A DNA stretch of 64,000 nt from Firmicutes bacterium HGW-Firmicutes-11 (GTDB lineage: Bacteria > Bacillota > Clostridia > Peptostreptococcales > Anaerovoracaceae), in contig PHAE01000002.1 of the NCBI GenBank assembly GCA_002840285.1, forward strand, positions 92,304 to 156,303, given 5' to 3'. Below, piece by piece: positions 1 through 64,000 of this stretch. Position numbers and translations under genes: made by a program. The notes under the pieces are model-generated. The model made no database searches, was not told the DNA's origin, and was given only the letters and a program-made list of their open reading frames with translations. Position 1 is the stretch's first letter; each line of letters begins with the position of its first letter.

Positions 1-15
1 GGTGTTGATTGCCAT
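1..15 (-). CDS. Start of a cut-off gene, possibly a LivH-type permease
   Basis: Only five codons (M-A-I-N-T) lie inside the window. An ATG at 15-13 on the minus strand is preceded at normal spacing by AGGAGAG, which argues for a real start. It follows the substrate-binding protein gene in the same direction, where a LivH-type permease is the usual neighbour in branched-chain amino acid ABC operons. The product itself cannot be read here, so the family is inferred from position only. Confidence 0.35.
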
Positions 16-65
16 GTGTAACTCTCTCCTGAACTGTCTTCGCTAAGAAGACGGGATGGATAGAA

Positions 66-96
66 ATTGAGTGGGAGTGCGACACTCCCACTCAAT
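66..96 (-). terminator. Strong hairpin between the binding protein and the next gene
   Basis: A perfect 14-bp inverted repeat (ATTGAGTGGGAGTG / CACTCCCACTCAAT) with a 3-nt loop lies just after the binding-protein stop. On the minus strand it is followed by only a short T-rich stretch. It may be a partial terminator or mRNA-end stabiliser that keeps binding-protein mRNA more abundant than the permease mRNA, a common arrangement in ABC operons. Confidence 0.7.
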
Positions 97-120
97 AGCA
101 TCAATGATTCACAGGTTCAA

Positions 121-1299
121 TTATTCGACCGAAACGGTCATGAGGAACTTGAACTGTCCGTTTTCTACTGTCTTGATGAAAGCCATGTCCTTGTTGGCAT
201 CGCCGACTTCGTTGAAGCTGATCGCTCCAGTTACGCCAACGACGGATACACCTTTCAGCGCATCGCGGATCGCTACAGTATCAGTGGTGGTGCCGGCGGC
301 TTCGATCGCTGCAATCACGGTCAGATAGGCATCATATCCCAGCGCGGAAACTGCAGGAATGATTTCATCCTGGTTGTTCTCAACGAGATATTCTTTGAAT
401 CCAGTAATAAAGGAAGCGGCCTCATCGGTTGCAGGTTCTGCTTCATCAAAGAAGGTCGAAAGAACGATACCTTCGGCATCAGCTCCTGCATTTTCGATGA
501 TCGTCGCATTTTCCCATGTGTCGCCGCCCATGATGGGTACGGTGATACCAAGTTCACGGGCTTGCTTGATGATCAGTGGAGCTGTCGTGATGGAAGAGGG
601 TGCAAATATGACATCCGGGTTGGACGCCTTGATGTTGGTCAGGATCGCTTTGAAGTCGGTCTGGTTGGTCTGGAACTGTTGCTCGGAAACCACAGAACCG
701 GCTCCTGCCAAATCGTTGAATGCTGTTACAAAGTAAGATCCAAGTCCGGAAGAGTAGTCGTCACCTAGCTGGGTAATGACGGCTGCTGTCTTGGCTCCGT
801 TTTGGATGGCATAGTTTGCCATAACAGTGCCTTGGAACGGATCGAGGAAACAAACACGGAAATAGAAGTCATTTCCTGCTGTGACCTGGGGATTAGTAGC
901 GGATGCGGCAACTGCAGCAAGATTTGCTTCTGCAAAGATTTCGCCTGCCGCTATGGACACGCCGGAGCCATAGGAACCGATCACGGCGACTACGCCTTCA
1001 CTGATCAGTCTCTGTGCTGCGGTAACGGCTTCAGTCTTGTCGGACTTATTGTCTACTTCGACCAATTCGATCGTGTAGGTTTCTCCGTCGATGTCAACGG
1101 TGGGGTATACTACATTGGCATATCGAATGCCTAGGACTTCCTGGAATCCGCCACCGCCGTTTTCACCGGTCACTGGCTCAAATACACCGATCTTGATGAC
1201 TTTTGGCTCTTCTTCGCCGCCGGTTTCTCCGGAACCGCATCCTGCCAAACTGCCGATCACCAGCAGCATTATGAGGACAACTGCAACCATTTTTTTCAT
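121..1299 (-). CDS. ABC transporter substrate-binding lipoprotein, LivK type
   Basis: The 392-aa protein is a periplasmic-binding-protein type I receptor of the branched-chain amino acid (HAAT) family, expected to be lipid-anchored outside the membrane and to feed substrate to a LivHMGF-type permease. The N-terminus is a lipoprotein signal (MKKMVAVVLIMLL...GSLAGC, lipobox Cys near residue 21), followed by the typical KIGVFEPVTGENGGGG opening. The track ORF starts 50 codons earlier, but that extension runs through a promoter and a terminator. ATG 1299 has GGAGGT at good spacing. The substrate is not readable; amino acids, amides or urea are all possible for this family. Confidence 0.9.
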   Translation of the reverse strand: MKKMVAVVLIMLLVIGSLAGCGSGETGGEEEPKVIKIGVFEPVTGENGGGGFQEVLGIRYANVVYPTVDIDGETYTIELVEVDNKSDKTEAVTAAQRLISEGVVAVIGSYGSGVSIAAGEIFAEANLAAVAASATNPQVTAGNDFYFRVCFLDPFQGTVMANYAIQNGAKTAAVITQLGDDYSSGLGSYFVTAFNDLAGAGSVVSEQQFQTNQTDFKAILTNIKASNPDVIFAPSSITTAPLIIKQARELGITVPIMGGDTWENATIIENAGADAEGIVLSTFFDEAEPATDEAASFITGFKEYLVENNQDEIIPAVSALGYDAYLTVIAAIEAAGTTTDTVAIRDALKGVSVVGVTGAISFNEVGDANKDMAFIKTVENGQFKFLMTVSVE

Positions 1300-1375
1300 A
1301 CGAGTACTACCTCCATAGTAACTGAGTTTGGCGGACGCGGACTGCGCCACACCGCTTGATCCACTAACAGGTATA

Positions 1376-1404
1376 ATTATAGTGCTTTTTTCAAATTTGT
1401 ACAA
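1376..1404 (-). promoter_or_regulatory. Sigma-A-type promoter for the LivK-type gene
   Basis: On the minus strand TTGTAC (1404-1399) and TATAAT (1381-1376) are separated by exactly 17 bp. The predicted transcript has a leader of about 70 nt before ATG 1299, containing a weak GC-rich hairpin (TGGCG...CGCCA). Confidence 0.7.
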
Positions 1405-1429
1405 GAAAAATGTCTGGTTCCAAGGCATG

Positions 1430-1461
1430 AAAAAGGCCGGGCTCAACATGCCCGACCTTTT
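1430..1461 (-). terminator. Rho-independent terminator of the PrcB-like lipoprotein gene
   Basis: On the minus strand AAAGGTCGGGC pairs with GCCCGGCCTTT around a 7-nt loop and runs straight into TTTTT. It ends the 1470-2024 transcript just before the LivK promoter. Confidence 0.85.
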
Positions 1462-1469
1462 ATTCTATT

Positions 1470-2024
1470 TTACTTCTCGTATTCGGCATCTTCTCCGGCT
1501 TCGGCTTTGATGTCCTCAAAGCTGACCTCGATCTCGCCTGCCATGTAATCGCTACGCGAGAGCTCTATGAAGATATGCCACTCTGCCATATCTGCCGTTC
1601 CGATCTCGGGAAGGATCCGATCGATGGCGATTTCCATCCCGGTTTCCTGTTTTCTCACTGCGGTCACTTCGTGGCGGTTGGAGCCGCTATTTTCCTCAAG
1701 GAGCACCAATATAAGCACGCCCTCAGAGAAGTATGCCTCGTCGTATCGGTCGGTCACGTCCCACTGGGCCAAATCGTAGAGATCCAGGTTCTCATCGTGA
1801 TACGTATTCAGGGCTTCCACGCTCTCGACGACAGTTACCACCGGATAGTCCACATCCTCATGATATCCGTTGGTACGGATATACTGGGCGATGAATCCGA
1901 CGTCCCGACCCGCTGGATCAGGGGTTTCGACCGGGTCTTTGTCCTTTGGTTGGCAGGCACTGGCGAAGAGTCCGAATGCCATCATGAACACGATCAGCAG
2001 GATCATGTATTTTTTTTGTTTCAT
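1470..2024 (-). CDS. Lipoprotein with PrcB-like C-terminal domain
   Basis: A 184-aa exported protein. Residues 1-24 form a lipoprotein signal peptide ending in a FASAC lipobox. The second half contains the stretch ENSGSNRHEVTAV followed by PEIGTADMAEWHIFIE, which resembles the C-terminal domain of PrcB-type protease-complex proteins and many small uncharacterised Firmicute lipoproteins. No catalytic residues are recognisable. It sits alone between a terminator and the upstream amidohydrolase gene. RBS GGAGGTTGCGTT precedes the ATG. Function unknown; a protein-protein role at the cell surface is a guess. Confidence 0.75.
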   Translation of the reverse strand: MKQKKYMILLIVFMMAFGLFASACQPKDKDPVETPDPAGRDVGFIAQYIRTNGYHEDVDYPVVTVVESVEALNTYHDENLDLYDLAQWDVTDRYDEAYFSEGVLILVLLEENSGSNRHEVTAVRKQETGMEIAIDRILPEIGTADMAEWHIFIELSRSDYMAGEIEVSFEDIKAEAGEDAEYEK

Positions 2025-2103
2025 AACGCAACCTCCTGTTCTGCAATAATACTCTTGCTATCAATAAGACGTCGATTGCAGCGGATTTGTTCACGCGGTT
2101 TTA

Positions 2104-3876
2104 TCAGGGTTTGGTGTATACGGTTTTTCCTTTGAGAATGGTTTCCAGCACCTGTGTCTTGTCGATGTCAAGCGGATCGATTTCAAATATATTCTGATCG
2201 ACCATGATGAAGTCTGCATTCTTTCCGACTTCGATGCTGCCGGTGGTTGCTTCCCTGAAGTTTTGGAACGCTGCGTTGATGGTAAAGGATTTCACCATAT
2301 CCGTCAGCGACACTCTCTCCTCCTTGTCCAGAAGCCATGTGGGGTCGTCCATGTCCGTGATATCATCCACTTCGTAGAACTCCGCATTGTTCAAATTTCG
2401 GGTCACGCCCACTTCAATTGCCCAGAAAGGATTTGGGAAAGGAGTGACGGAGTGGTCTGAAGAGCTGACCAACAATGCGCCGGCATCAATGAGGGACTGC
2501 ATCGGATATTCCTTTTCCGCCCGCTCTGTGCCTAACAACGGTTGATCCACGACTTCCCACCAATATGGTTCTTTGAACGCCCAGTATGGCTGGAGATTTG
2601 CGATGACACCGTATTCGGCAAAGCGGGGAATGTCAGCGTCGTCGACCAACTGCAGATGGGTGATCACGTTGCGGTAATCCCCATCCCCGTTTTCATCCAG
2701 GGAAAATTCCATGGCATCCAGTGTTTGTTTGGTTGCCGCATCACCGATAGAATGGACGTGGATCTGGAATCCCTCCTTGTTGCCCAGGGCAAAGGCCTGA
2801 TTCATGATATCCGGCTTCCAGAGTGGGGATCCTACATAATCGGGCGCCTGGCCGGCTTCCTCTGTGTATGGAGCAAGAAGATAGCCAGTGACGCCTTCCA
2901 CGACGCCGTCGGCAAAGAACTTCAAACTCGTTGCTTTGTAAAATTCTGAAGTGTAAGCATCACGAATCATTTTAGCGTTGTTGATTTGCTCAAGATAATC
3001 CATGTTGGGATCCATCACCGTGTTCTTCGTGATATAGAGGGTCAGCTCGCCGTTTTTGTCCATTTCCACGAATGGATCCACGGTTGTGACAGACGTGATG
3101 CCGCTGCTCATGTGAGTGATACCGACATAGCCCAAACTGTGCATGTACTCCTGAAATGCGACATGCGCATCCTTGATCTGCTCATCCGTATATTCTTGCG
3201 CCGGAACCAGATCCCAGGCAAGTTCCTTCAATGTCCCCCACAATTCTCCGTCGGCGGTCTTCTCGATCACTCCACCTTCCGGAGGTACTGTGTCTTTGGT
3301 GATGCCGCAATATTCAAAGGCAGCGGAATTCAACCAGGCAACATGGCCATCGTAGGATCCGATGATGATGGGCTTGTCACTGATAGCGTCGAGGCGTTCC
3401 TTTGTTGGTCCTTTGGAAACCTCTTCACCACTGAATGCACCGATGGAAAAACCGTCGCCATAATACACATCCATGTCCGGATTGGCGGCTACATAGTCCT
3501 CGATGGCCTGCATAGTAGCATCCTCTGTCAGGATACCGTTCAAATTGATGTTATAGAGCTCTGCGTACATCGTTCCCGGAGGATGCAAGTGTGAATCTGT
3601 CATTCCCGGCAACAACATGCCCCCATCAAGATCGTAGACCGTCGTTTCTTCACCGATGTACGGTTCCACATCAGCCGATGCGCCGACGAAGAGTATGACT
3701 CCATCTTTGACTGCAACAGCTTCTGCCATGGTATCTGCCTCATCGGCAGTGTAGATCACTCCATTGGTCCATACCGAATCGGCATATACCGCTTCTTCTT
3801 CAGGGGCGCAACCCGGAAGACCGAGTCCGACCACTCCCAATACGAGGACTAACGAAATCGCATTCCTGAGTCTCAT
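2104..3876 (-). CDS. Secreted amidohydrolase, YtcJ-like
   Basis: A 590-aa lipoprotein-type member of the amidohydrolase superfamily. After a signal peptide with lipobox (GLGLPGC) come the N-terminal beta-sandwich strand typical of these enzymes (SVWTNGVIYTADE), the metal-binding motif DSHLHPPG near residue 95, a central HVHSIGDAA and a later SSDHSVTP, and a closing beta-sandwich (GKNADFIMVDQNIF). YtcJ-type enzymes hydrolyse C-N bonds of unknown or varied substrates. Start 3876 (MRLRN) is preferred over 3882 because AGGAGG then has a 9-nt spacer. Being outside the cell is unusual for this superfamily and is shown directly by the signal peptide. Confidence 0.88.
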   Translation of the reverse strand: MRLRNAISLVLVLGVVGLGLPGCAPEEEAVYADSVWTNGVIYTADEADTMAEAVAVKDGVILFVGASADVEPYIGEETTVYDLDGGMLLPGMTDSHLHPPGTMYAELYNINLNGILTEDATMQAIEDYVAANPDMDVYYGDGFSIGAFSGEEVSKGPTKERLDAISDKPIIIGSYDGHVAWLNSAAFEYCGITKDTVPPEGGVIEKTADGELWGTLKELAWDLVPAQEYTDEQIKDAHVAFQEYMHSLGYVGITHMSSGITSVTTVDPFVEMDKNGELTLYITKNTVMDPNMDYLEQINNAKMIRDAYTSEFYKATSLKFFADGVVEGVTGYLLAPYTEEAGQAPDYVGSPLWKPDIMNQAFALGNKEGFQIHVHSIGDAATKQTLDAMEFSLDENGDGDYRNVITHLQLVDDADIPRFAEYGVIANLQPYWAFKEPYWWEVVDQPLLGTERAEKEYPMQSLIDAGALLVSSSDHSVTPFPNPFWAIEVGVTRNLNNAEFYEVDDITDMDDPTWLLDKEERVSLTDMVKSFTINAAFQNFREATTGSIEVGKNADFIMVDQNIFEIDPLDIDKTQVLETILKGKTVYTKP

Positions 3877-4022
3877 ATTCATTCCCCTCCTACTTCGAAT
3901 AGAAAGATTCTACCAAAACTATGGTATCCCAGCGATGTCTTTGTGACAATCACTGACTTGCTTAATTATTTGAATTTTCTTGCTATTCGTAGACCGGAAT
4001 CCGTCGCATTTCCCCAGGATCG

Positions 4023-4634
4023 TTAAATTATATAGGGGATGAACATTTTGGTTTTCTCTTGGTAGATTCTGTACTCGTCTCCAAATTCCTCAAGCATGTC
4101 GGCTTCTTCCCGTTTCGCCAGACGTACATACATGGTGACCATCACCGGATATAACAAAAGCAGAGGGAGTGTCGCCCATTCCACCATCATGCCGAAGGAC
4201 AACAACAGCAAACCCGTGTACTGGGGATGTCGGATATAACGATAGATTCCTGTCGTTACCAGGGAACCCTTTCCTGCGTCTTTGGACCAGTACGCTTTAT
4301 GGATATGGAACCAACCATTTATGATCAATGTCAGTGCGATGATGGCGCAGGCAATATTGAAATACATGCCGCCAAATCCGATGGTATCGACCAGCGTATG
4401 CCCCCAGAGGATCCCTTCCGGAAGATTCCTGCCGATGATCCAGGAGATCACCCACATGCTGAAGGGGATTCCATGCATTTCCAGCGCGAAGGCGAACACA
4501 AAGGCGAGATAGGCAGCCGCCGGTTTTTTGTCCATTCTTCGGTAGAAGGGGAGAAACAAGAGCACAACTGCATACACTACGATGAAGAACAGTACGCCAA
4601 ACCAGTTGTAAAAATGACTCTCCAGCGTTTCCAC
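4023..4634 (-). CDS. Isoprenylcysteine methyltransferase-like membrane protein
   Basis: A 203-aa membrane protein with about five hydrophobic segments. The motif TTGIYRYIRHPQYTGLLLLS is the signature of the ICMT/phospholipid N-methyltransferase superfamily, where it contributes to S-adenosylmethionine binding. Bacterial members have diverse or unknown acceptors. The start is GTG at 4634, directly after the TAA of the upstream protease gene. The Shine-Dalgarno AAGGAGGTGA lies inside the last codons of that gene, so translation is probably coupled. The two genes very likely form one operon with the 169-aa gene upstream. Confidence 0.82.
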   Translation of the reverse strand: METLESHFYNWFGVLFFIVVYAVVLLFLPFYRRMDKKPAAAYLAFVFAFALEMHGIPFSMWVISWIIGRNLPEGILWGHTLVDTIGFGGMYFNIACAIIALTLIINGWFHIHKAYWSKDAGKGSLVTTGIYRYIRHPQYTGLLLLSFGMMVEWATLPLLLLYPVMVTMYVRLAKREEADMLEEFGDEYRIYQEKTKMFIPYII

Positions 4635-5402
4635 TTAACTCACCTCCTTAATGTATCTGCACCAGTCGGCATGGATCTCATTCTCCGATTTTCCAAAGAT
4701 ACCGAGATGATCACCTTGCCCTGAAGCGTAAGCCACGACCTTGTCCCACCCATAGGTGTTGTCCAGATACTCGATGTAATTGTATGAGAACGCGTAGCCG
4801 CCCATATTGGCGAAGGTCAGCCCGTTCTCGGTCTGCATCTGATCGACGGTAGGGATCGCCATCGACTGGATCATTTCAGCTTGGGGCTTTTGTTCTGCAA
4901 TGTAGGTTGCCAGGCCGTTGTCCCAGAAGTAATTGAGTTTTGGATTTGCCTTGTGATTGATCGAATGAACGTATTCGTGCAATGTGGCCGTCAGGATGCT
5001 CTCGTGGTCATGTCCCTCAACTTCGGTATAGGGAGATACCATCATGACATTTCCGTTATGGCTGTCTCCAATGTGCCAGGATGGCGCAATCAGCAGCGTT
5101 GCAAATCCTGCTTCTCTGATCGCCAGTTGCCATTGTGTGTGGTACAGGAATACCTCAGTGGCCGCATCTCCTTCAAATCCCAGGTCGGCGCGGATCTGGT
5201 CCGCTTTCAGCGTTAATATAGCAAAGACCTCTGCTGCCGCCTTCTCATCCTTTTCCTGATAGTAAACGGTTATGTTTTCATCTGCCAGTCGTTTGCTCCC
5301 GATCGGTTTGACGAAGATGACCGGCAGTGTTTGAAGGACCCCCAGAGCTAAAAGCACCAGCACCACTTTCTTCCAAGTTACTTTTTTGTTCTCCGCTTTC
5401 AT
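4635..5402 (-). CDS. Membrane-anchored zinc metalloprotease, peptidase MA-like
   Basis: A 255-aa protein with one N-terminal hydrophobic anchor (residues 10-30) and an external domain. The sequence TATLHEYVHSINH contains the gluzincin HExxH zinc motif near residue 142. A downstream GLATYIAEQ could supply the third ligand Glu, as in peptidase MA-like proteins. Substrate unknown. The gene is packed between the 169-aa gene (3-nt gap upstream) and the methyltransferase (0-nt gap), so all three are probably one transcript. ATG 5402 has AAGGAG with a 9-nt spacer. Confidence 0.78.
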   Translation of the reverse strand: MKAENKKVTWKKVVLVLLALGVLQTLPVIFVKPIGSKRLADENITVYYQEKDEKAAAEVFAILTLKADQIRADLGFEGDAATEVFLYHTQWQLAIREAGFATLLIAPSWHIGDSHNGNVMMVSPYTEVEGHDHESILTATLHEYVHSINHKANPKLNYFWDNGLATYIAEQKPQAEMIQSMAIPTVDQMQTENGLTFANMGGYAFSYNYIEYLDNTYGWDKVVAYASGQGDHLGIFGKSENEIHADWCRYIKEVS

Positions 5403-5405
5403 GAT

Positions 5406-5915
5406 TCAAATCTCCTTGTTCTCGTTGTTCGCGTCAATAATTGCAAAGCTAGTGATCATCGCTTCAAATCCCGCAACCGCGGAACGGTATGCAACCGATG
5501 TTTCCTCCGGTGTAGCCGGAGCGATCTGAGCGTCTGTTGGGTGACACCAGCCAAAGAAGTAGTTCTCATTTTCTCCCAAATATCTTAGATCGTATGATTC
5601 CTCTCGTTCTATTAGATCTGTCCGGGTTGCGTTCTTCTTGCTAAAGACTTGGATCTCTCCTACGATTCCCATATTTTCGTCAACTTCGTCTTTGGGTACA
5701 TCGCGGAAGTAGAAAAGGACGCCTTCCTCCCCTTCATTGATCGTCACCGTATCCCAGAATCCCCGGGACATGGAGACCGAAAATCCGTAATCGTCATTTT
5801 CGTAGAGGATGTCTGGATCTGTCTGGCCTCCAAAAGCGCTTAACAACAGGATGCCCAGGGTGACTGCCAAAAGCAGTACGCCGGTCCCGATGTTCATTGG
5901 TTTGCTCTGATACAT
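5406..5915 (-). CDS. Unrecognised exported protein
   Basis: A 169-aa protein that I do not recognise. Residues 10-28 form a hydrophobic signal/anchor segment (GVLLLAVTLGILLLSAFGG). The remainder is hydrophilic with YGFSVSMSRGFWDTV, a pattern seen in small secreted proteins of the PsbP/DUF-type fold, but the match is too weak to name. It is the first gene of the three-gene run ending with the methyltransferase and begins just after the hairpin terminator at 5945-6002. Confidence 0.6.
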   Translation of the reverse strand: MYQSKPMNIGTGVLLLAVTLGILLLSAFGGQTDPDILYENDDYGFSVSMSRGFWDTVTINEGEEGVLFYFRDVPKDEVDENMGIVGEIQVFSKKNATRTDLIEREESYDLRYLGENENYFFGWCHPTDAQIAPATPEETSVAYRSAVAGFEAMITSFAIIDANNENKEI

Positions 5916-5944
5916 TTGATTTCAACCTTTCTTTTCAATAAAAA

Positions 5945-6002
5945 ACAGCTCATTTGCAACTCTTTGTTATTAATATAACAATAGAGTCTTAAAATGAGCT
6001 GT
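5945..6002 (-). terminator. Long two-part hairpin terminator after the histidine kinase
   Basis: ACAGCTCATTT (5945-5955) pairs perfectly with AAATGAGCTGT (5992-6002). Inside lie ACTCT/AGAGT and TTGTTAT/ATAACAA around a TAAT loop. In minus-strand transcription the outer stem is followed by TTTTTTATT, which fits rho-independent termination of the fetAB-two-component transcript. The stem is unusually long, about 23 bp in total. Confidence 0.75.
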
Positions 6003-6021
6003 AAGGTTTCTTAAATCTACA

Positions 6022-7425
6022 TTACATTTTTGGTACTGTGATCATAAATTCAGTGCCTTGATTTTTCGCGGTTTGCAGTTGGATGGTCCCGCCGTGTGCA
6101 TGGACGATCCGCTGTGCGATGGCAAGACCCAGGCCGGTTCCCCCTTTTGCCGAATTTCTGGACGGGTCCCCTCTGACAAAGGGTTGGAAAACATCTGCAG
6201 CCAATTCTTCCGGCATGCCGACGCCATCATCTCGAAAACGAATCAACACCTCCTCCGGAAGTTCTTCCAGATCGATTTCGATCCGTGTACCGGACGTATT
6301 GTACTGTATCGCATTCGTGATCAGGTTTTCAAAGACGCGGCTCAACTGTTGCCCATCGATAAAGACGGGGATCTCTTTCTCTGGAATAGCAACCCTGTAC
6401 CCAAAGCCAGCATCCTCTAAAGCAGGTATAAATGTGCCAAGTTGTTCCCGCAGATACTCGCAGATATCCGTCTGGGAAAAACTCAGAGTGTATTCGGGAC
6501 TTTCCACTTTGGACAGTTCGAACAGGTCTGAAATCAGGCGGTTGGCGCGACGGCTGTTTTCAAAAATGATTTCTCCATATCGCTTGCGTTCCTCTTCCGT
6601 CAATTCTGGATGTTTATGACAGATTTCTGCGTATCCCATGATGCTGGAGAGGGGGTTTTTCAAGTCGTGTGAGACGTCCAGAATCAAACGCTTCCGATCG
6701 TCTTCGGATCGTTTTCTCAGGGAGATCTCAGACTCGATCTGCTCCGCCATACAGTTGAAGATCGACTCCAGATCACCGAATTCGTTTCGTAAATTCAAGT
6801 CGACTCTGGCGCTGTAATCGCCGTCACAGATCCGTTTGGCGCTTGCGCAAAGTGCCTTGAGCGGAGAAACCACACTGATGGAAGTCAGCTTAGAATAAAT
6901 CACGGTGCTGATCGCCAAGAGTATCAGGTAGAAAAGCGCAATGGCTACCATGATTCCCGTCACTGTATTGCGGTTGACCGACATGTATTCTTCGTTGTGG
7001 GCGATGGCAAAGTCGATGCGGACAGAGACCGGGAAAGTCACGATGAGCCAGACTTTCTGCTGCGGATCGTATGCGACGCTGTAGCTGAAGGGATGCCCGA
7101 CGCCATTGGTTTTCGTTAGAAACTCTGTAAACCCTCCAACGGTAAGGTTCTCGGGCAAGGTATCGATGCCGACGGATAGTAGTATGCTCATATTTTCGTC
7201 CACGACTTGCACACCTCCACCATTTTCAACGACGGAAGTCGTGTCGATGTTCCGATAGTCCGGTTCCATCAGCATGTCTGCTGTATAGTTGTTCTTTACC
7301 AGAGTTTTTGAAATGACATCGCTGGAAAAGTCCATAAGTAAAAATGCAAATGCGGCGATCATCGTTGTTATGACAAACATCAAAATATAATTGACGACAA
7401 ACTGATTCTGAAGTTTTCGCCTCAT
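6022..7425 (-). CDS. Sensor histidine kinase of an OmpR-type two-component system
   Basis: A 467-aa membrane kinase. TM1 lies near residues 11-32, an extracytoplasmic region of about 125 residues follows, then TM2 near 155-177, a HAMP linker (VSPLKALCASAKRICDGDYSAR), the HisKA box DVSHDLKNPLSSIMG with the phospho-His near residue 253, and an HATPase domain with N box (ENLITNAIQYN), DDGVGMP and GGTGLGLAI. It should phosphorylate the response regulator encoded just upstream; the ATG overlaps that stop codon (ATGA). The signal is unknown, but linkage to FetAB-type genes makes a metal or envelope-stress cue plausible. Confidence 0.93.
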   Translation of the reverse strand: MRRKLQNQFVVNYILMFVITTMIAAFAFLLMDFSSDVISKTLVKNNYTADMLMEPDYRNIDTTSVVENGGGVQVVDENMSILLSVGIDTLPENLTVGGFTEFLTKTNGVGHPFSYSVAYDPQQKVWLIVTFPVSVRIDFAIAHNEEYMSVNRNTVTGIMVAIALFYLILLAISTVIYSKLTSISVVSPLKALCASAKRICDGDYSARVDLNLRNEFGDLESIFNCMAEQIESEISLRKRSEDDRKRLILDVSHDLKNPLSSIMGYAEICHKHPELTEEERKRYGEIIFENSRRANRLISDLFELSKVESPEYTLSFSQTDICEYLREQLGTFIPALEDAGFGYRVAIPEKEIPVFIDGQQLSRVFENLITNAIQYNTSGTRIEIDLEELPEEVLIRFRDDGVGMPEELAADVFQPFVRGDPSRNSAKGGTGLGLAIAQRIVHAHGGTIQLQTAKNQGTEFMITVPKM

Positions 7426-8126
7426 TCCGTTTCACCTGACTGCGTTTGAAATTTGTACCCGATACCTCGAATCGTCCGGATGTAGACCGGATCCTTGGGG
7501 TCAGGTTCTATTTTATTACGCAGGCGACTGATGTGGACCATGACAGTGTTGTCGTCGAAATAGGCATCTTCCTCCCACACGGAGCGATACAGCTGTTTTT
7601 TCGTGAAGACCCGGTCCGGATGCTCCATCAGATGCTTCAATAAAAGGAACTCCTTCGCATTGAGTTCCACCTGACGGTTTTTTTGCTTCACGCAACAGGA
7701 CGAGAGATCCAGGCATAGGTCACCCGCCACGATGCGCGCAGGGACATCAGAAGCATCCTGTTGTGCCCGTCTGGCCCTGCGAAGCAATGCTGCGACTCTC
7801 GCAATGAGTTCTGCCGAGCTAAAGGGTTTGAGCAGATAGTCATCCGCTCCCAGACCGAAACCCAGGACCTTGTCCATTTCCTCCCCTCGTGCGGTAAGGA
7901 AAAGCACCGGAAGTTCGCTGGTCTCCCTTATTTTTCGAAGCAGATTGAATCCGTCCAGTCGCGGCATCATGACGTCCAACACAGCAAGATCCAGTGGTTG
8001 TTTGTCAAAGATACCCAATGCTTCTCCGCCATCAGCAGCCGGGAACACTTGATACCCTTCCTGTGTGAGCAATAATATCAACAGTTCCCGTATGTCCCGT
8101 TCATCTTCCGCGACCAATATATTCAT
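7422..8126 (-). CDS. OmpR-family response regulator
   Basis: A 234-aa protein with a receiver domain (VAEDERD, phospho-Asp in AVLDVMMPRLDG, K in LLKPFS) and a C-terminal winged-helix DNA-binding domain (VFTKKQLYRSVW, DDNTVMVHISRLRNKIE, IRTIRGIGYKF). The track ORF begins 39 codons early. ATG 8126 begins the canonical receiver (MNILVAEDE), carries AGAGG upstream and overlaps the stop of the preceding membrane protein gene (ATGA). It is translationally coupled on both sides. Confidence 0.94.
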   Translation of the reverse strand: MNILVAEDERDIRELLILLLTQEGYQVFPAADGGEALGIFDKQPLDLAVLDVMMPRLDGFNLLRKIRETSELPVLFLTARGEEMDKVLGFGLGADDYLLKPFSSAELIARVAALLRRARRAQQDASDVPARIVAGDLCLDLSSCCVKQKNRQVELNAKEFLLLKHLMEHPDRVFTKKQLYRSVWEEDAYFDDNTVMVHISRLRNKIEPDPKDPVYIRTIRGIGYKFQTQSGETE

Positions 8127-8524
8127 TTGGGGACCTCTTTCTTGAGTTTCCGAATACGCCAGAACAACTGCAGTAGAATTCCAATGATCAGTCCAATACC
8201 CAGTGTAAAAAGATAGGAGATGACGCCGACCAGATCGCTCCAACCTTCCGCCGTTTGATTCGCAGCGATGAACAACATGTACGCTGTTGCGATCCCGTCA
8301 AAGATAAGCGCCGTGATGAAGTAAATACGAGCACCCAAATAGCCGCCAATGGTGATCGCAAGGGATACGATGATGCCAAGAAGCGCAAATCCACCCAGAT
8401 TTTCCCCGCCGATCGGTGTTCTAAGAAGCAATGCAAGAATGAAAAACGATAACACCGTACTCACGAAAAGAACCGCCAAGAATACGACCCAGCTTAAGGA
8501 ATGTTTCTCCGGTAACTTTACCAT
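8123..8524 (-). CDS. Small four-helix membrane protein, unrecognised
   Basis: A 133-aa protein with four hydrophobic helices and a basic tail (RIRKLKKEVPK). No family recognised. It is coupled by ATGA overlap to the response regulator and lies 38 nt after the fetB-like gene, so it probably belongs to the same transcript. A role as sensory accessory of the two-component system is only a contextual guess. Confidence 0.65.
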   Translation of the reverse strand: MVKLPEKHSLSWVVFLAVLFVSTVLSFFILALLLRTPIGGENLGGFALLGIIVSLAITIGGYLGARIYFITALIFDGIATAYMLFIAANQTAEGWSDLVGVISYLFTLGIGLIIGILLQLFWRIRKLKKEVPK

Positions 8525-8562
8525 AGTTTTGCTCCTTCATTCTCTACAAAAAATCAATATGT

Positions 8563-9345
8563 TTATGAATCGACCATTTGATCCTGTTCGTTAAAAAACG
8601 TCCGATAACCGAGGACCAGCATCAAAATCACAGACAGGGACACGGATCCCAATATCCCCAGCATAATGGCGATTTGATAGGCGATGGCTGTGGTTGGTGC
8701 AATGCCCGACAGGATCTGCCCCGTCATCATGCCTGGAAGAAAAACGATACCCATGCCCAACATGGAATTGATCGTCGGCATGATTGCTCCATCAAAGGTG
8801 TTGTTTATGATATCTCTCGTTGCCGTTTTCGGTGTTGCTCCAAGTACAAGAGCTTCTTCCACCAGGTTTTTTTGCATGGTCATGCCCTCGGTCAAGGATT
8901 TGATGCCCAAAGAAACGCCTGTCATAGAATTGCCGACGATCATCCCTGCGATGGGAACAAAATACTGGGGGTCATACCATGGAGAGATCTGAACCACTGC
9001 CAGTAGAAAGTAGAAGAGACAGCACAGGGTTCCTGCGCTCATCGACAGGGCGATGACTCGTTTTAATTTGCGCGACAGCTTTCCTTTGAATTTTTGAAAC
9101 ACGGTACCAATGGCAAATCCCTCCATAAGAAGTATGATAGCGATCGTGATCAGAGGATGGGGATTTTCAAAGATATAAATGAGGACATAACCTGTCAAAA
9201 TCAGCTGTAGCGTCATACGAACCGAAGATAGAAGAATCTCCCGTTCTCTTTTGATGCCCCTGGCCCGCACGATAAACAGCACCACAAAAACAAATACATA
9301 GGCTAAAAGGATCTGCGGGATGGTAAGATCAATGATTCCTTTCAT
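8563..9345 (-). CDS. fetB: FetB-like ABC exporter permease (UPF0014)
   Basis: A 260-aa polytopic membrane protein of the FetB/YbbM family. In Escherichia coli FetAB exports iron and protects against peroxide stress. Family marks include REREILLSSVRMTLQLILTGYVL near the N-terminus, the central MIVGNSMTGVSLG, an EALVLGATPKTA coupling-helix region and FLPGMMTGQILSG. It starts 2 nt after the ATPase stop. The transported metal in this organism is not shown by sequence. Confidence 0.88.
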   Translation of the reverse strand: MKGIIDLTIPQILLAYVFVFVVLFIVRARGIKREREILLSSVRMTLQLILTGYVLIYIFENPHPLITIAIILLMEGFAIGTVFQKFKGKLSRKLKRVIALSMSAGTLCCLFYFLLAVVQISPWYDPQYFVPIAGMIVGNSMTGVSLGIKSLTEGMTMQKNLVEEALVLGATPKTATRDIINNTFDGAIMPTINSMLGMGIVFLPGMMTGQILSGIAPTTAIAYQIAIMLGILGSVSLSVILMLVLGYRTFFNEQDQMVDS

Positions 9346-9347
9346 TC

Positions 9348-9980
9348 CTATTTTCTCCCCTTCACCTTCCCGCCAGCGATCTCGACGATCTCGTCAGAAT
9401 AGGTTTCGGCTACAGCTTTCGAATGCGTGACCAGAACGATGGTTTTCCCTTTTTCCTTTGCCTGACCGGTCAGCCGTTCGATCACGAAACGTTCCGTATC
9501 CTCATCCAATGCCGACGACGGCTCGTCAAAAAGAAAAACCGTCGCGTCCATCAGCAAAACACGGCCGAGCGCCAGGCGTTGCTTTTCACCACCGGACAGT
9601 TCCATTGCGCTGGATGCGAGGGATTTATTCAAATGAACATTGTAGAGTGTTTCTTGAAGTTCAGTTTCTTCAGGCAATGGCCGCTGCTGGAAGCGAAATC
9701 CGGCCAACAGATTATCTCCTACCGTGCCGGAAAACATCGCCGGGCTTTGGGTGAGCATTGCAACGCTTCGCCGATGCTCCACCGAAGGAATCTCTGCCAG
9801 GTCTTTTCCTTCAAAGAAAATTTTTCCCGATGTAGGCGATGTCATCTTATTGAGCAGTCTCAGGATCGTTGACTTGCCGCTACCGCTTGGCCCTACCAAA
9901 GTCGTAACGATCCCTGCCTGGATTTCAAGGTCCGGGAGATCCAATATGTCTTTGTAAAGAACATCTCGAAATTCAAACAT
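9348..9980 (-). CDS. fetA: FetA-like ABC transporter ATPase
   Basis: A 210-aa nucleotide-binding subunit with Walker A GPSGSGKST (around residue 32), signature ELSGGEKQRLALGR, Walker B ATVFLFDEPSSALD and H-loop VLVTHS. It pairs with the adjacent UPF0014 permease, as in fetA-fetB. ATG 9980 is preferred over 9986: AGGA then lies 6-7 nt upstream, whereas the first ATG would almost abut it. It is the first gene of a probable fetA-fetB-membrane protein-regulator-kinase operon. Confidence 0.88.
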   Translation of the reverse strand: MFEFRDVLYKDILDLPDLEIQAGIVTTLVGPSGSGKSTILRLLNKMTSPTSGKIFFEGKDLAEIPSVEHRRSVAMLTQSPAMFSGTVGDNLLAGFRFQQRPLPEETELQETLYNVHLNKSLASSAMELSGGEKQRLALGRVLLMDATVFLFDEPSSALDEDTERFVIERLTGQAKEKGKTIVLVTHSKAVAETYSDEIVEIAGGKVKGRK

Positions 9981-10013
9981 ATGCATTCCTCATGAACTGT
10001 ATTGTTTTTTTTT

Positions 10014-10039
10014 ATTGTATTGGGTAATTGATGCCCAAT
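10014..10039 (-). promoter_or_regulatory. Possible fetA promoter with a dyad upstream of its -10
   Basis: The inverted repeat ATTGGG-N9-CCCAAT (10019-10039) lies directly upstream of a minus-strand TACAAT (10019-10014). A dyad located in the -35/-10 spacer is the usual layout for MerR-type regulators, but the -35 element is poor here (TTGCAT), so the reading is tentative. Confidence 0.35.
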
Positions 10040-10071
10040 GCAACTACTTTTGCGTTTCATCTGTCTAAAAG

Positions 10072-10080
10072 TGGTATAAT
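10072..10080 (+). promoter_or_regulatory. Extended -10 promoter for the DUF4153 gene
   Basis: TGGTATAAT is a perfect extended -10 (TGnTATAAT) about 24 nt before ATG 10104. The -35 region is weak, as is normal for extended -10 promoters. GGAGG follows at 10092. Confidence 0.6.
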
Positions 10081-10103
10081 ATACCAAGATTGGAGGGATC
10101 TAT

Positions 10104-11897
10104 ATGAAACGACTTTCTACCATCGTAATACAACTTGCCAGAGGTGTCTCCAAAGCTGTGTTGCGTTTCCCACTTACCGTGCTCGCTCTCGTGGTTGCAG
10201 CTTCGCTGGTTTGTTACCTCATATCCTTGCGGTTGTTTCCAGCCCCTTTGTTGGTGGAAAAGGCGATTTTTGCCCTAGCTGTCGGCGCCCTTGTCGGCAT
10301 GGCTGCCCAGTTCTCAACGGAGCGGTTTGCCAAACTGACCGGCAAGCGTCCATTGGTGTATCTTGTTGCGTTGGCACTGATCGCCGGCTATTTTTTGATC
10401 CTTTGGTCAGCACCGGAAATCGGCACCCAAATCGTTGTCCGCTCCTTTGTGGCGATTTTTGCCCTCTTTTGCTATGTGCTCTTTATCCCGGCGTACCACA
10501 AGGCGACCGACTTTGATCGGGTAGCGCTTGTTCATTTCAAATCCTTCTTCACTGCCGCCCTGTACTCCGGTGTTCTGGCAGCCGGTCTTGCGGCGATCAT
10601 CTTTGCGATCGATACGCTGTTGTTCAATGTGAATGAAAATGCTTACGGATATATGATGGCGATCGTCTGGATCGTCTTCGCTCCCGTGTATTACCTTTCC
10701 TTGCTGCCAAACTTCAACGAAAGCAGTGAGGAAGCGACGGCCATTGCCGATAAGAAGAGTGAATACCCCCGATTCCTGGAGATACTGATCTCCTACATCG
10801 CTGTGCCCCTCTTTTCTGCATACACTCTTGTGCTGGTCGCCTACTTCTTCAAGATCCTTGTTACCCGTCAATGGCCTTCCGGGCAGTTGGGACCGATGGT
10901 GCTGATCTACTCGGCAGTGGGCATCCTGCTCTTCATACTTTGCGCCCTGCCCAAGAATCGATTTGTCCATTGGTATCGAATGCTGTTTCCAAAGATCTTG
11001 ATTCCTGTGGTCATCATGCAGATGATCGCCGTCTGGATCCGCCTGGATGCCTATGGGATCACCGAGTCCCGTTATTACATCGCCCTGTTTGGCATCTACT
11101 CGATCGTGACCGGCGTATTTCTCAGTTTTCGTCCAAATGGAAGAAACGGGGTCGTGGTCCTATTGTCCGCAGCTTTCGCGATCGTATCGATCCTGCCCCC
11201 GGTGGATGCTTTCACCGTATCCCGAAACAGTCAGATCAACATTTTGGAAACTTATCTGGAGCAGGAGGGCATCTTATCCTCGGACGGGACTCTCACACCG
11301 AAGTCTAAAGTGTCGGAGGATGCAAGAGTTGAGATCACAGCAAAAATGGATTACCTGACCTACAGCGGCTCTTCCTCTTATATTGAATGGCTTCCGGAGG
11401 ATTTTGTCATTTACGAGGATTTTGAACAAACCTTTGGTTTCGTTCCCGCGTATCGCTATGATCCAGGCATCGACAACCAGTACTTCCATGCGGAGATCGA
11501 CGCCCGCAAACCGGTAGACATAAGGGGATATGACGTTTCGATCCCGATCAATGCCGGAAAGTATGGAGTCAAAGGTATTTCCGAGTATCCGTTCTCAGTG
11601 GATGGTCAAGATCACATCCTTCGAATCAATACAGTATCTGCAAATGAAGTGACCGCTACCGTCGTCGATGGAGCTAAGATGCCTGTCGTGACTACCGGTT
11701 TCTATGATTTCGCTTTTGGTTTAAAAGACGAGATGCGGGACACAAAGGAATGGTTTTCCCCCGAATCCTTGTCCCTTGTGGTCGAAGACAACGGATATAA
11801 GATGAAGGTCGTGTTCCAGTGGATCGATCTGGTAGAAGGAGACGAAAGCAACGCAGGTGTCGAGTACATGGCGGACGTTTATATTGCGACACCTTAA
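10104..11897 (+). CDS. DUF4153 membrane protein
   Basis: A 597-aa protein. Roughly residues 20-375 hold ten or more transmembrane helices, followed by a soluble C-terminal region of about 210 residues starting at SRNSQINILETYLEQEG. The layout and the phrase FHSKSFFTAALYS-like VHFKSFFTAALYSGVL match the DUF4153 family, whose function is not established. The external domain carries SSYIEWLPEDFVIYEDFEQTFGF-type repeats without known motifs. The start is supported by GGAGG. It lies 77 nt before the copper module and could be read into it, but no shared regulation is visible. Confidence 0.8.
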   Translation: MKRLSTIVIQLARGVSKAVLRFPLTVLALVVAASLVCYLISLRLFPAPLLVEKAIFALAVGALVGMAAQFSTERFAKLTGKRPLVYLVALALIAGYFLILWSAPEIGTQIVVRSFVAIFALFCYVLFIPAYHKATDFDRVALVHFKSFFTAALYSGVLAAGLAAIIFAIDTLLFNVNENAYGYMMAIVWIVFAPVYYLSLLPNFNESSEEATAIADKKSEYPRFLEILISYIAVPLFSAYTLVLVAYFFKILVTRQWPSGQLGPMVLIYSAVGILLFILCALPKNRFVHWYRMLFPKILIPVVIMQMIAVWIRLDAYGITESRYYIALFGIYSIVTGVFLSFRPNGRNGVVVLLSAAFAIVSILPPVDAFTVSRNSQINILETYLEQEGILSSDGTLTPKSKVSEDARVEITAKMDYLTYSGSSSYIEWLPEDFVIYEDFEQTFGFVPAYRYDPGIDNQYFHAEIDARKPVDIRGYDVSIPINAGKYGVKGISEYPFSVDGQDHILRINTVSANEVTATVVDGAKMPVVTTGFYDFAFGLKDEMRDTKEWFSPESLSLVVEDNGYKMKVVFQWIDLVEGDESNAGVEYMADVYIATP

Positions 11898-11974
11898 CAA
11901 TGGATCGAGTCTTCTCCATCGTTTCTCCATATTCTTTTGGTCCAATGGTATCAATAGAAAACGGAGGTGTGCCG

Positions 11975-13348
11975 ATGTCGTTAAAACAAATGAAAACCGT
12001 TCTTCAAGTAGAGGGTATGCATTGTGTCGCATGCGAAACCCGAATCGAGAAAGCGCTTACTCATATACCGGGGGTTCAAAAGGTGGCAGCTTACTACTCC
12101 ACCGGCCGAGTCGTAGTGACTCATAGTAGCTCCGACTTTGACCATGAAGCGTTGACGAAAGCGATTCAAACGCTGAACTATCATATAAGAACAAACGACA
12201 TTGCCGCAACGGTGCGACAGAACACGCCGCCAACGGACTACGGTCTGGCGGCTTTTGTCGCAGTATTGTTGGTCTCCATATACTTTTTTATGGACAGAGC
12301 AGGACTTATCTCAGTCTTCACACAATTTCCTGTCGCAAAAGAGGGCATGGGATACGGATTGTTGTTCCTGATCGGTCTGCTGACCTCAGTGCACTGCATC
12401 GCGATGTGTGGAGGAATCTGTTTGTCACAAAGCATACCGACTCGTATCGATGGTAAGGAACCGGATCGCAAGCGTTCCTCATTGCGTCCAGCGATATCCT
12501 ATAATTTAGGACGAGTGATATCGTATACGGTTATAGGTGGAATCGTCGGAGGAATTGGAGGCGTCTTCAGTCTTTCCGGAACCCTAAAAGGCGCAATCCC
12601 TATCGTCGCCGGAATCTTTATGGTGATCATGGGACTCAATATGCTCAATCTGTTTCCCTGGCTTCGCAGGTTACAGCCGAGGTTGCCGAAACGCCTTGCG
12701 CGGATCGTCTCTGTAAAGCAAGGTGGCGGTCGTCCTATGGTCATCGGGCTCCTCAATGGGTTAATGCCATGCGGGCCGCTACAGGCAATGCAGCTATATG
12801 CATTGTCCACCGGAAGCCCCTGGAAAGGTGCAGTTGCAATGCTGCTCTTCAGCATCGGCACCGTTCCCTTGATGCTATCTTTCGGAGCGCTAAGCTCCGT
12901 GCTAACAAGACAGTTTACCCATAAAATGCTGACCGTCAGCGCCGTTTTGGTCATCTTTCTGGGTGTTTTTATGTTCAACACCGGAGCAAGTCTCTCAGAC
13001 ATTACACTGTCCAGTGCTTTGTCAGGATCGGGAAGCAGTCAATCGGGACAGCAAACGGAAATCGCAGACGGCAAGCAGTTTGTCACTACACAACTAACGT
13101 CCAGGGGATATGAGCCGATCGTCGTTCAGCAAGGAATCCCTGTCATATGGAATCTTCAAGCAGACGCTAAATCGCTCAACGGCTGCAACAGCGCCATTGT
13201 GATACCGGCATACAATATTCAGAAAAATCTTGTGCCAGGAGACAACATCATAGAATTTATTCCAACAGAAAGCGGTGTGGTCAACTTCAGCTGCTGGATG
13301 GGAATGATCCGAAGCACAATTACAGTAACTGAGGAGGTCTTGGAATGA
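11975..13348 (+). CDS. HMA-TauE/SafE-cupredoxin fusion, copper handling
   Basis: A 457-aa three-part protein. Residues 5-70 are a heavy-metal-associated domain with the metal motif GMHCVAC. A middle part of about seven helices is of the TauE/SafE-DsbD-like type, with [12 protein letters not shown] and [16 protein letters not shown]. The last 90 residues form a cupredoxin-like domain ending in NFSCWMGM, where Cys and Met are likely copper ligands. ATG 11975 has GGAGGT 6 nt upstream; the track start lies inside the previous gene. Its stop overlaps the copA start (ATGA). It probably collects or moves copper at the membrane together with CopA. Confidence 0.88.
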
Positions 13349-15585
13349 TGCAGGAAACAATAAAAATCGGCGGGATGACCTGCGCATCCTGCTCCGCGAG
13401 GGTCGAGAAATCAATAGCCAAATTGGAAGGAGTCGAAAAAGTAACGGTGAATCTGGCGACAGAAAAAGCTTCCGTTACCTTCGATCCCTCACTTACCAAC
13501 TTGGACGCTTTACGACAGGTGATCGAAGAAACCGGATACGAAGTACTGGATATCGAGCGAAAAGAGACTGTCGATACCGATCGGATCCGTAGGGAAAAAG
13601 AACGACATACTCTGCTGTTAAAGTTTATTGTGGCTGCCGTATTTGGTTTGCCTCTGCTTTATTTTGCCATGGTGCCCATGGTATCATGGTGGCCGTTTCC
13701 CATTCCGCAGGAGCTCCATCCGATGCAGTACCCTCTCCGCTTTGCCTTATTACAGATGTTTATGACGATTCCCGTTCTGATCGCCGGCCACCGATTCTAC
13801 TCGGTCGGGTTCAAAGCCCTGTGGCAGCGAAACCCGAACATGGATTCTCTGGTCGCGATCGGAACATCTGCTGCGGTTATTTTTAGTCTGTACAACACCT
13901 TCTTGATCTCTGAGGGCAATCATATGGCGGTGGACTCCCTCTACTACGAAACCGCCGGAATCATAATTGCTTTGATTCTGTTGGGCAAGTATTTGGAGTC
14001 TGTTTCAAAAGGCAAAACCTCAGAGGCAATCAAAAAATTGATGGAGCTGGCTCCCAAAATGGCCACTGTGCTTCGCAACGGCGAGGAAACCATGATTCCC
14101 GTGGATGCTGTTTCCGTTGGAGATATCATCCTTGTTCGCCCTGGAGAAAAAATTCCGGTCGACGGCGTCGTGGAAAGTGGCAATACTTCCATCGACGAGT
14201 CTATGCTGACCGGTGAAAGCATGCCCGTCGACAAAAAAAATGGCGACCGGGTGTTCGCAGCGAGTCTGAATGTCAATGGTTCCATCACCTTCCGTGCGAC
14301 AAAAGTCGGCAATGACACTGCACTGGCGCAGATCATACGGCTCGTTGAAGAAGCGCAAGGTTCAAAGGCCCCGATCGCTAAGATGGCGGATATCGTATCC
14401 GGCTATTTTGTCCCCATTGTATGCGGGATCGCATTGCTTGCTTTTGTTGCATGGATGATTTCCGGTCAGACCCTAGCCTTCTCTCTAACCGTTTTTATCT
14501 CCATTTTGGTGATCGCCTGCCCTTGCGCCCTCGGCTTGGCAACGCCGACCGCCATCATGGTCGGAACCGGCAAAGGCGCCGAAAACGGCATCTTGATCAA
14601 GGGTGGAGAAGCCCTCGAGATGGCGCATAAAATACAAATAATAGTGTTCGATAAGACCGGGACGATCACCCAGGGCAAACCAGCGGTCACCGATGTGATC
14701 CCGAGAGATGGTTTTGAAGAAGAGAGTTTGCTTCGGATCGCCGCCTCAGCAGAAAACTCTTCCGAACACCCGCTTGGTCAGGCCATCGTGAACGAGGCAG
14801 CTTCGAGACGATTGAGTCTCCTAGAAGTGAGTCAATTCCTTGCGATTCCCGGTCAGGGGATCGAGGTGCTTGTCGACGGAAGGCAACTTCTTGCAGGTAA
14901 CCAAAAGATGATGTTGGAACGCAACATCTCGTTGGACGCTATGAATGAAACATCGGATCGCCTGGCCGAACAAGGCAAGACACCGATGTATATTGCCTTA
15001 GATGGCGCATTAGCAGGCATCATTGCTGTTGCTGATGTAGTAAAGGAAAGCAGCGCAAATGCGATCCGCACTCTCAAAGAGATGGGTATCGAAGTTGCCA
15101 TGATCACAGGGGACAATCAAAAAACGGCTCATGCAATTGCTGCTCAAGTGGGGATCGACCGAATCCTGGCGGAGGTTCTCCCCGGAGAAAAAGCCAATGA
15201 GGTCAAGAAGCTGCAGGCAGAGGGCCGAAGAGTTGCCATGGTCGGCGATGGGATCAACGATTCCCCTGCTCTCGCTCAGTCGGACATAGGAATTGCCATC
15301 GGCTCCGGCACAGACGTTGCTATGGAGTCGGCTGATATCGTTCTCATGCGCAACGACCTTCTGGATGTCGCAACAGCCATACGGCTCAGCAAAAGTACGA
15401 TCCGCAATATCAAGCAAAATTTGTTTTGGGCCTTCGGCTACAACGTGGCGGGAATCCCCATCGCCGCCGGAGTGTTGTACCTCTTCGGAGGTCCGCTTCT
15501 CAACCCTATTTTTGCGGCTGCTGCTATGGCGTTCAGTTCCGTATCCGTTGTAACGAATGCGTTGCGGCTAAAGAGGTTTCGATGA
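13345..15585 (+). CDS. copA: Copper-exporting P1B-type ATPase
   Basis: A 746-aa ATPase that pumps Cu(I) out of the cytoplasm. It has one N-terminal HMA domain (GGMTCASC), eight transmembrane segments, the actuator motif LTGES, the membrane metal-site CPC ([15 protein letters not shown]), phosphorylation site [11 protein letters not shown], the SEHPLGQA motif of P1B ATPases and the hinge [10 protein letters not shown]. Normal length for CopA. ATG overlaps the preceding stop, and its own stop overlaps the response-regulator start, so the four genes are tightly coupled. Copper (or silver) specificity is well supported by CPC plus the neighbouring cupredoxin. Confidence 0.96.
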
Positions 15586-16274
15586 AAAAAATTATGATCG
15601 TAGAAGACGAGGAGAAAATCAGCGAAGTCATTGCTTCCTTTCTGACTTCGAAAGGGTATGGGACACTTGTCGCTAATACGGGAACTAAGGCTCTGGCAAT
15701 GCTTGAGAATGAGGTAGTATCGCTCGTTCTGTTGGATCTAATGCTACCAGAATTGAGTGGAGAGGAAGTGTGTCGCAGGATCCGTTTGATATCAAGGGTT
15801 CCAATCATTATGCTGACCGCAAAATCCAGTGAACCCGATCTGTTGCACGGTCTCGATATCGGAGCAGATGATTACATAACAAAACCGTTTAGTCTGAAAG
15901 CCCTACACGCGCGGATCGAGGCCGTATTGCGCCGTTCCACTGATGACCTGGTATCCCTGCAAAGCAAGCTCGTCATCGACGATGGCGCGCTTGTTATTGA
16001 TTTTAACGCTCGTAAGGTGACAAAACTCAGCCAGGAAGTCAGGCTAACACCAAACGAGTATAAAATACTTGCAGCGTTGGCCAAATATCCAAATAAAGTC
16101 TTCACCCGTGACGAATTGATCGTCACCGCTCTCGGCGATGATTTCCTGGGTTTTGACCGGGCCATTGACAGTCATATCAAGAATCTCCGTCAAAAGATCG
16201 AACTTGATCCCAAAAACCCTATTTACGTCAAAACCGTTTTTGGGGTTGGTTATCGCTTTGGTGGTGGAAAATGA
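15582..16274 (+). CDS. OmpR-family response regulator of the copper module
   Basis: A 230-aa regulator with receiver residues in [17 protein letters not shown] and ITKPFS, plus a winged-helix output domain ([40 protein letters not shown]). The start at 15582 gives the canonical [11 protein letters not shown] and an ATGA overlap with copA. The track ORF extends 52 codons into copA in another frame. Likely regulator of this operon in response to the adjacent kinase. Confidence 0.94.
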
Positions 16275-17662
16275 AACACAGTCTTCGCAGAAAACTAACA
16301 TCAACCATACTGGCAGTGGTCTTACTTTCCATCGCCATCGTCAGTTTCACTTCCAATTATTTCATTAACCGCCTGTTTGCCGATTATGTCAAAGAGCAGC
16401 AGCTCCTTCAGTCTCAAATCATCGTCTCAACCATGAGTAGCCAATACGACAGCGACACTGATCACTGGAACCTTGACAACATCAGTGCGTTGGGCATGTT
16501 TTCCATTTATGACGGTTATATCATCAAAGTTATGGATGCCAACGGCACTGTCCTTTGGGACGCACAATCTCATGATATGGAACTTTGCAACCGCGTCATG
16601 GCGGATATTGAACAGCGAATGAATCTTCAATACCCCGGTCTTAACGGTGAATTCAAGACCACAATACACGAGATGGCCGTCGATGATACTGTGATCGGTT
16701 CCGTCAGCATCAGCAATTTTGGACCTTACTTTCTCGACGACAGCCAATTTGAGTTTCTGCGTTCTTTGAACGCCATCCTTCTTGGCATTGGAGTTCTTGC
16801 ATTGCTTGTTTCGATCGTGATTGGCAGTATGCTCGCGAAGCGCATCAGCGAACCGATTTTGAAGACCGTTGAAGCTGCCGGTCATATCGCTGCCGGAAAT
16901 TATACCATCCGGCTAGAGGAATCCAGCGGCACAGGGGAGCTGAAGATGCTAGTTACATCCATAAACGATCTGGCAAATTCCTTGGAATCGATGGAAGCGA
17001 TGCGTAAACAACTGACAGAAGATGTGGCTCATGAGCTTCGGACTCCAGTCACGATCCTACAGTCCTATATCGAATCTATGATAGATGGCATGTGGGATGT
17101 CACACCGGAACGGCTCAACAGTTGCTACGAAGAAGTCGATCGAATCGGTCGTCTCATCGATGATCTGGAAAAGCTCTCCCGTATTGAGAGTGAAGGGTTC
17201 CATTTGTCCAAAAAATCTGTCGCTCTTCATACAGTCCTGGAATCAACAGTTTCGGGATTTTTCAATGAGCTTGATCGCAAAGGTTTGACCATTGAGATCA
17301 CTGGTAGCCAGCCAATCGTTTCCGCAGATCCCGATCGGTTACAGCAGGTCGCAACAAATCTACTTTCCAACGCTGTTAAATATGCGAAAGAAGGAAGTCC
17401 TCTCAGCGTCCACATTTTTGAATCGGACGATGAAGCAGGATTTTCATTCAATGATAAAGGAGACGGAATCCCGAAGGAGGAATTGCCCTTTATTTTCGAG
17501 CGGTTTTATCGGGCAGACAAATCCCGGAACCGCTCGACTGGCGGCTCCGGGATCGGATTGACTATAGTGAAGTCGATCGTTGAGGCTCATGGAGGAAGGG
17601 TGGAAGTGGAAAGTGTCGTGGGAATCGGCAGCACATTCACAGTGACGATCCCGAAAGTCTAA
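16271..17662 (+). CDS. Sensor histidine kinase of the copper module
   Basis: A 463-aa kinase. TM1 lies at residues 10-30, an extracytoplasmic sensor of about 130 residues follows, then TM2 near 172-195, HAMP, HisKA box DVAHELRTPVTILQS, N box (NLLSNAVKYA), DKGDGIPKEELPFIFERFYR and GGSGIGLTIVKSIV. Its ATG overlaps the regulator stop. Sensing copper or envelope stress is inferred from the operon, since no His/Met-rich copper motif stands out in the sensor. Its stop codon overlaps that of the convergent diguanylate cyclase gene. Confidence 0.94.
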   Translation: MKHSLRRKLTSTILAVVLLSIAIVSFTSNYFINRLFADYVKEQQLLQSQIIVSTMSSQYDSDTDHWNLDNISALGMFSIYDGYIIKVMDANGTVLWDAQSHDMELCNRVMADIEQRMNLQYPGLNGEFKTTIHEMAVDDTVIGSVSISNFGPYFLDDSQFEFLRSLNAILLGIGVLALLVSIVIGSMLAKRISEPILKTVEAAGHIAAGNYTIRLEESSGTGELKMLVTSINDLANSLESMEAMRKQLTEDVAHELRTPVTILQSYIESMIDGMWDVTPERLNSCYEEVDRIGRLIDDLEKLSRIESEGFHLSKKSVALHTVLESTVSGFFNELDRKGLTIEITGSQPIVSADPDRLQQVATNLLSNAVKYAKEGSPLSVHIFESDDEAGFSFNDKGDGIPKEELPFIFERFYRADKSRNRSTGGSGIGLTIVKSIVEAHGGRVEVESVVGIGSTFTVTIPKV

Positions 17663-18636
17663 CCGACGATCTGATTTCTGCCTTTGTTCTTTGCCGCATA
17701 GAGATTTTGATCCGCAGCATCGATGAGTTCTGTTTCGTCCTCACCCTTGTACTCTTTCGCGCCGCCGCTGATCGTGACGTGGAATCCATCGCCAAAATCA
17801 AACTTTTCTATGTTCATCCGCATCCTTTCCGCGACGGCGATGGCGTTATCTGCATCGGTATTGGGGAGGATCACCAGAAACTCTTCTCCGCCATACCGGC
17901 CAACAGTGTCGAGCCCTCGCAGCGTATGTGCAAGAATGCCTGCCACTTCCTTCAACACCTTGTCGCCGAACATGTGCCCTCTTGTGTCGTTCACTCGCTT
18001 GAAATGATCGATGTCAAGCATTATGACGGTCAAGGGGGTTTTGTTGATGGATGCCTGGATCACTCTGCTCTCCAGTTCTCCCATGATCGCTTTGCGATTT
18101 CTGATCCCGGTCAGCGCATCGGTGTCCACAGTCACTCTAAGGTTTTCATTGCTCCGTTCGAGAGCCTCTTCTCTCTCTTTCTTTTCGGTGATATCAAAAA
18201 CGATCCCGGCGACAAAAGCCGGTGATCCGTCTTGGTTCCATTGCGTGATCTTTCCTCGATCGTGAAACCATTTGAAGCTTCCATCCTTCGCTTGAATGCG
18301 ATATTCCGCCTCGTATACTTTTCTCTCTCCACGCAGATGCGCCGTCATCGCTTCCATCGTAGCGTCATGATCCTCCGGATGTAGCCGATCGGTAAAAAAT
18401 CGGTATCCAACGGACTCCGGGAGTTCATCCATGGTGTATCCGAGAACGATTATTTTCAGGGGATTGAACACGACCGTGTTGCTGATGATATTCCAATACC
18501 AATGCCCCAGATTGCCGGTCCATGCAAAATCCAGCTTCGTCTCGGATTCTTTTTCACGCAGCAATTCCCGGTTGAGCATTTCCAGTTCATCAATTTTACG
18601 AAGCAGTTCCTTCTTGCTCATTTTTGAATGTTCCAT
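17659..18636 (-). CDS. PAS-GGDEF diguanylate cyclase
   Basis: A 325-aa cytoplasmic protein: a short coiled-coil start, a PAS domain (about 35-160, with PAC-type YRIQAKDGSFKWFHDRG) and a GGDEF domain (165-325). The active-site motif is RYGGEEFLVI and the product-inhibition I-site RGLD lies exactly five residues upstream, so c-di-GMP synthesis with feedback control is expected. It lies 36 nt after the ABC permease gene and may be the last gene of that run. The terminal codons overlap the convergent kinase gene, leaving no room for a separate terminator. Confidence 0.92.
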   Translation of the reverse strand: MEHSKMSKKELLRKIDELEMLNRELLREKESETKLDFAWTGNLGHWYWNIISNTVVFNPLKIIVLGYTMDELPESVGYRFFTDRLHPEDHDATMEAMTAHLRGERKVYEAEYRIQAKDGSFKWFHDRGKITQWNQDGSPAFVAGIVFDITEKKEREEALERSNENLRVTVDTDALTGIRNRKAIMGELESRVIQASINKTPLTVIMLDIDHFKRVNDTRGHMFGDKVLKEVAGILAHTLRGLDTVGRYGGEEFLVILPNTDADNAIAVAERMRMNIEKFDFGDGFHVTISGGAKEYKGEDETELIDAADQNLYAAKNKGRNQIVG

Positions 18637-18672
18637 ACCGCTCCCCCTTTCATCTTATCATAATGAAACAAC

Positions 18673-19428
18673 TCAGCTGTTGTCAAGGAACAGCCATGGA
18701 CAGAATTTGCGCTCCAACAGATCCAGCAATCGGAACAACAGTATTCCAAGCAGACTCAATGCCATGACGCCGGCAAACATCGCCACATAATCCACCATGA
18801 CCCAACTGTTCATGATGAAGTAGCCTATCCCATACCGGGTCGCATAGTTTTCTGCGAAAAACAAGGCGGCGATGCCGATGCCGATGCTGATCCGCAAGGC
18901 AGAAATCATCTTAGGCATGACCGCCGGCAGTATCAAGTCAAAAAACAACATTCTGCCACCAAGCCCAAGCGAGCGGGCAGAATCGACCATTTCCTTGGTG
19001 ATCTCCTTGATGCCGTCTCGTGCGGCAAGCAGTATCTGAAAAAAAATGATCGTTATGATGAGGATGATTTTTGAAGCATCGCCAAGGCCAAACAGCACAA
19101 GAAACACCGGTAAAAATGCGATCTTGGGGATGGGATACAGCAGATAGACCACCGGGGACAGATACTTGTCTGCTCTTTTGCTCCATCCGATGTAGATGCC
19201 AAGGGGAAGTCCTACGATCACAGACAACATGACCGCCACCAGTATCCGGTATAGGCTTACTCCAATGTGGAGCAAAAGGTTTCCGGTCATCAGTTTGAAA
19301 AATGTGACTGTGGTCTCCCATGGCCCTGGAACGATCGGTGAACGAACCGCGAGGTGTAGAAGATACCACAAAGCGATCACGATCATAACTCCATACAAGG
19401 TTCTGTTTTGCGATCCGGGTGGTTTCAC
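18673..19428 (-). CDS. ABC transporter permease, NitT/TauT (SsuC-like) family
   Basis: A 251-aa permease with six hydrophobic segments and the coupling-loop motif EMVDSARSLGLGGRMLFFDLILPAVMPK (the EAA region) typical of SsuC/TauC/ThiX permeases. Start is GTG at 19428, overlapping the ATPase stop (GTGA). It works with the adjacent ATPase and NMT1-type binding protein. The substrate of this subfamily ranges over sulfonates, pyrimidine precursors and others, and cannot be read here. Confidence 0.9.
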   Translation of the reverse strand: MKPPGSQNRTLYGVMIVIALWYLLHLAVRSPIVPGPWETTVTFFKLMTGNLLLHIGVSLYRILVAVMLSVIVGLPLGIYIGWSKRADKYLSPVVYLLYPIPKIAFLPVFLVLFGLGDASKIILIITIIFFQILLAARDGIKEITKEMVDSARSLGLGGRMLFFDLILPAVMPKMISALRISIGIGIAALFFAENYATRYGIGYFIMNSWVMVDYVAMFAGVMALSLLGILLFRLLDLLERKFCPWLFLDNS

Positions 19429-20165
19429 GACTTCCGCTCACCACCTTCATAGAGCCAGTGTCTGACCTCTTTGCACAAGGCGAAGTATTCCGGGTTCGAC
19501 CGGATGTTTTCCTCGCCGAAGTGTGGATTATGTATCGTTCTGATTATGGAGCCCTCTTTCATGACAACAATTTTTTGTCCCAGAAAAACAGCTTCTTCTA
19601 TGCTATGGGTCACGAGTATCAATGTCATGGGGCACAATTGGTGCAAATGGAGAATGTGGTTTTGAAGATGCTCCTTTGTCATAGCGTCCAGGGCGGAAGA
19701 TGCTTCGTCCAAGAGCAGCAGATCCGGTTCGATCAAGAGCGTTCTCGCGATCGCTACCCGCTGTTTTTGACCACCGGACAGCTGCACAGGATACTTGTGT
19801 CGTTGCTCGATAATCCCCAGATCGTTCAGCAATTCTATCGCCTTTTCCTGTACAGCTTCTCCTTCAATATTTCTTGCTTTGGCGCCAAGCATCACGTTTT
19901 TCCATACGGTTTTCCACGGCAACAGTCCTCCGCTTTGAAGAATGATCCCGGTTTCCTTTCGAACGCCGTGAAGCGGCTCTCCATGAACGAGGATCTCACC
20001 TTCCCCCGGAACGAGAAGGCCTGCGAGCGCATAGAGAAGCGTCGTCTTCCCACACCCGGAGGGACCGATGATAGCGCACGTCTGATTCTGCTCAACAGTC
20101 AGGCTGAACTCCCGCAACGCCTCCTCGTCACCATAGGCAACGGATATCTTTTTGATTTCGATCAT
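19425..20165 (-). CDS. ABC transporter ATPase, NitT/TauT family
   Basis: A 246-aa nucleotide-binding subunit: Walker A GPSGCGKTT, signature QLSGGQKQRVAIAR, Walker B LLLLDEASSALD, H-loop LVTHSIEEA. The canonical Walker B Pro is replaced (DEAS instead of DEPF), which is common in this branch. ATG 20165 overlaps the binding-protein stop (ATGA); the track start lies 25 codons inside that gene. Confidence 0.92.
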   Translation of the reverse strand: MIEIKKISVAYGDEEALREFSLTVEQNQTCAIIGPSGCGKTTLLYALAGLLVPGEGEILVHGEPLHGVRKETGIILQSGGLLPWKTVWKNVMLGAKARNIEGEAVQEKAIELLNDLGIIEQRHKYPVQLSGGQKQRVAIARTLLIEPDLLLLDEASSALDAMTKEHLQNHILHLHQLCPMTLILVTHSIEEAVFLGQKIVVMKEGSIIRTIHNPHFGEENIRSNPEYFALCKEVRHWLYEGGERKS

Positions 20166-21085
20166 TGCCCTACGTACTTTCTTTCCACGAGAGCGTCCGC
20201 ATCGACTGCAAGATCCTTTTTCACGACAGCGGAGGTCCACTGAATGATTTCTTCAATGTATGCCTTGTCCGGTAAGGAGGCTTTCGTGTATACTGGTAAA
20301 ACGATCAGATCCCGCACTTCCGGACTTAGATTCGGGATTTTTTTCATCAGAATATCGAGCGCTTCCGCCGGATCGTTATTGATATCTTCCACCGCCTTGT
20401 TATAGGCCTCGTGAAACAAGCGGATCGCCTCTCCCTTTTCTTCAAGCGCTTTGGCAGTGAAGACCATCACGTCCGGGCAATTGCCATCTTCCAGCTCATA
20501 CAGTGTTTTTTCCAGACCGTTCAGTTCTCCCATGGATGCAACCGGTTCAGGGAACAGTCCCATATCAAGATCGCCGCTGCCAATGGCCGCCAGTCTCGCC
20601 GGGATCTCCGTGATAAAAACCTTTTCGATCTTGTATTGATTGCCAAGCCACTTGTCGATCAGGTAGTTTGTGACGCTGACTTCCATCATACCGACCTTGA
20701 TGGATTCCAGATCTTTACTTCCGGGTTTTGATAACACCGGAAAAACACCGTTGGTCATGGTAGTCGCTTTGATATCAAATCCGCCGTCCACATTGGTGGC
20801 AACTGCGATCAGGTCAGTCATTGCTCCGTCGATCGAAAACGTCTGCAACGCACTCTGACGGTTCTGCGGATTGGTGAAAATCTCCAACGCGACGGCCAGT
20901 CCGAGATCGTCGAAGTACCCTTTTTCTTGTGCAAGCAGTATCGGCGCTGCGTCCACCGCTGGCATGAGCCCGATGTTCAAGTCCATACTCGTAGACGGTG
21001 CCACGTCAATCGATGAGCAGCCTGCTGCCAATGTTGCCGCCAATAATAGCATTATGATTGCTGCGATGTTTGCTTTCTTTTTCAT
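20162..21085 (-). CDS. NMT1/THI5-like substrate-binding lipoprotein
   Basis: A 307-aa lipoprotein with signal peptide and lipobox (TLAAGC). The mature part (NIGLMPAVDAAPILLAQEKGYFDDLGLAVALEI) has the NMT1/THI5-like opening shared by binding proteins for sulfonates, nitrate and thiamine precursors. DMGLFPEPVASM suggests a ligand-site loop. No residue set allows a substrate call. RBS AGGAG lies 5 nt before the ATG, and the gene starts 7 nt after the small histidine-rich membrane protein gene. Confidence 0.9.
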   Translation of the reverse strand: MKKKANIAAIIMLLLAATLAAGCSSIDVAPSTSMDLNIGLMPAVDAAPILLAQEKGYFDDLGLAVALEIFTNPQNRQSALQTFSIDGAMTDLIAVATNVDGGFDIKATTMTNGVFPVLSKPGSKDLESIKVGMMEVSVTNYLIDKWLGNQYKIEKVFITEIPARLAAIGSGDLDMGLFPEPVASMGELNGLEKTLYELEDGNCPDVMVFTAKALEEKGEAIRLFHEAYNKAVEDINNDPAEALDILMKKIPNLSPEVRDLIVLPVYTKASLPDKAYIEEIIQWTSAVVKKDLAVDADALVERKYVGQ

Positions 21086-21092
21086 ACGTCTC

Positions 21093-21470
21093 CTATATCA
21101 GCCACGGTTTTAAGTAGTGGACAAAAAATGCGATCACGATCGCAATCCCGACACTGCGATGCAACAAAGCCAAATTCCGTTTTCTCGTTTTTTTGAAAAT
21201 GAATCCCAGTATCCCATTCAGGATCAATAGCATCAGCAGAATGCTACCGGTATGGAGCGTCAATTCCCCATCCAGTTTCCCATAGCCGTGGATCGCTCCT
21301 GAAATGATCAACAGCGCGCCAACATAGGGGTGGATCGCTCTGCCTCTTCGTGTCACCACATTTAAGGATTTGTTCTTTCCTTTGAAATGTCGCTTGTTTA
21401 TTTCAAGCAAAACGGGAAATGACAACAAATAGAGCAATAAAATGATGTTGAAAAAAGAATGAACCGTCAT
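21093..21470 (-). CDS. Four-helix membrane protein with conserved His, cytochrome b-like
   Basis: A 125-aa protein with four transmembrane helices. His residues sit near helix ends (AIHPYVG, AIHGYGKL, LTLHTGS, LLHRSVG, FVHYLKP), a pattern seen in b-type haem membrane proteins such as cytochrome b561/ferric-reductase-like domains. Haem binding is inferred, not shown. Start 21470 (MTVHSF) is chosen because AGGAG sits 7 nt upstream; the track ORF adds eight codons overlapping the acetyltransferase gene. It lies immediately before the NMT1-type transporter genes. Confidence 0.6.
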   Translation of the reverse strand: MTVHSFFNIILLLYLLSFPVLLEINKRHFKGKNKSLNVVTRRGRAIHPYVGALLIISGAIHGYGKLDGELTLHTGSILLMLLILNGILGFIFKKTRKRNLALLHRSVGIAIVIAFFVHYLKPWLI

Positions 21471-21487
21471 ACGCGAACTCCTTTCCT

Positions 21488-22297
21488 TTACCAATCAACC
21501 AATTCACCCGGCGGATTCCCTGTCCTTACGGGAGGTTTTTCTTTCCCTTTAAGGATCGCCTCGAATCCAATGGATGTGGCGATCATGCCTGCCGACTCCA
21601 GGCTCCAGCGCGACAGCGTATTGTAGTACCAGCAACCAGCTGAGGGGATCATGCCGTTCTCATAGACCCAGTCTTTCAGACAGAGAAGTATCCTCTTTGC
21701 AACACCCTTGCGCCGAAACGCTGGATTTGCAAACATTCCGATCGATGCCAGGCCGGGAAGAAACTGGCTTGGCTCCACGATCCCTGCGCCCAGAAATTCG
21801 CCTCTATCCTCAAGCACAAAAATCGTGCCGATCGAATCGTCGAAGAAATTGCCGCAGATCTCATGTATCAGCGGATCGTCCTCTGGCGTCGCAGGGCGAA
21901 AAACTGCATGATCCACCAAGGTTTCCTGTCGTTCCACGATACCGCTGTCGATGAACCAACAGCCAACTTTTTCTTTTTCGTAATCCCACTCGGCGACGAG
22001 GGCTGAAATCAAGGGATCCTGGGTCATGACGAACACTCTTTCCACGCCCAGCTCTTCGATCGTTTGCTCCAGCATCTGCGCCGCGTATCGATACTGTTCT
22101 TTTTTCACATAAAAGAAATGGATCGTTTCCTTGATCAACCCGGTGTAACCAGCCACATTCCCTTCTCGGAACAGTTGATAAAGGTCGCATTTGGATACCT
22201 TGTCCTCCAGCCAGGAATCCATCGGATAGGTCAATGTCTTCATGTGTTCAATCAGCAGGTCTCTGATTTCCTGTTGTTCCGTCTTTTCGATCATCAT
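21488..22297 (-). CDS. GNAT-family acetyltransferase
   Basis: A 269-aa protein. The C-terminal half carries a GNAT fold with the acetyl-CoA loop written as NPAFRRKGVAKRILLCL (R-x-x-G-x-A). The N-terminal half resembles a second, degenerate GNAT-like domain. The acceptor is unknown. ATG 22297 overlaps the stop of the MFS gene, so the efflux protein and acetyltransferase are probably made together, perhaps to modify and export the same class of compound. Confidence 0.82.
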   Translation of the reverse strand: MMIEKTEQQEIRDLLIEHMKTLTYPMDSWLEDKVSKCDLYQLFREGNVAGYTGLIKETIHFFYVKKEQYRYAAQMLEQTIEELGVERVFVMTQDPLISALVAEWDYEKEKVGCWFIDSGIVERQETLVDHAVFRPATPEDDPLIHEICGNFFDDSIGTIFVLEDRGEFLGAGIVEPSQFLPGLASIGMFANPAFRRKGVAKRILLCLKDWVYENGMIPSAGCWYYNTLSRWSLESAGMIATSIGFEAILKGKEKPPVRTGNPPGELVDW

Positions 22298-23541
22298 TCT
22301 ATCACATCCTCTTTCATCTTGGTTCCGGCAAGCGGCTCACCGGCAGTGAGCAAAGCACGATCGAATCGTAAGAAGACAGCTTGCACGGCAATCATTAGTC
22401 CTGTAGCCACAAGCATCCATTCGATTCGGACGACGTCGGAGAGCGGACCAAAGAACAACATGCCCAAAGGCATGACCGAGCTTGATATCATCGACAACAC
22501 GCTGAACACTCTTCCCAGGAAGTCCATGTCCACTGTTTCCTGAAGCAATACCGTTGCCGGGGTGTTGAAAATCGGTATCGTGATCCCAATGGCAGCCATG
22601 ACTGCCAGATAGACCCAGAAATTTGGTACTATTCCCAGCGCGAGGGTTCCGATGCCGACTCCCATACAGGCAAACGCCATGGAATGGATCCGGTTTCGAA
22701 AACCACCCCAGGCCGCCATGATTGCTCCGCCACCCATCATGCCGATGGAAAATGCGATCTCGATCGCTGTCAAACGCCAGACTTCGTCTCCGAAGGATCG
22801 CACCACCTGCAGAGGCGTCAAAAAAGAAACTGGAGCAATGAACAGAAAGAACCCGGCGCAGAAAAGGAAATACCGCATGATGAACCGGTGTTGCCTGATG
22901 TAGCCGATCCCTTCTTTCATGTCTGCGAAATAACCGGTGGTCTGTTTCTCCTTTGCCTTGTTGTGTGCCGGCACATGGAGAAAGAAGAGCAATATCATGG
23001 CAGCGATCGCGGCAGTTACAACATCGACGAAAAAGATGATCTCGATCGAAGCAAAGGTCAGCAGAGCACCGCTGAGCATCGGCGAGACCAGCATGACCAT
23101 CGCCTGCACGCTTGCGTTGATCCCGTTCACCCTGGTCAACTTCTCTTCCGGTACGATCTGAGGCAGGAATGCCCCCACCGCAGGCATTTGGACTGCTGTG
23201 CCGATCGCCCGAATACCGGATGCAACGAAGAGCAACCATATCATATCGTATCCTATGAGAAACAGGATCGCCAGTATAAGTGTGGTAAACGCAATCATGG
23301 AGTCGGACAGAACGATGATCATTTTTCGGTTATAGCGGTCTGCCCATACTCCGGCAAAGGGAGAAAGGAAAAAAACCGGCAAAAAACCGCAAATGATCGA
23401 GATCGTCATCATAACTCCCGACTTGGTTTCCAGTGTGATATACCACATAATGGCGTATTGGACCAAAGAAGATCCAAACAGTGACATCGTCTGGCTTCCA
23501 AGAAACAATACTGTATTCTTTTTCCACTGCTGCTTATTCAA
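22294..23541 (-). CDS. MFS efflux transporter, macrolide-efflux-like
   Basis: A 415-aa protein with about twelve helices and the MFS motif GVWADRYNRKMIIVLSD between helices 2 and 3. It resembles the drug:H+ antiporter-3 (MefA-like) group. The start codon is TTG at 23541 with AGGAG 6 nt upstream; no ATG is available near the N-terminus. It begins 16 nt after the diaminopropionate ammonia-lyase stop. Confidence 0.87.
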   Translation of the reverse strand: MNKQQWKKNTVLFLGSQTMSLFGSSLVQYAIMWYITLETKSGVMMTISIICGFLPVFFLSPFAGVWADRYNRKMIIVLSDSMIAFTTLILAILFLIGYDMIWLLFVASGIRAIGTAVQMPAVGAFLPQIVPEEKLTRVNGINASVQAMVMLVSPMLSGALLTFASIEIIFFVDVVTAAIAAMILLFFLHVPAHNKAKEKQTTGYFADMKEGIGYIRQHRFIMRYFLFCAGFFLFIAPVSFLTPLQVVRSFGDEVWRLTAIEIAFSIGMMGGGAIMAAWGGFRNRIHSMAFACMGVGIGTLALGIVPNFWVYLAVMAAIGITIPIFNTPATVLLQETVDMDFLGRVFSVLSMISSSVMPLGMLFFGPLSDVVRIEWMLVATGLMIAVQAVFLRFDRALLTAGEPLAGTKMKEDVIE

Positions 23542-23557
23542 GAATGTCTCCTGCGCA

Positions 23558-24787
23558 CTAGGTTTCCAGTGACGGATACGCTCCGTTCCAAACGATATTT
23601 CGATACCCCGCGACGTCTGTGTCCCCTTCCGTGCTAATGATCATCACCCGCGATGTTTCGTCAAGTCCCATCGCTTGCCTTGATGCTTCCCATTCCGGAC
23701 GCTCCATCAAAAGGCTGAGCAGACCCAGGCCGACCGCTCCCGATTCTCCGGAAATCACTTTTGGGTCATTTCCAACAGGATTGGCGAGGATCCGCATCCC
23801 TCTTGCCGAGACCAAATCCGGACAGGAAACAAAATAATCCCCGTAATCCCTCAGGATCTCCCAGCCAATGGTATTTGGCTCTCCACAGGCAAGTCCAGCC
23901 ATAATGGTATCCATAGAACCAGTCACAGCCACCGGTTTTCCGTCTTTACTGAGAGCGGATCGATAAAAACAGTCGGCGGCATTGGGTTCGACGATCACAG
24001 TGACCGGTCGGTTCCCTTGATATTCTGAGGCATAGTAACCTTGAATGGCGGCTGCGAAGGAACCTACACCGGCTTGCAGAAACACATGGGTCGGCATCAT
24101 GCCTTCCTCTTCCTTCAGCTGTTCTTCGATTTCTGCTGCGATCGTTGTATAGCCCTGCATGATCCAGGTCGGAATTTTCTCATATCCTTGCCAGACGGTA
24201 TCCTGTACTATGACTCCTCCGTTTTTCTTCGCGTATTCTGTTGCATACCGCACCGTATCGTCATAATTGTACTCAGTGATCGACGCGGAAGCGCCCTCGT
24301 TTCGAATGTTGTCCAAACGCATCTTGGCAGACCCCTTCGGCATGAACACCACAGAACGATGACCCAACTCCCTTGCTGCCCAAGCGACGCCACGGCCATG
24401 GTTGCCGTCAGTCGCTGTCACAAATACCGTCTCTCCCAGTTTTTGAAAAGTATCCTTCGAGCGCAGCGTTTCCAATGACATCCGGGACTCGTCCATCCCG
24501 ACAGCGTCGGCAATATAACTCCCGATCGCATAAGATCCTCCCAGAACCTTGAAGGCGTTCAAGCCAAATCGATAGGATTCATCTTTGATCCATATCTTTC
24601 CAAGACCCAAACATTTCGAGAGTTCCGTGAGTGAAAGAAGCGGTGTTTTGCTGTACTGGGGGAAACTCATATGAAACTGCTTCACCTTACCTGCGGCATC
24701 TGTGCCAAGAAATTCAACTTTCGTTTTTGGCCCTGCCGCTCTGGCTCTCTGGTTTCCGGTCCATTTGTAGTCATTCATTCCATTCAT
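23558..24787 (-). CDS. dpaL: Diaminopropionate ammonia-lyase
   Basis: A 409-aa PLP enzyme that splits 2,3-diaminopropionate to pyruvate and two ammonia. The PLP lysine motif is RFGLNAFKVLGGSYAIG. TATDGNHGRGVAWAA (substrate/phosphate loop) and AGVGSFAAAIQGYY (PLP-phosphate glycine loop) are intact. Length is right for YgeX-type enzymes. GGAGG lies ahead of ATG 24787. It heads a minus-strand run with efflux, acetyltransferase and ABC transporter genes, suggesting catabolism or detoxification of amino-acid-like compounds, though that link is inference. Confidence 0.93.
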   Translation of the reverse strand: MNGMNDYKWTGNQRARAAGPKTKVEFLGTDAAGKVKQFHMSFPQYSKTPLLSLTELSKCLGLGKIWIKDESYRFGLNAFKVLGGSYAIGSYIADAVGMDESRMSLETLRSKDTFQKLGETVFVTATDGNHGRGVAWAARELGHRSVVFMPKGSAKMRLDNIRNEGASASITEYNYDDTVRYATEYAKKNGGVIVQDTVWQGYEKIPTWIMQGYTTIAAEIEEQLKEEEGMMPTHVFLQAGVGSFAAAIQGYYASEYQGNRPVTVIVEPNAADCFYRSALSKDGKPVAVTGSMDTIMAGLACGEPNTIGWEILRDYGDYFVSCPDLVSARGMRILANPVGNDPKVISGESGAVGLGLLSLLMERPEWEASRQAMGLDETSRVMIISTEGDTDVAGYRNIVWNGAYPSLET

Positions 24788-24881
24788 GATTTACCTCCAT
24801 TGCGCAGCTGTCCATCGGAATTATGATACCATGAGGAAGGAATTCTGTGAAGATAGGCATATGCACATTGTATCCCTTCCA

Positions 24882-24909
24882 TTGACTTCCCACTGTCGTA
24901 TGATACAAT
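24882..24909 (+). promoter_or_regulatory. Promoter of the pilus-like operon
   Basis: TTGACT (24882-24887) and TACAAT (24904-24909) are 16 bp apart, about 40 nt before ATG 24948, and are followed by GGAGG at 24936. Confidence 0.7.
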
Positions 24910-24947
24910 ATTGCTAAGATTTCAGACTATGGATCGGAGGGTTGACC

Positions 24948-26003
24948 ATGGCAGATCAAAAAATGAACGGCAACGGTAGAAATCTCCTTACCTTTGGGGA
25001 GTTGTCCGCCTTTTGCCAGCAAATCAGCATGATTCTCAAATCGGGCATCCCTCTCCACGAAGGGCTGTCTTTATTAAAAGAGGATGTTGCGGATTCAGGT
25101 CTGCGAAGCGTCCTTACCATTGTCAGTGATGAAGTCTCGGCAGGAAAGCCACTCCCGGCTGCTTTGGACGCCGCTTCCTCATTCCCAAGTTATATGGTCA
25201 ATATGATCCGTATCGGTTCCGATGCAGGAAAACTGGATGATGTGACCGCTTCCTTGGCAGACTATTACGATCGGGAAGACATGTTGCGACAAAACATCAA
25301 AAGTTCTGTTGTCTATCCCTTGACGCTGACTTTGATGATGTTGGTCGTCATGATGGTCTTTTCCATCAAGGTCCTTCCTATCTTCGATCAGGTGTTCCGC
25401 GGACTGGGCACAACGATGTCACCAGCTGCCCAGGCGATCATGAACGTAGGAATGGCTGCCAGCAAATACTCGATCGCTCTTTTGATCATCGCTGCCGTCA
25501 TACTTGCCGGCGTGGTGTTCTTTTTTAAATCTCAGCGTGGCAGCGCATGGCTGTCACGTTTTTCGTCGTCAGGAAAGCTTTCGGAAAAGATATCCATGGC
25601 TCGCTTTTCCTCATCCATGTCGTTGATGCTGTCAAGCGGACTTGACACTGAGCACGCGCTTCAGATGACGAAATCCGTCATCGCCAACCAGAACGTCAGA
25701 GTCAAAGTCGATCGTTGCTTGGAATTGATCGCTTCCGGTACTCCCTTCGTGGAAGCCGTAGGCCTAGTGGAGCTTTACCCCCGTATGACACTTCGCATGT
25801 TGAGTCTGGGTTTTCAGGCGGGTAATCTTGATACTGTGATGCACACGATCGCCGAAGGCGCGGAAGAAGAGATCGATGCGACCCTGATGCGTCGGGTCGC
25901 TCTCATAGAACCGATCTCAGTCGCCTTCCTTTCTCTCATTATCGGCGTGATCCTGATCTCTGTCATGCTGCCTCTGATGAGCATCATGTCCTCCATCGGA
26001 TAG
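24948..26003 (+). CDS. pilC: Type IV pilus/T2SS inner-membrane platform protein
   Basis: A 351-aa protein of the GspF/PilC family, which forms the inner-membrane platform that the assembly and retraction ATPases turn or push. Two T2SSF domains are visible: the first around FCQQISMILKSGIPLHEGLSLL and the second around RFSSSMSLMLSSGLDTEHALQM, with helices near 145-170, 180-205 and at the C-terminus. The track start is TTG at 24942; ATG 24948 has GGAGG 7 nt upstream and is preferred. First gene of a six-gene plus-strand operon. Confidence 0.92.
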   Translation: MADQKMNGNGRNLLTFGELSAFCQQISMILKSGIPLHEGLSLLKEDVADSGLRSVLTIVSDEVSAGKPLPAALDAASSFPSYMVNMIRIGSDAGKLDDVTASLADYYDREDMLRQNIKSSVVYPLTLTLMMLVVMMVFSIKVLPIFDQVFRGLGTTMSPAAQAIMNVGMAASKYSIALLIIAAVILAGVVFFFKSQRGSAWLSRFSSSGKLSEKISMARFSSSMSLMLSSGLDTEHALQMTKSVIANQNVRVKVDRCLELIASGTPFVEAVGLVELYPRMTLRMLSLGFQAGNLDTVMHTIAEGAEEEIDATLMRRVALIEPISVAFLSLIIGVILISVMLPLMSIMSSIG

Positions 26004-26016
26004 CGGGAGGTTTTCC

Positions 26017-26343
26017 ATGTACGGTAACAATCGATGGAACACTACTTACGATTATAAAAAGGCGTTGGTTCTACCTGTCGCTGTCTTTCTCTGTTTTTTG
26101 CTTTTTTTCATCGTCGGATCATCCCGCGCAAGCCAGGCGGCGGAAAAAGAAACGCTCAAGCATCTTGAATCAGCGGTGATGCAGGCGACAGTGCAATGCT
26201 ATGCCATTGAGGGCGTATATCCTCCCGATGTTGCTTATCTGGAAACCCACTATGGGATCCAGATCGATGAGGACTCCTATGTTGTACATTACGAGGCCTT
26301 TGCCTCAAACATTTTACCAACTGTTTTTGTGATTCAGAAATGA
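26017..26343 (+). CDS. Small membrane protein of the pilus-like operon
   Basis: A 108-aa protein with one membrane helix (residues 17-36) and a C-terminal domain. ESAVMQATVQCYAIEGVYPPDVAYLETHYG resembles the start of the soluble region of major pilins (helix followed by an EGxYP loop). No prepilin peptidase motif (G|FxxxE) is present and about 15 basic/polar residues precede the helix. Possibly a degenerate pilin or a PilC-associated assembly factor. Confidence 0.7.
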   Translation: MYGNNRWNTTYDYKKALVLPVAVFLCFLLFFIVGSSRASQAAEKETLKHLESAVMQATVQCYAIEGVYPPDVAYLETHYGIQIDEDSYVVHYEAFASNILPTVFVIQK

Positions 26344-26359
26344 AGGGCGGGTGTCTTCG

Positions 26360-26872
26360 ATGATGGGAAAAATGGCAGCAGAAGGACGTCGACACAGCCT
26401 GTTTGAGCTGTTGTTGATGCTGTTTTTGCTTTTCATTTTTGCAGCATCGGCTCTTATCGTAGTTGTGATCGGCGCTGATGTTTATTCCAATATCAACCAC
26501 AACATGGATTCCAACTATGATCTTCGAATCCCACTTTCCTATGTTTCCAATAAGATTCGTCAGGCCGACAGAGAAGGTGCCGTGTCACTTCAAACGAAAG
26601 AGGGAACAACGGTGCTGGTTTTACAAAGCGTGCAAAATGGATCCAACTACGAAACCTGGATTTATGAATACGAAGGATATCTGTATGAAGTGCTTTATGA
26701 GCAGGGCCAAGGCCTTGGCTTGGAAGCAGGCACCCCTGTGATTCCGATCAACGGCTTTTCCATGAAAATGGAGGCAGATAACCTTTTGACTTTGACTGCA
26801 AATGACGCCTCCGGCAAACGCCTCGATCTGCGTCTCGCATTGCGCAGCGATGGAGAGGAGGGTCAGCTATGA
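26360..26872 (+). CDS. DUF4860-type pilin-like protein
   Basis: A 170-aa protein with N-terminal helix RRHSLFELLLMLFLLFIFAA. A Glu at the place of pilin Glu5 (H-S-L-F-E) suggests a pseudopilin-like origin, but the Gly before the cut site is absent. The rest is a beta-rich domain matching DUF4860 in look. ATG 26360 is preferred over GTG 26351 because AAGGGCGG would abut the latter. It overlaps the next gene by ATGA. Confidence 0.72.
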   Translation: MMGKMAAEGRRHSLFELLLMLFLLFIFAASALIVVVIGADVYSNINHNMDSNYDLRIPLSYVSNKIRQADREGAVSLQTKEGTTVLVLQSVQNGSNYETWIYEYEGYLYEVLYEQGQGLGLEAGTPVIPINGFSMKMEADNLLTLTANDASGKRLDLRLALRSDGEEGQL

Positions 26873-27255
26873 AGCGACGCCCCGTATCAAAGAGCCATGC
26901 ATTCCTGATCGAGTTGACCATCGTTCTTTTATTTTTCTCATTATGCGCAGCCATCGCCCTTGGGCTTTTTGTGAACGCGCACAATGCAGACGAACGCGCG
27001 CGGTTGACGACTATTGCATTGATGGATCTCCAATCCATCGCCGAAACCGCAAAAGCTACTGAAGATCTGCCAGCGATGCGGACCTATGTGGCAAGCCTTG
27101 TGGACGGAGATGATTACTCGCTTCGCGCGGATTTGAAAGAAGAATCCCGTACCGCGGGAACGATGGCGATCCTGACCTTGTCCGCTGCAGAGCCGGAAGG
27201 CGAAGGACTTTTGGAAATCAAAGTGCAAAAATACTTTGCCGGAGGACTCCAATGA
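26869..27255 (+). CDS. Pseudopilin-like protein
   Basis: A 128-aa protein. After a basic leader (MKRRPVSKSH) comes AFLIELTIVLLFFSL, very close to the FTLIELLIVLAI helix of pilins with Glu at position 5 if cut after His. The canonical Gly at -1 is replaced. The soluble domain of about 90 residues has no named motif. ATGA overlaps on both ends show tight translational coupling inside the operon. Confidence 0.72.
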   Translation: MKRRPVSKSHAFLIELTIVLLFFSLCAAIALGLFVNAHNADERARLTTIALMDLQSIAETAKATEDLPAMRTYVASLVDGDDYSLRADLKEESRTAGTMAILTLSAAEPEGEGLLEIKVQKYFAGGLQ

Positions 27256-27701
27256 AAGAGCGCGTCAGAATGAGTCTCAGCGTCGGGGGACCAACCATCA
27301 TCATGATCTTCGTGATCTTGTGCCTTACCACTTTGGGCACCCTTTCGCTTGTGACCGCGAATACCGATCTGAAACTCACAGAAAAAACCGCCGCATATAC
27401 AGTGGCGTATTATGATGCAGACAGTATGGGCGAGGAGTTTCTTTCTGAAGTTGACGGGATCATAACGTCGGGACGACTTGATTTTCAACAATTGGATGAT
27501 ACATTGTCGCGTCCGTTGGCGGATGGTTCACATTCTATCATTTACAATACACCGATCGGCGAAGAGCAGTTTTTAAGGATCGAATTAGTGATCCCTGCCG
27601 GCTTGGAGGCTGACGCCGATCCCAAATACCACATCGTATCCTGGAAAACGGAAACTGCCCAAGTTTGGGATTATGAAGAGTATCAAATCCAGATCGATTA
27701 A
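27252..27701 (+). CDS. Minor pseudopilin-like protein
   Basis: A 149-aa protein. The leader MKERVRMSLSVGG is followed by PTIIMIFVILCLTTLGTLSLV and then TEKTAAYTVAYYDADSMGEEFL. This layout (GG, hydrophobic helix without Glu5, then a residue run like A-x-x-A-Y-Y-x-A) recalls GspK/PilX-type tip pseudopilins. The identification is structural analogy only. It ends 10 nt before the pilT start and contains that gene's ribosome-binding site just after its stop. Confidence 0.68.
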   Translation: MKERVRMSLSVGGPTIIMIFVILCLTTLGTLSLVTANTDLKLTEKTAAYTVAYYDADSMGEEFLSEVDGIITSGRLDFQQLDDTLSRPLADGSHSIIYNTPIGEEQFLRIELVIPAGLEADADPKYHIVSWKTETAQVWDYEEYQIQID

Positions 27702-27711
27702 GGAGGGTTCA

Positions 27712-28773
27712 ATGGATATCATTCGGTTCTTTTCCGAAGCTGTCAGTCGTGAGGCATCCGACATCTTTATCATCGCCGGCAAGCCGGCGTCCTTTAAGGT
27801 ACACGGGGAGATCCGTGAATATGGGGATCTTCTTCACGCAGAAGAAACTTACGCATTGATCCATGAAATCTATCGTCATGCAGATCGGGACATGAGCTTG
27901 CTCAACGATACCGGAGATGACGATTTTTCTTTTTCCATCAACGCCATTGGTCGGTTCCGGGTCAACGCCTACAAACAAAGAGGTTCCCTGGCCGCCGTCC
28001 TCCGCCTCGTCTTGTTTGAACTTCCCGATCACGAAACTCTGGGCATCCCGAAAGAAGTCATCGAACTACACAAGAAAACGAAGGGCCTTGTACTTGTTAC
28101 CGGCCCTGCAGGCAGTGGTAAATCCACCACATTGGCTTGCATCATAGATAAAATCAACCATAACCGGAATTCCCATATCATCACTCTGGAGGATCCGATC
28201 GAGCACGTCCACCGCCATTCGAAAAGCATTGTGAGTCAGAGAGAAGTCGCACTGGACACTGCAAGTTATGCCAAAGGACTCCGGGCAGCTCTGCGGGAGT
28301 CTCCCGATGTTATCCTTTTGGGTGAAATGCGGGATTATGAGACCATATCGATCGCGATGTCAGCTGCGGAAACCGGCCAGTTGGTTTTTTCTACCCTTCA
28401 TACCCTGGGCGCAGCGAATGCGATCGACCGGATCATCGACGTATTCCCCCCATCCCAACAGCAGCAGGTACGGGTCCAACTTTCCATGGTGCTGCAGGCT
28501 GTGATCTCGCAGCAATTGATCCCTTCCGTCAACGGTGTGCTCGTTCCGGTGTTTGAAGTCATGTTCGTCAACAGCGGGATCCGCAATATGATCCGGGAAT
28601 CCAAGATCCATCAGATCGATTCGATCATCTATTCCTCCACCGGCGAAGGCATGCGCAATATGGACGCCGGCATCCTGAAGCTTTACGATGATGGAATCAT
28701 CACTGCGGATACTGCAAGCTATTACAGCATGAATCACGATATGGTAAACAAAAAAATCGAAGCCGGTCGCTGA
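27712..28773 (+). CDS. pilT: PilT-type retraction ATPase
   Basis: A 353-aa hexameric secretion ATPase. An N-terminal PAS-like domain is followed by Walker A TGPAGSGKSTT, Asp box TLEDPIEHVH, Walker B VILLGEMRD and His box STLHTLGAANAIDRI. GIRNMIRESKIHQI corresponds to the AIRNLIRE motif that marks PilT retraction ATPases, not PilB. ATG 27712 has AGGAGGG at good spacing; the track start is 13 codons early. It is the only ATPase of the operon, and PilB is missing from the window. Confidence 0.93.
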   Translation: MDIIRFFSEAVSREASDIFIIAGKPASFKVHGEIREYGDLLHAEETYALIHEIYRHADRDMSLLNDTGDDDFSFSINAIGRFRVNAYKQRGSLAAVLRLVLFELPDHETLGIPKEVIELHKKTKGLVLVTGPAGSGKSTTLACIIDKINHNRNSHIITLEDPIEHVHRHSKSIVSQREVALDTASYAKGLRAALRESPDVILLGEMRDYETISIAMSAAETGQLVFSTLHTLGAANAIDRIIDVFPPSQQQQVRVQLSMVLQAVISQQLIPSVNGVLVPVFEVMFVNSGIRNMIRESKIHQIDSIIYSSTGEGMRNMDAGILKLYDDGIITADTASYYSMNHDMVNKKIEAGR

Positions 28774-28781
28774 CATCGCTG

Positions 28782-30362
28782 TTAGCTGATGTAATCATCA
28801 TATGTGCCCACTTTGTCGATGATCGTACCATCCTCTTTGATCTCGATGATTCGATTGGCGATGGTCTGGATGAACTGGTGGTCATGGGAAGAAAACAGCA
28901 TGACTCCTTTGAAATCGATGAGTCCGTTGTTCAATGCAGTGATCGACTCCAGGTCAAGATGGTTGGTCGGTTGATCCAGTACGAGGACATTGGAACCAAA
29001 GAGCATGATCCTCGACAGCATACACCGAACCCGTTCACCCCCGGAAAGCACCTTCACCGGCTTGTAGACATCGTCTCCGGAAAACAGCATTCTTCCCAGA
29101 AACCCTCGCATGAAAGTTTCCGTCGTTTCTTTTGTATACTGACCCAGCCATTGGATCAGATTCATATCGTTCTCATCAAAGAAATCCTTGTTGTCCAGCG
29201 GAAAATACGATCGGGACGTGCTCACGCCCCACTTGAACGTGCCTTCATCCGGCTCGATCTCCTCCATCAGAATGCGGAACAGTGTCGTATTCGCAATCTC
29301 ATTTTCTCCTACGAATGCGATTTTGTCTCCTTTGTTCATGCGGAAGGTCACCTTATCCAGGATCTTGACTCCATCGATGGTTTTGCTTATCCCGTCTACC
29401 GTCAAGAGTTCTTTCCCCAACTCCCTGTCGATGGTGAATCCGACAAAAGGATACCTTCGGGAAGAGGTGGGGAGTTCATCTACCGTCAATTTGTCCAGCA
29501 ATTTCTTTCTCGAAGTCGCCTGTTTGGATTTGGATTTGTTCGCGGAAAAACGTTGAATGAAGCTCTGAAGCTCTTTGATTTTGTCTTCGCTTTTCTTGTT
29601 CTGGTCCTTCATGATCCGCTGGATCAATTGACTGGATTCATACCAGAATTCGTAATTGCCAACAAACATCTTGATCTTTCCAAAATCCACATCGACGATG
29701 CTGGTACACACGGTGTTGAGAAAATGACGGTCATGGGACACGACGATCACAGTGCCCTCATAGTCCATAATAAAATCTTCCAGCCAGTTGATGGCGCGTA
29801 TATCCAGATGATTCGTCGGTTCATCCAATAAAATGATCTCAGGTTTACCGAACAAAGCTTGCGCCAACAGCACCTTGATCTTCTCGTTACCTGTTAATGC
29901 TTCCATCGGGCGGTACAGTGCATCGACATCCAGTCCGAGTCCTTGCACCAGTCGGCTGGCGTCGGAGTCCGCCTCCCAACCATTCAGCTCAGAGAACTCC
30001 CCTTCGAGAACTGAGGCGCGGATCCCGTCCTCATCAGTAAACTCTTCCTTGGCATACAAGGCTTCCTTTTCCTTCATGATGTTGTACAGCCTTGGATTTC
30101 CCATAATGATCGTATCCAGCACCGTGTATGCATCAAATGCAAAATGGTCCTGTTTCAACACAGACATGCGCATATGATCCGGAATGGCGATCTCTCCCGT
30201 GGACGGTTCCAGATCCCCGGACAAAATCCGTAAAAAAGTGGATTTTCCTGCCCCGTTCGCTCCGATGATGCCGTAGCAGTTCCCTGGAGTGAATTTCAGA
30301 TTCACATCTTTAAACAGTGTCGTACCTGTGAAGTTCAAACTTACATTTGTTACCGTTATCAT
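28782..30362 (-). CDS. ABC-F ATPase, YkpA/YbiT-like
   Basis: A 526-aa cytoplasmic protein with two ATP-binding cassettes and no membrane segment. Walker A GANGAGKST and GENEIANTT flank the linker. LTGNEKIKVLLAQAL and VLSGGERVRCMLSR are the signature regions; LLDEPTNHLDI and LDQPTNHLDL the Walker B sites. The second Walker A is degenerate (no GKT/S), as is usual in YkpA/YbiT proteins. ABC-F proteins act on ribosomes. It converges on pilT with only 8 nt between stops. Confidence 0.92.
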   Translation of the reverse strand: MITVTNVSLNFTGTTLFKDVNLKFTPGNCYGIIGANGAGKSTFLRILSGDLEPSTGEIAIPDHMRMSVLKQDHFAFDAYTVLDTIIMGNPRLYNIMKEKEALYAKEEFTDEDGIRASVLEGEFSELNGWEADSDASRLVQGLGLDVDALYRPMEALTGNEKIKVLLAQALFGKPEIILLDEPTNHLDIRAINWLEDFIMDYEGTVIVVSHDRHFLNTVCTSIVDVDFGKIKMFVGNYEFWYESSQLIQRIMKDQNKKSEDKIKELQSFIQRFSANKSKSKQATSRKKLLDKLTVDELPTSSRRYPFVGFTIDRELGKELLTVDGISKTIDGVKILDKVTFRMNKGDKIAFVGENEIANTTLFRILMEEIEPDEGTFKWGVSTSRSYFPLDNKDFFDENDMNLIQWLGQYTKETTETFMRGFLGRMLFSGDDVYKPVKVLSGGERVRCMLSRIMLFGSNVLVLDQPTNHLDLESITALNNGLIDFKGVMLFSSHDHQFIQTIANRIIEIKEDGTIIDKVGTYDDYIS

Positions 30363-30464
30363 TCTTTTACCACCAAACCCTCGCTCTTTTGATTATATTC
30401 TGTTACAATAAAACACGCAGTCATCATTATACCACAGACCACCGATGGATGACCCAGGAGAATT

Positions 30465-30986
30465 ATGCAGATAATCCAGATGCTGATGAAAACAGACGTC
30501 GCGCTCTATTATTTCCTGAATCGCAAATTAAATTATAGTTTTCTTAAAAAAACGCTTCGTATTCTGACGGTATTGGGTGAAACCTATACCGGTCTTTTGT
30601 TGTGCGCTTTTGCTGTTTTTCTGCAGATGAAGCAGGGCAGACCGATCGGAACGCATATGTTGATGGTTCTGAGCCTGTCCCAGTTTTTAGTCCACGCGAT
30701 CAAGAGGATCGTAAATCGCCAGAGACCCTATTTGACACACAAATGGTCCCTGGCGATCAATCCTCCGAACTGCCAATATTCTTTTCCATCCGGCCATACC
30801 GCCTGTGCGGTTGCAATAGCATTGGTCTTTGGTTTTTACTTTTCAGCGTTTAAACCAATACTGTATCTTCTGGCCTTTCTTGTCGCTTGCTCACGGGTCA
30901 TTTTGGGTTTTCACTACCCGTCGGATGTGATCGTCGGTTTTCTCCTCGCCTATCTTCCTTTTCTCGCCGTCATCACACTGATTTAA
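30465..30986 (+). CDS. PAP2-family membrane phosphatase
   Basis: A 173-aa membrane protein with about five helices and the three phosphatase motifs KRIVNRQRP, PSGHT and SRVILGFHYPSD. Expected to dephosphorylate a lipid phosphate such as undecaprenyl pyrophosphate or phosphatidylglycerol phosphate on the outer face of the membrane. RBS CAGGAG precedes the ATG. Monocistronic between the ABC-F gene (divergent) and the ferritin-like gene (convergent, 22-nt gap). Confidence 0.9.
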   Translation: MQIIQMLMKTDVALYYFLNRKLNYSFLKKTLRILTVLGETYTGLLLCAFAVFLQMKQGRPIGTHMLMVLSLSQFLVHAIKRIVNRQRPYLTHKWSLAINPPNCQYSFPSGHTACAVAIALVFGFYFSAFKPILYLLAFLVACSRVILGFHYPSDVIVGFLLAYLPFLAVITLI

Positions 30987-31008
30987 TGTATTAGGCGGGA
31001 GTCGCAAT

Positions 31009-31521
31009 CTACAACCGGAACTTGCGGATGTCTTCTTTCAAGCGCTCGATGTCGATCAAGAAGTCTTCAATGTCATGCTCGTGCTCCAGCTCGTCGTTCA
31101 AAATGGAAACTGCGATCTGATAGGTTGAATGGTCTTTCCCGTTTGTGAACTCGGCGATTTCTTCATATCTTTGGATAGCGCAGCGTTCTCCTTCGAGATT
31201 CTGTTTGAGAATTTCTTCGATGTAGGGGTCAGTCGGAATTGCATAGGCACAGCGAGCGGTGGAGCTCCATTCTGCTGGATCCAGGATCGGTGTTCCTCCC
31301 AGTTGGAGGATCCGGTTCACGACCAGCACTGCATGTCCAAGCTCTTGTGTTGCATGGAGCAACAACTCCGGTTCAACCTCACTGCGCATGGGACCTTCCA
31401 TGATTCTCGCGCCGATCCAGTATTGGTAATAGGCAAGCCATTCTTCTGCCAATGCTTCATTCAACATCCGGATCAGTTTTTCTGTGTCAAGATTTGCTAT
31501 GGCCAATGCTTTCTTTCCCAT
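31009..31521 (-). CDS. Ferritin-like di-iron protein
   Basis: A 170-aa four-helix protein of the ferritin/Dps/bacterioferritin-like superfamily. Candidate di-iron ligands appear in EEWLAYYQYW, HATQELGHA, EGERCAIQRYEE and ELEHEHDIE. Likely roles are iron storage or oxygen/peroxide detoxification in an anaerobe. Start 31521 has AAAGGAGG upstream; the track adds 17 codons. Last gene of the TetR-FMN-flavodoxin-ferritin run. Confidence 0.87.
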   Translation of the reverse strand: MGKKALAIANLDTEKLIRMLNEALAEEWLAYYQYWIGARIMEGPMRSEVEPELLLHATQELGHAVLVVNRILQLGGTPILDPAEWSSTARCAYAIPTDPYIEEILKQNLEGERCAIQRYEEIAEFTNGKDHSTYQIAVSILNDELEHEHDIEDFLIDIERLKEDIRKFRL

Positions 31522-31602
31522 ATCCTCGTCCTCCTTTTTCAATGCAATACAACATCGTTCTCTACTGCTCATTTTACATGTTCCATCGCTGTTGTGTCAA
31601 AA

Positions 31603-32091
31603 TTAGTTTTTCGCTTGCACCATAGCTGCCGCAAATGCAGCGATACGATCCTCTGCGATGCTCGTAACATTGGTGGTTACTTTTGACACCTTCTTTACGA
31701 TCACACGTTCCATCAAATTCATTTTTTCTAAATTGAATGCGCCACCAAAATGATCTTTGGCAATCGCGACCGACAGCAATTCTTCCGGAAAGCTCTGTTG
31801 TAGTTCCTGTTGAAGAACGGCTTCCTCCTGCATACCACAGATAAACAGACCGATCCGTTTCTGCAAGAGCGTTTCCAAGTGCCTGGTGCAGAATTCCGGT
31901 ACTTCCTTTTGGATCTTTCCGACGTATACCGATCCACCGATGATCACTGCATCATAATCCTGAAGGTCGATACCATCCTTCTTCTCTTTCAGAGACAGAA
32001 GATCGGTATCTCCTGTCATTTGCCCTGCCAGCTGCTTTACACAGGTTTCGGTGCATCCGTATTTGGATGCGTAGACGATCAGTGTTTTCAT
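31603..32091 (-). CDS. Flavodoxin-domain protein (HemG-like)
   Basis: A 162-aa flavodoxin. The FMN phosphate loop is YASKYGCTETC, and the body matches flavodoxin-type proteins related to menaquinone-dependent protoporphyrinogen oxidase (VIIGGSVYVGKIQKEVPEF). Start 32091 has AGGAAGGGA upstream. Electron carrier for the neighbouring FMN-binding and ferritin-like proteins is a reasonable inference. Confidence 0.86.
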   Translation of the reverse strand: MKTLIVYASKYGCTETCVKQLAGQMTGDTDLLSLKEKKDGIDLQDYDAVIIGGSVYVGKIQKEVPEFCTRHLETLLQKRIGLFICGMQEEAVLQQELQQSFPEELLSVAIAKDHFGGAFNLEKMNLMERVIVKKVSKVTTNVTSIAEDRIAAFAAAMVQAKN

Positions 32092-32117
32092 TTTAGTTCC
32101 CTTCCTTTTCATTTTAA

Positions 32118-32498
32118 TTATTCCAGAGCATCTTCGATCGCCATCAAGTATGCGTTGCTCGTGACGGTTGCTCCCGACACGACGTCAACTCGGGTGTCCT
32201 GAGCAGCTACTACATTTTGAAACAGTTCGGTGCTCACTTCGGTCTTCACGAAGGTGACATCATCAAGTATCTCGATCTCTTCGATCCGGTTTCCCTTGAT
32301 GACCACCTGTAGTTCATTGGTCCATCTGCCATTGTGATAGGCACCGATATAAGTTCCATCTACCGGCAATACGGGGATCCCTTCCATTGACATCGAGGCG
32401 CCTTCGTCCAGTCCTTTCGTCAAATAGTAGATGCCACCAGCCAGAATCAATGCCATCATTAAAATGACGATGCCAAGTGCTTTTACTATCTTCTTCAT
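32118..32498 (-). CDS. Membrane-anchored FMN-binding domain protein
   Basis: A 126-aa protein with one N-terminal helix (residues 6-27) and a single FMN_bind domain. The covalent-flavin-type motif DVVSGATVTSNAYL is present (SGAT with Thr as flavin attachment residue in NqrC/RnfG relatives). Likely faces outside and passes electrons. Its ATG overlaps the tetR stop (ATGA). Confidence 0.88.
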   Translation of the reverse strand: MKKIVKALGIVILMMALILAGGIYYLTKGLDEGASMSMEGIPVLPVDGTYIGAYHNGRWTNELQVVIKGNRIEEIEILDDVTFVKTEVSTELFQNVVAAQDTRVDVVSGATVTSNAYLMAIEDALE

Positions 32499-33115
32499 TT
32501 TCTACTCCTTGCAATTGCCATTACTGTTGTTTCTACGAAAAAATCGATGAGCCGATTCTGTTGATCCTGTCCGAGATCTCGTTCGCTGATCAGTTTAAGT
32601 ATCAAGCCAAGAGTTGACACAGCTACCATCTGAGCCGTTATCTCGATCTCATCCTCGTCCATGCCCTGCGATGTATCGAGCTTGGCAATACAGCTCGCTA
32701 AAACTGCCAGTGCCGGTTTTTCTTTTGCTGCTCCTCGAAACAAGGAGGATGTATGGCGCAAGGCCACGGTAGACTGGCTCAGTTGAGCAGACACAAATTC
32801 CTCCGGCATAGCCAGCGCAGCCCTAATATAATTTCTTGTCATGTCTTTGAGCACCTCCTCCGCTGACCCCTCCTTCACCGCAGCTGTGGCTACGGCATTC
32901 ATGATCTTGCCGTAACCGGTCTGCATGACATGGTCTAAGATCTCTTCCTTGTCTTTGAAATAATGGTAAATGACCGAAGGTGCATATTCGATACGAGCCG
33001 CAATTTTTCGTATCGAAAAGCCGTCGATCCCATGCTCCTTGATGATCTCCGTCGCTGCTTCCAGGATCAGCGCCTTCCGATTATCCCGTTCCCGTTCTCG
33101 TCTCGTTTCAGTCAT
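32495..33115 (-). CDS. TetR-family repressor of the redox operon
   Basis: A 206-aa regulator. The N-terminal helix-turn-helix reads FSIRKIAARIEYAPSVIYHYFKDKEEIL; the ligand-binding C-terminal domain has no known ligand. ATG 33115 is preferred (GGGAG at good spacing) over the track start, which lies inside the operator. It heads the operon, and two palindromes in its promoter suggest autoregulation together with the FMN-binding, flavodoxin and ferritin-like genes. Confidence 0.92.
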   Translation of the reverse strand: MTETRRERERDNRKALILEAATEIIKEHGIDGFSIRKIAARIEYAPSVIYHYFKDKEEILDHVMQTGYGKIMNAVATAAVKEGSAEEVLKDMTRNYIRAALAMPEEFVSAQLSQSTVALRHTSSLFRGAAKEKPALAVLASCIAKLDTSQGMDEDEIEITAQMVAVSTLGLILKLISERDLGQDQQNRLIDFFVETTVMAIARSRK

Positions 33116-33130
33116 TTCACGCTCCCTTTC

Positions 33131-33161
33131 GAACATTGTTCTTAATTAGAACATTGTTCTA
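33131..33161. promoter_or_regulatory. Tandem TetR operators
   Basis: GAACATTGTTCT occurs twice (33131-33142 and 33149-33160). Each copy is a dyad around GAACA-T-TGTTC; the second extends to TAGAACATTGTTCTA. Both lie between the -10 box and the tetR start, where a bound repressor would block transcription. Confidence 0.8.
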
Positions 33162-33165
33162 CTTT

Positions 33166-33195
33166 AGAATACGACAACGTTTGCGTGTTGTCAAC
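33166..33195 (-). promoter_or_regulatory. Promoter of the tetR redox operon
   Basis: On the minus strand TTGACA (33195-33190) and TATTCT (33171-33166) are 18 bp apart. The predicted start point falls at the edge of the upstream operator. Confidence 0.72.
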
Positions 33196-33455
33196 ACTTT
33201 TTTTGTAAGTTGCCGCGGCTTAGAACCGCTAGTTGTCTTTTTTTCTATACTGCACGTCCATATAGACAACAATTTACGGGATCCGTGCCATAATTGCAAT
33301 GGATCCCGCACCTTTGGCCCGTCAACAGCTCTTAGTAGTCATTTGCGAACGAAAAAAAATAATTGAGACAACGAATTCATGTAAATGGCGGATTGGCGTT
33401 GTCTCAAGACAATAGAGTCGGTCAAAAGAGACAACGAAGCCTGAAAAAGGACGAA
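33196..33455. other. Non-coding stretch with repeated GAGACAACG motifs
   Basis: This is the core of the only gene-free interval longer than 300 bases (33162-33501). It holds a perfect 11-bp inverted repeat TTGAGACAACG / CGTTGTCTCAA (33363-33373 and 33397-33407) and a third GAGACAACG at 33428-33436. The short ORFs on the track here have no convincing start sites. A small RNA or a degraded element is possible, but nothing specific can be shown. Confidence 0.5.
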
Positions 33456-33485
33456 AAGGGTGCCGGCTTTTCAGCCGGCACCCTT
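33456..33485 (-). terminator. Terminator after the NimA-like gene
   Basis: AAGGGTGCCGGCT (33456-33468) pairs perfectly with AGCCGGCACCCTT (33473-33485) around TTTC. On the minus strand the stem runs into TTTTCG. A 13-bp GC-rich stem of this kind is a clear intrinsic terminator. Confidence 0.85.
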
Positions 33486-33501
33486 AAATTTAAGAAGAAA
33501 G

Positions 33502-33966
33502 CTACCTTCTGGACTTGCCGGAACGATGTTCGACCTCGATTTTGAATACTCTAGTTTTATGCTTTGCTGCTTCGATGTATTTCATGCCAGCATCCATGTA
33601 TTCGCTGGAGTACTTCGTGAGGAAACGGCGAAGCGCTCCCTCCTTCTCTTCTCCTGTGAGTTCACGGACACGACCGAAGAGGACCACGCTTTTATAGTTG
33701 GTGCTGAACTGATCCGGCAAAACTTCTGTGTCGCTGACTGCGCAAAAAGACACTTTGTCGCTTCTGGCAATATTGTCAAGTTTATGCCCTTCCACAGCGC
33801 AGTGGAAATAGACGGATGTTCCATCATAAACGTAGCTGATGGGAACGCCGTAAGGATATCCATCCGCGCCGGCAGTCGAAAGATACCCGTATGGGGCGGA
33901 TTCAAGAATGCGGTCGAGTTCTTCGCCGGTGATCTCCCGATCTTTTCTTCTGACTTCACGAAACAT
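33502..33966 (-). CDS. Pyridoxamine 5'-phosphate oxidase-like flavin protein, NimA-like
   Basis: A 154-aa split-barrel flavin-binding protein. GYLSTAGADGYPYGVPISYVYD and FHCAVEGHKLDNIARSDKVSF match the NimA/5-nitroimidazole-resistance group of PNPOx-like proteins. Such proteins bind FMN or haem and reduce small molecules; whether this one gives drug tolerance is unknown. AAAGGAG precedes the ATG, which overlaps the end of the upstream membrane protein gene. Confidence 0.87.
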   Translation of the reverse strand: MFREVRRKDREITGEELDRILESAPYGYLSTAGADGYPYGVPISYVYDGTSVYFHCAVEGHKLDNIARSDKVSFCAVSDTEVLPDQFSTNYKSVVLFGRVRELTGEEKEGALRRFLTKYSSEYMDAGMKYIEAAKHKTRVFKIEVEHRSGKSRR

Positions 33967-34300
33967 TCAGCTTCTCCTTTCGGAATCCAAGGAAGAATTT
34001 CAAAGCGTCGTCGTTGCTTTGATACAAGGCGAGAAGCACGTAGATGCTTCCTGCAAAGAAACCCAGGATCATCATCATAACGATCCAGACCGCGGCAACG
34101 ATACTGTTCTTTTCCCGAAATGCGATCCAGCAAGAGAATAGAACAAACCCGACATAAAGATCGACCATAGAAACGATCCCCCAGGGGTTGGCCAGCAGCA
34201 AGGCACCGTCGCTTGCAAAGTCTCCTTTGACAAAGCCGAAAATCAGAGCTGCGGTCATAGCCAGTACACCGATCCATGCAATTGTCTTTGGAATTTTCAT
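33956..34300 (-). CDS. Small membrane protein, DUF1475-like
   Basis: A 114-aa protein with three to four helices. NPWGIVSMVDLYVGFVLFSCWIAFRE resembles the DUF1475/DUF2834 type of small membrane proteins of unknown role. GGAGG lies before ATG 34300. The stop overlaps the start of the NimA-like gene by 11 nt, so they form a two-gene operon ending at the 33456-33485 terminator. Confidence 0.65.
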   Translation of the reverse strand: MKIPKTIAWIGVLAMTAALIFGFVKGDFASDGALLLANPWGIVSMVDLYVGFVLFSCWIAFREKNSIVAAVWIVMMMILGFFAGSIYVLLALYQSNDDALKFFLGFRKEKLNVS

Positions 34301-34368
34301 TGTGCTCCTCCTTCAATGATGAGTCTTTCGTTTCTCTTATTGTACATGCAATTCGTCCAGCTGCGCAA

Positions 34369-34398
34369 GCCACTTTCACGGATGCAGGCCACTTTCAC
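34369..34398. repeat. Direct repeat GCCACTTTCAC upstream of the ABC-F promoter
   Basis: The 11-mer GCCACTTTCAC occurs at 34369-34379 and 34388-34398, spaced 19 bp start to start, ending 3 bp before the -35 box of the plus-strand promoter. The position suits an activator site or an UP-like element. Confidence 0.5.
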
Positions 34399-34401
34399 TG
34401 A

Positions 34402-34430
34402 TTGACAGACGCTCTTGGAATCGATACAAT
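34402..34430 (+). promoter_or_regulatory. Near-consensus promoter of the second ABC-F gene
   Basis: TTGACA (34402-34407), a 17-bp spacer and TACAAT (34425-34430) precede ATG 34463, with GGGAG as ribosome-binding site. The short leader of about 25 nt contains no antibiotic-sensing attenuator. Confidence 0.82.
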
Positions 34431-34462
34431 AAAAACTCATGGAATGGAATTGGGAGTAGAAA

Positions 34463-36016
34463 ATGAGTTTACTTAACGTAGAAAATGTGACCCACGGATT
34501 TGGAGCCAGGCGTATTCTGGAGGATGCCTCCTTTCGTTTGCTGAAGGGAGAGCACATCGGGCTGATCGGTGCGAACGGCGAGGGAAAGTCCACCTTCTTA
34601 AACATCATTACCGGCGCGCTTGCCCCCGACGAGGGAAAAATAGAATGGTCCAAAAGGGCGACCGTCGGCTATCTGGATCAAAGCACTTCTCTTCGAAAGG
34701 GAATGACCATTCGCGAAGTACTTAGGGAAGCGTTTCAAGGGATGTTCGATCTGGAGCAGGAGATGCTTGCTCTGTACGAAGATATGGCGACCGCTGCAGA
34801 CGGTTTGGACGAAATGATGGAGGATGCGGGTGAGATTCAGCACATGCTGGAACACAGCGGGTTCTACACTTTAGATGCCAAGATCGATGAAATGGCAAAT
34901 GGGCTGGGACTTGGTAGCATAGGTTTGGAGAAAGATGTCTCAGATCTCAGTGGTGGGCAACGCACCAAGGTGCTTCTCACCAAGCTGCTGCTTCAGGATC
35001 CTTCCATACTTATACTGGATGAGCCGACCAATTTTCTTGATTACGAACAGATCGAATGGTTGAAAAAGTACCTGCAGGAATATGAGAACAGCTTCATTTT
35101 GGTGTCGCATGACATGGAATTTCTAAATTCCGTCGTCAACGTGATCTACCATGTGAACGATGGCGAGTTGACCCGCTATTCGGGCAACTACGACAAATTT
35201 CAGCAGATGTATGCGGTCAAGCGAAACCAGGAGCAAAAGGCCTTTGACCGACAGCAGCAGGAAATCGAGCGAATGGAAGATTTCATCGCCCGCAACAAAG
35301 CAAGAGTTGCGACGAGAGGAATGGCTAACAGTCGACAAAAAATGCTCGATAAAATAGATATCTTGGAAAAACCCAGAGACAAGCCGAAGCCATCCTTCGC
35401 CTTCAAAGAAGCCCGTACTCCCAGCAGATTCATAGCAGAAGGAAAGCAAGTCGTTCTTGGTTATGGAGAACCGCTGACGAGACCCGTCGACTTTGCTCTG
35501 GAGCGTGGGCAAAAAATCGCAGTTTGCGGCACGAACGGATTGGGCAAAACGACGCTGCTCCGAACGATCTTGAACGAGATCTCTCCAGTTTCAGGCAGAG
35601 TGGAGCTTGGAGATTTCCTTGTACCTGCTTACTATGCGCAAGATGAGGAAAGAGACAGTTCAGATACCGCATTGGAAAGCCTCTGGAAAGAATTCCCATC
35701 CTACACCAATGCCGAAGTCCGGGCGGCTTTGGCCAAATGCGGCCTGACCAACGAACACATCACTAGCCAGATGAAGGTGCTTAGCGGTGGAGAAAACGCA
35801 AAGGCGCGCCTATGCAAACTGATGCAGCGTGAAACAAACTGGCTGATCCTGGATGAGCCGACCAATCATCTCGATGTGGAAGCAAAAGCAGAATTGAAAC
35901 GATCCCTCATGGCGTTCCGAGGGACCGTTCTGCTCGTCTGTCATGAACCTGATTTTTATCAGGATTGGATCACTGATGTGTGGAACGTAGAAGACTGGAC
36001 TTTAAAAATCATATAG
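34463..36016 (+). CDS. ABC-F ATPase, second paralogue
   Basis: A 517-aa two-cassette ABC-F protein. Walker A GANGEGKST and GTNGLGKTT, signatures LSGGQRTKVLLTKLL and VLSGGENAKARLCKL, Walker B LDEPTNFLDY and LDEPTNHLDV, joined by a linker of charged coiled-coil type (RQQQEIERMEDFIARNKAR). Acts on the ribosome as a translation factor or, in some relatives, protects against ribosome-targeting drugs. Only 12 nt separate its stop from the convergent oxidoreductase gene. Confidence 0.92.
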   Translation: MSLLNVENVTHGFGARRILEDASFRLLKGEHIGLIGANGEGKSTFLNIITGALAPDEGKIEWSKRATVGYLDQSTSLRKGMTIREVLREAFQGMFDLEQEMLALYEDMATAADGLDEMMEDAGEIQHMLEHSGFYTLDAKIDEMANGLGLGSIGLEKDVSDLSGGQRTKVLLTKLLLQDPSILILDEPTNFLDYEQIEWLKKYLQEYENSFILVSHDMEFLNSVVNVIYHVNDGELTRYSGNYDKFQQMYAVKRNQEQKAFDRQQQEIERMEDFIARNKARVATRGMANSRQKMLDKIDILEKPRDKPKPSFAFKEARTPSRFIAEGKQVVLGYGEPLTRPVDFALERGQKIAVCGTNGLGKTTLLRTILNEISPVSGRVELGDFLVPAYYAQDEERDSSDTALESLWKEFPSYTNAEVRAALAKCGLTNEHITSQMKVLSGGENAKARLCKLMQRETNWLILDEPTNHLDVEAKAELKRSLMAFRGTVLLVCHEPDFYQDWITDVWNVEDWTLKII

Positions 36017-36028
36017 GTGCCGAAACGA

Positions 36029-37393
36029 TCACTTCTTCGACCAGGAAGCACTGAAGATCGTCTCCGCCAATGTTGGGTGGACATGAATCATATCTTGCAG
36101 ATCATGAACGGTTGCTCCAAAATGCATCGCCATGATGAGTTCGTGGATCAGTTCTCCCGCCTCCGGGCCAATGATGTGGGCTCCCAGTATCTTGCCGCTT
36201 TCCGCCTCCAGAATCAATTTGACAAAGCCAGTTGTTTTTTCTATGGCCATCGCCCGCCCCAGGAAACCGAAGGGGAAGCGTTGCACTTTGATTTTGTGTC
36301 CGGCGCTGATTGCTGCGGCTTCGCTTAAACCAATGCCGGCGATCTCCGGTTCTGTAAAGATCGAAAAAGGGACCAGCCGATCTTTTGATTGGATCTTCTT
36401 TCCTTTGAACATGTTTCTGGCAAGCAAAAGCGCATCATTCCTGGCTTTATGGGTGAACATCGTTCCGCCGATCACATCGCCGATAGCCCAGATCCCTTCC
36501 ACTCCTGTCTGAAAGTCGTCGTCCACAATGATATATCCTCTTTCGTCCATACGAACGCCTACTTTTTCCAAGGCAAGCCGATCTGTATTCGGCGCGCGTC
36601 CTGTCGCAAGAAGCAGCTGGTCCGCGTGATAGCGCACCGGTCCGTTTTCTGTTTCGTTGACTAAAAAAACCTTGTCATCTTCTGAAAAGACAGAACTGAC
36701 GTTGGTGTTGAATTCGATTCTGATCCCTTCCGATTCGAGGACCTTCTGAATCTCTTCTGAGATTTCCGGTTCCAGATTTGGCGCCAGTCGATTTCCATGT
36801 TGAATGATAGTGACCTTCACCCCCAGGCGAGACAGCATTTGGGAAAATTCCAATGCGATGATCCCCCCGCCAAGAATCAGCAAGTCTCGCGGAAGCTCTT
36901 TCAGTTCCATGGCGGTGGTGGACGTCAGATAATCGACTTCCTTCAATCCGTTCACCGGCGGGATCGCAGACCGGGCTCCGGTAGCGATCACGATGTTTTT
37001 TGCCGTCAACACCTCGCCGTTGACCTCCACAGAATGGGAATCCAGAAAAACGGCTTCCCCTTCGTAGAGGGTGATGCGATCGTTTTCTTTGACCTTGCGG
37101 TAACTGCGATCACGGATCCTTGCAACCATCTCATCCTTGCGGGCAACCATTGCTGCCCAGTCCGCCTTGGGAGATTCTACGACCACTCCGAATTTGCCCG
37201 CATCCTTTACTGTCTGCATGACTCTCGCTGAGCTGATCAATATTTTAGTCGGGATGCAACCTACGTTGACGCAGGTTCCGCTGACATGGCTTTTCTCAAC
37301 GATTGCCGACTTCCATCCAGTGCCTGCGGCAGAGTGCACCAGGCTCAACCCGGCGGAGCCGGCGCCAAGGACGATCAAGTCATACTGTTTCAT
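36029..37393 (-). CDS. FAD-dependent pyridine nucleotide-disulfide oxidoreductase
   Basis: A 454-aa flavoprotein of the dihydrolipoamide dehydrogenase/mercuric reductase family. FAD site GAGSAGLSLV, redox-active disulfide GTCVNVGCIPTK, NAD(P) site LGGGIIALEFSQ, FAD site WAIGDV, and C-terminal His-Glu pair HPTLAE. No second Cys pair or N-terminal HMA domain, so not a typical MerA. Start 37393 (MKQYDLIVLGAGSAG) has GGAGG upstream; the track ORF adds 108 codons that overlap the previous gene in another frame. Confidence 0.92.
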   Translation of the reverse strand: MKQYDLIVLGAGSAGLSLVHSAAGTGWKSAIVEKSHVSGTCVNVGCIPTKILISSARVMQTVKDAGKFGVVVESPKADWAAMVARKDEMVARIRDRSYRKVKENDRITLYEGEAVFLDSHSVEVNGEVLTAKNIVIATGARSAIPPVNGLKEVDYLTSTTAMELKELPRDLLILGGGIIALEFSQMLSRLGVKVTIIQHGNRLAPNLEPEISEEIQKVLESEGIRIEFNTNVSSVFSEDDKVFLVNETENGPVRYHADQLLLATGRAPNTDRLALEKVGVRMDERGYIIVDDDFQTGVEGIWAIGDVIGGTMFTHKARNDALLLARNMFKGKKIQSKDRLVPFSIFTEPEIAGIGLSEAAAISAGHKIKVQRFPFGFLGRAMAIEKTTGFVKLILEAESGKILGAHIIGPEAGELIHELIMAMHFGATVHDLQDMIHVHPTLAETIFSASWSKK

Positions 37394-38357
37394 GTCCTTC
37401 CTCCATTCCTTCTTTTTCTGAAGGCAGTCGATGTCTTTCCCGATACAAGACCGGTGACGTGCCAAACAGAATTTCATCATCGATAGCGCTTCGCTCCAGC
37501 AGCACAAGTTCCTTTGCGATCGATGTGATGTTTCTCTTGAATTCCGGTGAATTGATGCCATCCACTGTCTTTCCTTTGATTTTTCTATAGTGGGAATAGT
37601 GCTTCCAGAGGCTGCCTGTGATTCTTCTTGTCGTCGATGGTTTTCGAAGAAGCTCCATGATGCCTTTTCTGAATTCTTCAATGAACACCTTTTCAACATG
37701 GCTGTCGAGTGATGCAAGCTTCCGTCCCATGTCCCGCGCCCAGGGATCGTTCAACTCCTGACACAGGAATTTCAATACGTACCAGGCGGAATACAGATCC
37801 GCCTTGTTTTCAAGAGAACGATGTTTGAACCAGTAAAATGCCAGCAGCCGTCTTCTCCAGTCCCACCACTTCAGAGGGCTTTGCAGGTCGGCGGCAGGAA
37901 TCAGGAAAAACTCATTTTCTAAAAGCAGCGCCCCAAATACGCCCGGTGGATTTCCCCTTTTCTGGTCCTTCATCGAGGTGCGGTAGACACCGCAGGACGG
38001 GCTGCCGTCCATATACACAAACGCTGTGATCCCTGCGCGTTTTAGCGTTTCCATGCAAGATTCGGCGCCAAATATCACGTCTTCTGTGACCTTGTGTCCT
38101 TTTCGGTTCTTGACCTCCACTTCACCGGTCCATACCTTTGATCCATCACCGCCGGAAAGGTGGATCGGATCCCGTGGAACGCCCAGTCCAGCCATGCATT
38201 CCGGACACACCGGACACCATTTGAAATCGTTCTTCTCCCTGCCGAGACTGCTGAGTGTATCCCATCCCTTTGCATTGTAACGGACAGGACTACCCATGCA
38301 ACAGGCGCTGATGCCGATCCCTATCTTGTCGCTGATGATGACCGCTTTTTTATCCAT
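37380..38357 (-). CDS. DUF523-DUF1722 protein
   Basis: A 325-aa cytoplasmic protein. Residues 1-150 are DUF523 (GISACCMGSPVRYNAKG, CPVCPECMAGLGVPR, PSCGVYRT, with conserved Cys), and 190-315 are DUF1722 (YbgA-like: LYSAWYVLKFL and HYRKIKGK). This fusion is widespread; function is unknown, although DUF1722 is often linked to DNA photolyase genes, and a photolyase lies two genes upstream here. Its end overlaps the start of the FAD oxidoreductase by 14 nt. Confidence 0.9.
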   Translation of the reverse strand: MDKKAVIISDKIGIGISACCMGSPVRYNAKGWDTLSSLGREKNDFKWCPVCPECMAGLGVPRDPIHLSGGDGSKVWTGEVEVKNRKGHKVTEDVIFGAESCMETLKRAGITAFVYMDGSPSCGVYRTSMKDQKRGNPPGVFGALLLENEFFLIPAADLQSPLKWWDWRRRLLAFYWFKHRSLENKADLYSAWYVLKFLCQELNDPWARDMGRKLASLDSHVEKVFIEEFRKGIMELLRKPSTTRRITGSLWKHYSHYRKIKGKTVDGINSPEFKRNITSIAKELVLLERSAIDDEILFGTSPVLYRERHRLPSEKEGMEEGHETV

Positions 38358-38405
38358 GTCGATGCCTCTCAGATTTCTGTTGCCAGCGAGAAAAAATCAC
38401 ATTAC

Positions 38406-38435
38406 AAAAAAGAACCCCGTGAGGGGTTCTTTTTT
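38406..38435. terminator. Bidirectional-type terminator
   Basis: AAAAAAGAACCCC (38406-38418) pairs perfectly with GGGGTTCTTTTTT (38423-38435) around GTGA. U-tracts form in either direction. It ends the rubredoxin-like gene and isolates it from the DUF523 gene. Confidence 0.9.
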
Positions 38436-38441
38436 AAGAAT

Positions 38442-38771
38442 CTACCATTTGCCTTTGCTCATATGGCCAGCCAGTTCGGCTTTGCTCCGCTGTTTGATGA
38501 CCCATGCCTCATGATGCGCCTGCTGAAATACAGCCACACAATTGGGATCCAAATTCAGGGCGATGCCCTCCTTGGCCAGATCTTTGATTTTCATCGTCAG
38601 TTTTATGATTTCCATATGAATGTCATTGGTCGGGTCGGAGGTGAACACTTTCATTGCATCCTCTTCCGACATCAGTTCGAATTTTTCCTTTGGCGCGCCA
38701 CATTTGGGGCATGTTTCCGGTGCATCGCTACCCTCGTGCATAAAACCGCAGACAGAACACTTCCATAACAT
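38442..38771 (-). CDS. Rubredoxin-like domain protein
   Basis: A 109-aa protein. Residues 1-35 form a rubredoxin/rubrerythrin-type knuckle pair (CSVCGFMHEG and CPKCGAPKEKF) that should bind one iron or zinc. The remaining 70 residues are helical with several His (QQAHHEAW) and no named family. Start 38771 (MLWKC) is chosen because AGGAG would touch the upstream ATG at 38780. It may carry electrons or sense redox state. Confidence 0.83.
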   Translation of the reverse strand: MLWKCSVCGFMHEGSDAPETCPKCGAPKEKFELMSEEDAMKVFTSDPTNDIHMEIIKLTMKIKDLAKEGIALNLDPNCVAVFQQAHHEAWVIKQRSKAELAGHMSKGKW

Positions 38772-38834
38772 AGTCTTCATCTCCTTACTTGATTCGATAG
38801 TTGTTGCTTTGATTATACTTAATTTTCTGTTTAT

Positions 38835-40193
38835 TTACAAGGTAATGGAAGAAACCTTTTTCAGGTATTTATCCATATCGAACTTCCGCTTCAATCCTTT
38901 GTCATTCATGTAGCGGACAATTCCAAAAATGGCACGCTCACCCCACGGTCTGTCGTGCTTGCCAAAACACCAGGCGACTCCTGCAAATCCGTTGGGATCT
39001 CTGCCGTCCAAATGATACTTGTTGTTGAGATACAATGATGTCGAAAAGGCCTCCGCTGGATCCCCGGTCCACTCAAGGATCTTTTTCCCCCAATACATCC
39101 TCATATAACCATGCATCTTCCCTGTCAGTACCATCTCCATCTGGGCAGCGTTCCAATAAGGGTCGTGAGTGCTCCCCTTCTCCAGCTCTTCTCTAGTATA
39201 AAGATACTCTCGTCCATCGCGGCTATGTTTTTCCAACGTGGATCTCGCCCATTGGGGGATCGATTCATAGGAGTCGTACTTGTCGTTGTAGAAAACATAG
39301 TTTACGCCCAGCTCTCTTCGTACGATCAATTCCTCCAGGAAACCTTCCGCTACGACCTCTGGTATATCTGCAAGTCGCTGAGCGATATAAAGAGGCGATA
39401 TCTGTCCGAAATGAAGGTAAGGGCTCAACCCCGACGAGCAGGATTCGCCCGGCTCGTTTTTCCGCTCATCGTATCTGTATATATTCTCCGCAAGGAACTC
39501 TTCCAACCGATCTTTCGCTTTGCTTGTGCCACCTGTGTAAAAGGCGACTCTCTTTACGCTTCGATCGATCGTAAGACCGCTAAGTACCTTTTCTATGTCG
39601 TCGATCGCAAACTCCCGAAAGGGAAGGACGCTGCTTAAGGAGGAAATCTGACACTCGCCTTCGTGAAACGGTTGTAACCACTGGTAGAGCTGTGGCCGGA
39701 GTTTTCTTCTCAGTGTGGCTGCAGAGTATTCTTCCTTCGATGATGCCAATTCTACCGGAACGATCACATTGCTCTCGATCTGGATCACCGGACAGTCGGC
39801 CTTTTGGGCAAACCATTCTCTCCATTGCCGTTCGATCCTCAGATATCCCCTGTCGACGACGACCATAGCCGCAAACTTTGATACTTGCATCGCACCTTGC
39901 TCAGGGGACGTATGTAGAATGACCAGTTTGATCTTTCGCTTTTTCAGTTCTTCCTTTACTTCTCTCAATCCTTCCAACAGAAATGCGTAATGACGTTCAT
40001 TGGCCTCCGGGAAGTCGTCCGTGATCCCAAAGTATACGATCAGTGGTTTTCTCAGAAAATTGGCCTGGTCGATGGCATATTCAAGGGCGTGGTTCCACTC
40101 GGTTCGTTGGGAACTCTGCATCCAGTACACGACAAAAGGGCGAATCACGATCGCTTTATCGTTCAATCGTTTCATTCTCCCTTCGTCGAGCAT
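38835..40193 (-). CDS. Deoxyribodipyrimidine photolyase, class II-like
   Basis: A 452-aa light-driven DNA repair enzyme. The N-terminal alpha/beta domain begins RPFVVYWMQSSQRTEWNHALEYAI, a class II hallmark. The FAD-binding C-terminal half contains LSPYLHFGQISP, LIVRRELGVNYVFYN, THDPYWNAAQMEMV, GYMRMYWGKKILEW and NKYHLDGRDPNGFAGVAWCFGKHDRPW. Start 40193 has GGAGAGG upstream and lies 7 nt after the GH18 gene stop. Presence implies the organism meets light at times. Confidence 0.93.
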   Translation of the reverse strand: MLDEGRMKRLNDKAIVIRPFVVYWMQSSQRTEWNHALEYAIDQANFLRKPLIVYFGITDDFPEANERHYAFLLEGLREVKEELKKRKIKLVILHTSPEQGAMQVSKFAAMVVVDRGYLRIERQWREWFAQKADCPVIQIESNVIVPVELASSKEEYSAATLRRKLRPQLYQWLQPFHEGECQISSLSSVLPFREFAIDDIEKVLSGLTIDRSVKRVAFYTGGTSKAKDRLEEFLAENIYRYDERKNEPGESCSSGLSPYLHFGQISPLYIAQRLADIPEVVAEGFLEELIVRRELGVNYVFYNDKYDSYESIPQWARSTLEKHSRDGREYLYTREELEKGSTHDPYWNAAQMEMVLTGKMHGYMRMYWGKKILEWTGDPAEAFSTSLYLNNKYHLDGRDPNGFAGVAWCFGKHDRPWGERAIFGIVRYMNDKGLKRKFDMDKYLKKVSSITL

Positions 40194-40200
40194 GCTTTGT

Positions 40201-42000
40201 TTACCTCTCCGATCTGAGCGCTGAAGAAATTGCTTCCCAAATATCATCAGTCGCAAAACTGCGTTGCCATGCGGCTACACCGCCCAATCCAAATTCATTC
40301 ACAAGGTTGACCTTATGTGACAACGTCTCTGCATTCTCGATCCAAATTTTTGCCAGGTGATCGCCATTGATCAAAGCGACATAGTAAAGCTTGGCCTCAT
40401 CGTCCCAGATCGGTGTCAGGTTGTTGCTTCCCACAAAATCGTTTTGCACCTGCATGCTTATGGCGGATGAGCGGGCGACCATCTGATTCGGACGCTCCGT
40501 CGAGGGCCGCTCCCGCCAGACGCGGCTATACAGAGGCAGGCCCAATACGAGCTTTTGAGGATCGACGACCTTTGTGAGATCTTCCATGTTGCTTTTCACC
40601 CAGTCATAGGATGCGACTGGACCACTCACCGGACTGGATGCCCAATATTCGTCATAGGTCATTATGATCAAGTAGTCTACGATCTTCCCAAGGTATGGGT
40701 GATCGTAGCATTTAGACCAGTTGTCGCTGCCTCCCATGATCGTTACATCCATGGATAAAACCAGTCCATTTTCCTCCATCGCATAGGAAAATTCGTTGAC
40801 GAAGTGGGTCAGAAGATCTTTGTCTGCAAGATATACGTTTTCGAAGTCGAGGTTGATCCCCGGGAAACCATAGGTATTTGCCTCCCGTATCATCGTGGTA
40901 ATGAAACGCTCCCTTGCGTCGGCGCTTTTCAGGAACTCGTGGGTACGATCGATGTCAAACCCGTTGGATACCAAAGGCCAGATCGCATAGTCGTTTCGAT
41001 TCGCCCATTGGATGTATTCGTCGGATACCTTTGCAGAGATCCGTCCTTCCGAATTGGTCATCTCATACCAAGTGGGTGACACTACGTTGATCCCTGTCAT
41101 CGTAGGGATCAATGTCGTGTCCGGATTGAAACTATAGACGGCTTCCCAGACTAGCATGACCTTCTCATTCAACGAGGTGTCGTTTGTCTCAGGGAAGATC
41201 GCTTCTGCTTTTTTGATCGTCATTGCCCGTTCTTCGCCACCGTTCACGAGACCGATGATATTTTCTTCGGTAACCACGGTGATCTGTCCCTGCTCATCGA
41301 CATATGCGATCGCTTCCTGGGCACTGGTTCTTTCGGCTACTTGTGTCGGTTCGAAGATGGAGCTCAGTTTCAGATAACTGCTGAAATATCTGCGTTTTTC
41401 TTCGTCTGCCATCATCTGTTCAACATCAGCAAACACAAGCTCTTTCTCTGAGAGCTCCAGCATCCCATAGGGAATATGGGAATTTGTAAATACTATATTT
41501 CCGTTTTCCGTAGGTTCTCTGAGCTCAATTCCAAACACCTCAAAATTCGGCAACTGCGCCATATCCTCGTAGGCAACAAACACTTCACCGTCCTCGATAT
41601 GAGGTACGATGCGATGCGCAGTTCCAACGCCATTGATCGTCGTGGTCCCATCTTCTGTGATGATGATAAACGTCGATGGTCCTACAAGATTCAGTTGCCC
41701 TTTTGTCTCATCGTATTGGTGGGTGTAAAGAGATTCCTTCAACCATGCAAGGTTGAAAAAGGTTTTTCCGGTCTCTTGGTTCAAGAGAAGTACTTCTTTA
41801 GAATTGGGGCTGACCTCGATTTCCTTTTCTCTCAGATAGATCACTTTCGGTTCGATAGCCGAGACTTTGTAAGATCCGAAGATTTCATGGGCTTTCATGC
41901 GGATCCGCAAATTCAACTCAACATTGAAACTCAACACTGCGGTGGCGATCAGCGCCAACACTATTACAACGATTCCGATCCTGGTTGCTTTCTTTTTCAT
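40201..42000 (-). CDS. Membrane-anchored glycoside hydrolase family 18 protein
   Basis: A 599-aa exported protein. One N-terminal anchor (residues 8-25), a region of about 250 residues with copper-amine-oxidase/SH3-like beta character (KEVLLLNQETGKTFFNLAWLK), then a GH18 barrel. The catalytic strand is GFPGINLDFENVY (DxxDxDxE family motif in the form NLDFE), with LIIMTYDEYW and LVLGLPLYSRVW. It resembles YdhD/YvbX-type peptidoglycan or spore-cortex hydrolases. GTAAGGAGG precedes the ATG. Confidence 0.87.
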   Translation of the reverse strand: MKKKATRIGIVVIVLALIATAVLSFNVELNLRIRMKAHEIFGSYKVSAIEPKVIYLREKEIEVSPNSKEVLLLNQETGKTFFNLAWLKESLYTHQYDETKGQLNLVGPSTFIIITEDGTTTINGVGTAHRIVPHIEDGEVFVAYEDMAQLPNFEVFGIELREPTENGNIVFTNSHIPYGMLELSEKELVFADVEQMMADEEKRRYFSSYLKLSSIFEPTQVAERTSAQEAIAYVDEQGQITVVTEENIIGLVNGGEERAMTIKKAEAIFPETNDTSLNEKVMLVWEAVYSFNPDTTLIPTMTGINVVSPTWYEMTNSEGRISAKVSDEYIQWANRNDYAIWPLVSNGFDIDRTHEFLKSADARERFITTMIREANTYGFPGINLDFENVYLADKDLLTHFVNEFSYAMEENGLVLSMDVTIMGGSDNWSKCYDHPYLGKIVDYLIIMTYDEYWASSPVSGPVASYDWVKSNMEDLTKVVDPQKLVLGLPLYSRVWRERPSTERPNQMVARSSAISMQVQNDFVGSNNLTPIWDDEAKLYYVALINGDHLAKIWIENAETLSHKVNLVNEFGLGGVAAWQRSFATDDIWEAISSALRSER

Positions 42001-42010
42001 TGGTTCCTCC

Positions 42011-43489
42011 TTACGTTCCGCAAAACGTTCGGTACGGCTTTGCTGAGGGAGGGGCAGGCGTTGTGTAATCCTCGCTTCCCTCTAAAGATTCAAAAGGTCG
42101 TGAAAGAACCTTCACCAACCGCACCATCACATCGTAGTCGTTGTGATCAGTTGCGGCGGCCAGAGCCTCTTCCACCTTGTGGTTTCTGGGTATCACCACA
42201 GGATTCGACCTGGACATCAACCGATGGGACTCTTCCATTGTCAATTCTTGCATTTGGCGCCGGGTCTCCCAGCGATGTTTCCATTGCTCGAACTCCGGCA
42301 TCCGTCCGAGTTCCGAATCCTTCCATGTGCCTTGTGTCAGCGTCAGAAATGCGTTGGTGAAATCGATTTGATTTTGTTGCAGGATCCCAAGCAAATCGTG
42401 GATCAGCATCGTGTCTTCGTTTTCTTCGTTGAATAATCCAAGCTTGGAACGCATTCCTGTCATCCAGTGTTTTTCGTATACTGCCACAAAACCCGTCAAC
42501 TCTTCCTGCGCCAGTTGCAGTGCTTTCTCTTGATCACTGTGCAGCAACGGCAACAGGGTCTCCGCAAATCGGGCAAGATTCCATTGGGCGATGAAGGGCT
42601 GGTTTCCGTAGGAATATCTGCCTTGCCGATCGATCGAACTGAACACGGTTTTGGGATCATATGCATCCATGAATGCGCAGGGTCCGTAGTCGATGGTCTC
42701 GCCGCTCAGAGCCATATTGTCCGTGTTCATGACGCCGTGTATGAAACCCACCATCTGCCACTGAGCAATCAATTTTGCTTGCTTGCTGACCACCTGCCGC
42801 AAAAAATCAAGATATATATGTTCCGCTGAACGACTTTCCGGGAAATGCCTGTCGATGGTATAGTCGGCCAACGAACGAAGCTCATCCTTCGTACCCCTGG
42901 CAGCGGCAAATTCAAAGGTGCCGACGCGAATATGGCTGGAAGCGACTCTTGTCAGGATCGCGCCGGGAAACCTCCGTTCCCGAAGCACGCTTTCTCCTGT
43001 GGTGACGACTGCAAGACTTCGGCTTGTAGGGATACCAAGACCGTGCATCGCCTCACTGATGATATATTCCCGGAGCATAGGACCCAAAGCCGCTCTTCCA
43101 TCGCCCCTGCGTGAATAAGGCGTCTCCCCCGATCCCTTTAGTTGGATGTCCATCCTGGCACCGCTGGGTGTGATCTGTTCCCCCAACAAGATCGCCCGAC
43201 CATCTCCCAGTATCGTAAACTGGCCAAATTGATGACCTGCATATGCCTGGGCGATTGGTTCAGCTCCCTCTGGTATCAGGTTCCCAGAAAAGATCTCTGC
43301 GCCGGTTTTCTCCCGGAGGATGCTTCCATTTAGACCAAGCAAAGTGGCCAATGTCTCGTTCCACACAACGAGTTTTGGATCTCTAACAGCAATCGGGTCG
43401 ATTCGCGTATAGAAAATATCGGGCAAGCCGGTGTAACTGTTGTTGAAGTTCCAACCGGGATTTGCCTTGCTCTCACTCTGCAGTTTCAT
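42011..43489 (-). CDS. selO: SelO protein AMPylase
   Basis: A 492-aa pseudokinase-fold enzyme that transfers AMP to hydroxyl side chains. Characteristic blocks: [50 protein letters not shown] and [22 protein letters not shown]. The protein ends YRTFCGT; in eukaryotes the corresponding near-terminal Cys is selenocysteine, here a normal TGC-type codon. Linked to redox stress in other organisms. GGAGATATC lies before the ATG. Confidence 0.95.
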
Positions 43490-43492
43490 GTT

Positions 43493-43927
43493 TTAGATAT
43501 CTCCTTGTTCTGACTGAACCGGGCCTTCCAGAAGTTTGTAATTCACAAGTCTGATTCCCAAAACAACGCTAGCCGAATCATTGGCGATCTCTCCCAACTC
43601 AGGGTGCGCTTCCGCCAGCCGCGATTTGATCTCGATTGCGAACTCCGGTTTCAACGTCTGTGCAATGCCCTCGAATGTGATCGAGACGATGCCGGTGTTG
43701 GATTCTTTTCCCCTTATATGGCGGTTGTCGACCAAAACGCTGACATATTTATTGTGGGCGATGTTTTTGTACTTTTTAGAATCCACAAACGCTACCATAA
43801 AAAGTGTTTCCATATCCTCTCCAAGGATATAGGTCATCAGCGAGCAGTAGGGTCTGCCATCTTTTTCTGTGCAGAGAACGCAAAGAGTATTCTCCTTTAG
43901 TATTGTCTCTATTGTTTTTTTCATCAA
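43493..43927 (-). CDS. Pyridoxamine 5'-phosphate oxidase-like protein
   Basis: A 144-aa split-barrel flavin-type protein (ENTLCVLCTEKDGRPYCSLMTYI at the start, DSKKYKNIAHNKYVSVLVDNR in the middle). Small members bind FMN, F420 or haem; no specific role can be read. Its ATG overlaps the thioesterase stop (ATGA), and selO follows after 3 nt. Confidence 0.85.
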   Translation of the reverse strand: MMKKTIETILKENTLCVLCTEKDGRPYCSLMTYILGEDMETLFMVAFVDSKKYKNIAHNKYVSVLVDNRHIRGKESNTGIVSITFEGIAQTLKPEFAIEIKSRLAEAHPELGEIANDSASVVLGIRLVNYKLLEGPVQSEQGDI

Positions 43928-44355
43928 TTCTGCCTCAAAAGCCCTTCGGCTCTTTCTCTGATCCTTTGCTCTTCCGGATCTGCCGATTCGTCTAGAAGGA
44001 TGCCATGCGGTAGTTTCTCATCGGTATGAGGGGAAACACAGACGAAGGTCAAAAAACCGTCTACATGGGTGTCTCCGGTGATCTCTGATACGACTTTGAC
44101 GTAGACCGTGATACTTGTCGTTCCCACCTTGGCGACCCGGGAAAAGAAGGTCACGATGTCACCCTTGTTGACCGGTCGTTTGAATGTGAACCCGTGTATG
44201 TTGACACATACTACATTTTCCGGTTTGCGATGCTCGGTCGCAGCTGCCACAAATGCGGATTCGACCAGCCATTCGGCAGAGCGTCCGGCAAATAAAGTTC
44301 CATGGTGGTTCAAATCCTCGGATTTTACGAGATGAGAAATTTGAAAATACTTCAT
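43924..44355 (-). CDS. Acyl-CoA thioesterase, hotdog fold (YkhA-like)
   Basis: A 143-aa protein of the YciA/YkhA hotdog family: NHHGTLFAGRSAEWLVESAFVAA carries the catalytic-type GTLFAG motif, and VNIHGFTFKRPVNKGDIV the second conserved block. Hydrolyses acyl-CoA, chain length unknown. ATGA overlaps on both sides. AAAAGGAG precedes the ATG within the end of the peptidase gene. Confidence 0.9.
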   Translation of the reverse strand: MKYFQISHLVKSEDLNHHGTLFAGRSAEWLVESAFVAAATEHRKPENVVCVNIHGFTFKRPVNKGDIVTFFSRVAKVGTTSITVYVKVVSEITGDTHVDGFLTFVCVSPHTDEKLPHGILLDESADPEEQRIRERAEGLLRQN

Positions 44356-46028
44356 GAGGTCTCCTTTTCTTTGTTAAGTAACTCCAATATGGTGTCATAC
44401 ACCAGAAACGGCGCTATGCCGATAGAAAATTCTTTCTCGATCCGTTCGGTGAACTGGTGAGCATCCTTACCAAAAGGTCCGATGTTGACCACCGGCAGGG
44501 ACAGTGCCTGCATATCTGCCAGCGGCAGATCGTACTTGGTGCCATATGCAGGCATGTTGCTCTGCAACGCAGCGATCTTTTCGCTCTTCGGAGCCGTCAC
44601 GAAACTCAAGTCGGAAATGTACGGATAGAATTTTCTACTTACCAGGTTGCAGTCGCCTTCATACTTTTTGATCACATGGTCGACAGCAGCGAGCAGTTTT
44701 GCGTCCTTGGAATAATTTCCTTTTACGTAGTTATGAGGATAGTAAGGCGGCGAAAAATATACGATGACGACCGGTTCTTTAAACGACCACAAGCTGTGGA
44801 CTTCCTCTACGATCTTTTGACCAAAATAGCGCTCGTCGATCGAGGGATCCGCCATCATTTTTTCCCTCAACTGATCAAGGTGCCGATCAAGTGCGTCTCC
44901 CCGTTCGGTTTTGACCGTCTCATACATTTCATTATAGGAAACCACTCTCGCCTTCCAGGTCAAAGGTCGGTACTCCATGCGGCTCGCTTTGCAGAAGATG
45001 TCGTAGCGTTCATTCAGGATGTTCACGACGTCGGTAAACGCATCCCGAGCCGCCTTGATCATTTTCTTCATGACCTCATCCGGCGTGCTCTTATGCGTTG
45101 CATAGTTGAAGTACAGGTTCACAGCCTTTGCGATCTGAACCGAGTATTCCTGTTTCAGATCTCTCTGCTGCAATGTGATCGGAGGTAGCGAGACTTCCCC
45201 ATCGGCCACATCGGAATAGGCAACATTTTGGTTGATTTTATTGATGATCGCTCCGGCGATCTGGTTGGGGTCCAGACCGTTGAACGGGTCACCGACGTGG
45301 GTCTCCTTTCCCACGATATAAAACGACGGCATCAGTTTGCCTACGGTGCCGATATAAATATATCGATGGTCGTCACCTTCGTACCTTGGCGATGTATAAT
45401 CCGCGTCCACCACCGCCACATATTCGTAATGCTCTGCTTGTTGCATCCTAATCAATTCGGGGACAAAGGACAGCATGCCTCCGGAATTGCCTTCTTCATC
45501 GCCAACGGCGGCAAACACCAGATTCCCCTCCAAGGCATCCGGATCCCTGGACAGGTCTTCCATAATTGCCATGATGATCGCGACGCCGCATTTCATGTCT
45601 AACACGCCTCGTCCAAAGATCCATTTTCCCAAAGCCAGGTCTTTTTGCGCTTCCTGGGAAAGAGTCACCGTCTTCAATGCTTCCGCCAGCTCCTCCGGCT
45701 GTGTGGCCAGTGACCGAAGATCTCCATAATCGCTGATCCCCACTGTGTCTGTATGCCCGATCAGGACCACCGTTTGCTTGCTGAGATGCTTCTTGCCCTT
45801 CAACGTGACTATGACACTTGAGCGGCCAAGAGCATCTCCGACAAAAGGAAGCTGCGTCAGCTGATCCGGATTGTTTTTCCAATACTCCATTTCGGAAAAA
45901 AGTTGGTACACTTTGTTGCTTATGGCGATCTCGTCGGCGCTGCCAACGATGCTACGGCAAGCGACCAACTCCATCAAAATTTCTTCGATGCGGCGTTTCA
46001 ATCCATTGTCCTTATCCAATTCATTCAT
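44352..46028 (-). CDS. M20-family peptidase, RocB-like
   Basis: A 558-aa zinc-dependent amidohydrolase. Metal motifs: IGHTDTVG, LDMKCGVA and GDEEGNSGG. The length and an extra C-terminal region match RocB, a protein of unclear function associated with arginine use in Bacillus. The ATG nearly touches AGGAG and overlaps the EFR1 gene by 8 nt, so translation is probably coupled. No rocDEF-type genes are near, so an arginine role is not supported by context. Confidence 0.88.
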   Translation of the reverse strand: MNELDKDNGLKRRIEEILMELVACRSIVGSADEIAISNKVYQLFSEMEYWKNNPDQLTQLPFVGDALGRSSVIVTLKGKKHLSKQTVVLIGHTDTVGISDYGDLRSLATQPEELAEALKTVTLSQEAQKDLALGKWIFGRGVLDMKCGVAIIMAIMEDLSRDPDALEGNLVFAAVGDEEGNSGGMLSFVPELIRMQQAEHYEYVAVVDADYTSPRYEGDDHRYIYIGTVGKLMPSFYIVGKETHVGDPFNGLDPNQIAGAIINKINQNVAYSDVADGEVSLPPITLQQRDLKQEYSVQIAKAVNLYFNYATHKSTPDEVMKKMIKAARDAFTDVVNILNERYDIFCKASRMEYRPLTWKARVVSYNEMYETVKTERGDALDRHLDQLREKMMADPSIDERYFGQKIVEEVHSLWSFKEPVVIVYFSPPYYPHNYVKGNYSKDAKLLAAVDHVIKKYEGDCNLVSRKFYPYISDLSFVTAPKSEKIAALQSNMPAYGTKYDLPLADMQALSLPVVNIGPFGKDAHQFTERIEKEFSIGIAPFLVYDTILELLNKEKETS

Positions 46029-46806
46029 CTCCTAAACTCGTTTCATTCAGGCAGGGATGTAAGTAGCGTCCTTTTTTGTGGGAGCTTTTCCCCAATTGGA
46101 TCGCGGCGACAGGACACCGATGGAGACAACCCAAGCACTGGGTGCAGGTCTTTCCCCAATGTGGCTTTCCGTTCACTGTGATAGAATGCACCGGACAAAT
46201 CTCCTCGCACAGGCCACACTCGTTGCAATCTTCTGTAACTGAGAAGTGTTTCGTGTCCCTGCCGTAGCGATTAAATAAAGGGTTCGCAACGGAGGATTTG
46301 AACCCCGGCATTCTGCCCGGAATTAGATGAAACGCCCCACTTTGTCTGGCCGTAAGAACCGCATCGATCTCTCTGCATTTCAACTCTGCGATTCTGAGCT
46401 TTTCTTTTTCCACATCCTTCGAATCAACATCTGCTCCGATGATATAATTGTTCGGCATCCTGATAGAAAAGCCGCTGTCAAGCTCAAGTCCTCTTCGCTG
46501 CAAATGCCTGTTCAGGATTGCTGTGGATTTTCCTTCCTCGTCACCGCACGTTCCCACAGAAAAGACGTAGGGTCGCCCTCCTGTGATTCGAAGCCGGGAA
46601 ATAAAGTCCAAAACGATCTTTGGCGGCGCCCATGCATACACTGGATACACAAATCCCAGCAGCTCTCCATCCTGCACTTCGTAAGAAAGAGTCTCGTCTT
46701 CGCGATCCATCTCCTTTGGGATCGGCCGCAGTCTGTCACCTTGCAATTCTCCAATTCGCATTGCGACTGCGTAGGAATTTCCCGTGCCGGAAAAATAGAA
46801 AATCAT
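46021..46806 (-). CDS. EFR1-family flavodoxin-ferredoxin
   Basis: A 261-aa electron carrier. A flavodoxin-like N-terminal half starts with the FMN loop FYFSGTGNSYAVA, and a C-terminal pair of 4Fe-4S motifs reads CNECGLCEEICP and CTQCLGCLHRCP. Such fusions move electrons in strict anaerobes. Position 10 nt after a stand-alone methionine-synthase activation domain suggests it could supply reducing power for cobalamin reactivation; this is inference. Confidence 0.93.
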   Translation of the reverse strand: MIFYFSGTGNSYAVAMRIGELQGDRLRPIPKEMDREDETLSYEVQDGELLGFVYPVYAWAPPKIVLDFISRLRITGGRPYVFSVGTCGDEEGKSTAILNRHLQRRGLELDSGFSIRMPNNYIIGADVDSKDVEKEKLRIAELKCREIDAVLTARQSGAFHLIPGRMPGFKSSVANPLFNRYGRDTKHFSVTEDCNECGLCEEICPVHSITVNGKPHWGKTCTQCLGCLHRCPVAAIQLGKSSHKKGRYLHPCLNETSLGDE

Positions 46807-46816
46807 AGCTCGCCTC

Positions 46817-47494
46817 TCATTCTAAGTATGCGTTTGGACAGGTGTCTCTTCTCTCACAAAGATCGCATGGTCTTACCCGATTCTCGCATGGTTTCGTTTG
46901 TATGCCGAAGAATCCGGAGATCGACTTTTTCGGATGCATCATAAACTTGTCGCTGAGGGTTACTCCGATCTCTTCGGGAGAAAGAAGCTCAAACAACGTC
47001 TGCTGGACAATGAGCGGGATGTCATTTTGTCCGGGGCTGAAGGAATAAGTCGCGTATAAGGAGTCAGCCAGAAGCTCCTGCTCGATCTGCTCCATCATCC
47101 ATTGATTTCCGCATTCCACGAATGCAGTCCCCCAGCTGTCCAAAAGAAGCTTTCGGAACATATTGTCTTCCGCTTCGTCGACTTCTTCGTATCCGTGCAG
47201 TGTCACCACAGATACTCCAAGCATGACCGCATCACGGAACATCTCCGCCAGGCACTCTGACGCTATGACATGTTGATTGACCAGTACGATCTTCTCTGAG
47301 TCGATGCATTCGATTTTAAAGGATTCTACTAAGCTTGTCATAGCGAACTTCTGATAAGCGATTTCCTTCGTTGATTCAAATGGCTTGTGAAATTTCAACG
47401 GCAAGTGGACGACATCCAGCTTCATCATACGTCCGACCATTGCTTCGATACCTGTAACTTGTTCCATTGGGATGTGCTTGATTTGTCGTTTCAT
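46817..47494 (-). CDS. Stand-alone B12-dependent methionine synthase activation domain protein
   Basis: A 225-aa protein resembling the C-terminal reactivation domain of MetH: SPGQNDIPLIVQQTLFELLSPEEIGVTLSDKFMMHPKKSISGFFGI matches the S-adenosylmethionine-binding segment. A Cys-rich tail CENRVRPCDLCERRDTCP could hold an Fe-S cluster. The catalytic MetH modules are not in the window. Its ATG overlaps the stop of the lipocalin-like gene. In Clostridia, similar proteins serve corrinoid methyltransferases. Confidence 0.85.
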   Translation of the reverse strand: MKRQIKHIPMEQVTGIEAMVGRMMKLDVVHLPLKFHKPFESTKEIAYQKFAMTSLVESFKIECIDSEKIVLVNQHVIASECLAEMFRDAVMLGVSVVTLHGYEEVDEAEDNMFRKLLLDSWGTAFVECGNQWMMEQIEQELLADSLYATYSFSPGQNDIPLIVQQTLFELLSPEEIGVTLSDKFMMHPKKSISGFFGIQTKPCENRVRPCDLCERRDTCPNAYLE

Positions 47495-48468
47495 TCATTT
47501 ACCTCAACCATCAATTCTATACCGCATTGCCGGCCGATGCCGGAAAAGATCGTCTCACCTGTTTTTGTCTTCAGTATTATGTTTATTGTTCCAAACAGTC
47601 CTTCTTTAATCTTATGGGTCATGGCGCCCTCATGGGGTGCCTGAAGCAATGCACCCTCTTCCATACGCGCATCCACATACAAGACCAGTTGCTTTCTATA
47701 AAATACCATTCTCGCATTTTCCGATGTGAATTCCTTCAAATCGAGCTTGCTTCTGTTGTAGCTTGCAAACCGATATTCGTTTCCATCCAAGTGAAGATTG
47801 CAAATGAATCCTTGAAATGAGCCCCCCAAGAAAGGGATCTTTGCCACAGTACACATGATCGAAGCACTTCCCTCATCGAAATGATTTGATTGAAGCCAGA
47901 GATACGAAGAAGGAAAGGAACTCCCCCAATCCTTTTCGATATAGCCGATCCCTTCCTGAAACGAAATGTCGTTTCCATTGAAAGTCAATCCTCCGTTGAG
48001 TGAATGTTTCATGCTGATGACTCCATGATAACATTCCATTTTCGGCAAGTAGGCAAAATACCCCATGATATCCGGATGGATCCTGCTTGTCTCTATGCCT
48101 TGGAAAGGTCCGAAGGACACGGTCCCATACACTTTGACATCTCTGCCTGTGAGACGAAGTGTCATGCCATGCTCCGAAAACTGATTCTCTCCGATCCGGA
48201 TGGAAAACGGCTCATCATGACAGACGAAGTCTTCCTGAGAAAAGCGGAAATACTCGGTTTGAACTGCCTCTTTTGGATTCGTTTCAGGATCGATGCATGC
48301 GATCACTTGAATGAAACAATGAGGATCGCTTTCATCTTTACTGATGCCGGGGATCACACTTATGGTCGCCTTGCCGTCTGTGGTTGCCTGCTTGAAATAC
48401 CATCCTTCAAAGTACTTCCTTTTTTTCCTTCTGCCTTGGTATGGCATCGGGTTCCGAATTCGTTTCAT
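47491..48468 (-). CDS. Tocopherol cyclase-like lipocalin protein
   Basis: A 325-aa protein whose opening RKKRKYFEGWYFKQ and later GYIEKDWGSSFPSSYLWLQSNHF match the tocopherol-cyclase/AttH-like lipocalin family. Bacteria of this type do not make tocopherol, so the true substrate is unknown; a lipid or terpenoid-like ligand is possible. First gene of a nine-gene minus-strand run. CAGGAG lies upstream of the ATG. Confidence 0.88.
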   Translation of the reverse strand: MKRIRNPMPYQGRRKKRKYFEGWYFKQATTDGKATISVIPGISKDESDPHCFIQVIACIDPETNPKEAVQTEYFRFSQEDFVCHDEPFSIRIGENQFSEHGMTLRLTGRDVKVYGTVSFGPFQGIETSRIHPDIMGYFAYLPKMECYHGVISMKHSLNGGLTFNGNDISFQEGIGYIEKDWGSSFPSSYLWLQSNHFDEGSASIMCTVAKIPFLGGSFQGFICNLHLDGNEYRFASYNRSKLDLKEFTSENARMVFYRKQLVLYVDARMEEGALLQAPHEGAMTHKIKEGLFGTINIILKTKTGETIFSGIGRQCGIELMVEVNE

Positions 48469-48539
48469 CCACCCTGCTCCTGTTTTATTTCTATTGTAAC
48501 ACAGGGAACAAAAAAGACCACAAAAGAACCTGACGCTTG

Positions 48540-48548
48540 TGTTATAAT
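48540..48548 (+). promoter_or_regulatory. Extended -10 promoter for the LytS-like kinase
   Basis: TGTTATAAT is a complete extended -10 box 28 nt before ATG 48576, followed by GGGAGG. A minus-strand TACAAT for the lipocalin-like gene lies about 45 bp away, so the two promoters are back to back. Confidence 0.65.
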
Positions 48549-48575
48549 ATCACAGATAAACGGGAGGATCGAATC

Positions 48576-50291
48576 ATGAACAGTCTTTTGTGGGATATGG
48601 CTCTCAATGTCGGAATGCTGGCCTTGATCGCCAGCTTGTTGACCAAGATCAAAATCGTACAAACGATACTGATCGAGAAGAAAGGAAGCCTCGGAGGAAA
48701 AACCGTACTTGCGGTCATCTTTGGTTTGATTTGTATTTTTTCAACCTATAGCGGCATCCATCTGGATGGCGTCATTGTAAATACCAGGGTGATCGGAGCT
48801 CTGGCTGCAGGGATCATCGGTGGGCCTTATGTAGGCATTGGTGCTGGGCTGATCGGCGGCTTGCATCGTTACTTCTACAATATCGAAGGTTTTACTTCCG
48901 TCGCCTGCGCGTTGTCAACTTTCGCCGCTGGCATCATGGGCGGCATTATTTATCCCTACTTTCAACGGGGAAAATGGAACATCACACTCCTGTTTGCAGC
49001 AACAGCATTTGCTGAAGCCTTTCACATGGTTATGATACTGCTGATACCAAAGCCCTTTGAAGTCGCTGTACAGACTGTGCAAATCATAGCCTTGCCGATG
49101 ATTCTCCTAAACTCTTTCGGGATGCTGATTTTTATTTCAACGTTTAAAAACGTCTTTCACGATAAGGACCAAGAATCTGAGAGCAAGCTTCGTTTGGCCC
49201 TTTCCGTAGCGGAGCAATGTCTCCCTTTCTTCCGAAAGGGACTTTCCAATAAGGACGACTTAACGAGTGCAGTCTCTATCATACTATCATCAACTATGTT
49301 CAGTGGTGTAATTATTACTGACCGGCAGCAGATCATGGCGATGGACCAAACCGATCCAAGAATCAGCAAAGAATACGAAACTTCATATTTAAATATCGCA
49401 AAAAAGGCAATGCAGGAAAGACGGCTGGTGACTGTATCTGATATGGCCGACGCACACCCTCTGGCTCCCTTGTTAAAGTACCATTCGATCATAGCCGCGC
49501 CTTTGATTCAGATGGAACAGCCAGCAGGCTGTCTGATTGTTTTTGTAAAGCGTCGCTGGCTGAGGCTGGAGGCGGACATCAGTTTTGTCGGGGGACTTGC
49601 CACCTTGTTTTCCACCCAACTGGAATTGGGAGAAGTCGACTATCAAAAGCGTCTTCGTCAGAAGGCAGAACTCTATGCCCTGCAGTCCCAAGTCAATCCT
49701 CACTTCCTGTATAATTCGTTGAACACATTGTCCTGCATCTGTAGAGAAAGCCCTTCCCGTGCGAGAAAGCTGCTGATGACCATGGCCACCTACTACCGGC
49801 AGACACTGGATTCCAACCGTCACATGATCAGCCTGAAAGAAGAGATCGAACAGGTAAACAATTACCTGCTTCTGGAAAAAGCGCGCTTTGAGGACCGGTT
49901 GTCCGTAACGTTGGATATTCCCGAGGATCTGGATTGTCTCGTCCCGACACTTATTTTGCAGCCGATCGTTGAAAACGCCGTCAAATACGGGGTCGATGAC
50001 AACGGCTACCGCAAGATAATAATATCCGCATACCAGACGCCGGAGGAAGTGGCAATCACAGTGACCGACTGTGGACCCGGCTTCCATCCTGATGCGTTGA
50101 ATGAGATTTATTCGGAGTCATCGAGCAGCAACCACATCGGCCTGGTCAATGTCAACCGAAGACTGAAGAGCATTTATGGGGAAGACAGCGGCCTCAGCAT
50201 CACCTGCACACCCCAGGGTTCTGAAGTCAGACTGAGGATCGTTAACAACTTCGAAAATCACCTCTTGACCGCAAGAAAGGAGCCTGCCTGA
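48576..50291 (+). CDS. LytS-family sensor histidine kinase
   Basis: A 571-aa kinase. N-terminal 5TM receptor of the LytS type (about 1-190, with NTRVIGALAAGIIGGPYVG and GAGLIGGLHRYFYN), a GAF domain (about 210-345), a His_kinase domain with LQSQVNPHFLYNSLNTLS (phospho-His in NPHF) and an HATPase domain (PIVENAVKYGV, GLVNVNRRL). ATG 48576 has GGGAGG; the track start is 13 codons early. It should phosphorylate the LytTR regulator encoded 1 nt downstream. Confidence 0.94.
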   Translation: MNSLLWDMALNVGMLALIASLLTKIKIVQTILIEKKGSLGGKTVLAVIFGLICIFSTYSGIHLDGVIVNTRVIGALAAGIIGGPYVGIGAGLIGGLHRYFYNIEGFTSVACALSTFAAGIMGGIIYPYFQRGKWNITLLFAATAFAEAFHMVMILLIPKPFEVAVQTVQIIALPMILLNSFGMLIFISTFKNVFHDKDQESESKLRLALSVAEQCLPFFRKGLSNKDDLTSAVSIILSSTMFSGVIITDRQQIMAMDQTDPRISKEYETSYLNIAKKAMQERRLVTVSDMADAHPLAPLLKYHSIIAAPLIQMEQPAGCLIVFVKRRWLRLEADISFVGGLATLFSTQLELGEVDYQKRLRQKAELYALQSQVNPHFLYNSLNTLSCICRESPSRARKLLMTMATYYRQTLDSNRHMISLKEEIEQVNNYLLLEKARFEDRLSVTLDIPEDLDCLVPTLILQPIVENAVKYGVDDNGYRKIIISAYQTPEEVAITVTDCGPGFHPDALNEIYSESSSSNHIGLVNVNRRLKSIYGEDSGLSITCTPQGSEVRLRIVNNFENHLLTARKEPA

Positions 50292-51010
50292 TGAGAATCG
50301 CAGTGATCGATGACGAACGACCGGCAAGAAGCGAATTGATCCATCAATTGCATCATATCGTGCCTGATGCCTCCATCACGGAAGCCGGAAGTGGAGCAGA
50401 GGCTCTTGAGATCATCAGCAAAAATCAGTTCGATCTCGTATTTATCGACATCAACCTTGGCGATATCAACGGAACTTCCTTGGCTTTAGCGGTGCAACAA
50501 ATCATGCCGAAGGCTAAAATTGTATTTGCCACTGCATTTTCCGAGTATGCGGTGAAGGCTTTTGAGATCGGTGTTTCCAATTACATACTGAAACCGTTTG
50601 AAATAAGCAAGCTGGAAAAAATAGTCGAAAAATGCCGTGAAGATATGCCGATACCGCAAGGTGCTCCGGTTTTGAACAAGTTGCCGATCTGCAGCAACCG
50701 CAGAGTTATCATGGTAGAAGTGAAGAAGATCATTTTTATTGAAACTGACAACAGAGCCTGCATTCTGCATACCAAAGATGGTGATTTTCGTGAGAATTTG
50801 CCCATCGGAGAATACGAAAAGAGGCTCGCCGGACACCGCTTTTTCCGGATCCATAAATGCTATATGGTCAACTTGGACGAGATCCACGAGATCCTACCAT
50901 GGCACAACAATTCCCTTGCTTTGCGAATGTCTGGATTCGAGCAGAAATACCTTCCCGTCGGCAGAAAAAACACAAAGGAATTGAAGCAGGCGCTGCGAAT
51001 ATCGGGTTAG
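50291..51010 (+). CDS. LytTR-family response regulator
   Basis: A 239-aa regulator: receiver domain (VIDDERPARSELI, phospho-Asp in VFIDINLGDING, K in LKPFE) and LytTR DNA-binding domain (IIFIETDNRACILHT, HRFFRIHKCYMVNLDEI). LytTR proteins bind pairs of direct repeats; candidate repeats lie just downstream in front of the GntP gene. ATG overlaps the kinase stop by one base (TGATG). Confidence 0.94.
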   Translation: MRIAVIDDERPARSELIHQLHHIVPDASITEAGSGAEALEIISKNQFDLVFIDINLGDINGTSLALAVQQIMPKAKIVFATAFSEYAVKAFEIGVSNYILKPFEISKLEKIVEKCREDMPIPQGAPVLNKLPICSNRRVIMVEVKKIIFIETDNRACILHTKDGDFRENLPIGEYEKRLAGHRFFRIHKCYMVNLDEIHEILPWHNNSLALRMSGFEQKYLPVGRKNTKELKQALRISG

Positions 51011-51016
51011 CCGTTT

Positions 51017-51095
51017 GCGTTGTAAAATTGTACGTTTATGCGTCTAATTTTGCAGTTAAATCAAAGTGTATTGCATTCAAATCCGTAAAATTGTA
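51017..51095 (+). promoter_or_regulatory. Repeat-rich control region of the GntP gene, candidate LytTR sites
   Basis: GTAAAATTGTA occurs at 51022-51032 and 51085-51095. GCGTTGTAAAATTG (51017) and GCGTCTAATTTTGC (51040) are related direct repeats 23 bp apart, close to the spacing used by LytTR regulators. The 128-nt gap between regulator and permease has no gene. Confidence 0.5.
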
Positions 51096-51138
51096 AATTC
51101 TCAACAGGTACAAAAAAATTTGTTGAGGAGGGTTCTAT

Positions 51139-52503
51139 ATGGAAGCTTTAACCGCCAATTCTGTATCGCTGGTCGTAATGCTCATTTCCCTAGTTGTTTT
51201 GGTCGTATCCATCATCAAGTTCAAGGTTCATCCGGTCTATGCACTCATTTATGTAGCTATTTTGTCCGCAATCGCTTTTGGATTCCCGTTGCAGCACGTT
51301 GTGACGACCGTCACAGGTGGATTCGGCGGCACCATCGGAAGCATCGGTATCGTTATTATTTTGGGATGCACCATGGGTGTCATTCTGGAAGAAACCGGCG
51401 CCGCTCTGGTTCTCGCAAACACTATTCTTAAGTTTGTCGGGAAAAAGAATTCCGCTCTCGCAATGGCAATCTCTGGATACCTGGTTTCTATTCCTGTATT
51501 CAGCGATTCTGCTATCGTTATCCTTTCGCCGGTCGCCCGTGCTCTTTCCGCTCGTGGCAACATTCCATTGTTTGGTATTTTGGGAGCACTGAATGCAGGT
51601 ATCCTCGCAACCCATACTATGGTACCTCCGACTCCCGGCCCGCTTGCTGCCGCCGGAACCTTGGGCGCCGATCTGGGTCTAGTCATTGCACTGGGTCTGG
51701 TCTCCTCCCTCTTCTATACCGCAGCTGCAACGATCTATTGCACAAACAAGTCAATGCTAACTAAGTTTCCACAAGTATCACATATGACGAACGTAGAATC
51801 TGTTTTGAATGATGACTACACTATCAAATCAGCCAAAAAGCTTCCCAATGCAGGACTTACATTTGCTGTAATCCTGGTTCCGGTGCTTTTGATCTGCCTG
51901 AACTCATTTGCTAAGATCGGTCTTCCCGCGGAAGATCCAATTCTCACATACCTAGGCTTTATCGGACATCCGGTCATCTCCCTTACCTTTGGTGTCATCC
52001 TTGCTCTGTTCCTGGATACCAGCATTTTCAGCAAAGAAAAGGTATATGATTGGTTCAACAAATCCGTTGACACTTCTGGTTTCATCATCCTGGCAACCGG
52101 CGCTGCCGGCGCCTACGGTGCTGTATTGAGAATGTCCGGCGTTGGTACCTACCTCGGAAACCTGATCGCAGAGACCCCGCTGCCCGCAGTATTCGTGCCG
52201 TTCCTCGTTGCTGTGCTGCTTTCCGTATCCAACGGTTCTGCAACCGTATCCCTGCTGACCGGTTCTGCCATCATCCTTCCGTTGATGCCTGCTCTGGGAT
52301 TGCATCCTGTTATCGCGACCCTGGCCATCGCAGCCGGTTCTTCCTTCTTCTATCATGCAAACGCAAGCCATTTCTGGGTTGTTGTAAAATCCAACGACCT
52401 GGACATGAAGACAGGTTTTGCAATCGTATCCGTTCCCTCCGCAATCGGCGCTTGCGCTGGCTTCGTCGCGGTATGGATCATGTCCATGTTCCTGACCGTA
52501 TAA
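51139..52503 (+). CDS. GntP-family permease
   Basis: A 454-aa transporter of the gluconate:H+ symporter family with about 12 helices. Recognisable blocks include GCTMGVILEETGAALVLANTIL, IPVFSDSAIVILSPVA and THTMVPPTPGPLAAA, all typical of GntP. Substrate may be gluconate, another sugar acid or a hydroxy acid. GAGGAGGG precedes the ATG. Expression is probably controlled by the LytS/LytTR pair upstream. The PQQ-type sugar dehydrogenase opposite it could in principle make sugar acids, but that link is speculative. Confidence 0.92.
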   Translation: MEALTANSVSLVVMLISLVVLVVSIIKFKVHPVYALIYVAILSAIAFGFPLQHVVTTVTGGFGGTIGSIGIVIILGCTMGVILEETGAALVLANTILKFVGKKNSALAMAISGYLVSIPVFSDSAIVILSPVARALSARGNIPLFGILGALNAGILATHTMVPPTPGPLAAAGTLGADLGLVIALGLVSSLFYTAAATIYCTNKSMLTKFPQVSHMTNVESVLNDDYTIKSAKKLPNAGLTFAVILVPVLLICLNSFAKIGLPAEDPILTYLGFIGHPVISLTFGVILALFLDTSIFSKEKVYDWFNKSVDTSGFIILATGAAGAYGAVLRMSGVGTYLGNLIAETPLPAVFVPFLVAVLLSVSNGSATVSLLTGSAIILPLMPALGLHPVIATLAIAAGSSFFYHANASHFWVVVKSNDLDMKTGFAIVSVPSAIGACAGFVAVWIMSMFLTV

Positions 52504-52531
52504 TATTTTAAAACAAATAGAATAAACATAG

Positions 52532-52565
52532 AGCAAAGAGACGGTCCATTGGCCGTCTCTTTGCT
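52532..52565 (+). terminator. Terminator of the GntP gene
   Basis: AGCAAAGAGACGG pairs with CCGTCTCTTTGCT around an 8-nt loop and is followed by TTTTTAG. It lies just before the convergent dehydrogenase gene ends. Confidence 0.88.
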
Positions 52566-52567
52566 TT

Positions 52568-53713
52568 TTAGTCACTTTCGATCAATCGGTATAGCTTGCC
52601 GCGATAATCCGCTACTAGGATCTCACCCTCTGCATCCAAGCCGAAGGTCGAAATCATGAGATCTGTATCGAGCAGGTCGTAGTTCTCAGCTTGCATGTTT
52701 TCATCCAGCCAGAGCCCCCAGATCCTACCCGAGATAAAGTCTCCATAGACGTACACTCCAGCAAGACTTGGGTTGCTTTTCCCATAATAAGTATATCCGC
52801 CGGTGATGGATCGGCCCTCTTCATGGTTGTATTCGTATATGGGCAGGACGTGGTCATCAAGATCCTCCGGACTGCCTCGGTATGGGAGGCTTCCCTCGAA
52901 AATGTTCCATCCATAATTTTTGCCTTGTTCTATGATGTCGATTTCTTCGATGTCGCCTTGTCCCACATCGGCGGCCAGCAGGATGTCACGGTCTTCATCA
53001 AAGCTGAATTTCCATGGATTCCGAAGGCCATAGGCATAGATTTCCGGGAGCGGTTCTTCTTTGTTCACATCGATTCGCAGAATTTTTCCAAGATAGTTGG
53101 ACAGATTCTGAGCATTTCCCTGCGGATCACCACTACCGCCTCCATCGCCGGAGGAAATATACAAGTAGCCGTCGGGTCCAAAAAGAAGTGTCCCTCCGTT
53201 GTGATTGGAGTATGGTTGGCTGTAGGACAACAGGACCTTCTCAGAATTCAAGTCAGCGGGACCATCTTCTCGACTTTCGAACCTTGATATGAAAGTCTTG
53301 CCGTTTTTGGTGTAGTTCACATAGAAATACCTATTGTTTCTGTACTCGGGATGGAACGCCAGCCCTAACAGTCCCATTTCCGAACCCGATGTATCCACAA
53401 CGGAAGTGATGTCCAAAAGAGCGCCGGACGTCTGGATCGCATCGTCCGGAATGGAATGGATGAATCCTCTACGTTCTACTACATGGAGGCTTCCAATTCC
53501 GTCATGGACAACGGCCAAAGGTTCTTTAAACGCATAAGAAGAATAGACCTCCTCCACCTCGTATTCCCCCGGTACGAACACCCTTGGGATATCGACCGGG
53601 TCTTCCACAACCTCAATCGGCGGTTCCATGGGTGGTGCAGGCTCTTCGGGAACCGCCCGGCAACCAAACAATAACAGTGAGAGTGCAAGCAACACAAAAA
53701 TTGTTTTCTTCAT
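52568..53713 (-). CDS. PQQ-dependent sugar dehydrogenase-type lipoprotein
   Basis: A 381-aa lipoprotein (signal ending LLLFGC) with a six-bladed propeller of the soluble aldose sugar dehydrogenase (YliI-like) family. Motifs: GLLGLAFHPEY, NHNGGTLLFGPDGYLYISSGDGG, GLRNPWKFSFD and ITGGYTYYG. In relatives PQQ is the cofactor; anaerobes often lack PQQ synthesis, so the protein may be an apo-enzyme or use another ligand. Start 53713 gives a clean signal peptide; the track adds 28 codons overlapping the VOC gene. Confidence 0.88.
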   Translation of the reverse strand: MKKTIFVLLALSLLLFGCRAVPEEPAPPMEPPIEVVEDPVDIPRVFVPGEYEVEEVYSSYAFKEPLAVVHDGIGSLHVVERRGFIHSIPDDAIQTSGALLDITSVVDTSGSEMGLLGLAFHPEYRNNRYFYVNYTKNGKTFISRFESREDGPADLNSEKVLLSYSQPYSNHNGGTLLFGPDGYLYISSGDGGGSGDPQGNAQNLSNYLGKILRIDVNKEEPLPEIYAYGLRNPWKFSFDEDRDILLAADVGQGDIEEIDIIEQGKNYGWNIFEGSLPYRGSPEDLDDHVLPIYEYNHEEGRSITGGYTYYGKSNPSLAGVYVYGDFISGRIWGLWLDENMQAENYDLLDTDLMISTFGLDAEGEILVADYRGKLYRLIESD

Positions 53714-53735
53714 TTGCTTATCCCCGCAAGTGATA

Positions 53736-54155
53736 CTACATACCCTCGTCGTATAGGAATTGCCAATGGATTCCGAATTTGTCTGTGACCGCTCCATAAA
53801 GTTTCGTAAAGAACGCTTCTGCTAGCTCGGCAGTCACCACTCCTCCGACCCTCATCTTTTCAAAATATTGTTTCAGTTTTTTCTCATCGTCTGACATTAC
53901 AGTCATACTGATGTTGTCTCCGAAGGTTACCGTCATTTCCGGCCAGGCATCAGAAAGCATGAGACCCCCTCCGCTGATCGGGAGATAGGCGTGCATGACC
54001 AAATCCTTCACATGCTCTGGCGCAGGACCATCCGGACCCGGCGGCATTTCCCCCCAGGTCATAACGTCGTATTTTTCGACTTCAAAAACGTCAGCGTAGA
54101 AAACCAACGCCTCTTTACAGTTGCCGTTAAAATTGATGTATGCGTTGACGGACAT
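53736..54155 (-). CDS. VOC-family protein, PhnB-like
   Basis: A 139-aa protein of the vicinal-oxygen-chelate superfamily, PhnB/3-demethylubiquinone-methyltransferase-like group (AYINFNGNCKEALVFYADVF, WGEMPPGPDGPAPE, FGIHWQFLYDEGM). Function of this group is unknown. The track start is GTG at 54164 directly beside AAGGAG; ATG 54155 has correct spacing. Confidence 0.88.
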   Translation of the reverse strand: MSVNAYINFNGNCKEALVFYADVFEVEKYDVMTWGEMPPGPDGPAPEHVKDLVMHAYLPISGGGLMLSDAWPEMTVTFGDNISMTVMSDDEKKLKQYFEKMRVGGVVTAELAEAFFTKLYGAVTDKFGIHWQFLYDEGM

Positions 54156-54245
54156 CTCTATCACTCCTTCCGATTTTCTATACTAATTATTTTAGCACAT
54201 TTTCCAGAAAGGAGTTTGTAAAGTTGTGATTCGAATCTGCTGCCT

Positions 54246-55349
54246 CTAATTCCCTATGCATTGATCCTGGTGCTGATGCTCGTGACATACGGAACCTGTA
54301 GATTTTAATGCCCCCTGCAGATAGGCTGCCGCTACTGCTTTCGCTTCTCCGCTGGCGCCAACAACGACTTCGATGCCCTTTTCATTGAAAATCTCGATGG
54401 CTCCGCTACCCATGCCGCCAGAAATAATAACGTTTACACCCAGGTCATTCAAAAAATTCGGCAAAAATCCAGGTTTGTGTCCCGGGTTGGCGATGGACTC
54501 GCTTTTCACGATTTGATTGTTTTGGGTTTCAAATATATTGAAGTTCACGCAATGTCCAAAATGCTCTGTGACCATTTCATTTTCACTTGCAACGGCGATT
54601 TTTATCATTTCTTTTTCCTCCATTTGTGCGATTATTTCCACTACAGAATCAAGCTGTATTCCTTCATAGAGTTCTATTGTGCCCTTGTCACAGGCAGCTG
54701 AAATATTGGGGTCGATCGGTAGCTTGGCAAGAACTTTCAAGTTATGTGCTTCGGCAATTTCTTCAATATGGCTATCGCCAAATATCTTGTAGTCCTTGTC
54801 ATTGTCCGGACATTTGAAATAGGACATGTTTTCCACCACTCCTATGATGGGGATATTCATCCGTTCTGCCATCTTGACTGCCTTTGACACGATCATTGAT
54901 ACAAGTTCCTGAGGAGAAGTCACCACAATGATCCCGTCAACAGGAATGGATTGAAAGACAGTTAGGGGAACATCACCGGTACCTGGCGGCATATCAATGA
55001 ACATGAAATCCACTTCGCTCCAGATAACGTCTGTCCAGAACTGTTTCACTGTGTTGGAAATGATCGGTCCTCTCCAAACAACCGGTTCTGTATCATTTTC
55101 CAGAAGCAGATTGATCGACATGATATCGATTCCCATTCTGCTTCTGATAGGAAATATGCCGAATTCACTTCCGGTTGCTTTTCCTTTGATCCCGAAGGCT
55201 TTGGGAATGGAAGGGCCGGTGATATCAGCATCGAGAATGGCAGTACGATACCCCATTCTGTTCATTGCAACTGCAAGCATGGAAGTGATGACTGACTTTC
55301 CCACGCCCCCTTTGCCGCTGACAACACCTATGACTTTTTTGACTTTCAT
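54246..55349 (-). CDS. Mrp/NBP35 ATPase fused to a NifX-type domain
   Basis: A 367-aa protein. Residues 1-245 are an Mrp/NBP35-type P-loop ATPase (SGKGGVGKSVITSMLA, FMFIDMPPGTGDVPLT), a class that carries Fe-S clusters. The last 110 residues are a NifX/NifB (dinitrogenase iron-molybdenum cofactor) domain (KIAVASENEMVTEHFGHC, GVNVIISGGMGSGAIEIF). The C-terminus has CHEHQHQDQC, a likely metal ligand tail. The same Mrp-ORP fusion occurs in orange-protein clusters of strict anaerobes. Last gene of the cluster. Confidence 0.92.
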   Translation of the reverse strand: MKVKKVIGVVSGKGGVGKSVITSMLAVAMNRMGYRTAILDADITGPSIPKAFGIKGKATGSEFGIFPIRSRMGIDIMSINLLLENDTEPVVWRGPIISNTVKQFWTDVIWSEVDFMFIDMPPGTGDVPLTVFQSIPVDGIIVVTSPQELVSMIVSKAVKMAERMNIPIIGVVENMSYFKCPDNDKDYKIFGDSHIEEIAEAHNLKVLAKLPIDPNISAACDKGTIELYEGIQLDSVVEIIAQMEEKEMIKIAVASENEMVTEHFGHCVNFNIFETQNNQIVKSESIANPGHKPGFLPNFLNDLGVNVIISGGMGSGAIEIFNEKGIEVVVGASGEAKAVAAAYLQGALKSTGSVCHEHQHQDQCIGN

Positions 55350-55370
55350 TTGTTTGACTCCTTATCATTT

Positions 55371-56231
55371 TTATTGGTTGAACAGTCTCATCGTTTGATC
55401 AAATACATCCCTGACAGCTCGTCCTGCTGCGCATTCCATGTCAACAATGCTCTTCGCGCTGTTGATGGCTTTTACAGCATCTGAGTCATAAGGGATCGTT
55501 CCCGTAAAAGGCAACTTGAACGTTTGACAAAATTCTTTGATTTTTTCCGTATTTTCAAGGTTCGTATCATACTTGTTGATGCATACGGCAACTTTTACCT
55601 GGAACGTTTCAGCCGTCTTGATGATGCGTTCCATGTCACTGATTCCTGACAGGGAAGGTTCCGCAACGATCAGTACCATGTCCACACCACTCAGCGAGGC
55701 GATGACCGGGCAACCGATCCCCGGAGAACCATCGATGATTGCTGTTTCAGCATCTTGCGCTGCTGACTTCATTTGTTTTTTCACTTCGGTGACAAGCATT
55801 CCCGATGTACCGCTGCCCATTTTCAGTTGAGCGGTCGAAAATACCACATCTTCTTCATAAAGCATCAATTCTCCTGCAACCGCGGGTTTTAGCGAAATCG
55901 CGTCGGCAGGACAAATGGCCTCGCATACTCCACAGCCTTCGCAGGAATAGGGATCGACCCTGTATTCACCATCTACTGATATTGCCGCAAACCTGCAGTT
56001 TTCTCTACACTGATCGCATTGCGTACATAATGCAAGGTTGATTTCTGCCTTAGGCAATCCGTAATAGTCTGTTCTGGTAGGTTCTCTTGTGCGGCTCATA
56101 ATCAGATGCAGATTCGGAGCATCCACGTCACAGTCTGCATACGCTTTTGCATCGACCAGTTTGATAAATGCGCTGGCGATAGTTGTTTTCCCCGTGCCGC
56201 CTTTGCCACTAAGAATCAAGAGCTGTTTCAT
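55371..56231 (-). CDS. MinD-superfamily ATPase with inserted ferredoxin domain (copy 1)
   Basis: A 286-aa ATPase. The deviant Walker A is ILSGKGGTGKTTIAS. An inserted two-cluster ferredoxin follows (CTQCDQCRENCRF and CEGCGVCEAICP), then the MinD core (IDGSPGIGCPV). Such proteins accompany ORP/NifX proteins in anaerobes and may load or move metal clusters. It overlaps the second copy by 23 nt. Confidence 0.92.
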   Translation of the reverse strand: MKQLLILSGKGGTGKTTIASAFIKLVDAKAYADCDVDAPNLHLIMSRTREPTRTDYYGLPKAEINLALCTQCDQCRENCRFAAISVDGEYRVDPYSCEGCGVCEAICPADAISLKPAVAGELMLYEEDVVFSTAQLKMGSGTSGMLVTEVKKQMKSAAQDAETAIIDGSPGIGCPVIASLSGVDMVLIVAEPSLSGISDMERIIKTAETFQVKVAVCINKYDTNLENTEKIKEFCQTFKLPFTGTIPYDSDAVKAINSAKSIVDMECAAGRAVRDVFDQTMRLFNQ

Positions 56232-57075
56232 GCCGCATCTCCTTTCTTAACGTCTGAAGCAGAGAAGAAAAGAGATCGCGGTACGTTTCCTGTACTCTGA
56301 CTGCAATCAAAGCATTTGAATTAAGTGTACCAAGCTCAGAAGTGTAAGGAATCGTTGCAAGGATCTTGATTCCATTTTCGTTGCAGAATGTTTCCGAGGG
56401 ATTCTCTCCGGTGAGGCACTTATTAAGTACAACACCATGAGGTTTTTTGAACAATTGTATCAGTTCATAAACCATGCTGAGATTATGGGCACCAAACAGG
56501 CTCGGTTCTGCCACCATGATGCAGTAATCCGCATCTTTGATGCTTTCCATTACGATGCAGGCACTCCCCGGCGGGCAGTCGATGAACGTTAAGCTGTTAT
56601 CTTCTTTCATATCTTCCATATCATCCAGAAGCTTTTTTATGATAGGGATGCCGGAAGCTTCTCCGGGATTCAGAATCCCGGTAAGAACTTTTACATCTTC
56701 AGAAACACCCTTTTGCACAATTCCTATACTCTTGTTTTTTTCCGATAAAGCGTTCTCAGGGCACAGCAAAACACATCCGCCACAGGAGTGGCAGACCTCT
56801 TCAAATACATGCAGTTTGTTTGCGATATATGCCAACGCATTATATTTGCAAAAGTCTACACAAGTTCGACAGCCGGTGCATAGGTTTTCATCAACATATG
56901 GAATCTTGATCGATACTTCTTCCGATTCGATCATTTCGGGCTTAAAAAAAAGATGACCGTTCGGCTCTTCCACATCGCAGTCAATATAGACCGCCTTTTT
57001 TGCTGCTGCTGCCAGATTCACAGACACGAGTGTTTTACCTGTTCCACCCTTACCGCTCAGAACGGCGATCCGCAT
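56209..57075 (-). CDS. MinD-superfamily ATPase with inserted ferredoxin domain (copy 2)
   Basis: A 288-aa paralogue of the neighbouring gene: AVLSGKGGTGKTLVSVNLAA, ferredoxin pair CTGCRTCVDFCKY and CHSCGGCVLLCPE, and FIDCPPGSACIV. The track ORF is 60 codons too long; ATG 57075 has GGAGG and begins the P-loop domain. Paired MinD-ferredoxin ATPases probably form a heterodimer, as in known ORP clusters. Confidence 0.92.
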   Translation of the reverse strand: MRIAVLSGKGGTGKTLVSVNLAAAAKKAVYIDCDVEEPNGHLFFKPEMIESEEVSIKIPYVDENLCTGCRTCVDFCKYNALAYIANKLHVFEEVCHSCGGCVLLCPENALSEKNKSIGIVQKGVSEDVKVLTGILNPGEASGIPIIKKLLDDMEDMKEDNSLTFIDCPPGSACIVMESIKDADYCIMVAEPSLFGAHNLSMVYELIQLFKKPHGVVLNKCLTGENPSETFCNENGIKILATIPYTSELGTLNSNALIAVRVQETYRDLFSSLLQTLRKEMRHETALDS

Positions 57076-57076
57076 G

Positions 57077-57445
57077 CTATTTGCCTCCATGTCCATGGAA
57101 GCCGGCATGGATCTCATCCAGCAATGGTAACGTTCCTTCTTCGAAGGCAGCGATATTGTCTTGAACTGAGGCGCTGCTCGTTTTATATATTTTGACGTTT
57201 GCCGCATTGAGCACTTCCGCAGCATTTTCTCCGCATCGCGGTGTAAGTAAGGCATCGACCTGATTATCTACAACCATCTGTGCCGCTTTGATCCCTGCGC
57301 CGCCCTGGCTGGTTGCAGCGCTGTTTTCGATGAACACAACATCTTTTGTTTCAATGTCATAAAAAAGGAAATATGGGGCGCGTCCAAAGGATATACAAAC
57401 ATCGCCTTCCATTGTTTTGTCATCCATCGGAATTGCTATTTTCAT
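57077..57445 (-). CDS. NifX/ORP-like metal-cluster protein
   Basis: A 122-aa single-domain protein of the dinitrogenase iron-molybdenum cofactor (NifX/NifB C-terminal) family: [49 protein letters not shown]. Relatives called orange protein hold a Mo-Cu cluster. The C-terminal [10 protein letters not shown] may add ligands. Its stop and the MinD start are 1 nt apart, and its ATG overlaps the DUF134 stop. Confidence 0.9.
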
Positions 57446-57837
57446 AAGAGTTCCTCCTTATTATCGTATGACTCGTCTTCAGCAAAATTTCTTCCACATC
57501 TATGTCTTCGGCACATTCCGCAGCCATGCATCCGTTCGCTTTCGCTATAAAGCTTGTAGTCTCCTCCTTCGATTTTAAGGATGTTTCCATTGACCAAAGA
57601 TTCAGCGATCTTGCTTCTCGCATCCTTGTAAATGCTTTGAACGGTAGCGCGCGCCACCTGCATTTTTTCAGCAGATTCTTCCTGTGTCAAACCTTCAAGA
57701 TCGATCAGTCGGACGGCTTCATACTCTTCCACTGTCATATTGATCATTTCATTTTCCATCAATAAACCATCCAGTGGGCCGAACAGGTTGGTCTCAGGCA
57801 GGCTACATACTTTTCTCCATTTTCTTGGTCTTGGCAT
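57442..57837 (-). CDS. DUF134 helix-turn-helix protein, likely cluster regulator
   Basis: A 131-aa protein of DUF134 ([21 protein letters not shown] start). A sigma-70 region-4-like helix-turn-helix reads [35 protein letters not shown], and a Cys-rich tail [10 protein letters not shown] may bind metal. A DNA-binding regulator at the head of a metal-cofactor cluster is expected to sense metal or redox state, and the dyads in the cluster promoter are its best candidate target. Confidence 0.85.
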
Positions 57838-57864
57838 CGCGGATTCACCTCTTGCAAGCCATAT

Positions 57865-57893
57865 AAGTAACAGGGGTCTCTCCCCTGTTACTT
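57865..57893 (-). terminator. Hairpin between DUF5320 and DUF134 genes
   Basis: AAGTAACAGGGG pairs perfectly with CCCCTGTTACTT around a 5-nt loop. There is no strong T-run downstream on the minus strand, so it is more likely a partial terminator or mRNA stabiliser than a full stop. Confidence 0.65.
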
Positions 57894-57902
57894 CGAAACT
57901 TC

Positions 57903-58109
57903 TTACATAGTATCGATTTGTTTGTTGATATCATCCAATCTTTTTTGAAGCAGTTCCTTTTCCTCTTTTAGTATATCCTTGTCCGTCACTGCGACGTTTC
58001 TTCCAAAAAAGTATCTTCCGAATCCTCTCCGACATCCATAGAACGCTCCGAATCCTCTTCCGCTCATTGGGCCAAAACCCAATGGCCCTGTACCATCTCT
58101 TCCCGGCAT
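57903..58109 (-). CDS. DUF5320 small Gly/Arg-rich protein
   Basis: A 68-aa protein beginning [21 protein letters not shown], the hallmark of DUF5320, followed by a predicted coiled coil ([18 protein letters not shown]). Found next to NifX/ORP genes in anaerobes; role unknown. Start 58109 has AGGGGGGG upstream; the track start lies in the promoter region. First gene of the cluster. Confidence 0.85.
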
Positions 58110-58132
58110 ATCATTCACCCCCCCTAGTTTGC

Positions 58133-58182
58133 GGCATATGTCATTTACAACTTCATTATACCTCGTATTTGGCATATGTCAA
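58133..58182 (-). promoter_or_regulatory. ORP-like cluster promoter flanked by two CATATG dyads
   Basis: TTGACA (58182-58177) and TATAAT (58160-58155) are 16 bp apart on the minus strand. TGACATATGCC occurs at 58181-58171, overlapping the -35 box, and again at 58143-58133 after the -10 box. Each is a near-palindrome GRCATATGYC. The layout suggests repressor binding at both sides of the promoter. Confidence 0.8.
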
Positions 58183-58219
58183 TATCTTTTGATCATTTCT
58201 CCTCCCGCAAACATATAAA

Positions 58220-58253
58220 AAGACCACCATGGGAATGATCCCCAGGTGGTCTT
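58220..58253 (-). terminator. Terminator of the zupT-like gene
   Basis: AAGACCACC pairs with GGTGGTCTT, with an inner GGG/CCC pair, and is followed on the minus strand by TTTTTATATG. Confidence 0.85.
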
Positions 58254-58270
58254 CTGCTAGTGCGGGATTC

Positions 58271-59134
58271 CTAAATAAACAATAGCAAACTTACTGCCAT
58301 GACGACCATGCCGGCAACTAACCCATAAATGGACAGATGATGTTCCCCGTACTCTCTTGCAGACGGAAGCAATTCATCCAGAGAGATGAAGACCATGATT
58401 CCGGCGACCAAGGCAAATACGATACCCATGACCGCTTCACTCATGAACGGCATTAAGATCAAATATCCTACCAAGGCTCCCAAGGGTTCGGAAAGCCCCG
58501 ATAGAAAGGAATAGAAGAACGCCTTTTTCTTGCTACCAGTTGCAAAGTAGATCGGTACTGACACCGCAATGCCTTCGGGAATGTTATGGATGGCGATCGC
58601 TGCCGCAATAGGAATTGCAATTTTAGGTTCGTGGAGAGCTGCGATAAAGGTGGCAAGACCTTCCGGGAAATTGTGTATCCCGATCGCAAGCGCAGTGAAC
58701 ATCCCCATCCGTAGCAGCTTATGATTCTTTAGAGCTTCTTCTCGCTTCTGGATCTGTTCCAAGTGATGGGTTTCATCCGCATGGGTATCGTTGATTTCTT
58801 CGATGGTGTGCAACTCATGGGGATTTTCCGAACTGGGAATCAACTTGTCGATTAAGCCAATAAGGAACATCCCGCCAAAGAAAGCGATTACACTAACCCA
58901 GGAGCCCTTCTCAAGACCAAGTTCACTGATCAGACTTGTCCTTGCCTTGAAAAAGATCTCGACCATTGACACATAAATCATGACCCCCGCGGAAAAGCCG
59001 AGGCTCACCGCAAGGAACTTAGTGTTGCTCTTCTTTGTAAAAAAAGCAAGTGCACTGCCAATACCTGTACTCAACCCGGCAAATACTGTAAGTGCAAAAG
59101 CGAACGCTACGTTATCCGCGTATAAAACATCCAT
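58271..59134 (-). CDS. zupT: ZIP-family divalent metal transporter
   Basis: A 287-aa protein with eight helices. The metal-pathway motifs are HNFPEGLATFIAAL in helix IV and AIHNIPEGIAVSVP in helix V, with a His-rich cytoplasmic loop (THADETHHLEQ) between helices III and IV. Imports zinc, iron or manganese. AGGAG precedes ATG 59134, 9 nt after the DUF1801 stop, so the two genes are probably co-transcribed. Confidence 0.92.
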   Translation of the reverse strand: MDVLYADNVAFAFALTVFAGLSTGIGSALAFFTKKSNTKFLAVSLGFSAGVMIYVSMVEIFFKARTSLISELGLEKGSWVSVIAFFGGMFLIGLIDKLIPSSENPHELHTIEEINDTHADETHHLEQIQKREEALKNHKLLRMGMFTALAIGIHNFPEGLATFIAALHEPKIAIPIAAAIAIHNIPEGIAVSVPIYFATGSKKKAFFYSFLSGLSEPLGALVGYLILMPFMSEAVMGIVFALVAGIMVFISLDELLPSAREYGEHHLSIYGLVAGMVVMAVSLLLFI

Positions 59135-59143
59135 GCAATTCTC

Positions 59144-59989
59144 CTATTTTCCCCTAACGGGTCGATTTGATTCATAAAGATGCACATAGGATTCTACTGA
59201 TATTTTCGTGCAAAGCTCACCGACCAGATCATAAGGAATCTGCTCCATCTTTTTGAAACGGATGCAGCTTTTTCCCATGTCCAGTTTGCCGATGTTCAAT
59301 GCCTCATAAGACGCAACGAACCAATCCATGAGTGGTTTGTCCGCATAAAGTCCCATGTGATAAAGCGCGATATATCCTTTCTGGTTCGCCAGTCCCAGAA
59401 AGGGCAATGGTTCTTTCGGATCCACACGGTACCCTTGCGGATATATGGTGTGAGGAACCACGAAACCGATCATCCCGTATTGGATAGTTTCTTCAAATCC
59501 AATCGGTAAATTCGACTTGATGATTTGCCGCAGACTTGCCAAAGCAGCTTGTCGCTCCTGTGGTTGCAACTTAATATATTCCTCTGGCGTACTGTAATAT
59601 ATACTCGCCTTTTCCGAATTTTTGTGAGTTAGCCTGCTGTTTTCCTTCACACGAAACTTCACGATCTTCTTTATGAGGTCAAAAGGCATGGGCTCGTCGA
59701 TCGGAAATTGGACCGAACCTTTCGCCCCCTTATATCTGGATAATTCTTCTTTGAATGCTTCGATTCCGCTGGGCGCAGGATAAAAACCAATGTGCTTATC
59801 GTATGCCGCAAAATGTACCAGGTTGCCATTCAAGTAAAAAGTCGGCATTTGATAACTCATCTTTTCCGTGGCTTCCGGCGCCGCATCTTTGATCGTCTGT
59901 CTTAGCGACTGCAGGATCTCTTCCACTTCCTTGGGGAATTGCTTAATGTAATCATCGATAGAATTCGGTCCTGCTTTGTCATCTTTCAT
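59144..59989 (-). CDS. Tandem DUF1801 protein
   Basis: A 281-aa protein made of two DUF1801-type domains. Residues 8-120 resemble small iron-chaperone-like proteins (EKMSYQMPTFYLNGNLVHFAAYDKHIGFYP). Residues 130-270 form the second (EETIQYGMIGFVVPHTIYPQGY, IALYHMGLYAD, GKSCIRFKK). Function unproven; an iron-delivery role has been proposed for relatives. It precedes a metal transporter gene, which fits but does not prove metal handling. Confidence 0.8.
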   Translation of the reverse strand: MKDDKAGPNSIDDYIKQFPKEVEEILQSLRQTIKDAAPEATEKMSYQMPTFYLNGNLVHFAAYDKHIGFYPAPSGIEAFKEELSRYKGAKGSVQFPIDEPMPFDLIKKIVKFRVKENSRLTHKNSEKASIYYSTPEEYIKLQPQERQAALASLRQIIKSNLPIGFEETIQYGMIGFVVPHTIYPQGYRVDPKEPLPFLGLANQKGYIALYHMGLYADKPLMDWFVASYEALNIGKLDMGKSCIRFKKMEQIPYDLVGELCTKISVESYVHLYESNRPVRGK

Positions 59990-60036
59990 CGAAACACCTT
60001 GCCTTTTACTTCATCTCTACAAATCACTACAAGTCC

Positions 60037-60065
60037 AGTGTATTATTTCATGCTTTTATTATCAA
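60037..60065 (-). promoter_or_regulatory. Probable promoter of the DUF1801-zupT pair
   Basis: TTGATA (60065-60060) and TACACT (60042-60037) are 17 bp apart on the minus strand in the 106-nt gap before the DUF1801 gene. Confidence 0.5.
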
Positions 60066-60095
60066 TACTTTCATCGAAATAATCATTTTGATTTA

Positions 60096-60806
60096 TTATG
60101 CGATACTTTCAATTCGTCTCGCAGCCGTCCCTTTTGATTCGTTGATACCCCGAATTAAAACCCATACTAAAAATGCAAACTCTGAGAGCGTTTGAGGAAT
60201 TAGGAGAATCATGTTCACGGTTTCAAAACCAGGCAACAGAAAATGAAGGAATACTTCAAGGAACAAACTGCAGCCGCCTACCACCAGCAAGATGCCGAGG
60301 ATTCTTGGCAGGAAAACAGACTTGTAAACCAATAATCCCAGTGGAATGAGCCACAGTGCGAAAAACACATTGGCGATTTCATAGCCGTGTAAGTATAGGT
60401 CGTACGAGAGCATTGCCTGGGCCATCAGTTGCTCTGCTCCAAAAACGCCTAAGTATTCTGTCCCACTTAATACTTGAAACGCTGCATATTCATTTAATAA
60501 ATTGAGCATGTTGATGGGGACACTTACCATCACTAAGATGACCATGAGGATGGAAAGGTTCTTGTCCACGTTGTGGAACAGCTTGTATAAGACGAGCGGC
60601 AACAGCAGAAAGAGCGCCATCATCATTAGATCGCTGACAAACCCCATTCGAAACAGGTTTTCATTCGACATTATATTCTGAGCAGTTGCAACCATATCGC
60701 CTGCCACGAATAGTTTGGAACGTACAATTTGCGCAATCGGACCAAAGACAAACATTAGCAACCAGATCAACCCTGCAAGTCTTGCAGTTCTTTTGTTTGT
60801 ACCCAT
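60096..60806 (-). CDS. DUF4386 membrane protein
   Basis: A 236-aa protein with six helices. RTARLAGLIWLLMFVFGPIAQIVRSKLFV and LAGVFGAEQLMAQAML-like regions match DUF4386, a family of unknown function. GGAG lies 9 nt before the ATG. It follows the 66-aa protein gene by 14 nt in a probable three-gene operon. Confidence 0.85.
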   Translation of the reverse strand: MGTNKRTARLAGLIWLLMFVFGPIAQIVRSKLFVAGDMVATAQNIMSNENLFRMGFVSDLMMMALFLLLPLVLYKLFHNVDKNLSILMVILVMVSVPINMLNLLNEYAAFQVLSGTEYLGVFGAEQLMAQAMLSYDLYLHGYEIANVFFALWLIPLGLLVYKSVFLPRILGILLVVGGCSLFLEVFLHFLLPGFETVNMILLIPQTLSEFAFLVWVLIRGINESKGTAARRIESIA

Positions 60807-60820
60807 TTTTCATTTCTCCT

Positions 60821-61021
60821 TTAAGATTTTTTCTCTTCTACACAATTGACAGAAATCAATTCTAGACCCAAATCATTTATACTTCGAAGAATCCCATACA
60901 ATGCAGATTGATCCGAAAGGTTGCCACGAAGCTTTGTGGTAAAATCAGGCTGCTTCGTGATGGTGAATTCTTCAAATCGGGTCTCTTGAATATATCCGGA
61001 TATGACGATCTCATAAAGCAT
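60821..61021 (-). CDS. Small conserved protein linked to LuxR/DUF6326 genes
   Basis: A 66-aa protein (MLYEIVISGYIQETRFEEFTITKQ ... ALYGILRSINDLGLELISVN). It belongs to a widespread small family with the pattern YEIxxxGxL, FEGLxIT, DQxALxGxLxxIxDLGLxLxSV; function is unknown. Start 61021 has GGAGG and overlaps the end of the DUF6326 gene by 11 nt. Confidence 0.8.
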   Translation of the reverse strand: MLYEIVISGYIQETRFEEFTITKQPDFTTKLRGNLSDQSALYGILRSINDLGLELISVNCVEEKKS

Positions 61022-61457
61022 AGTTCTCCTCCTTCGTCGACCTCTTCCACTTGAGCGCAAGTGCCAGTATCGTTAGATTGCCCAGGATCTCAATTACCGA
61101 GAAGAATGTGTAATGAAGTGTGACATCAGAGCCAAAGAAAAACGATCCAAACTGATATAGGATCATAAGCGTGCCAGCCACCCCATTGGCAATCCGGTTG
61201 GGCTTATGTGACAACACTGTAGATAGCACCACCATCAGGAATGGAATCTCAAGGGAAACTCCAGCAAACAACAACATCTCCTCTGTCATAGCAACGCCGG
61301 CGATGTTGCCTTCTAACAACATTTGCAACACCGACATCTCCATATTGCTCAAGAGATCGCAAAAAATGTAGTTGAGTGAAAGAAATACCCAGATCTTCGA
61401 CAAGAGCATGGACGTCGGGTCATTTAAATTGGATCGGATCGTGCTTAGTGCTTTCAT
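61011..61457 (-). CDS. DUF6326-like membrane protein
   Basis: A 148-aa protein with four helices (SKIWVFLSLNYIFCDLLSNMEM at the start). The size and the pattern of a four-helix protein with a YIFCD-type first loop match the DUF6326 family, not functionally known. Start 61457 has GAGGAGG upstream, and that ribosome-binding site lies inside the leader hairpin described below. Confidence 0.75.
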   Translation of the reverse strand: MKALSTIRSNLNDPTSMLLSKIWVFLSLNYIFCDLLSNMEMSVLQMLLEGNIAGVAMTEEMLLFAGVSLEIPFLMVVLSTVLSHKPNRIANGVAGTLMILYQFGSFFFGSDVTLHYTFFSVIEILGNLTILALALKWKRSTKEENYAL

Positions 61458-61462
61458 AATAG

Positions 61463-61517
61463 AACCTCCTCGTTTTAGCAACTTATTTGCGATAAGCATA
61501 CGAAAACCGAGGAGGTT
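61463..61517 (-). promoter_or_regulatory. Leader hairpin hiding the ribosome-binding site
   Basis: In the minus-strand RNA AACCTCCTCGGTTTT pairs with AAAACGAGGAGGTT with one bulged base; an inner CTTAT/ATAAG stem closes the loop. The 3' arm contains the GAGGAGG of the DUF6326 gene, so the folded RNA would block translation start. RNA control (temperature, ligand, trans-acting RNA) or a DNA operator could explain it. Confidence 0.65.
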
Positions 61518-61522
61518 TCAAC

Positions 61523-61560
61523 ACCTACTAAAGTAGGTAATTATACACGCAGAAAGTAGG
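61523..61560 (-). promoter_or_regulatory. Promoter with CCTACTTT repeats ahead of the DUF6326 gene
   Basis: TATAAT (61545-61540) is flanked by CCTACTTT at 61560-61553 and 61537-61530. The second copy is half of the palindrome ACCTACT-AA-AGTAGGT (61523-61538). The -35 (TAAACA, 18-bp spacer) is poor, so an activator such as the adjacent LuxR protein is possible. Confidence 0.55.
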
Positions 61561-61566
61561 GTCTGT

Positions 61567-63873
61567 TTAAACCAAACCCAGTGCTCTTGCTTTCGCAACA
61601 GCTTCTGTACGTCTTTTTACTTGCAGTTTTCCATAAATCGTTTGATTGTAACCCTTTACGGTACTCAGCGCCAAAAAAAGCGCAGCACAGATTTCACTGT
61701 TTGATTGTCCAGAAGCAATTAGTGTCAATACTTCAAGCTCTCTTACGGTAAGCGGTTCTGTTAAAGATCGGTTCACATGCTCCTGCATAAACGCCTCGTT
61801 GACACTTCCCTCAGTTGATGTCGATTCGGCATTCTGCTGTTTCTCCGCCCGATTGATTTCCAATTCCATTTCTTCGAAGGAAATGTCATCCGGCACAGGG
61901 TTCATAAAATAATGCGCTCTGCTTTCCCGAAGGCATTCTCTTGCCAGATCGATGAAGCCTTCGCTACAATACACCCTCGCAAGCATAAGATAATACTTGT
62001 ATTTCCAATCCGCCAACGAATACTTCTGTCCGTAGCCTTTGCTTTCCTCAAGAAGCGCGTACGCCTCTTGGTTTTCACTGCTCAAGAAGGCGGCTTTGGC
62101 TAAGCCCAAATAAAGACTTGCGAGTAAAATAGGAACTTTCTTCTCTTCAACTACTCTTTCAATCGTCTGATTAAGCACATTATAAGCTTTTCTAAAATGC
62201 CCTTGCTGAATATATAGTTCTCCTAGCACCATGTAAAAGGAGTGGTAGGCAAGTCTATTCTCTGCGTGGCATGCGCTTTCTATCGACTGGGAAATGTAGG
62301 TTTCAGCCACATCTAATTCTCCCATGCCCCAATGGGCGATCGCTAGTAGCATGGTTACGACGCTACGCTTTTCGTATTGACCACTGGGTGTCTTCGCTAG
62401 CGCATCTCTGCTATGTTTAAAAACGCCTTCCATGTCCCCCATTGCTGCGGCAATATAACCACGGGCAGAAGTAATCGTCGCCGGCAGCAATTCAAACTGA
62501 AGCCTGTCACAGATCAGAATAGCGTTTGGAACGTCTGTCGTTTGATATCGGTCATATAATATCTGCGCCCTGTCGAGCCATTCTACACAACCTTTCACAT
62601 CTCCCATATCAAGCAGTGCCCACCCATACCCCATCGTGAGTACTGGGCTTTTCTCAAGGATGGATGTCGGCAGCCTCTTTGCCATCTCGAGCCAGGATGC
62701 CGCCTGGAGTTGCATATCCATGGAAGCCCATTTGCACTCGATCAAAGCTGCGGCTTCTTCGAAGGATTCCGCTTTCAGAAAGTGATGGATTGCTTCTTGC
62801 TCACGACCCGCAGTTTTGAACCAGCATCCCGCACGAAGATGGAGCGTTTCAATCTCTTCCTTGAACTGTTGCTCTAGTCGTTGCCGAAGTAGATCCCGAA
62901 AGAGATGATGATAGCGATACCATTCACGGGACGACTCCATCGGTATAATAAAGCTGTTTGTCTTAACAAGTCTATTTATGATCCCGCGTCCATTCCCCGG
63001 TTCAAGCGGAAGAACAGCATCGCAAAGCTCGCCCGAGAAAAAGTCAAGCATAGCGGTTTTCAACAGAAACTCCTTGATTTCAGGAGTTTGGTTCTCAAGC
63101 ACTTCTTCGATCAAATAATCCATTACGTAATAATGACTGCCGGTAAATGCCTCGATAAAGCCAATCTTGTCCTCAATTCCCTGCATCGATAACGCAGCCA
63201 ACTGCAATCCGGCGACCCAGCCCTCGGTACGCTTGAAGAGTAGTTGCAGTTGTTCCTCCTGCAGGGTCAGATTAAGCTGCTGAAAAAAGAACGCCTTAAC
63301 CTCATCCTCCGAGAATTTTAAATCCGAAATTCTGATCTCCAAAAGACGTTTGCTTGCTCGCAGCTTAGCCAGTGGAAGTGGAGGATCTTCTCTTGTGATC
63401 AATACAAGTTGCATCAACTTCGGCATATGTTCAATCAGTGTTCGAAGCACCTGATGAATCTGTTTGTTTTCAATGACCTGATAATCGTCAAGGACCAAGA
63501 TGAAAGAATGGTCGATGGTGTGCAAATGATGAACGAATCCTTTTAAAAATCCTTCCAAACCAATGGATTGAAACGCATCCAACATCTGATCCAGCTGCGC
63601 AGATGGTTGTTTATCAATCGAATTGACTCCTGCAATCAGATATGCAAAAAACTGTGTCAGGTCGTTATCCCATTCATCCAGAGAGTACCAGCTATGTGTT
63701 CTTTCCTGCTCTGACAACCATTCAGAAACGATCGTGGTCTTGCCCGAACCCGCTGGCGCAGATACTAATATGACACTTGCCCAGTGACTGTCCTTAAGCA
63801 AATCCGTTCTTGAAATCACGCTGTCAGAAACTTCAGGTTTATGGAGTTTTTCTGGCAATAGAGAAAATTTCAT
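61567..63873 (-). CDS. MalT-like LuxR-family transcriptional regulator
   Basis: A 768-aa signal-transduction ATPase. N-terminal STAND NTPase (Walker A SAPAGSGKTTIVSEWL, FILVLDDYQ as Walker B), a helical TPR-like middle region (about 370-660), and C-terminal LuxR helix-turn-helix (LTVRELEVLTLIASGQSNSEICAALFLALSTVKGYNQTIYGKL). Normal MalT-family length. It lies directly upstream of the DUF6326/DUF4386 genes in the same direction and is their likely regulator; the inducer is unknown. GGAGAGGG precedes the ATG. Confidence 0.94.
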   Translation of the reverse strand: MKFSLLPEKLHKPEVSDSVISRTDLLKDSHWASVILVSAPAGSGKTTIVSEWLSEQERTHSWYSLDEWDNDLTQFFAYLIAGVNSIDKQPSAQLDQMLDAFQSIGLEGFLKGFVHHLHTIDHSFILVLDDYQVIENKQIHQVLRTLIEHMPKLMQLVLITREDPPLPLAKLRASKRLLEIRISDLKFSEDEVKAFFFQQLNLTLQEEQLQLLFKRTEGWVAGLQLAALSMQGIEDKIGFIEAFTGSHYYVMDYLIEEVLENQTPEIKEFLLKTAMLDFFSGELCDAVLPLEPGNGRGIINRLVKTNSFIIPMESSREWYRYHHLFRDLLRQRLEQQFKEEIETLHLRAGCWFKTAGREQEAIHHFLKAESFEEAAALIECKWASMDMQLQAASWLEMAKRLPTSILEKSPVLTMGYGWALLDMGDVKGCVEWLDRAQILYDRYQTTDVPNAILICDRLQFELLPATITSARGYIAAAMGDMEGVFKHSRDALAKTPSGQYEKRSVVTMLLAIAHWGMGELDVAETYISQSIESACHAENRLAYHSFYMVLGELYIQQGHFRKAYNVLNQTIERVVEEKKVPILLASLYLGLAKAAFLSSENQEAYALLEESKGYGQKYSLADWKYKYYLMLARVYCSEGFIDLARECLRESRAHYFMNPVPDDISFEEMELEINRAEKQQNAESTSTEGSVNEAFMQEHVNRSLTEPLTVRELEVLTLIASGQSNSEICAALFLALSTVKGYNQTIYGKLQVKRRTEAVAKARALGLV

Positions 63874-63907
63874 CGACCCTCTCCTATATTGGATTATGAA
63901 TAAACTC

Positions 63908-63936
63908 TTGACAAAGCTTGTGCCATGATTTATATT
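63908..63936 (+). promoter_or_regulatory. Promoter of the right-edge gene
   Basis: TTGACA (63908-63913), a 17-bp spacer and TATATT (63931-63936) precede the partial gene at 63983. Confidence 0.8.
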
Positions 63937-63969
63937 TTACCATAGTTAATTATTTTAACTATGGTAAAA
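63935..63969. promoter_or_regulatory. Perfect 15-bp inverted repeat operator
   Basis: TTTTACCATAGTTAA and TTAACTATGGTAAAA flank a 5-nt centre. The dyad starts in the -10 box and covers the expected transcription start, the classic position of an autorepressor site. As RNA it would form a hairpin, but it lacks a terminator-type T-run and lies upstream of a start codon. Confidence 0.8.
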
Positions 63970-63982
63970 TCGGAGAAGTGTA

Positions 63983-64000
63983 ATGAAACAATCCAAAAAA
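63983..64000 (+). CDS. Start of a cut-off gene at the right edge
   Basis: ATG AAA CAA TCC AAA AAA (M-K-Q-S-K-K) follows GGAG at 7-nt spacing and a strong promoter with an operator. Only six codons are visible. An autoregulated TetR- or MarR-type regulator would fit the operator, but this is inference. Confidence 0.55.

Follow-up and report, generated by a model that had tools for sequence, protein, structure and literature searches.

Which protein, if any, recognises a pair of identical dyads that frames the promoter of a bacterial gene cluster? The question is raised by a locus of Firmicutes bacterium HGW-Firmicutes-11, where the window (the whole stretch of 64,000 nucleotides analysed here) contains an exact 11-bp repeat, GGCATATGTCA, at 58133-58143 and 58171-58181, separated by 38 bp from start to start. 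The 10-bp copies of GGCATATGTC within it lie at 58133-58142 and 58171-58180.

Paired dyads around a consensus promoter

Read on the minus strand, the region is TTGACATATGCCAA-atacgagg-TATAAT-gaagttgtaa-ATGACATATGCCGC. The upstream dyad, putative operator site 1 (TTGACATATGCCAA, 58169..58182, minus strand), supplies in its left half the -35 hexamer TTGACA (58177..58182, minus strand), which is invariant in relatives. The -10 hexamer TATAAT (58155..58160, minus strand) lies midway between the two dyads, a position also kept in relatives, and putative operator site 2 (ATGACATATGCCGC, 58131..58144, minus strand) covers approximately +4 to +17 of the inferred transcript. A promoter scan scored this sigma70-type TTGACA-16-TATAAT promoter at 12/12, the best in the region. 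A second site at 38-39 bp is likewise kept in relatives.

The original prediction, that an exact 11-bp repeat overlaps the -35 element and recurs 38 bp away past the TATAAT box, on both sides of a near-consensus promoter, is upheld by the sequence and the scan. So is its claim that such a pair is unlikely by chance: exact matches to GRCATATGYC number only 8 in the whole genome of 1.93 Mb, and 8 sites scattered at random would yield about 0.001 pairs within 40 bp. The unit GRCATATGYC itself required refinement, since the natural unit is a palindrome of 14-22 bp, TTATTGACATATGTCAATAA, an inverted repeat of the -35 hexamer. Single imperfect sites carry little weight, because the window contains 10 GRCATATGYC matches with no more than one mismatch against 5.5 +/- 2.2 by chance; what exceeds chance in the window is the close exact pair. 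The remaining exact places in the genome (L034-L038) lack the TTGAC arms, had no ORP-type gene seen adjoining them, and are probably chance occurrences.

The best palindrome matches of the genome, and its only sites within one mismatch, are site 1 and a site lying 20 bp before the one other DUF134 gene that the genome encodes. This second DUF134 promoter carries a single dyad, not a pair, and its gene (L033:2033-3705) is followed by a sodium/calcium exchanger gene, not by ORP genes.

The operon behind the promoter

The promoter precedes, on the minus strand, genes in the order DUF5320-DUF134-NifX-MinD-MinD-MrpORP. The first, for a DUF5320 protein (57903..58109; Pfam PF17253, E 1.8e-11), was mechanically called as an open reading frame at 57903-58175, the start of which falls inside the dyad; translation probably starts at the ATG at 58109, which follows a G-rich ribosome-binding site. 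It is followed by the proposed regulator, DUF134 (UPF0251; 57442..57837), which has a helix-turn-helix (HTH) like that of sigma region 4 (Sigma70_r4) and whose score against PF02001 (75.9 bits, E 3.8e-21) exceeds the curated cut-off of 27, placing it in the family. Next come a NifX-type (Nitro_FeMo-Co) protein (57077..57445; PF02579), two MinD-type ATPases with 4Fe-4S motifs (56209..57078 and 55371..56231; Pfam) and an MrpORP iron-sulfur carrier (54246..55349; NCBIfam NF041136, 454.3 bits against a cut-off of 450).

The carrier, with its Mrp/NBP35 and Di-Nase domains, matches what is expected of an ORP-type cluster, as do the two MinD-type proteins with two 4Fe-4S motifs (Orp3 and Orp4 type), and the one-domain NifX-type protein (Orp8 type), these types being used as previously defined (PMC6345978). 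By these criteria the operon is an ORP-type iron-sulfur assembly cluster.

The ORP (orange protein) operons of Desulfovibrio vulgaris Hildenborough, which share the MinD-type 4Fe-4S ATPases, the NifX-type protein and MrpORP, are under the control of sigma54, the enhancer-binding protein DVU2106 and IHF (PMC3897727). Their regulator, too, has sites that are palindromic, and it feeds back negatively on a sigma70 promoter of its own (PMC3897727). Here, in contrast, there is a sigma70-type promoter with DUF134, no sigma54 sites are present in that promoter, and no enhancer-binding protein is encoded among the open reading frames of the cluster, so that regulation of the sigma54 type is not supported. 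The arrangement found here is thus another way of controlling a cluster of this type, and the analysis below offers a proposal for how clostridial ORP-type iron-sulfur clusters are controlled where Desulfovibrio uses sigma54 and DVU2106.

Conservation upstream of DUF134 genes

DUF134 genes of relatives bear a dyad of consensus TTGACATATGTCAA, often paired. Comparison of the promoter in related genomes was positive, with paired dyads conserved ahead of the orthologous clusters, both across Bacillota and in one Synergistaceae genome. In a named set of 80 DUF134 loci, mostly from Clostridia with the addition of a Negativicutes MAG, a Synergistaceae MAG and Bacillus marasmi, the 10-mer TTGACATATG was found de novo upstream of 61; the maximum for any 10-mer in shuffled sequence was 9. 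Upstream of short-type DUF134 genes the extended consensus is gTTATTGACATATGTCAATAAc, in which two -35 hexamers stand face to face across TA. At a threshold of at least 11/14 matches within 700 bp upstream, the dyad was present at 151/179 short-type genes (reversed control, 6), and requiring 12/14 matches left 117 (reversed control, none); 28 of the 179 have no recognisable dyad in the stretch examined.

The spacing of the pairs peaks at 38-39 bp (68/123 loci), with the -10 box at the pair centre (offset -0.6 +/- 1.1 bp). The pair finder sought CATATG-like cores and so has a slight bias toward this spacing; a strict-pattern search without the bias gives the same spacings. The central four bases are ATAT in 35/38. 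One criterion for a proposed operator, a palindrome (TTGACATATGTCAA) upstream of the DUF134 operon that is kept in orthologous clusters, is met.

Two wider readings were rejected. An antisense promoter starting from the outer half of site 2 was considered: bottom-strand -10 matches of at least 5/6 occur in 62/123 loci against 27/123 when shuffled. This excess is no evidence, because the central TATAAT alone yields 4-5 matches on the other strand. Nor does one motif serve all DUF134 proteins, since many of the long type (approximately 140-170 aa, helix SRPTFQR or SRQTFQ) lack it.

Some long-type loci have the related TTGACATAWGTTCATAA plus TTATGAACA instead. Three with the helix SRPTFFR (L246, L253, L270) have TTGACATAWGTTCATAA upstream, followed in two of the three by TTATGAACA some 33 bp on; these probably represent the same architecture with shifted specificity.

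Distribution across genomes

We searched 399 genomes of the phylum, 266 of them DUF134-positive, for the strict pair pattern, TTGACATATG-N26-36-CATATGYC. It is present in 78 genomes, against none for the backward-read control, and all 78 are among the DUF134-positive genomes (compared by eye; Fisher 3e-16, ignoring kinship of the genomes). Not one of the 133 phylum genomes without DUF134 contains the strict pair. Of 89 distinct pair places, 56 precede a listed DUF134 gene by no more than 1.2 kb, and among 20 places not so linked that were read, 15 are at DUF5320, NifX, MinD or MrpORP genes (DUF5320 at L309 and L320 being recognised by eye); no related gene was found at the other five (L314, L316, L318, L323, L327). 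From these placements, the motif marks DUF134 together with ORP/NifX-type clusters, even where DUF134 lies elsewhere.

The search for GRCATATGYC pairs across genomes was therefore positive, the motif being tied to DUF134 genes and genomes, and the part of the original prediction that needed narrowing is its scope: the targets are not metal genes in general but DUF134 itself and ORP/NifX/DUF5320/MinD clusters.

One locus (L070:1195-2870) carries two back-to-back dyad pairs, each with the 38-bp spacing, in the region that separates a NifX-MinD operon from a divergent DUF5320 gene. There is no DUF134 gene within this 3-kb locus, which may, tentatively, be a divergent, trans-regulated version of the system.

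Searching 247 genomes of the order for the exact single palindrome TTGACATATGTCAA gave 20 sites, compared with 4 for the control. Seven of these directly precede a DUF134 gene, and one is at an ORP cluster. The niacin repressor NiaR enters as an alternative owner of the dyads, since in three genomes of one genus (L073, L074, L075, around position 1501) the strict TTGACATATGTCAA lies between the NiaR gene and a PTS_EIIC_2 gene, not beside DUF134. These sites, however, are single and confined to that genus, and the published type I (Bacillus/Clostridium) NiaR motif is TGT-N4-ACA whereas the dyad reads ACA-N2-TGT (PMC7713382). The dyads do not qualify as NiaR operators, and this explanation can be virtually dismissed.

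Covariation of protein residues and half-site bases

The recognition-helix residues of DUF134 were compared with the half-site bases at the 123 loci with a pair. Where residue 68 is Arg, the second base of the half-site is G (AGGGCA, TGAACA, AGGACA); where it is Gly, Ala or Ser, that base is T or C (ATGACA, GCGACA). In the left half of site 2 this G accompanies R68 in 32/41 cases and G/A/S68 in 1/73 (Fisher 5e-19), the corresponding figures for the right half of site 1 being 32/41 and 2/73 (Fisher 8e-18). Residue 64, Ser or Thr, goes with base 4 (GGC or GAC, respectively; 2e-7, 6e-7 and 3e-8). In an unbiased scan of all protein columns, for which 86 sequences of less than 80% identity were used, column 68 ranked top for base 2 in both inner half-sites and column 64 ranked top for base 4 in both halves of site 2.

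Kinship was addressed with a protein tree built without the recognition-helix columns. Parsimony requires at least 18 changes of residue 68 on this tree, and the predicted direction holds in 11 of 12 phylogenetically independent contrasts. The paralogues of the present genome also fit: one, T64/G68, goes with ATGACATATGTCAA, while the window protein has the rare residues A64 and S68 and goes with mixed GAC/GGC half-sites.

The left half of site 1, which is the -35 element, stays TTGACA throughout. This constancy arises partly by construction, as the finder demanded most of the hexamer, and TTGACA-16-TATAAT is also a promoter requirement, which gives it a second reason. R68 lineages (e.g. L102, L104, L156) often retain TTGAC in the outer half of site 2 as well, although both inner halves follow R68 (NGRRCA). 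A simple symmetric model does not account for this asymmetry.

The other criterion for a proposed operator, that its bases covary with the recognition-helix residues of DUF134, is thus met. The dyads are almost certainly the target of DUF134, because its recognition helix and the repeats have changed together in many anaerobic bacteria, and the same covariation speaks against any other regulator, HcpR/FNR and NiaR included. Direct binding by DUF134 to the two dyads is very likely, although it is inferred and no binding data exist. The suggestion of a dedicated regulator in the original prediction, with DUF134 (57442-57837) as first candidate, is strongly supported by linkage and covariation; what these show directly stops short of measured binding.

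Might the repeats be no more than a -35 element with a chance copy, and no regulator at all? TTGACA is the -35 consensus and would alone keep half of site 1. Against this, site 2 is conserved despite having no promoter role, the reversed pair pattern has no match over the 399 genomes, and half-sites outside the -35 element covary with DUF134. The possibility is all but ruled out.

A regulator of the CRP/FNR family such as HcpR is a more specific alternative. HcpR of delta-proteobacteria and cyanobacteria recognises wyTTGACnnnnGTCAArw (PMC1274295), with the same TTGAC-N4-GTCAA outline as the dyads, CRP/FNR-type proteins are encoded in this genome, and residue-base covariation was likewise found for HcpR by comparative genomics (PMC1274295). 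HcpR ignores the central bases, however, whereas ATAT is fixed here, so that the dyads do not meet the description of an HcpR/FNR operator; the clostridial HcpR2 motif, GTAACnnnnGTTAC, is different; HcpR belongs to another protein family with other target genes; the half-site bases follow DUF134 residues; and the strict pair is missing from those of the 399 phylum genomes that lack DUF134. We consider HcpR a very improbable owner of the dyads.

With DUF134 preferred as the protein that binds, the covariation makes predictions. If the two-residue code is true, S68R in the window protein would switch its preference between ATGACATATG and AGGGCATATG, and T64S in a G68 homologue would switch preference between GAC and GGC.

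The DUF134 protein

Both Pfam and NCBIfam match the HTH of DUF134 to sigma region 4. The AlphaFold2 model has a mean pLDDT of 75.5, with residues 31-80 averaging approximately 90 or more, and its best Foldseek matches are again sigma region 4, among them SigR and sigma E with -35 DNA, albeit weakly (E-values of at least 0.05). The HTH thus resembles sigma region 4 on a -35 element by sequence and predicted fold, and the half-sites equal TTGACA. Unlike a sigma factor, DUF134 is a stand-alone protein of 131 residues without region 2, and its operator would be an inverted repeat with 2 bp between hexamers.

Three cysteines, C11, C97 and C109, are near-invariant (180, 172 and 173 of 181, respectively), and the tail is cysteine-rich, although the window protein has Tyr at 97. 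Sensing of an iron-sulfur or metal site by DUF134 is plausible, though so far only a guess. In some relatives, exemplified by L077:1568-2299, DUF134 and a Nitro_FeMo-Co (NifX-type) domain are fused in one protein, a fusion from which the NifX domain might be a sensor or partner of the regulator. DUF134 occurs also in archaea, as seen in search controls.

A sequence search of the PDB found no DUF134 structure, and the literature searched, which excluded most subscription journals, contained no function, operator or structure for DUF134, only passing mentions of DUF134/UPF0251. Among these is a tabulation of the secondary mutations of adapted delta-rex Thermoanaerobacterium saccharolyticum strains (PMC5886521); it includes Tsac_2480, a UPF0251 protein, which is a possible phenotype lead for the family.

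A model for the regulation

Sequence, conservation, genomic linkage and residue-base covariation are shown directly. We consider it likely that the dyads are the paired operator of DUF134, through which it represses its own iron-sulfur operon; binding, dimer and repression are inferred here, and the signal is a guess. Since the hexamers are inverted with 2 bp (TA) between them, we infer that a DUF134 dimer would sit on each dyad (TTGACA-TA-TGTCAA), one subunit per TTGACA-like half-site, reading two half-sites as sigma region 4 reads one. Bound over the -35 element at site 1 and approximately +4 to +17 at site 2, the protein would shut out RNA polymerase. Repression is itself an inference, drawn from a full-consensus promoter with sites on its -35 element and just past the transcription start. 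It would last until a signal, perhaps the state of an iron-sulfur or metal site reported via the cysteine-rich tail or a NifX-like partner, releases it. In the absence of expression data, repression and signal are less certain than binding.

Alternatively, DUF134 might bind and activate the operon, or activate or repress it according to a cofactor. The sequence holds no measure of the sign of the effect, and DUF134 could touch RNA polymerase as sigma region 4 does. A full-consensus promoter should, however, need no activator, and sites over the -35 element and the start region are in positions typical for repression; we think activation unlikely.

On the preferred model of repression, what is new is a proposed function for a DUF, namely an autoregulating HTH factor with an unusual operator, again from sequence alone. 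DUF134 thereby gains a proposed operator and promoter architecture, together with a small regulon and a two-residue specificity code that can be tested, and, if the model is true, a sigma-4-like domain would serve as a repressor on inverted -35 hexamers. A bolder reading, which we hold to be slightly less likely than not, is that DUF134 forms a large family of stand-alone sigma-region-4-like proteins that would compete with sigma at its own recognition sequence. These would read inverted -35 hexamers and control iron-sulfur (ORP/NifX) assembly operons, with their specificity set by the two-residue code and an iron-sulfur or metal cluster signal received via the cysteine tail or a fused NifX domain.

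A similar operator is found in the gp33 repressor system of mycobacteriophage BPs, where CGACATATGTCG shares the 10-bp core GACATATGTC and has a related second site close by (PMC4557955). That protein, unlike DUF134, is a phage repressor with no known DUF134 link, its sites lie 5-8 bp apart, and the resemblance is most likely convergence.
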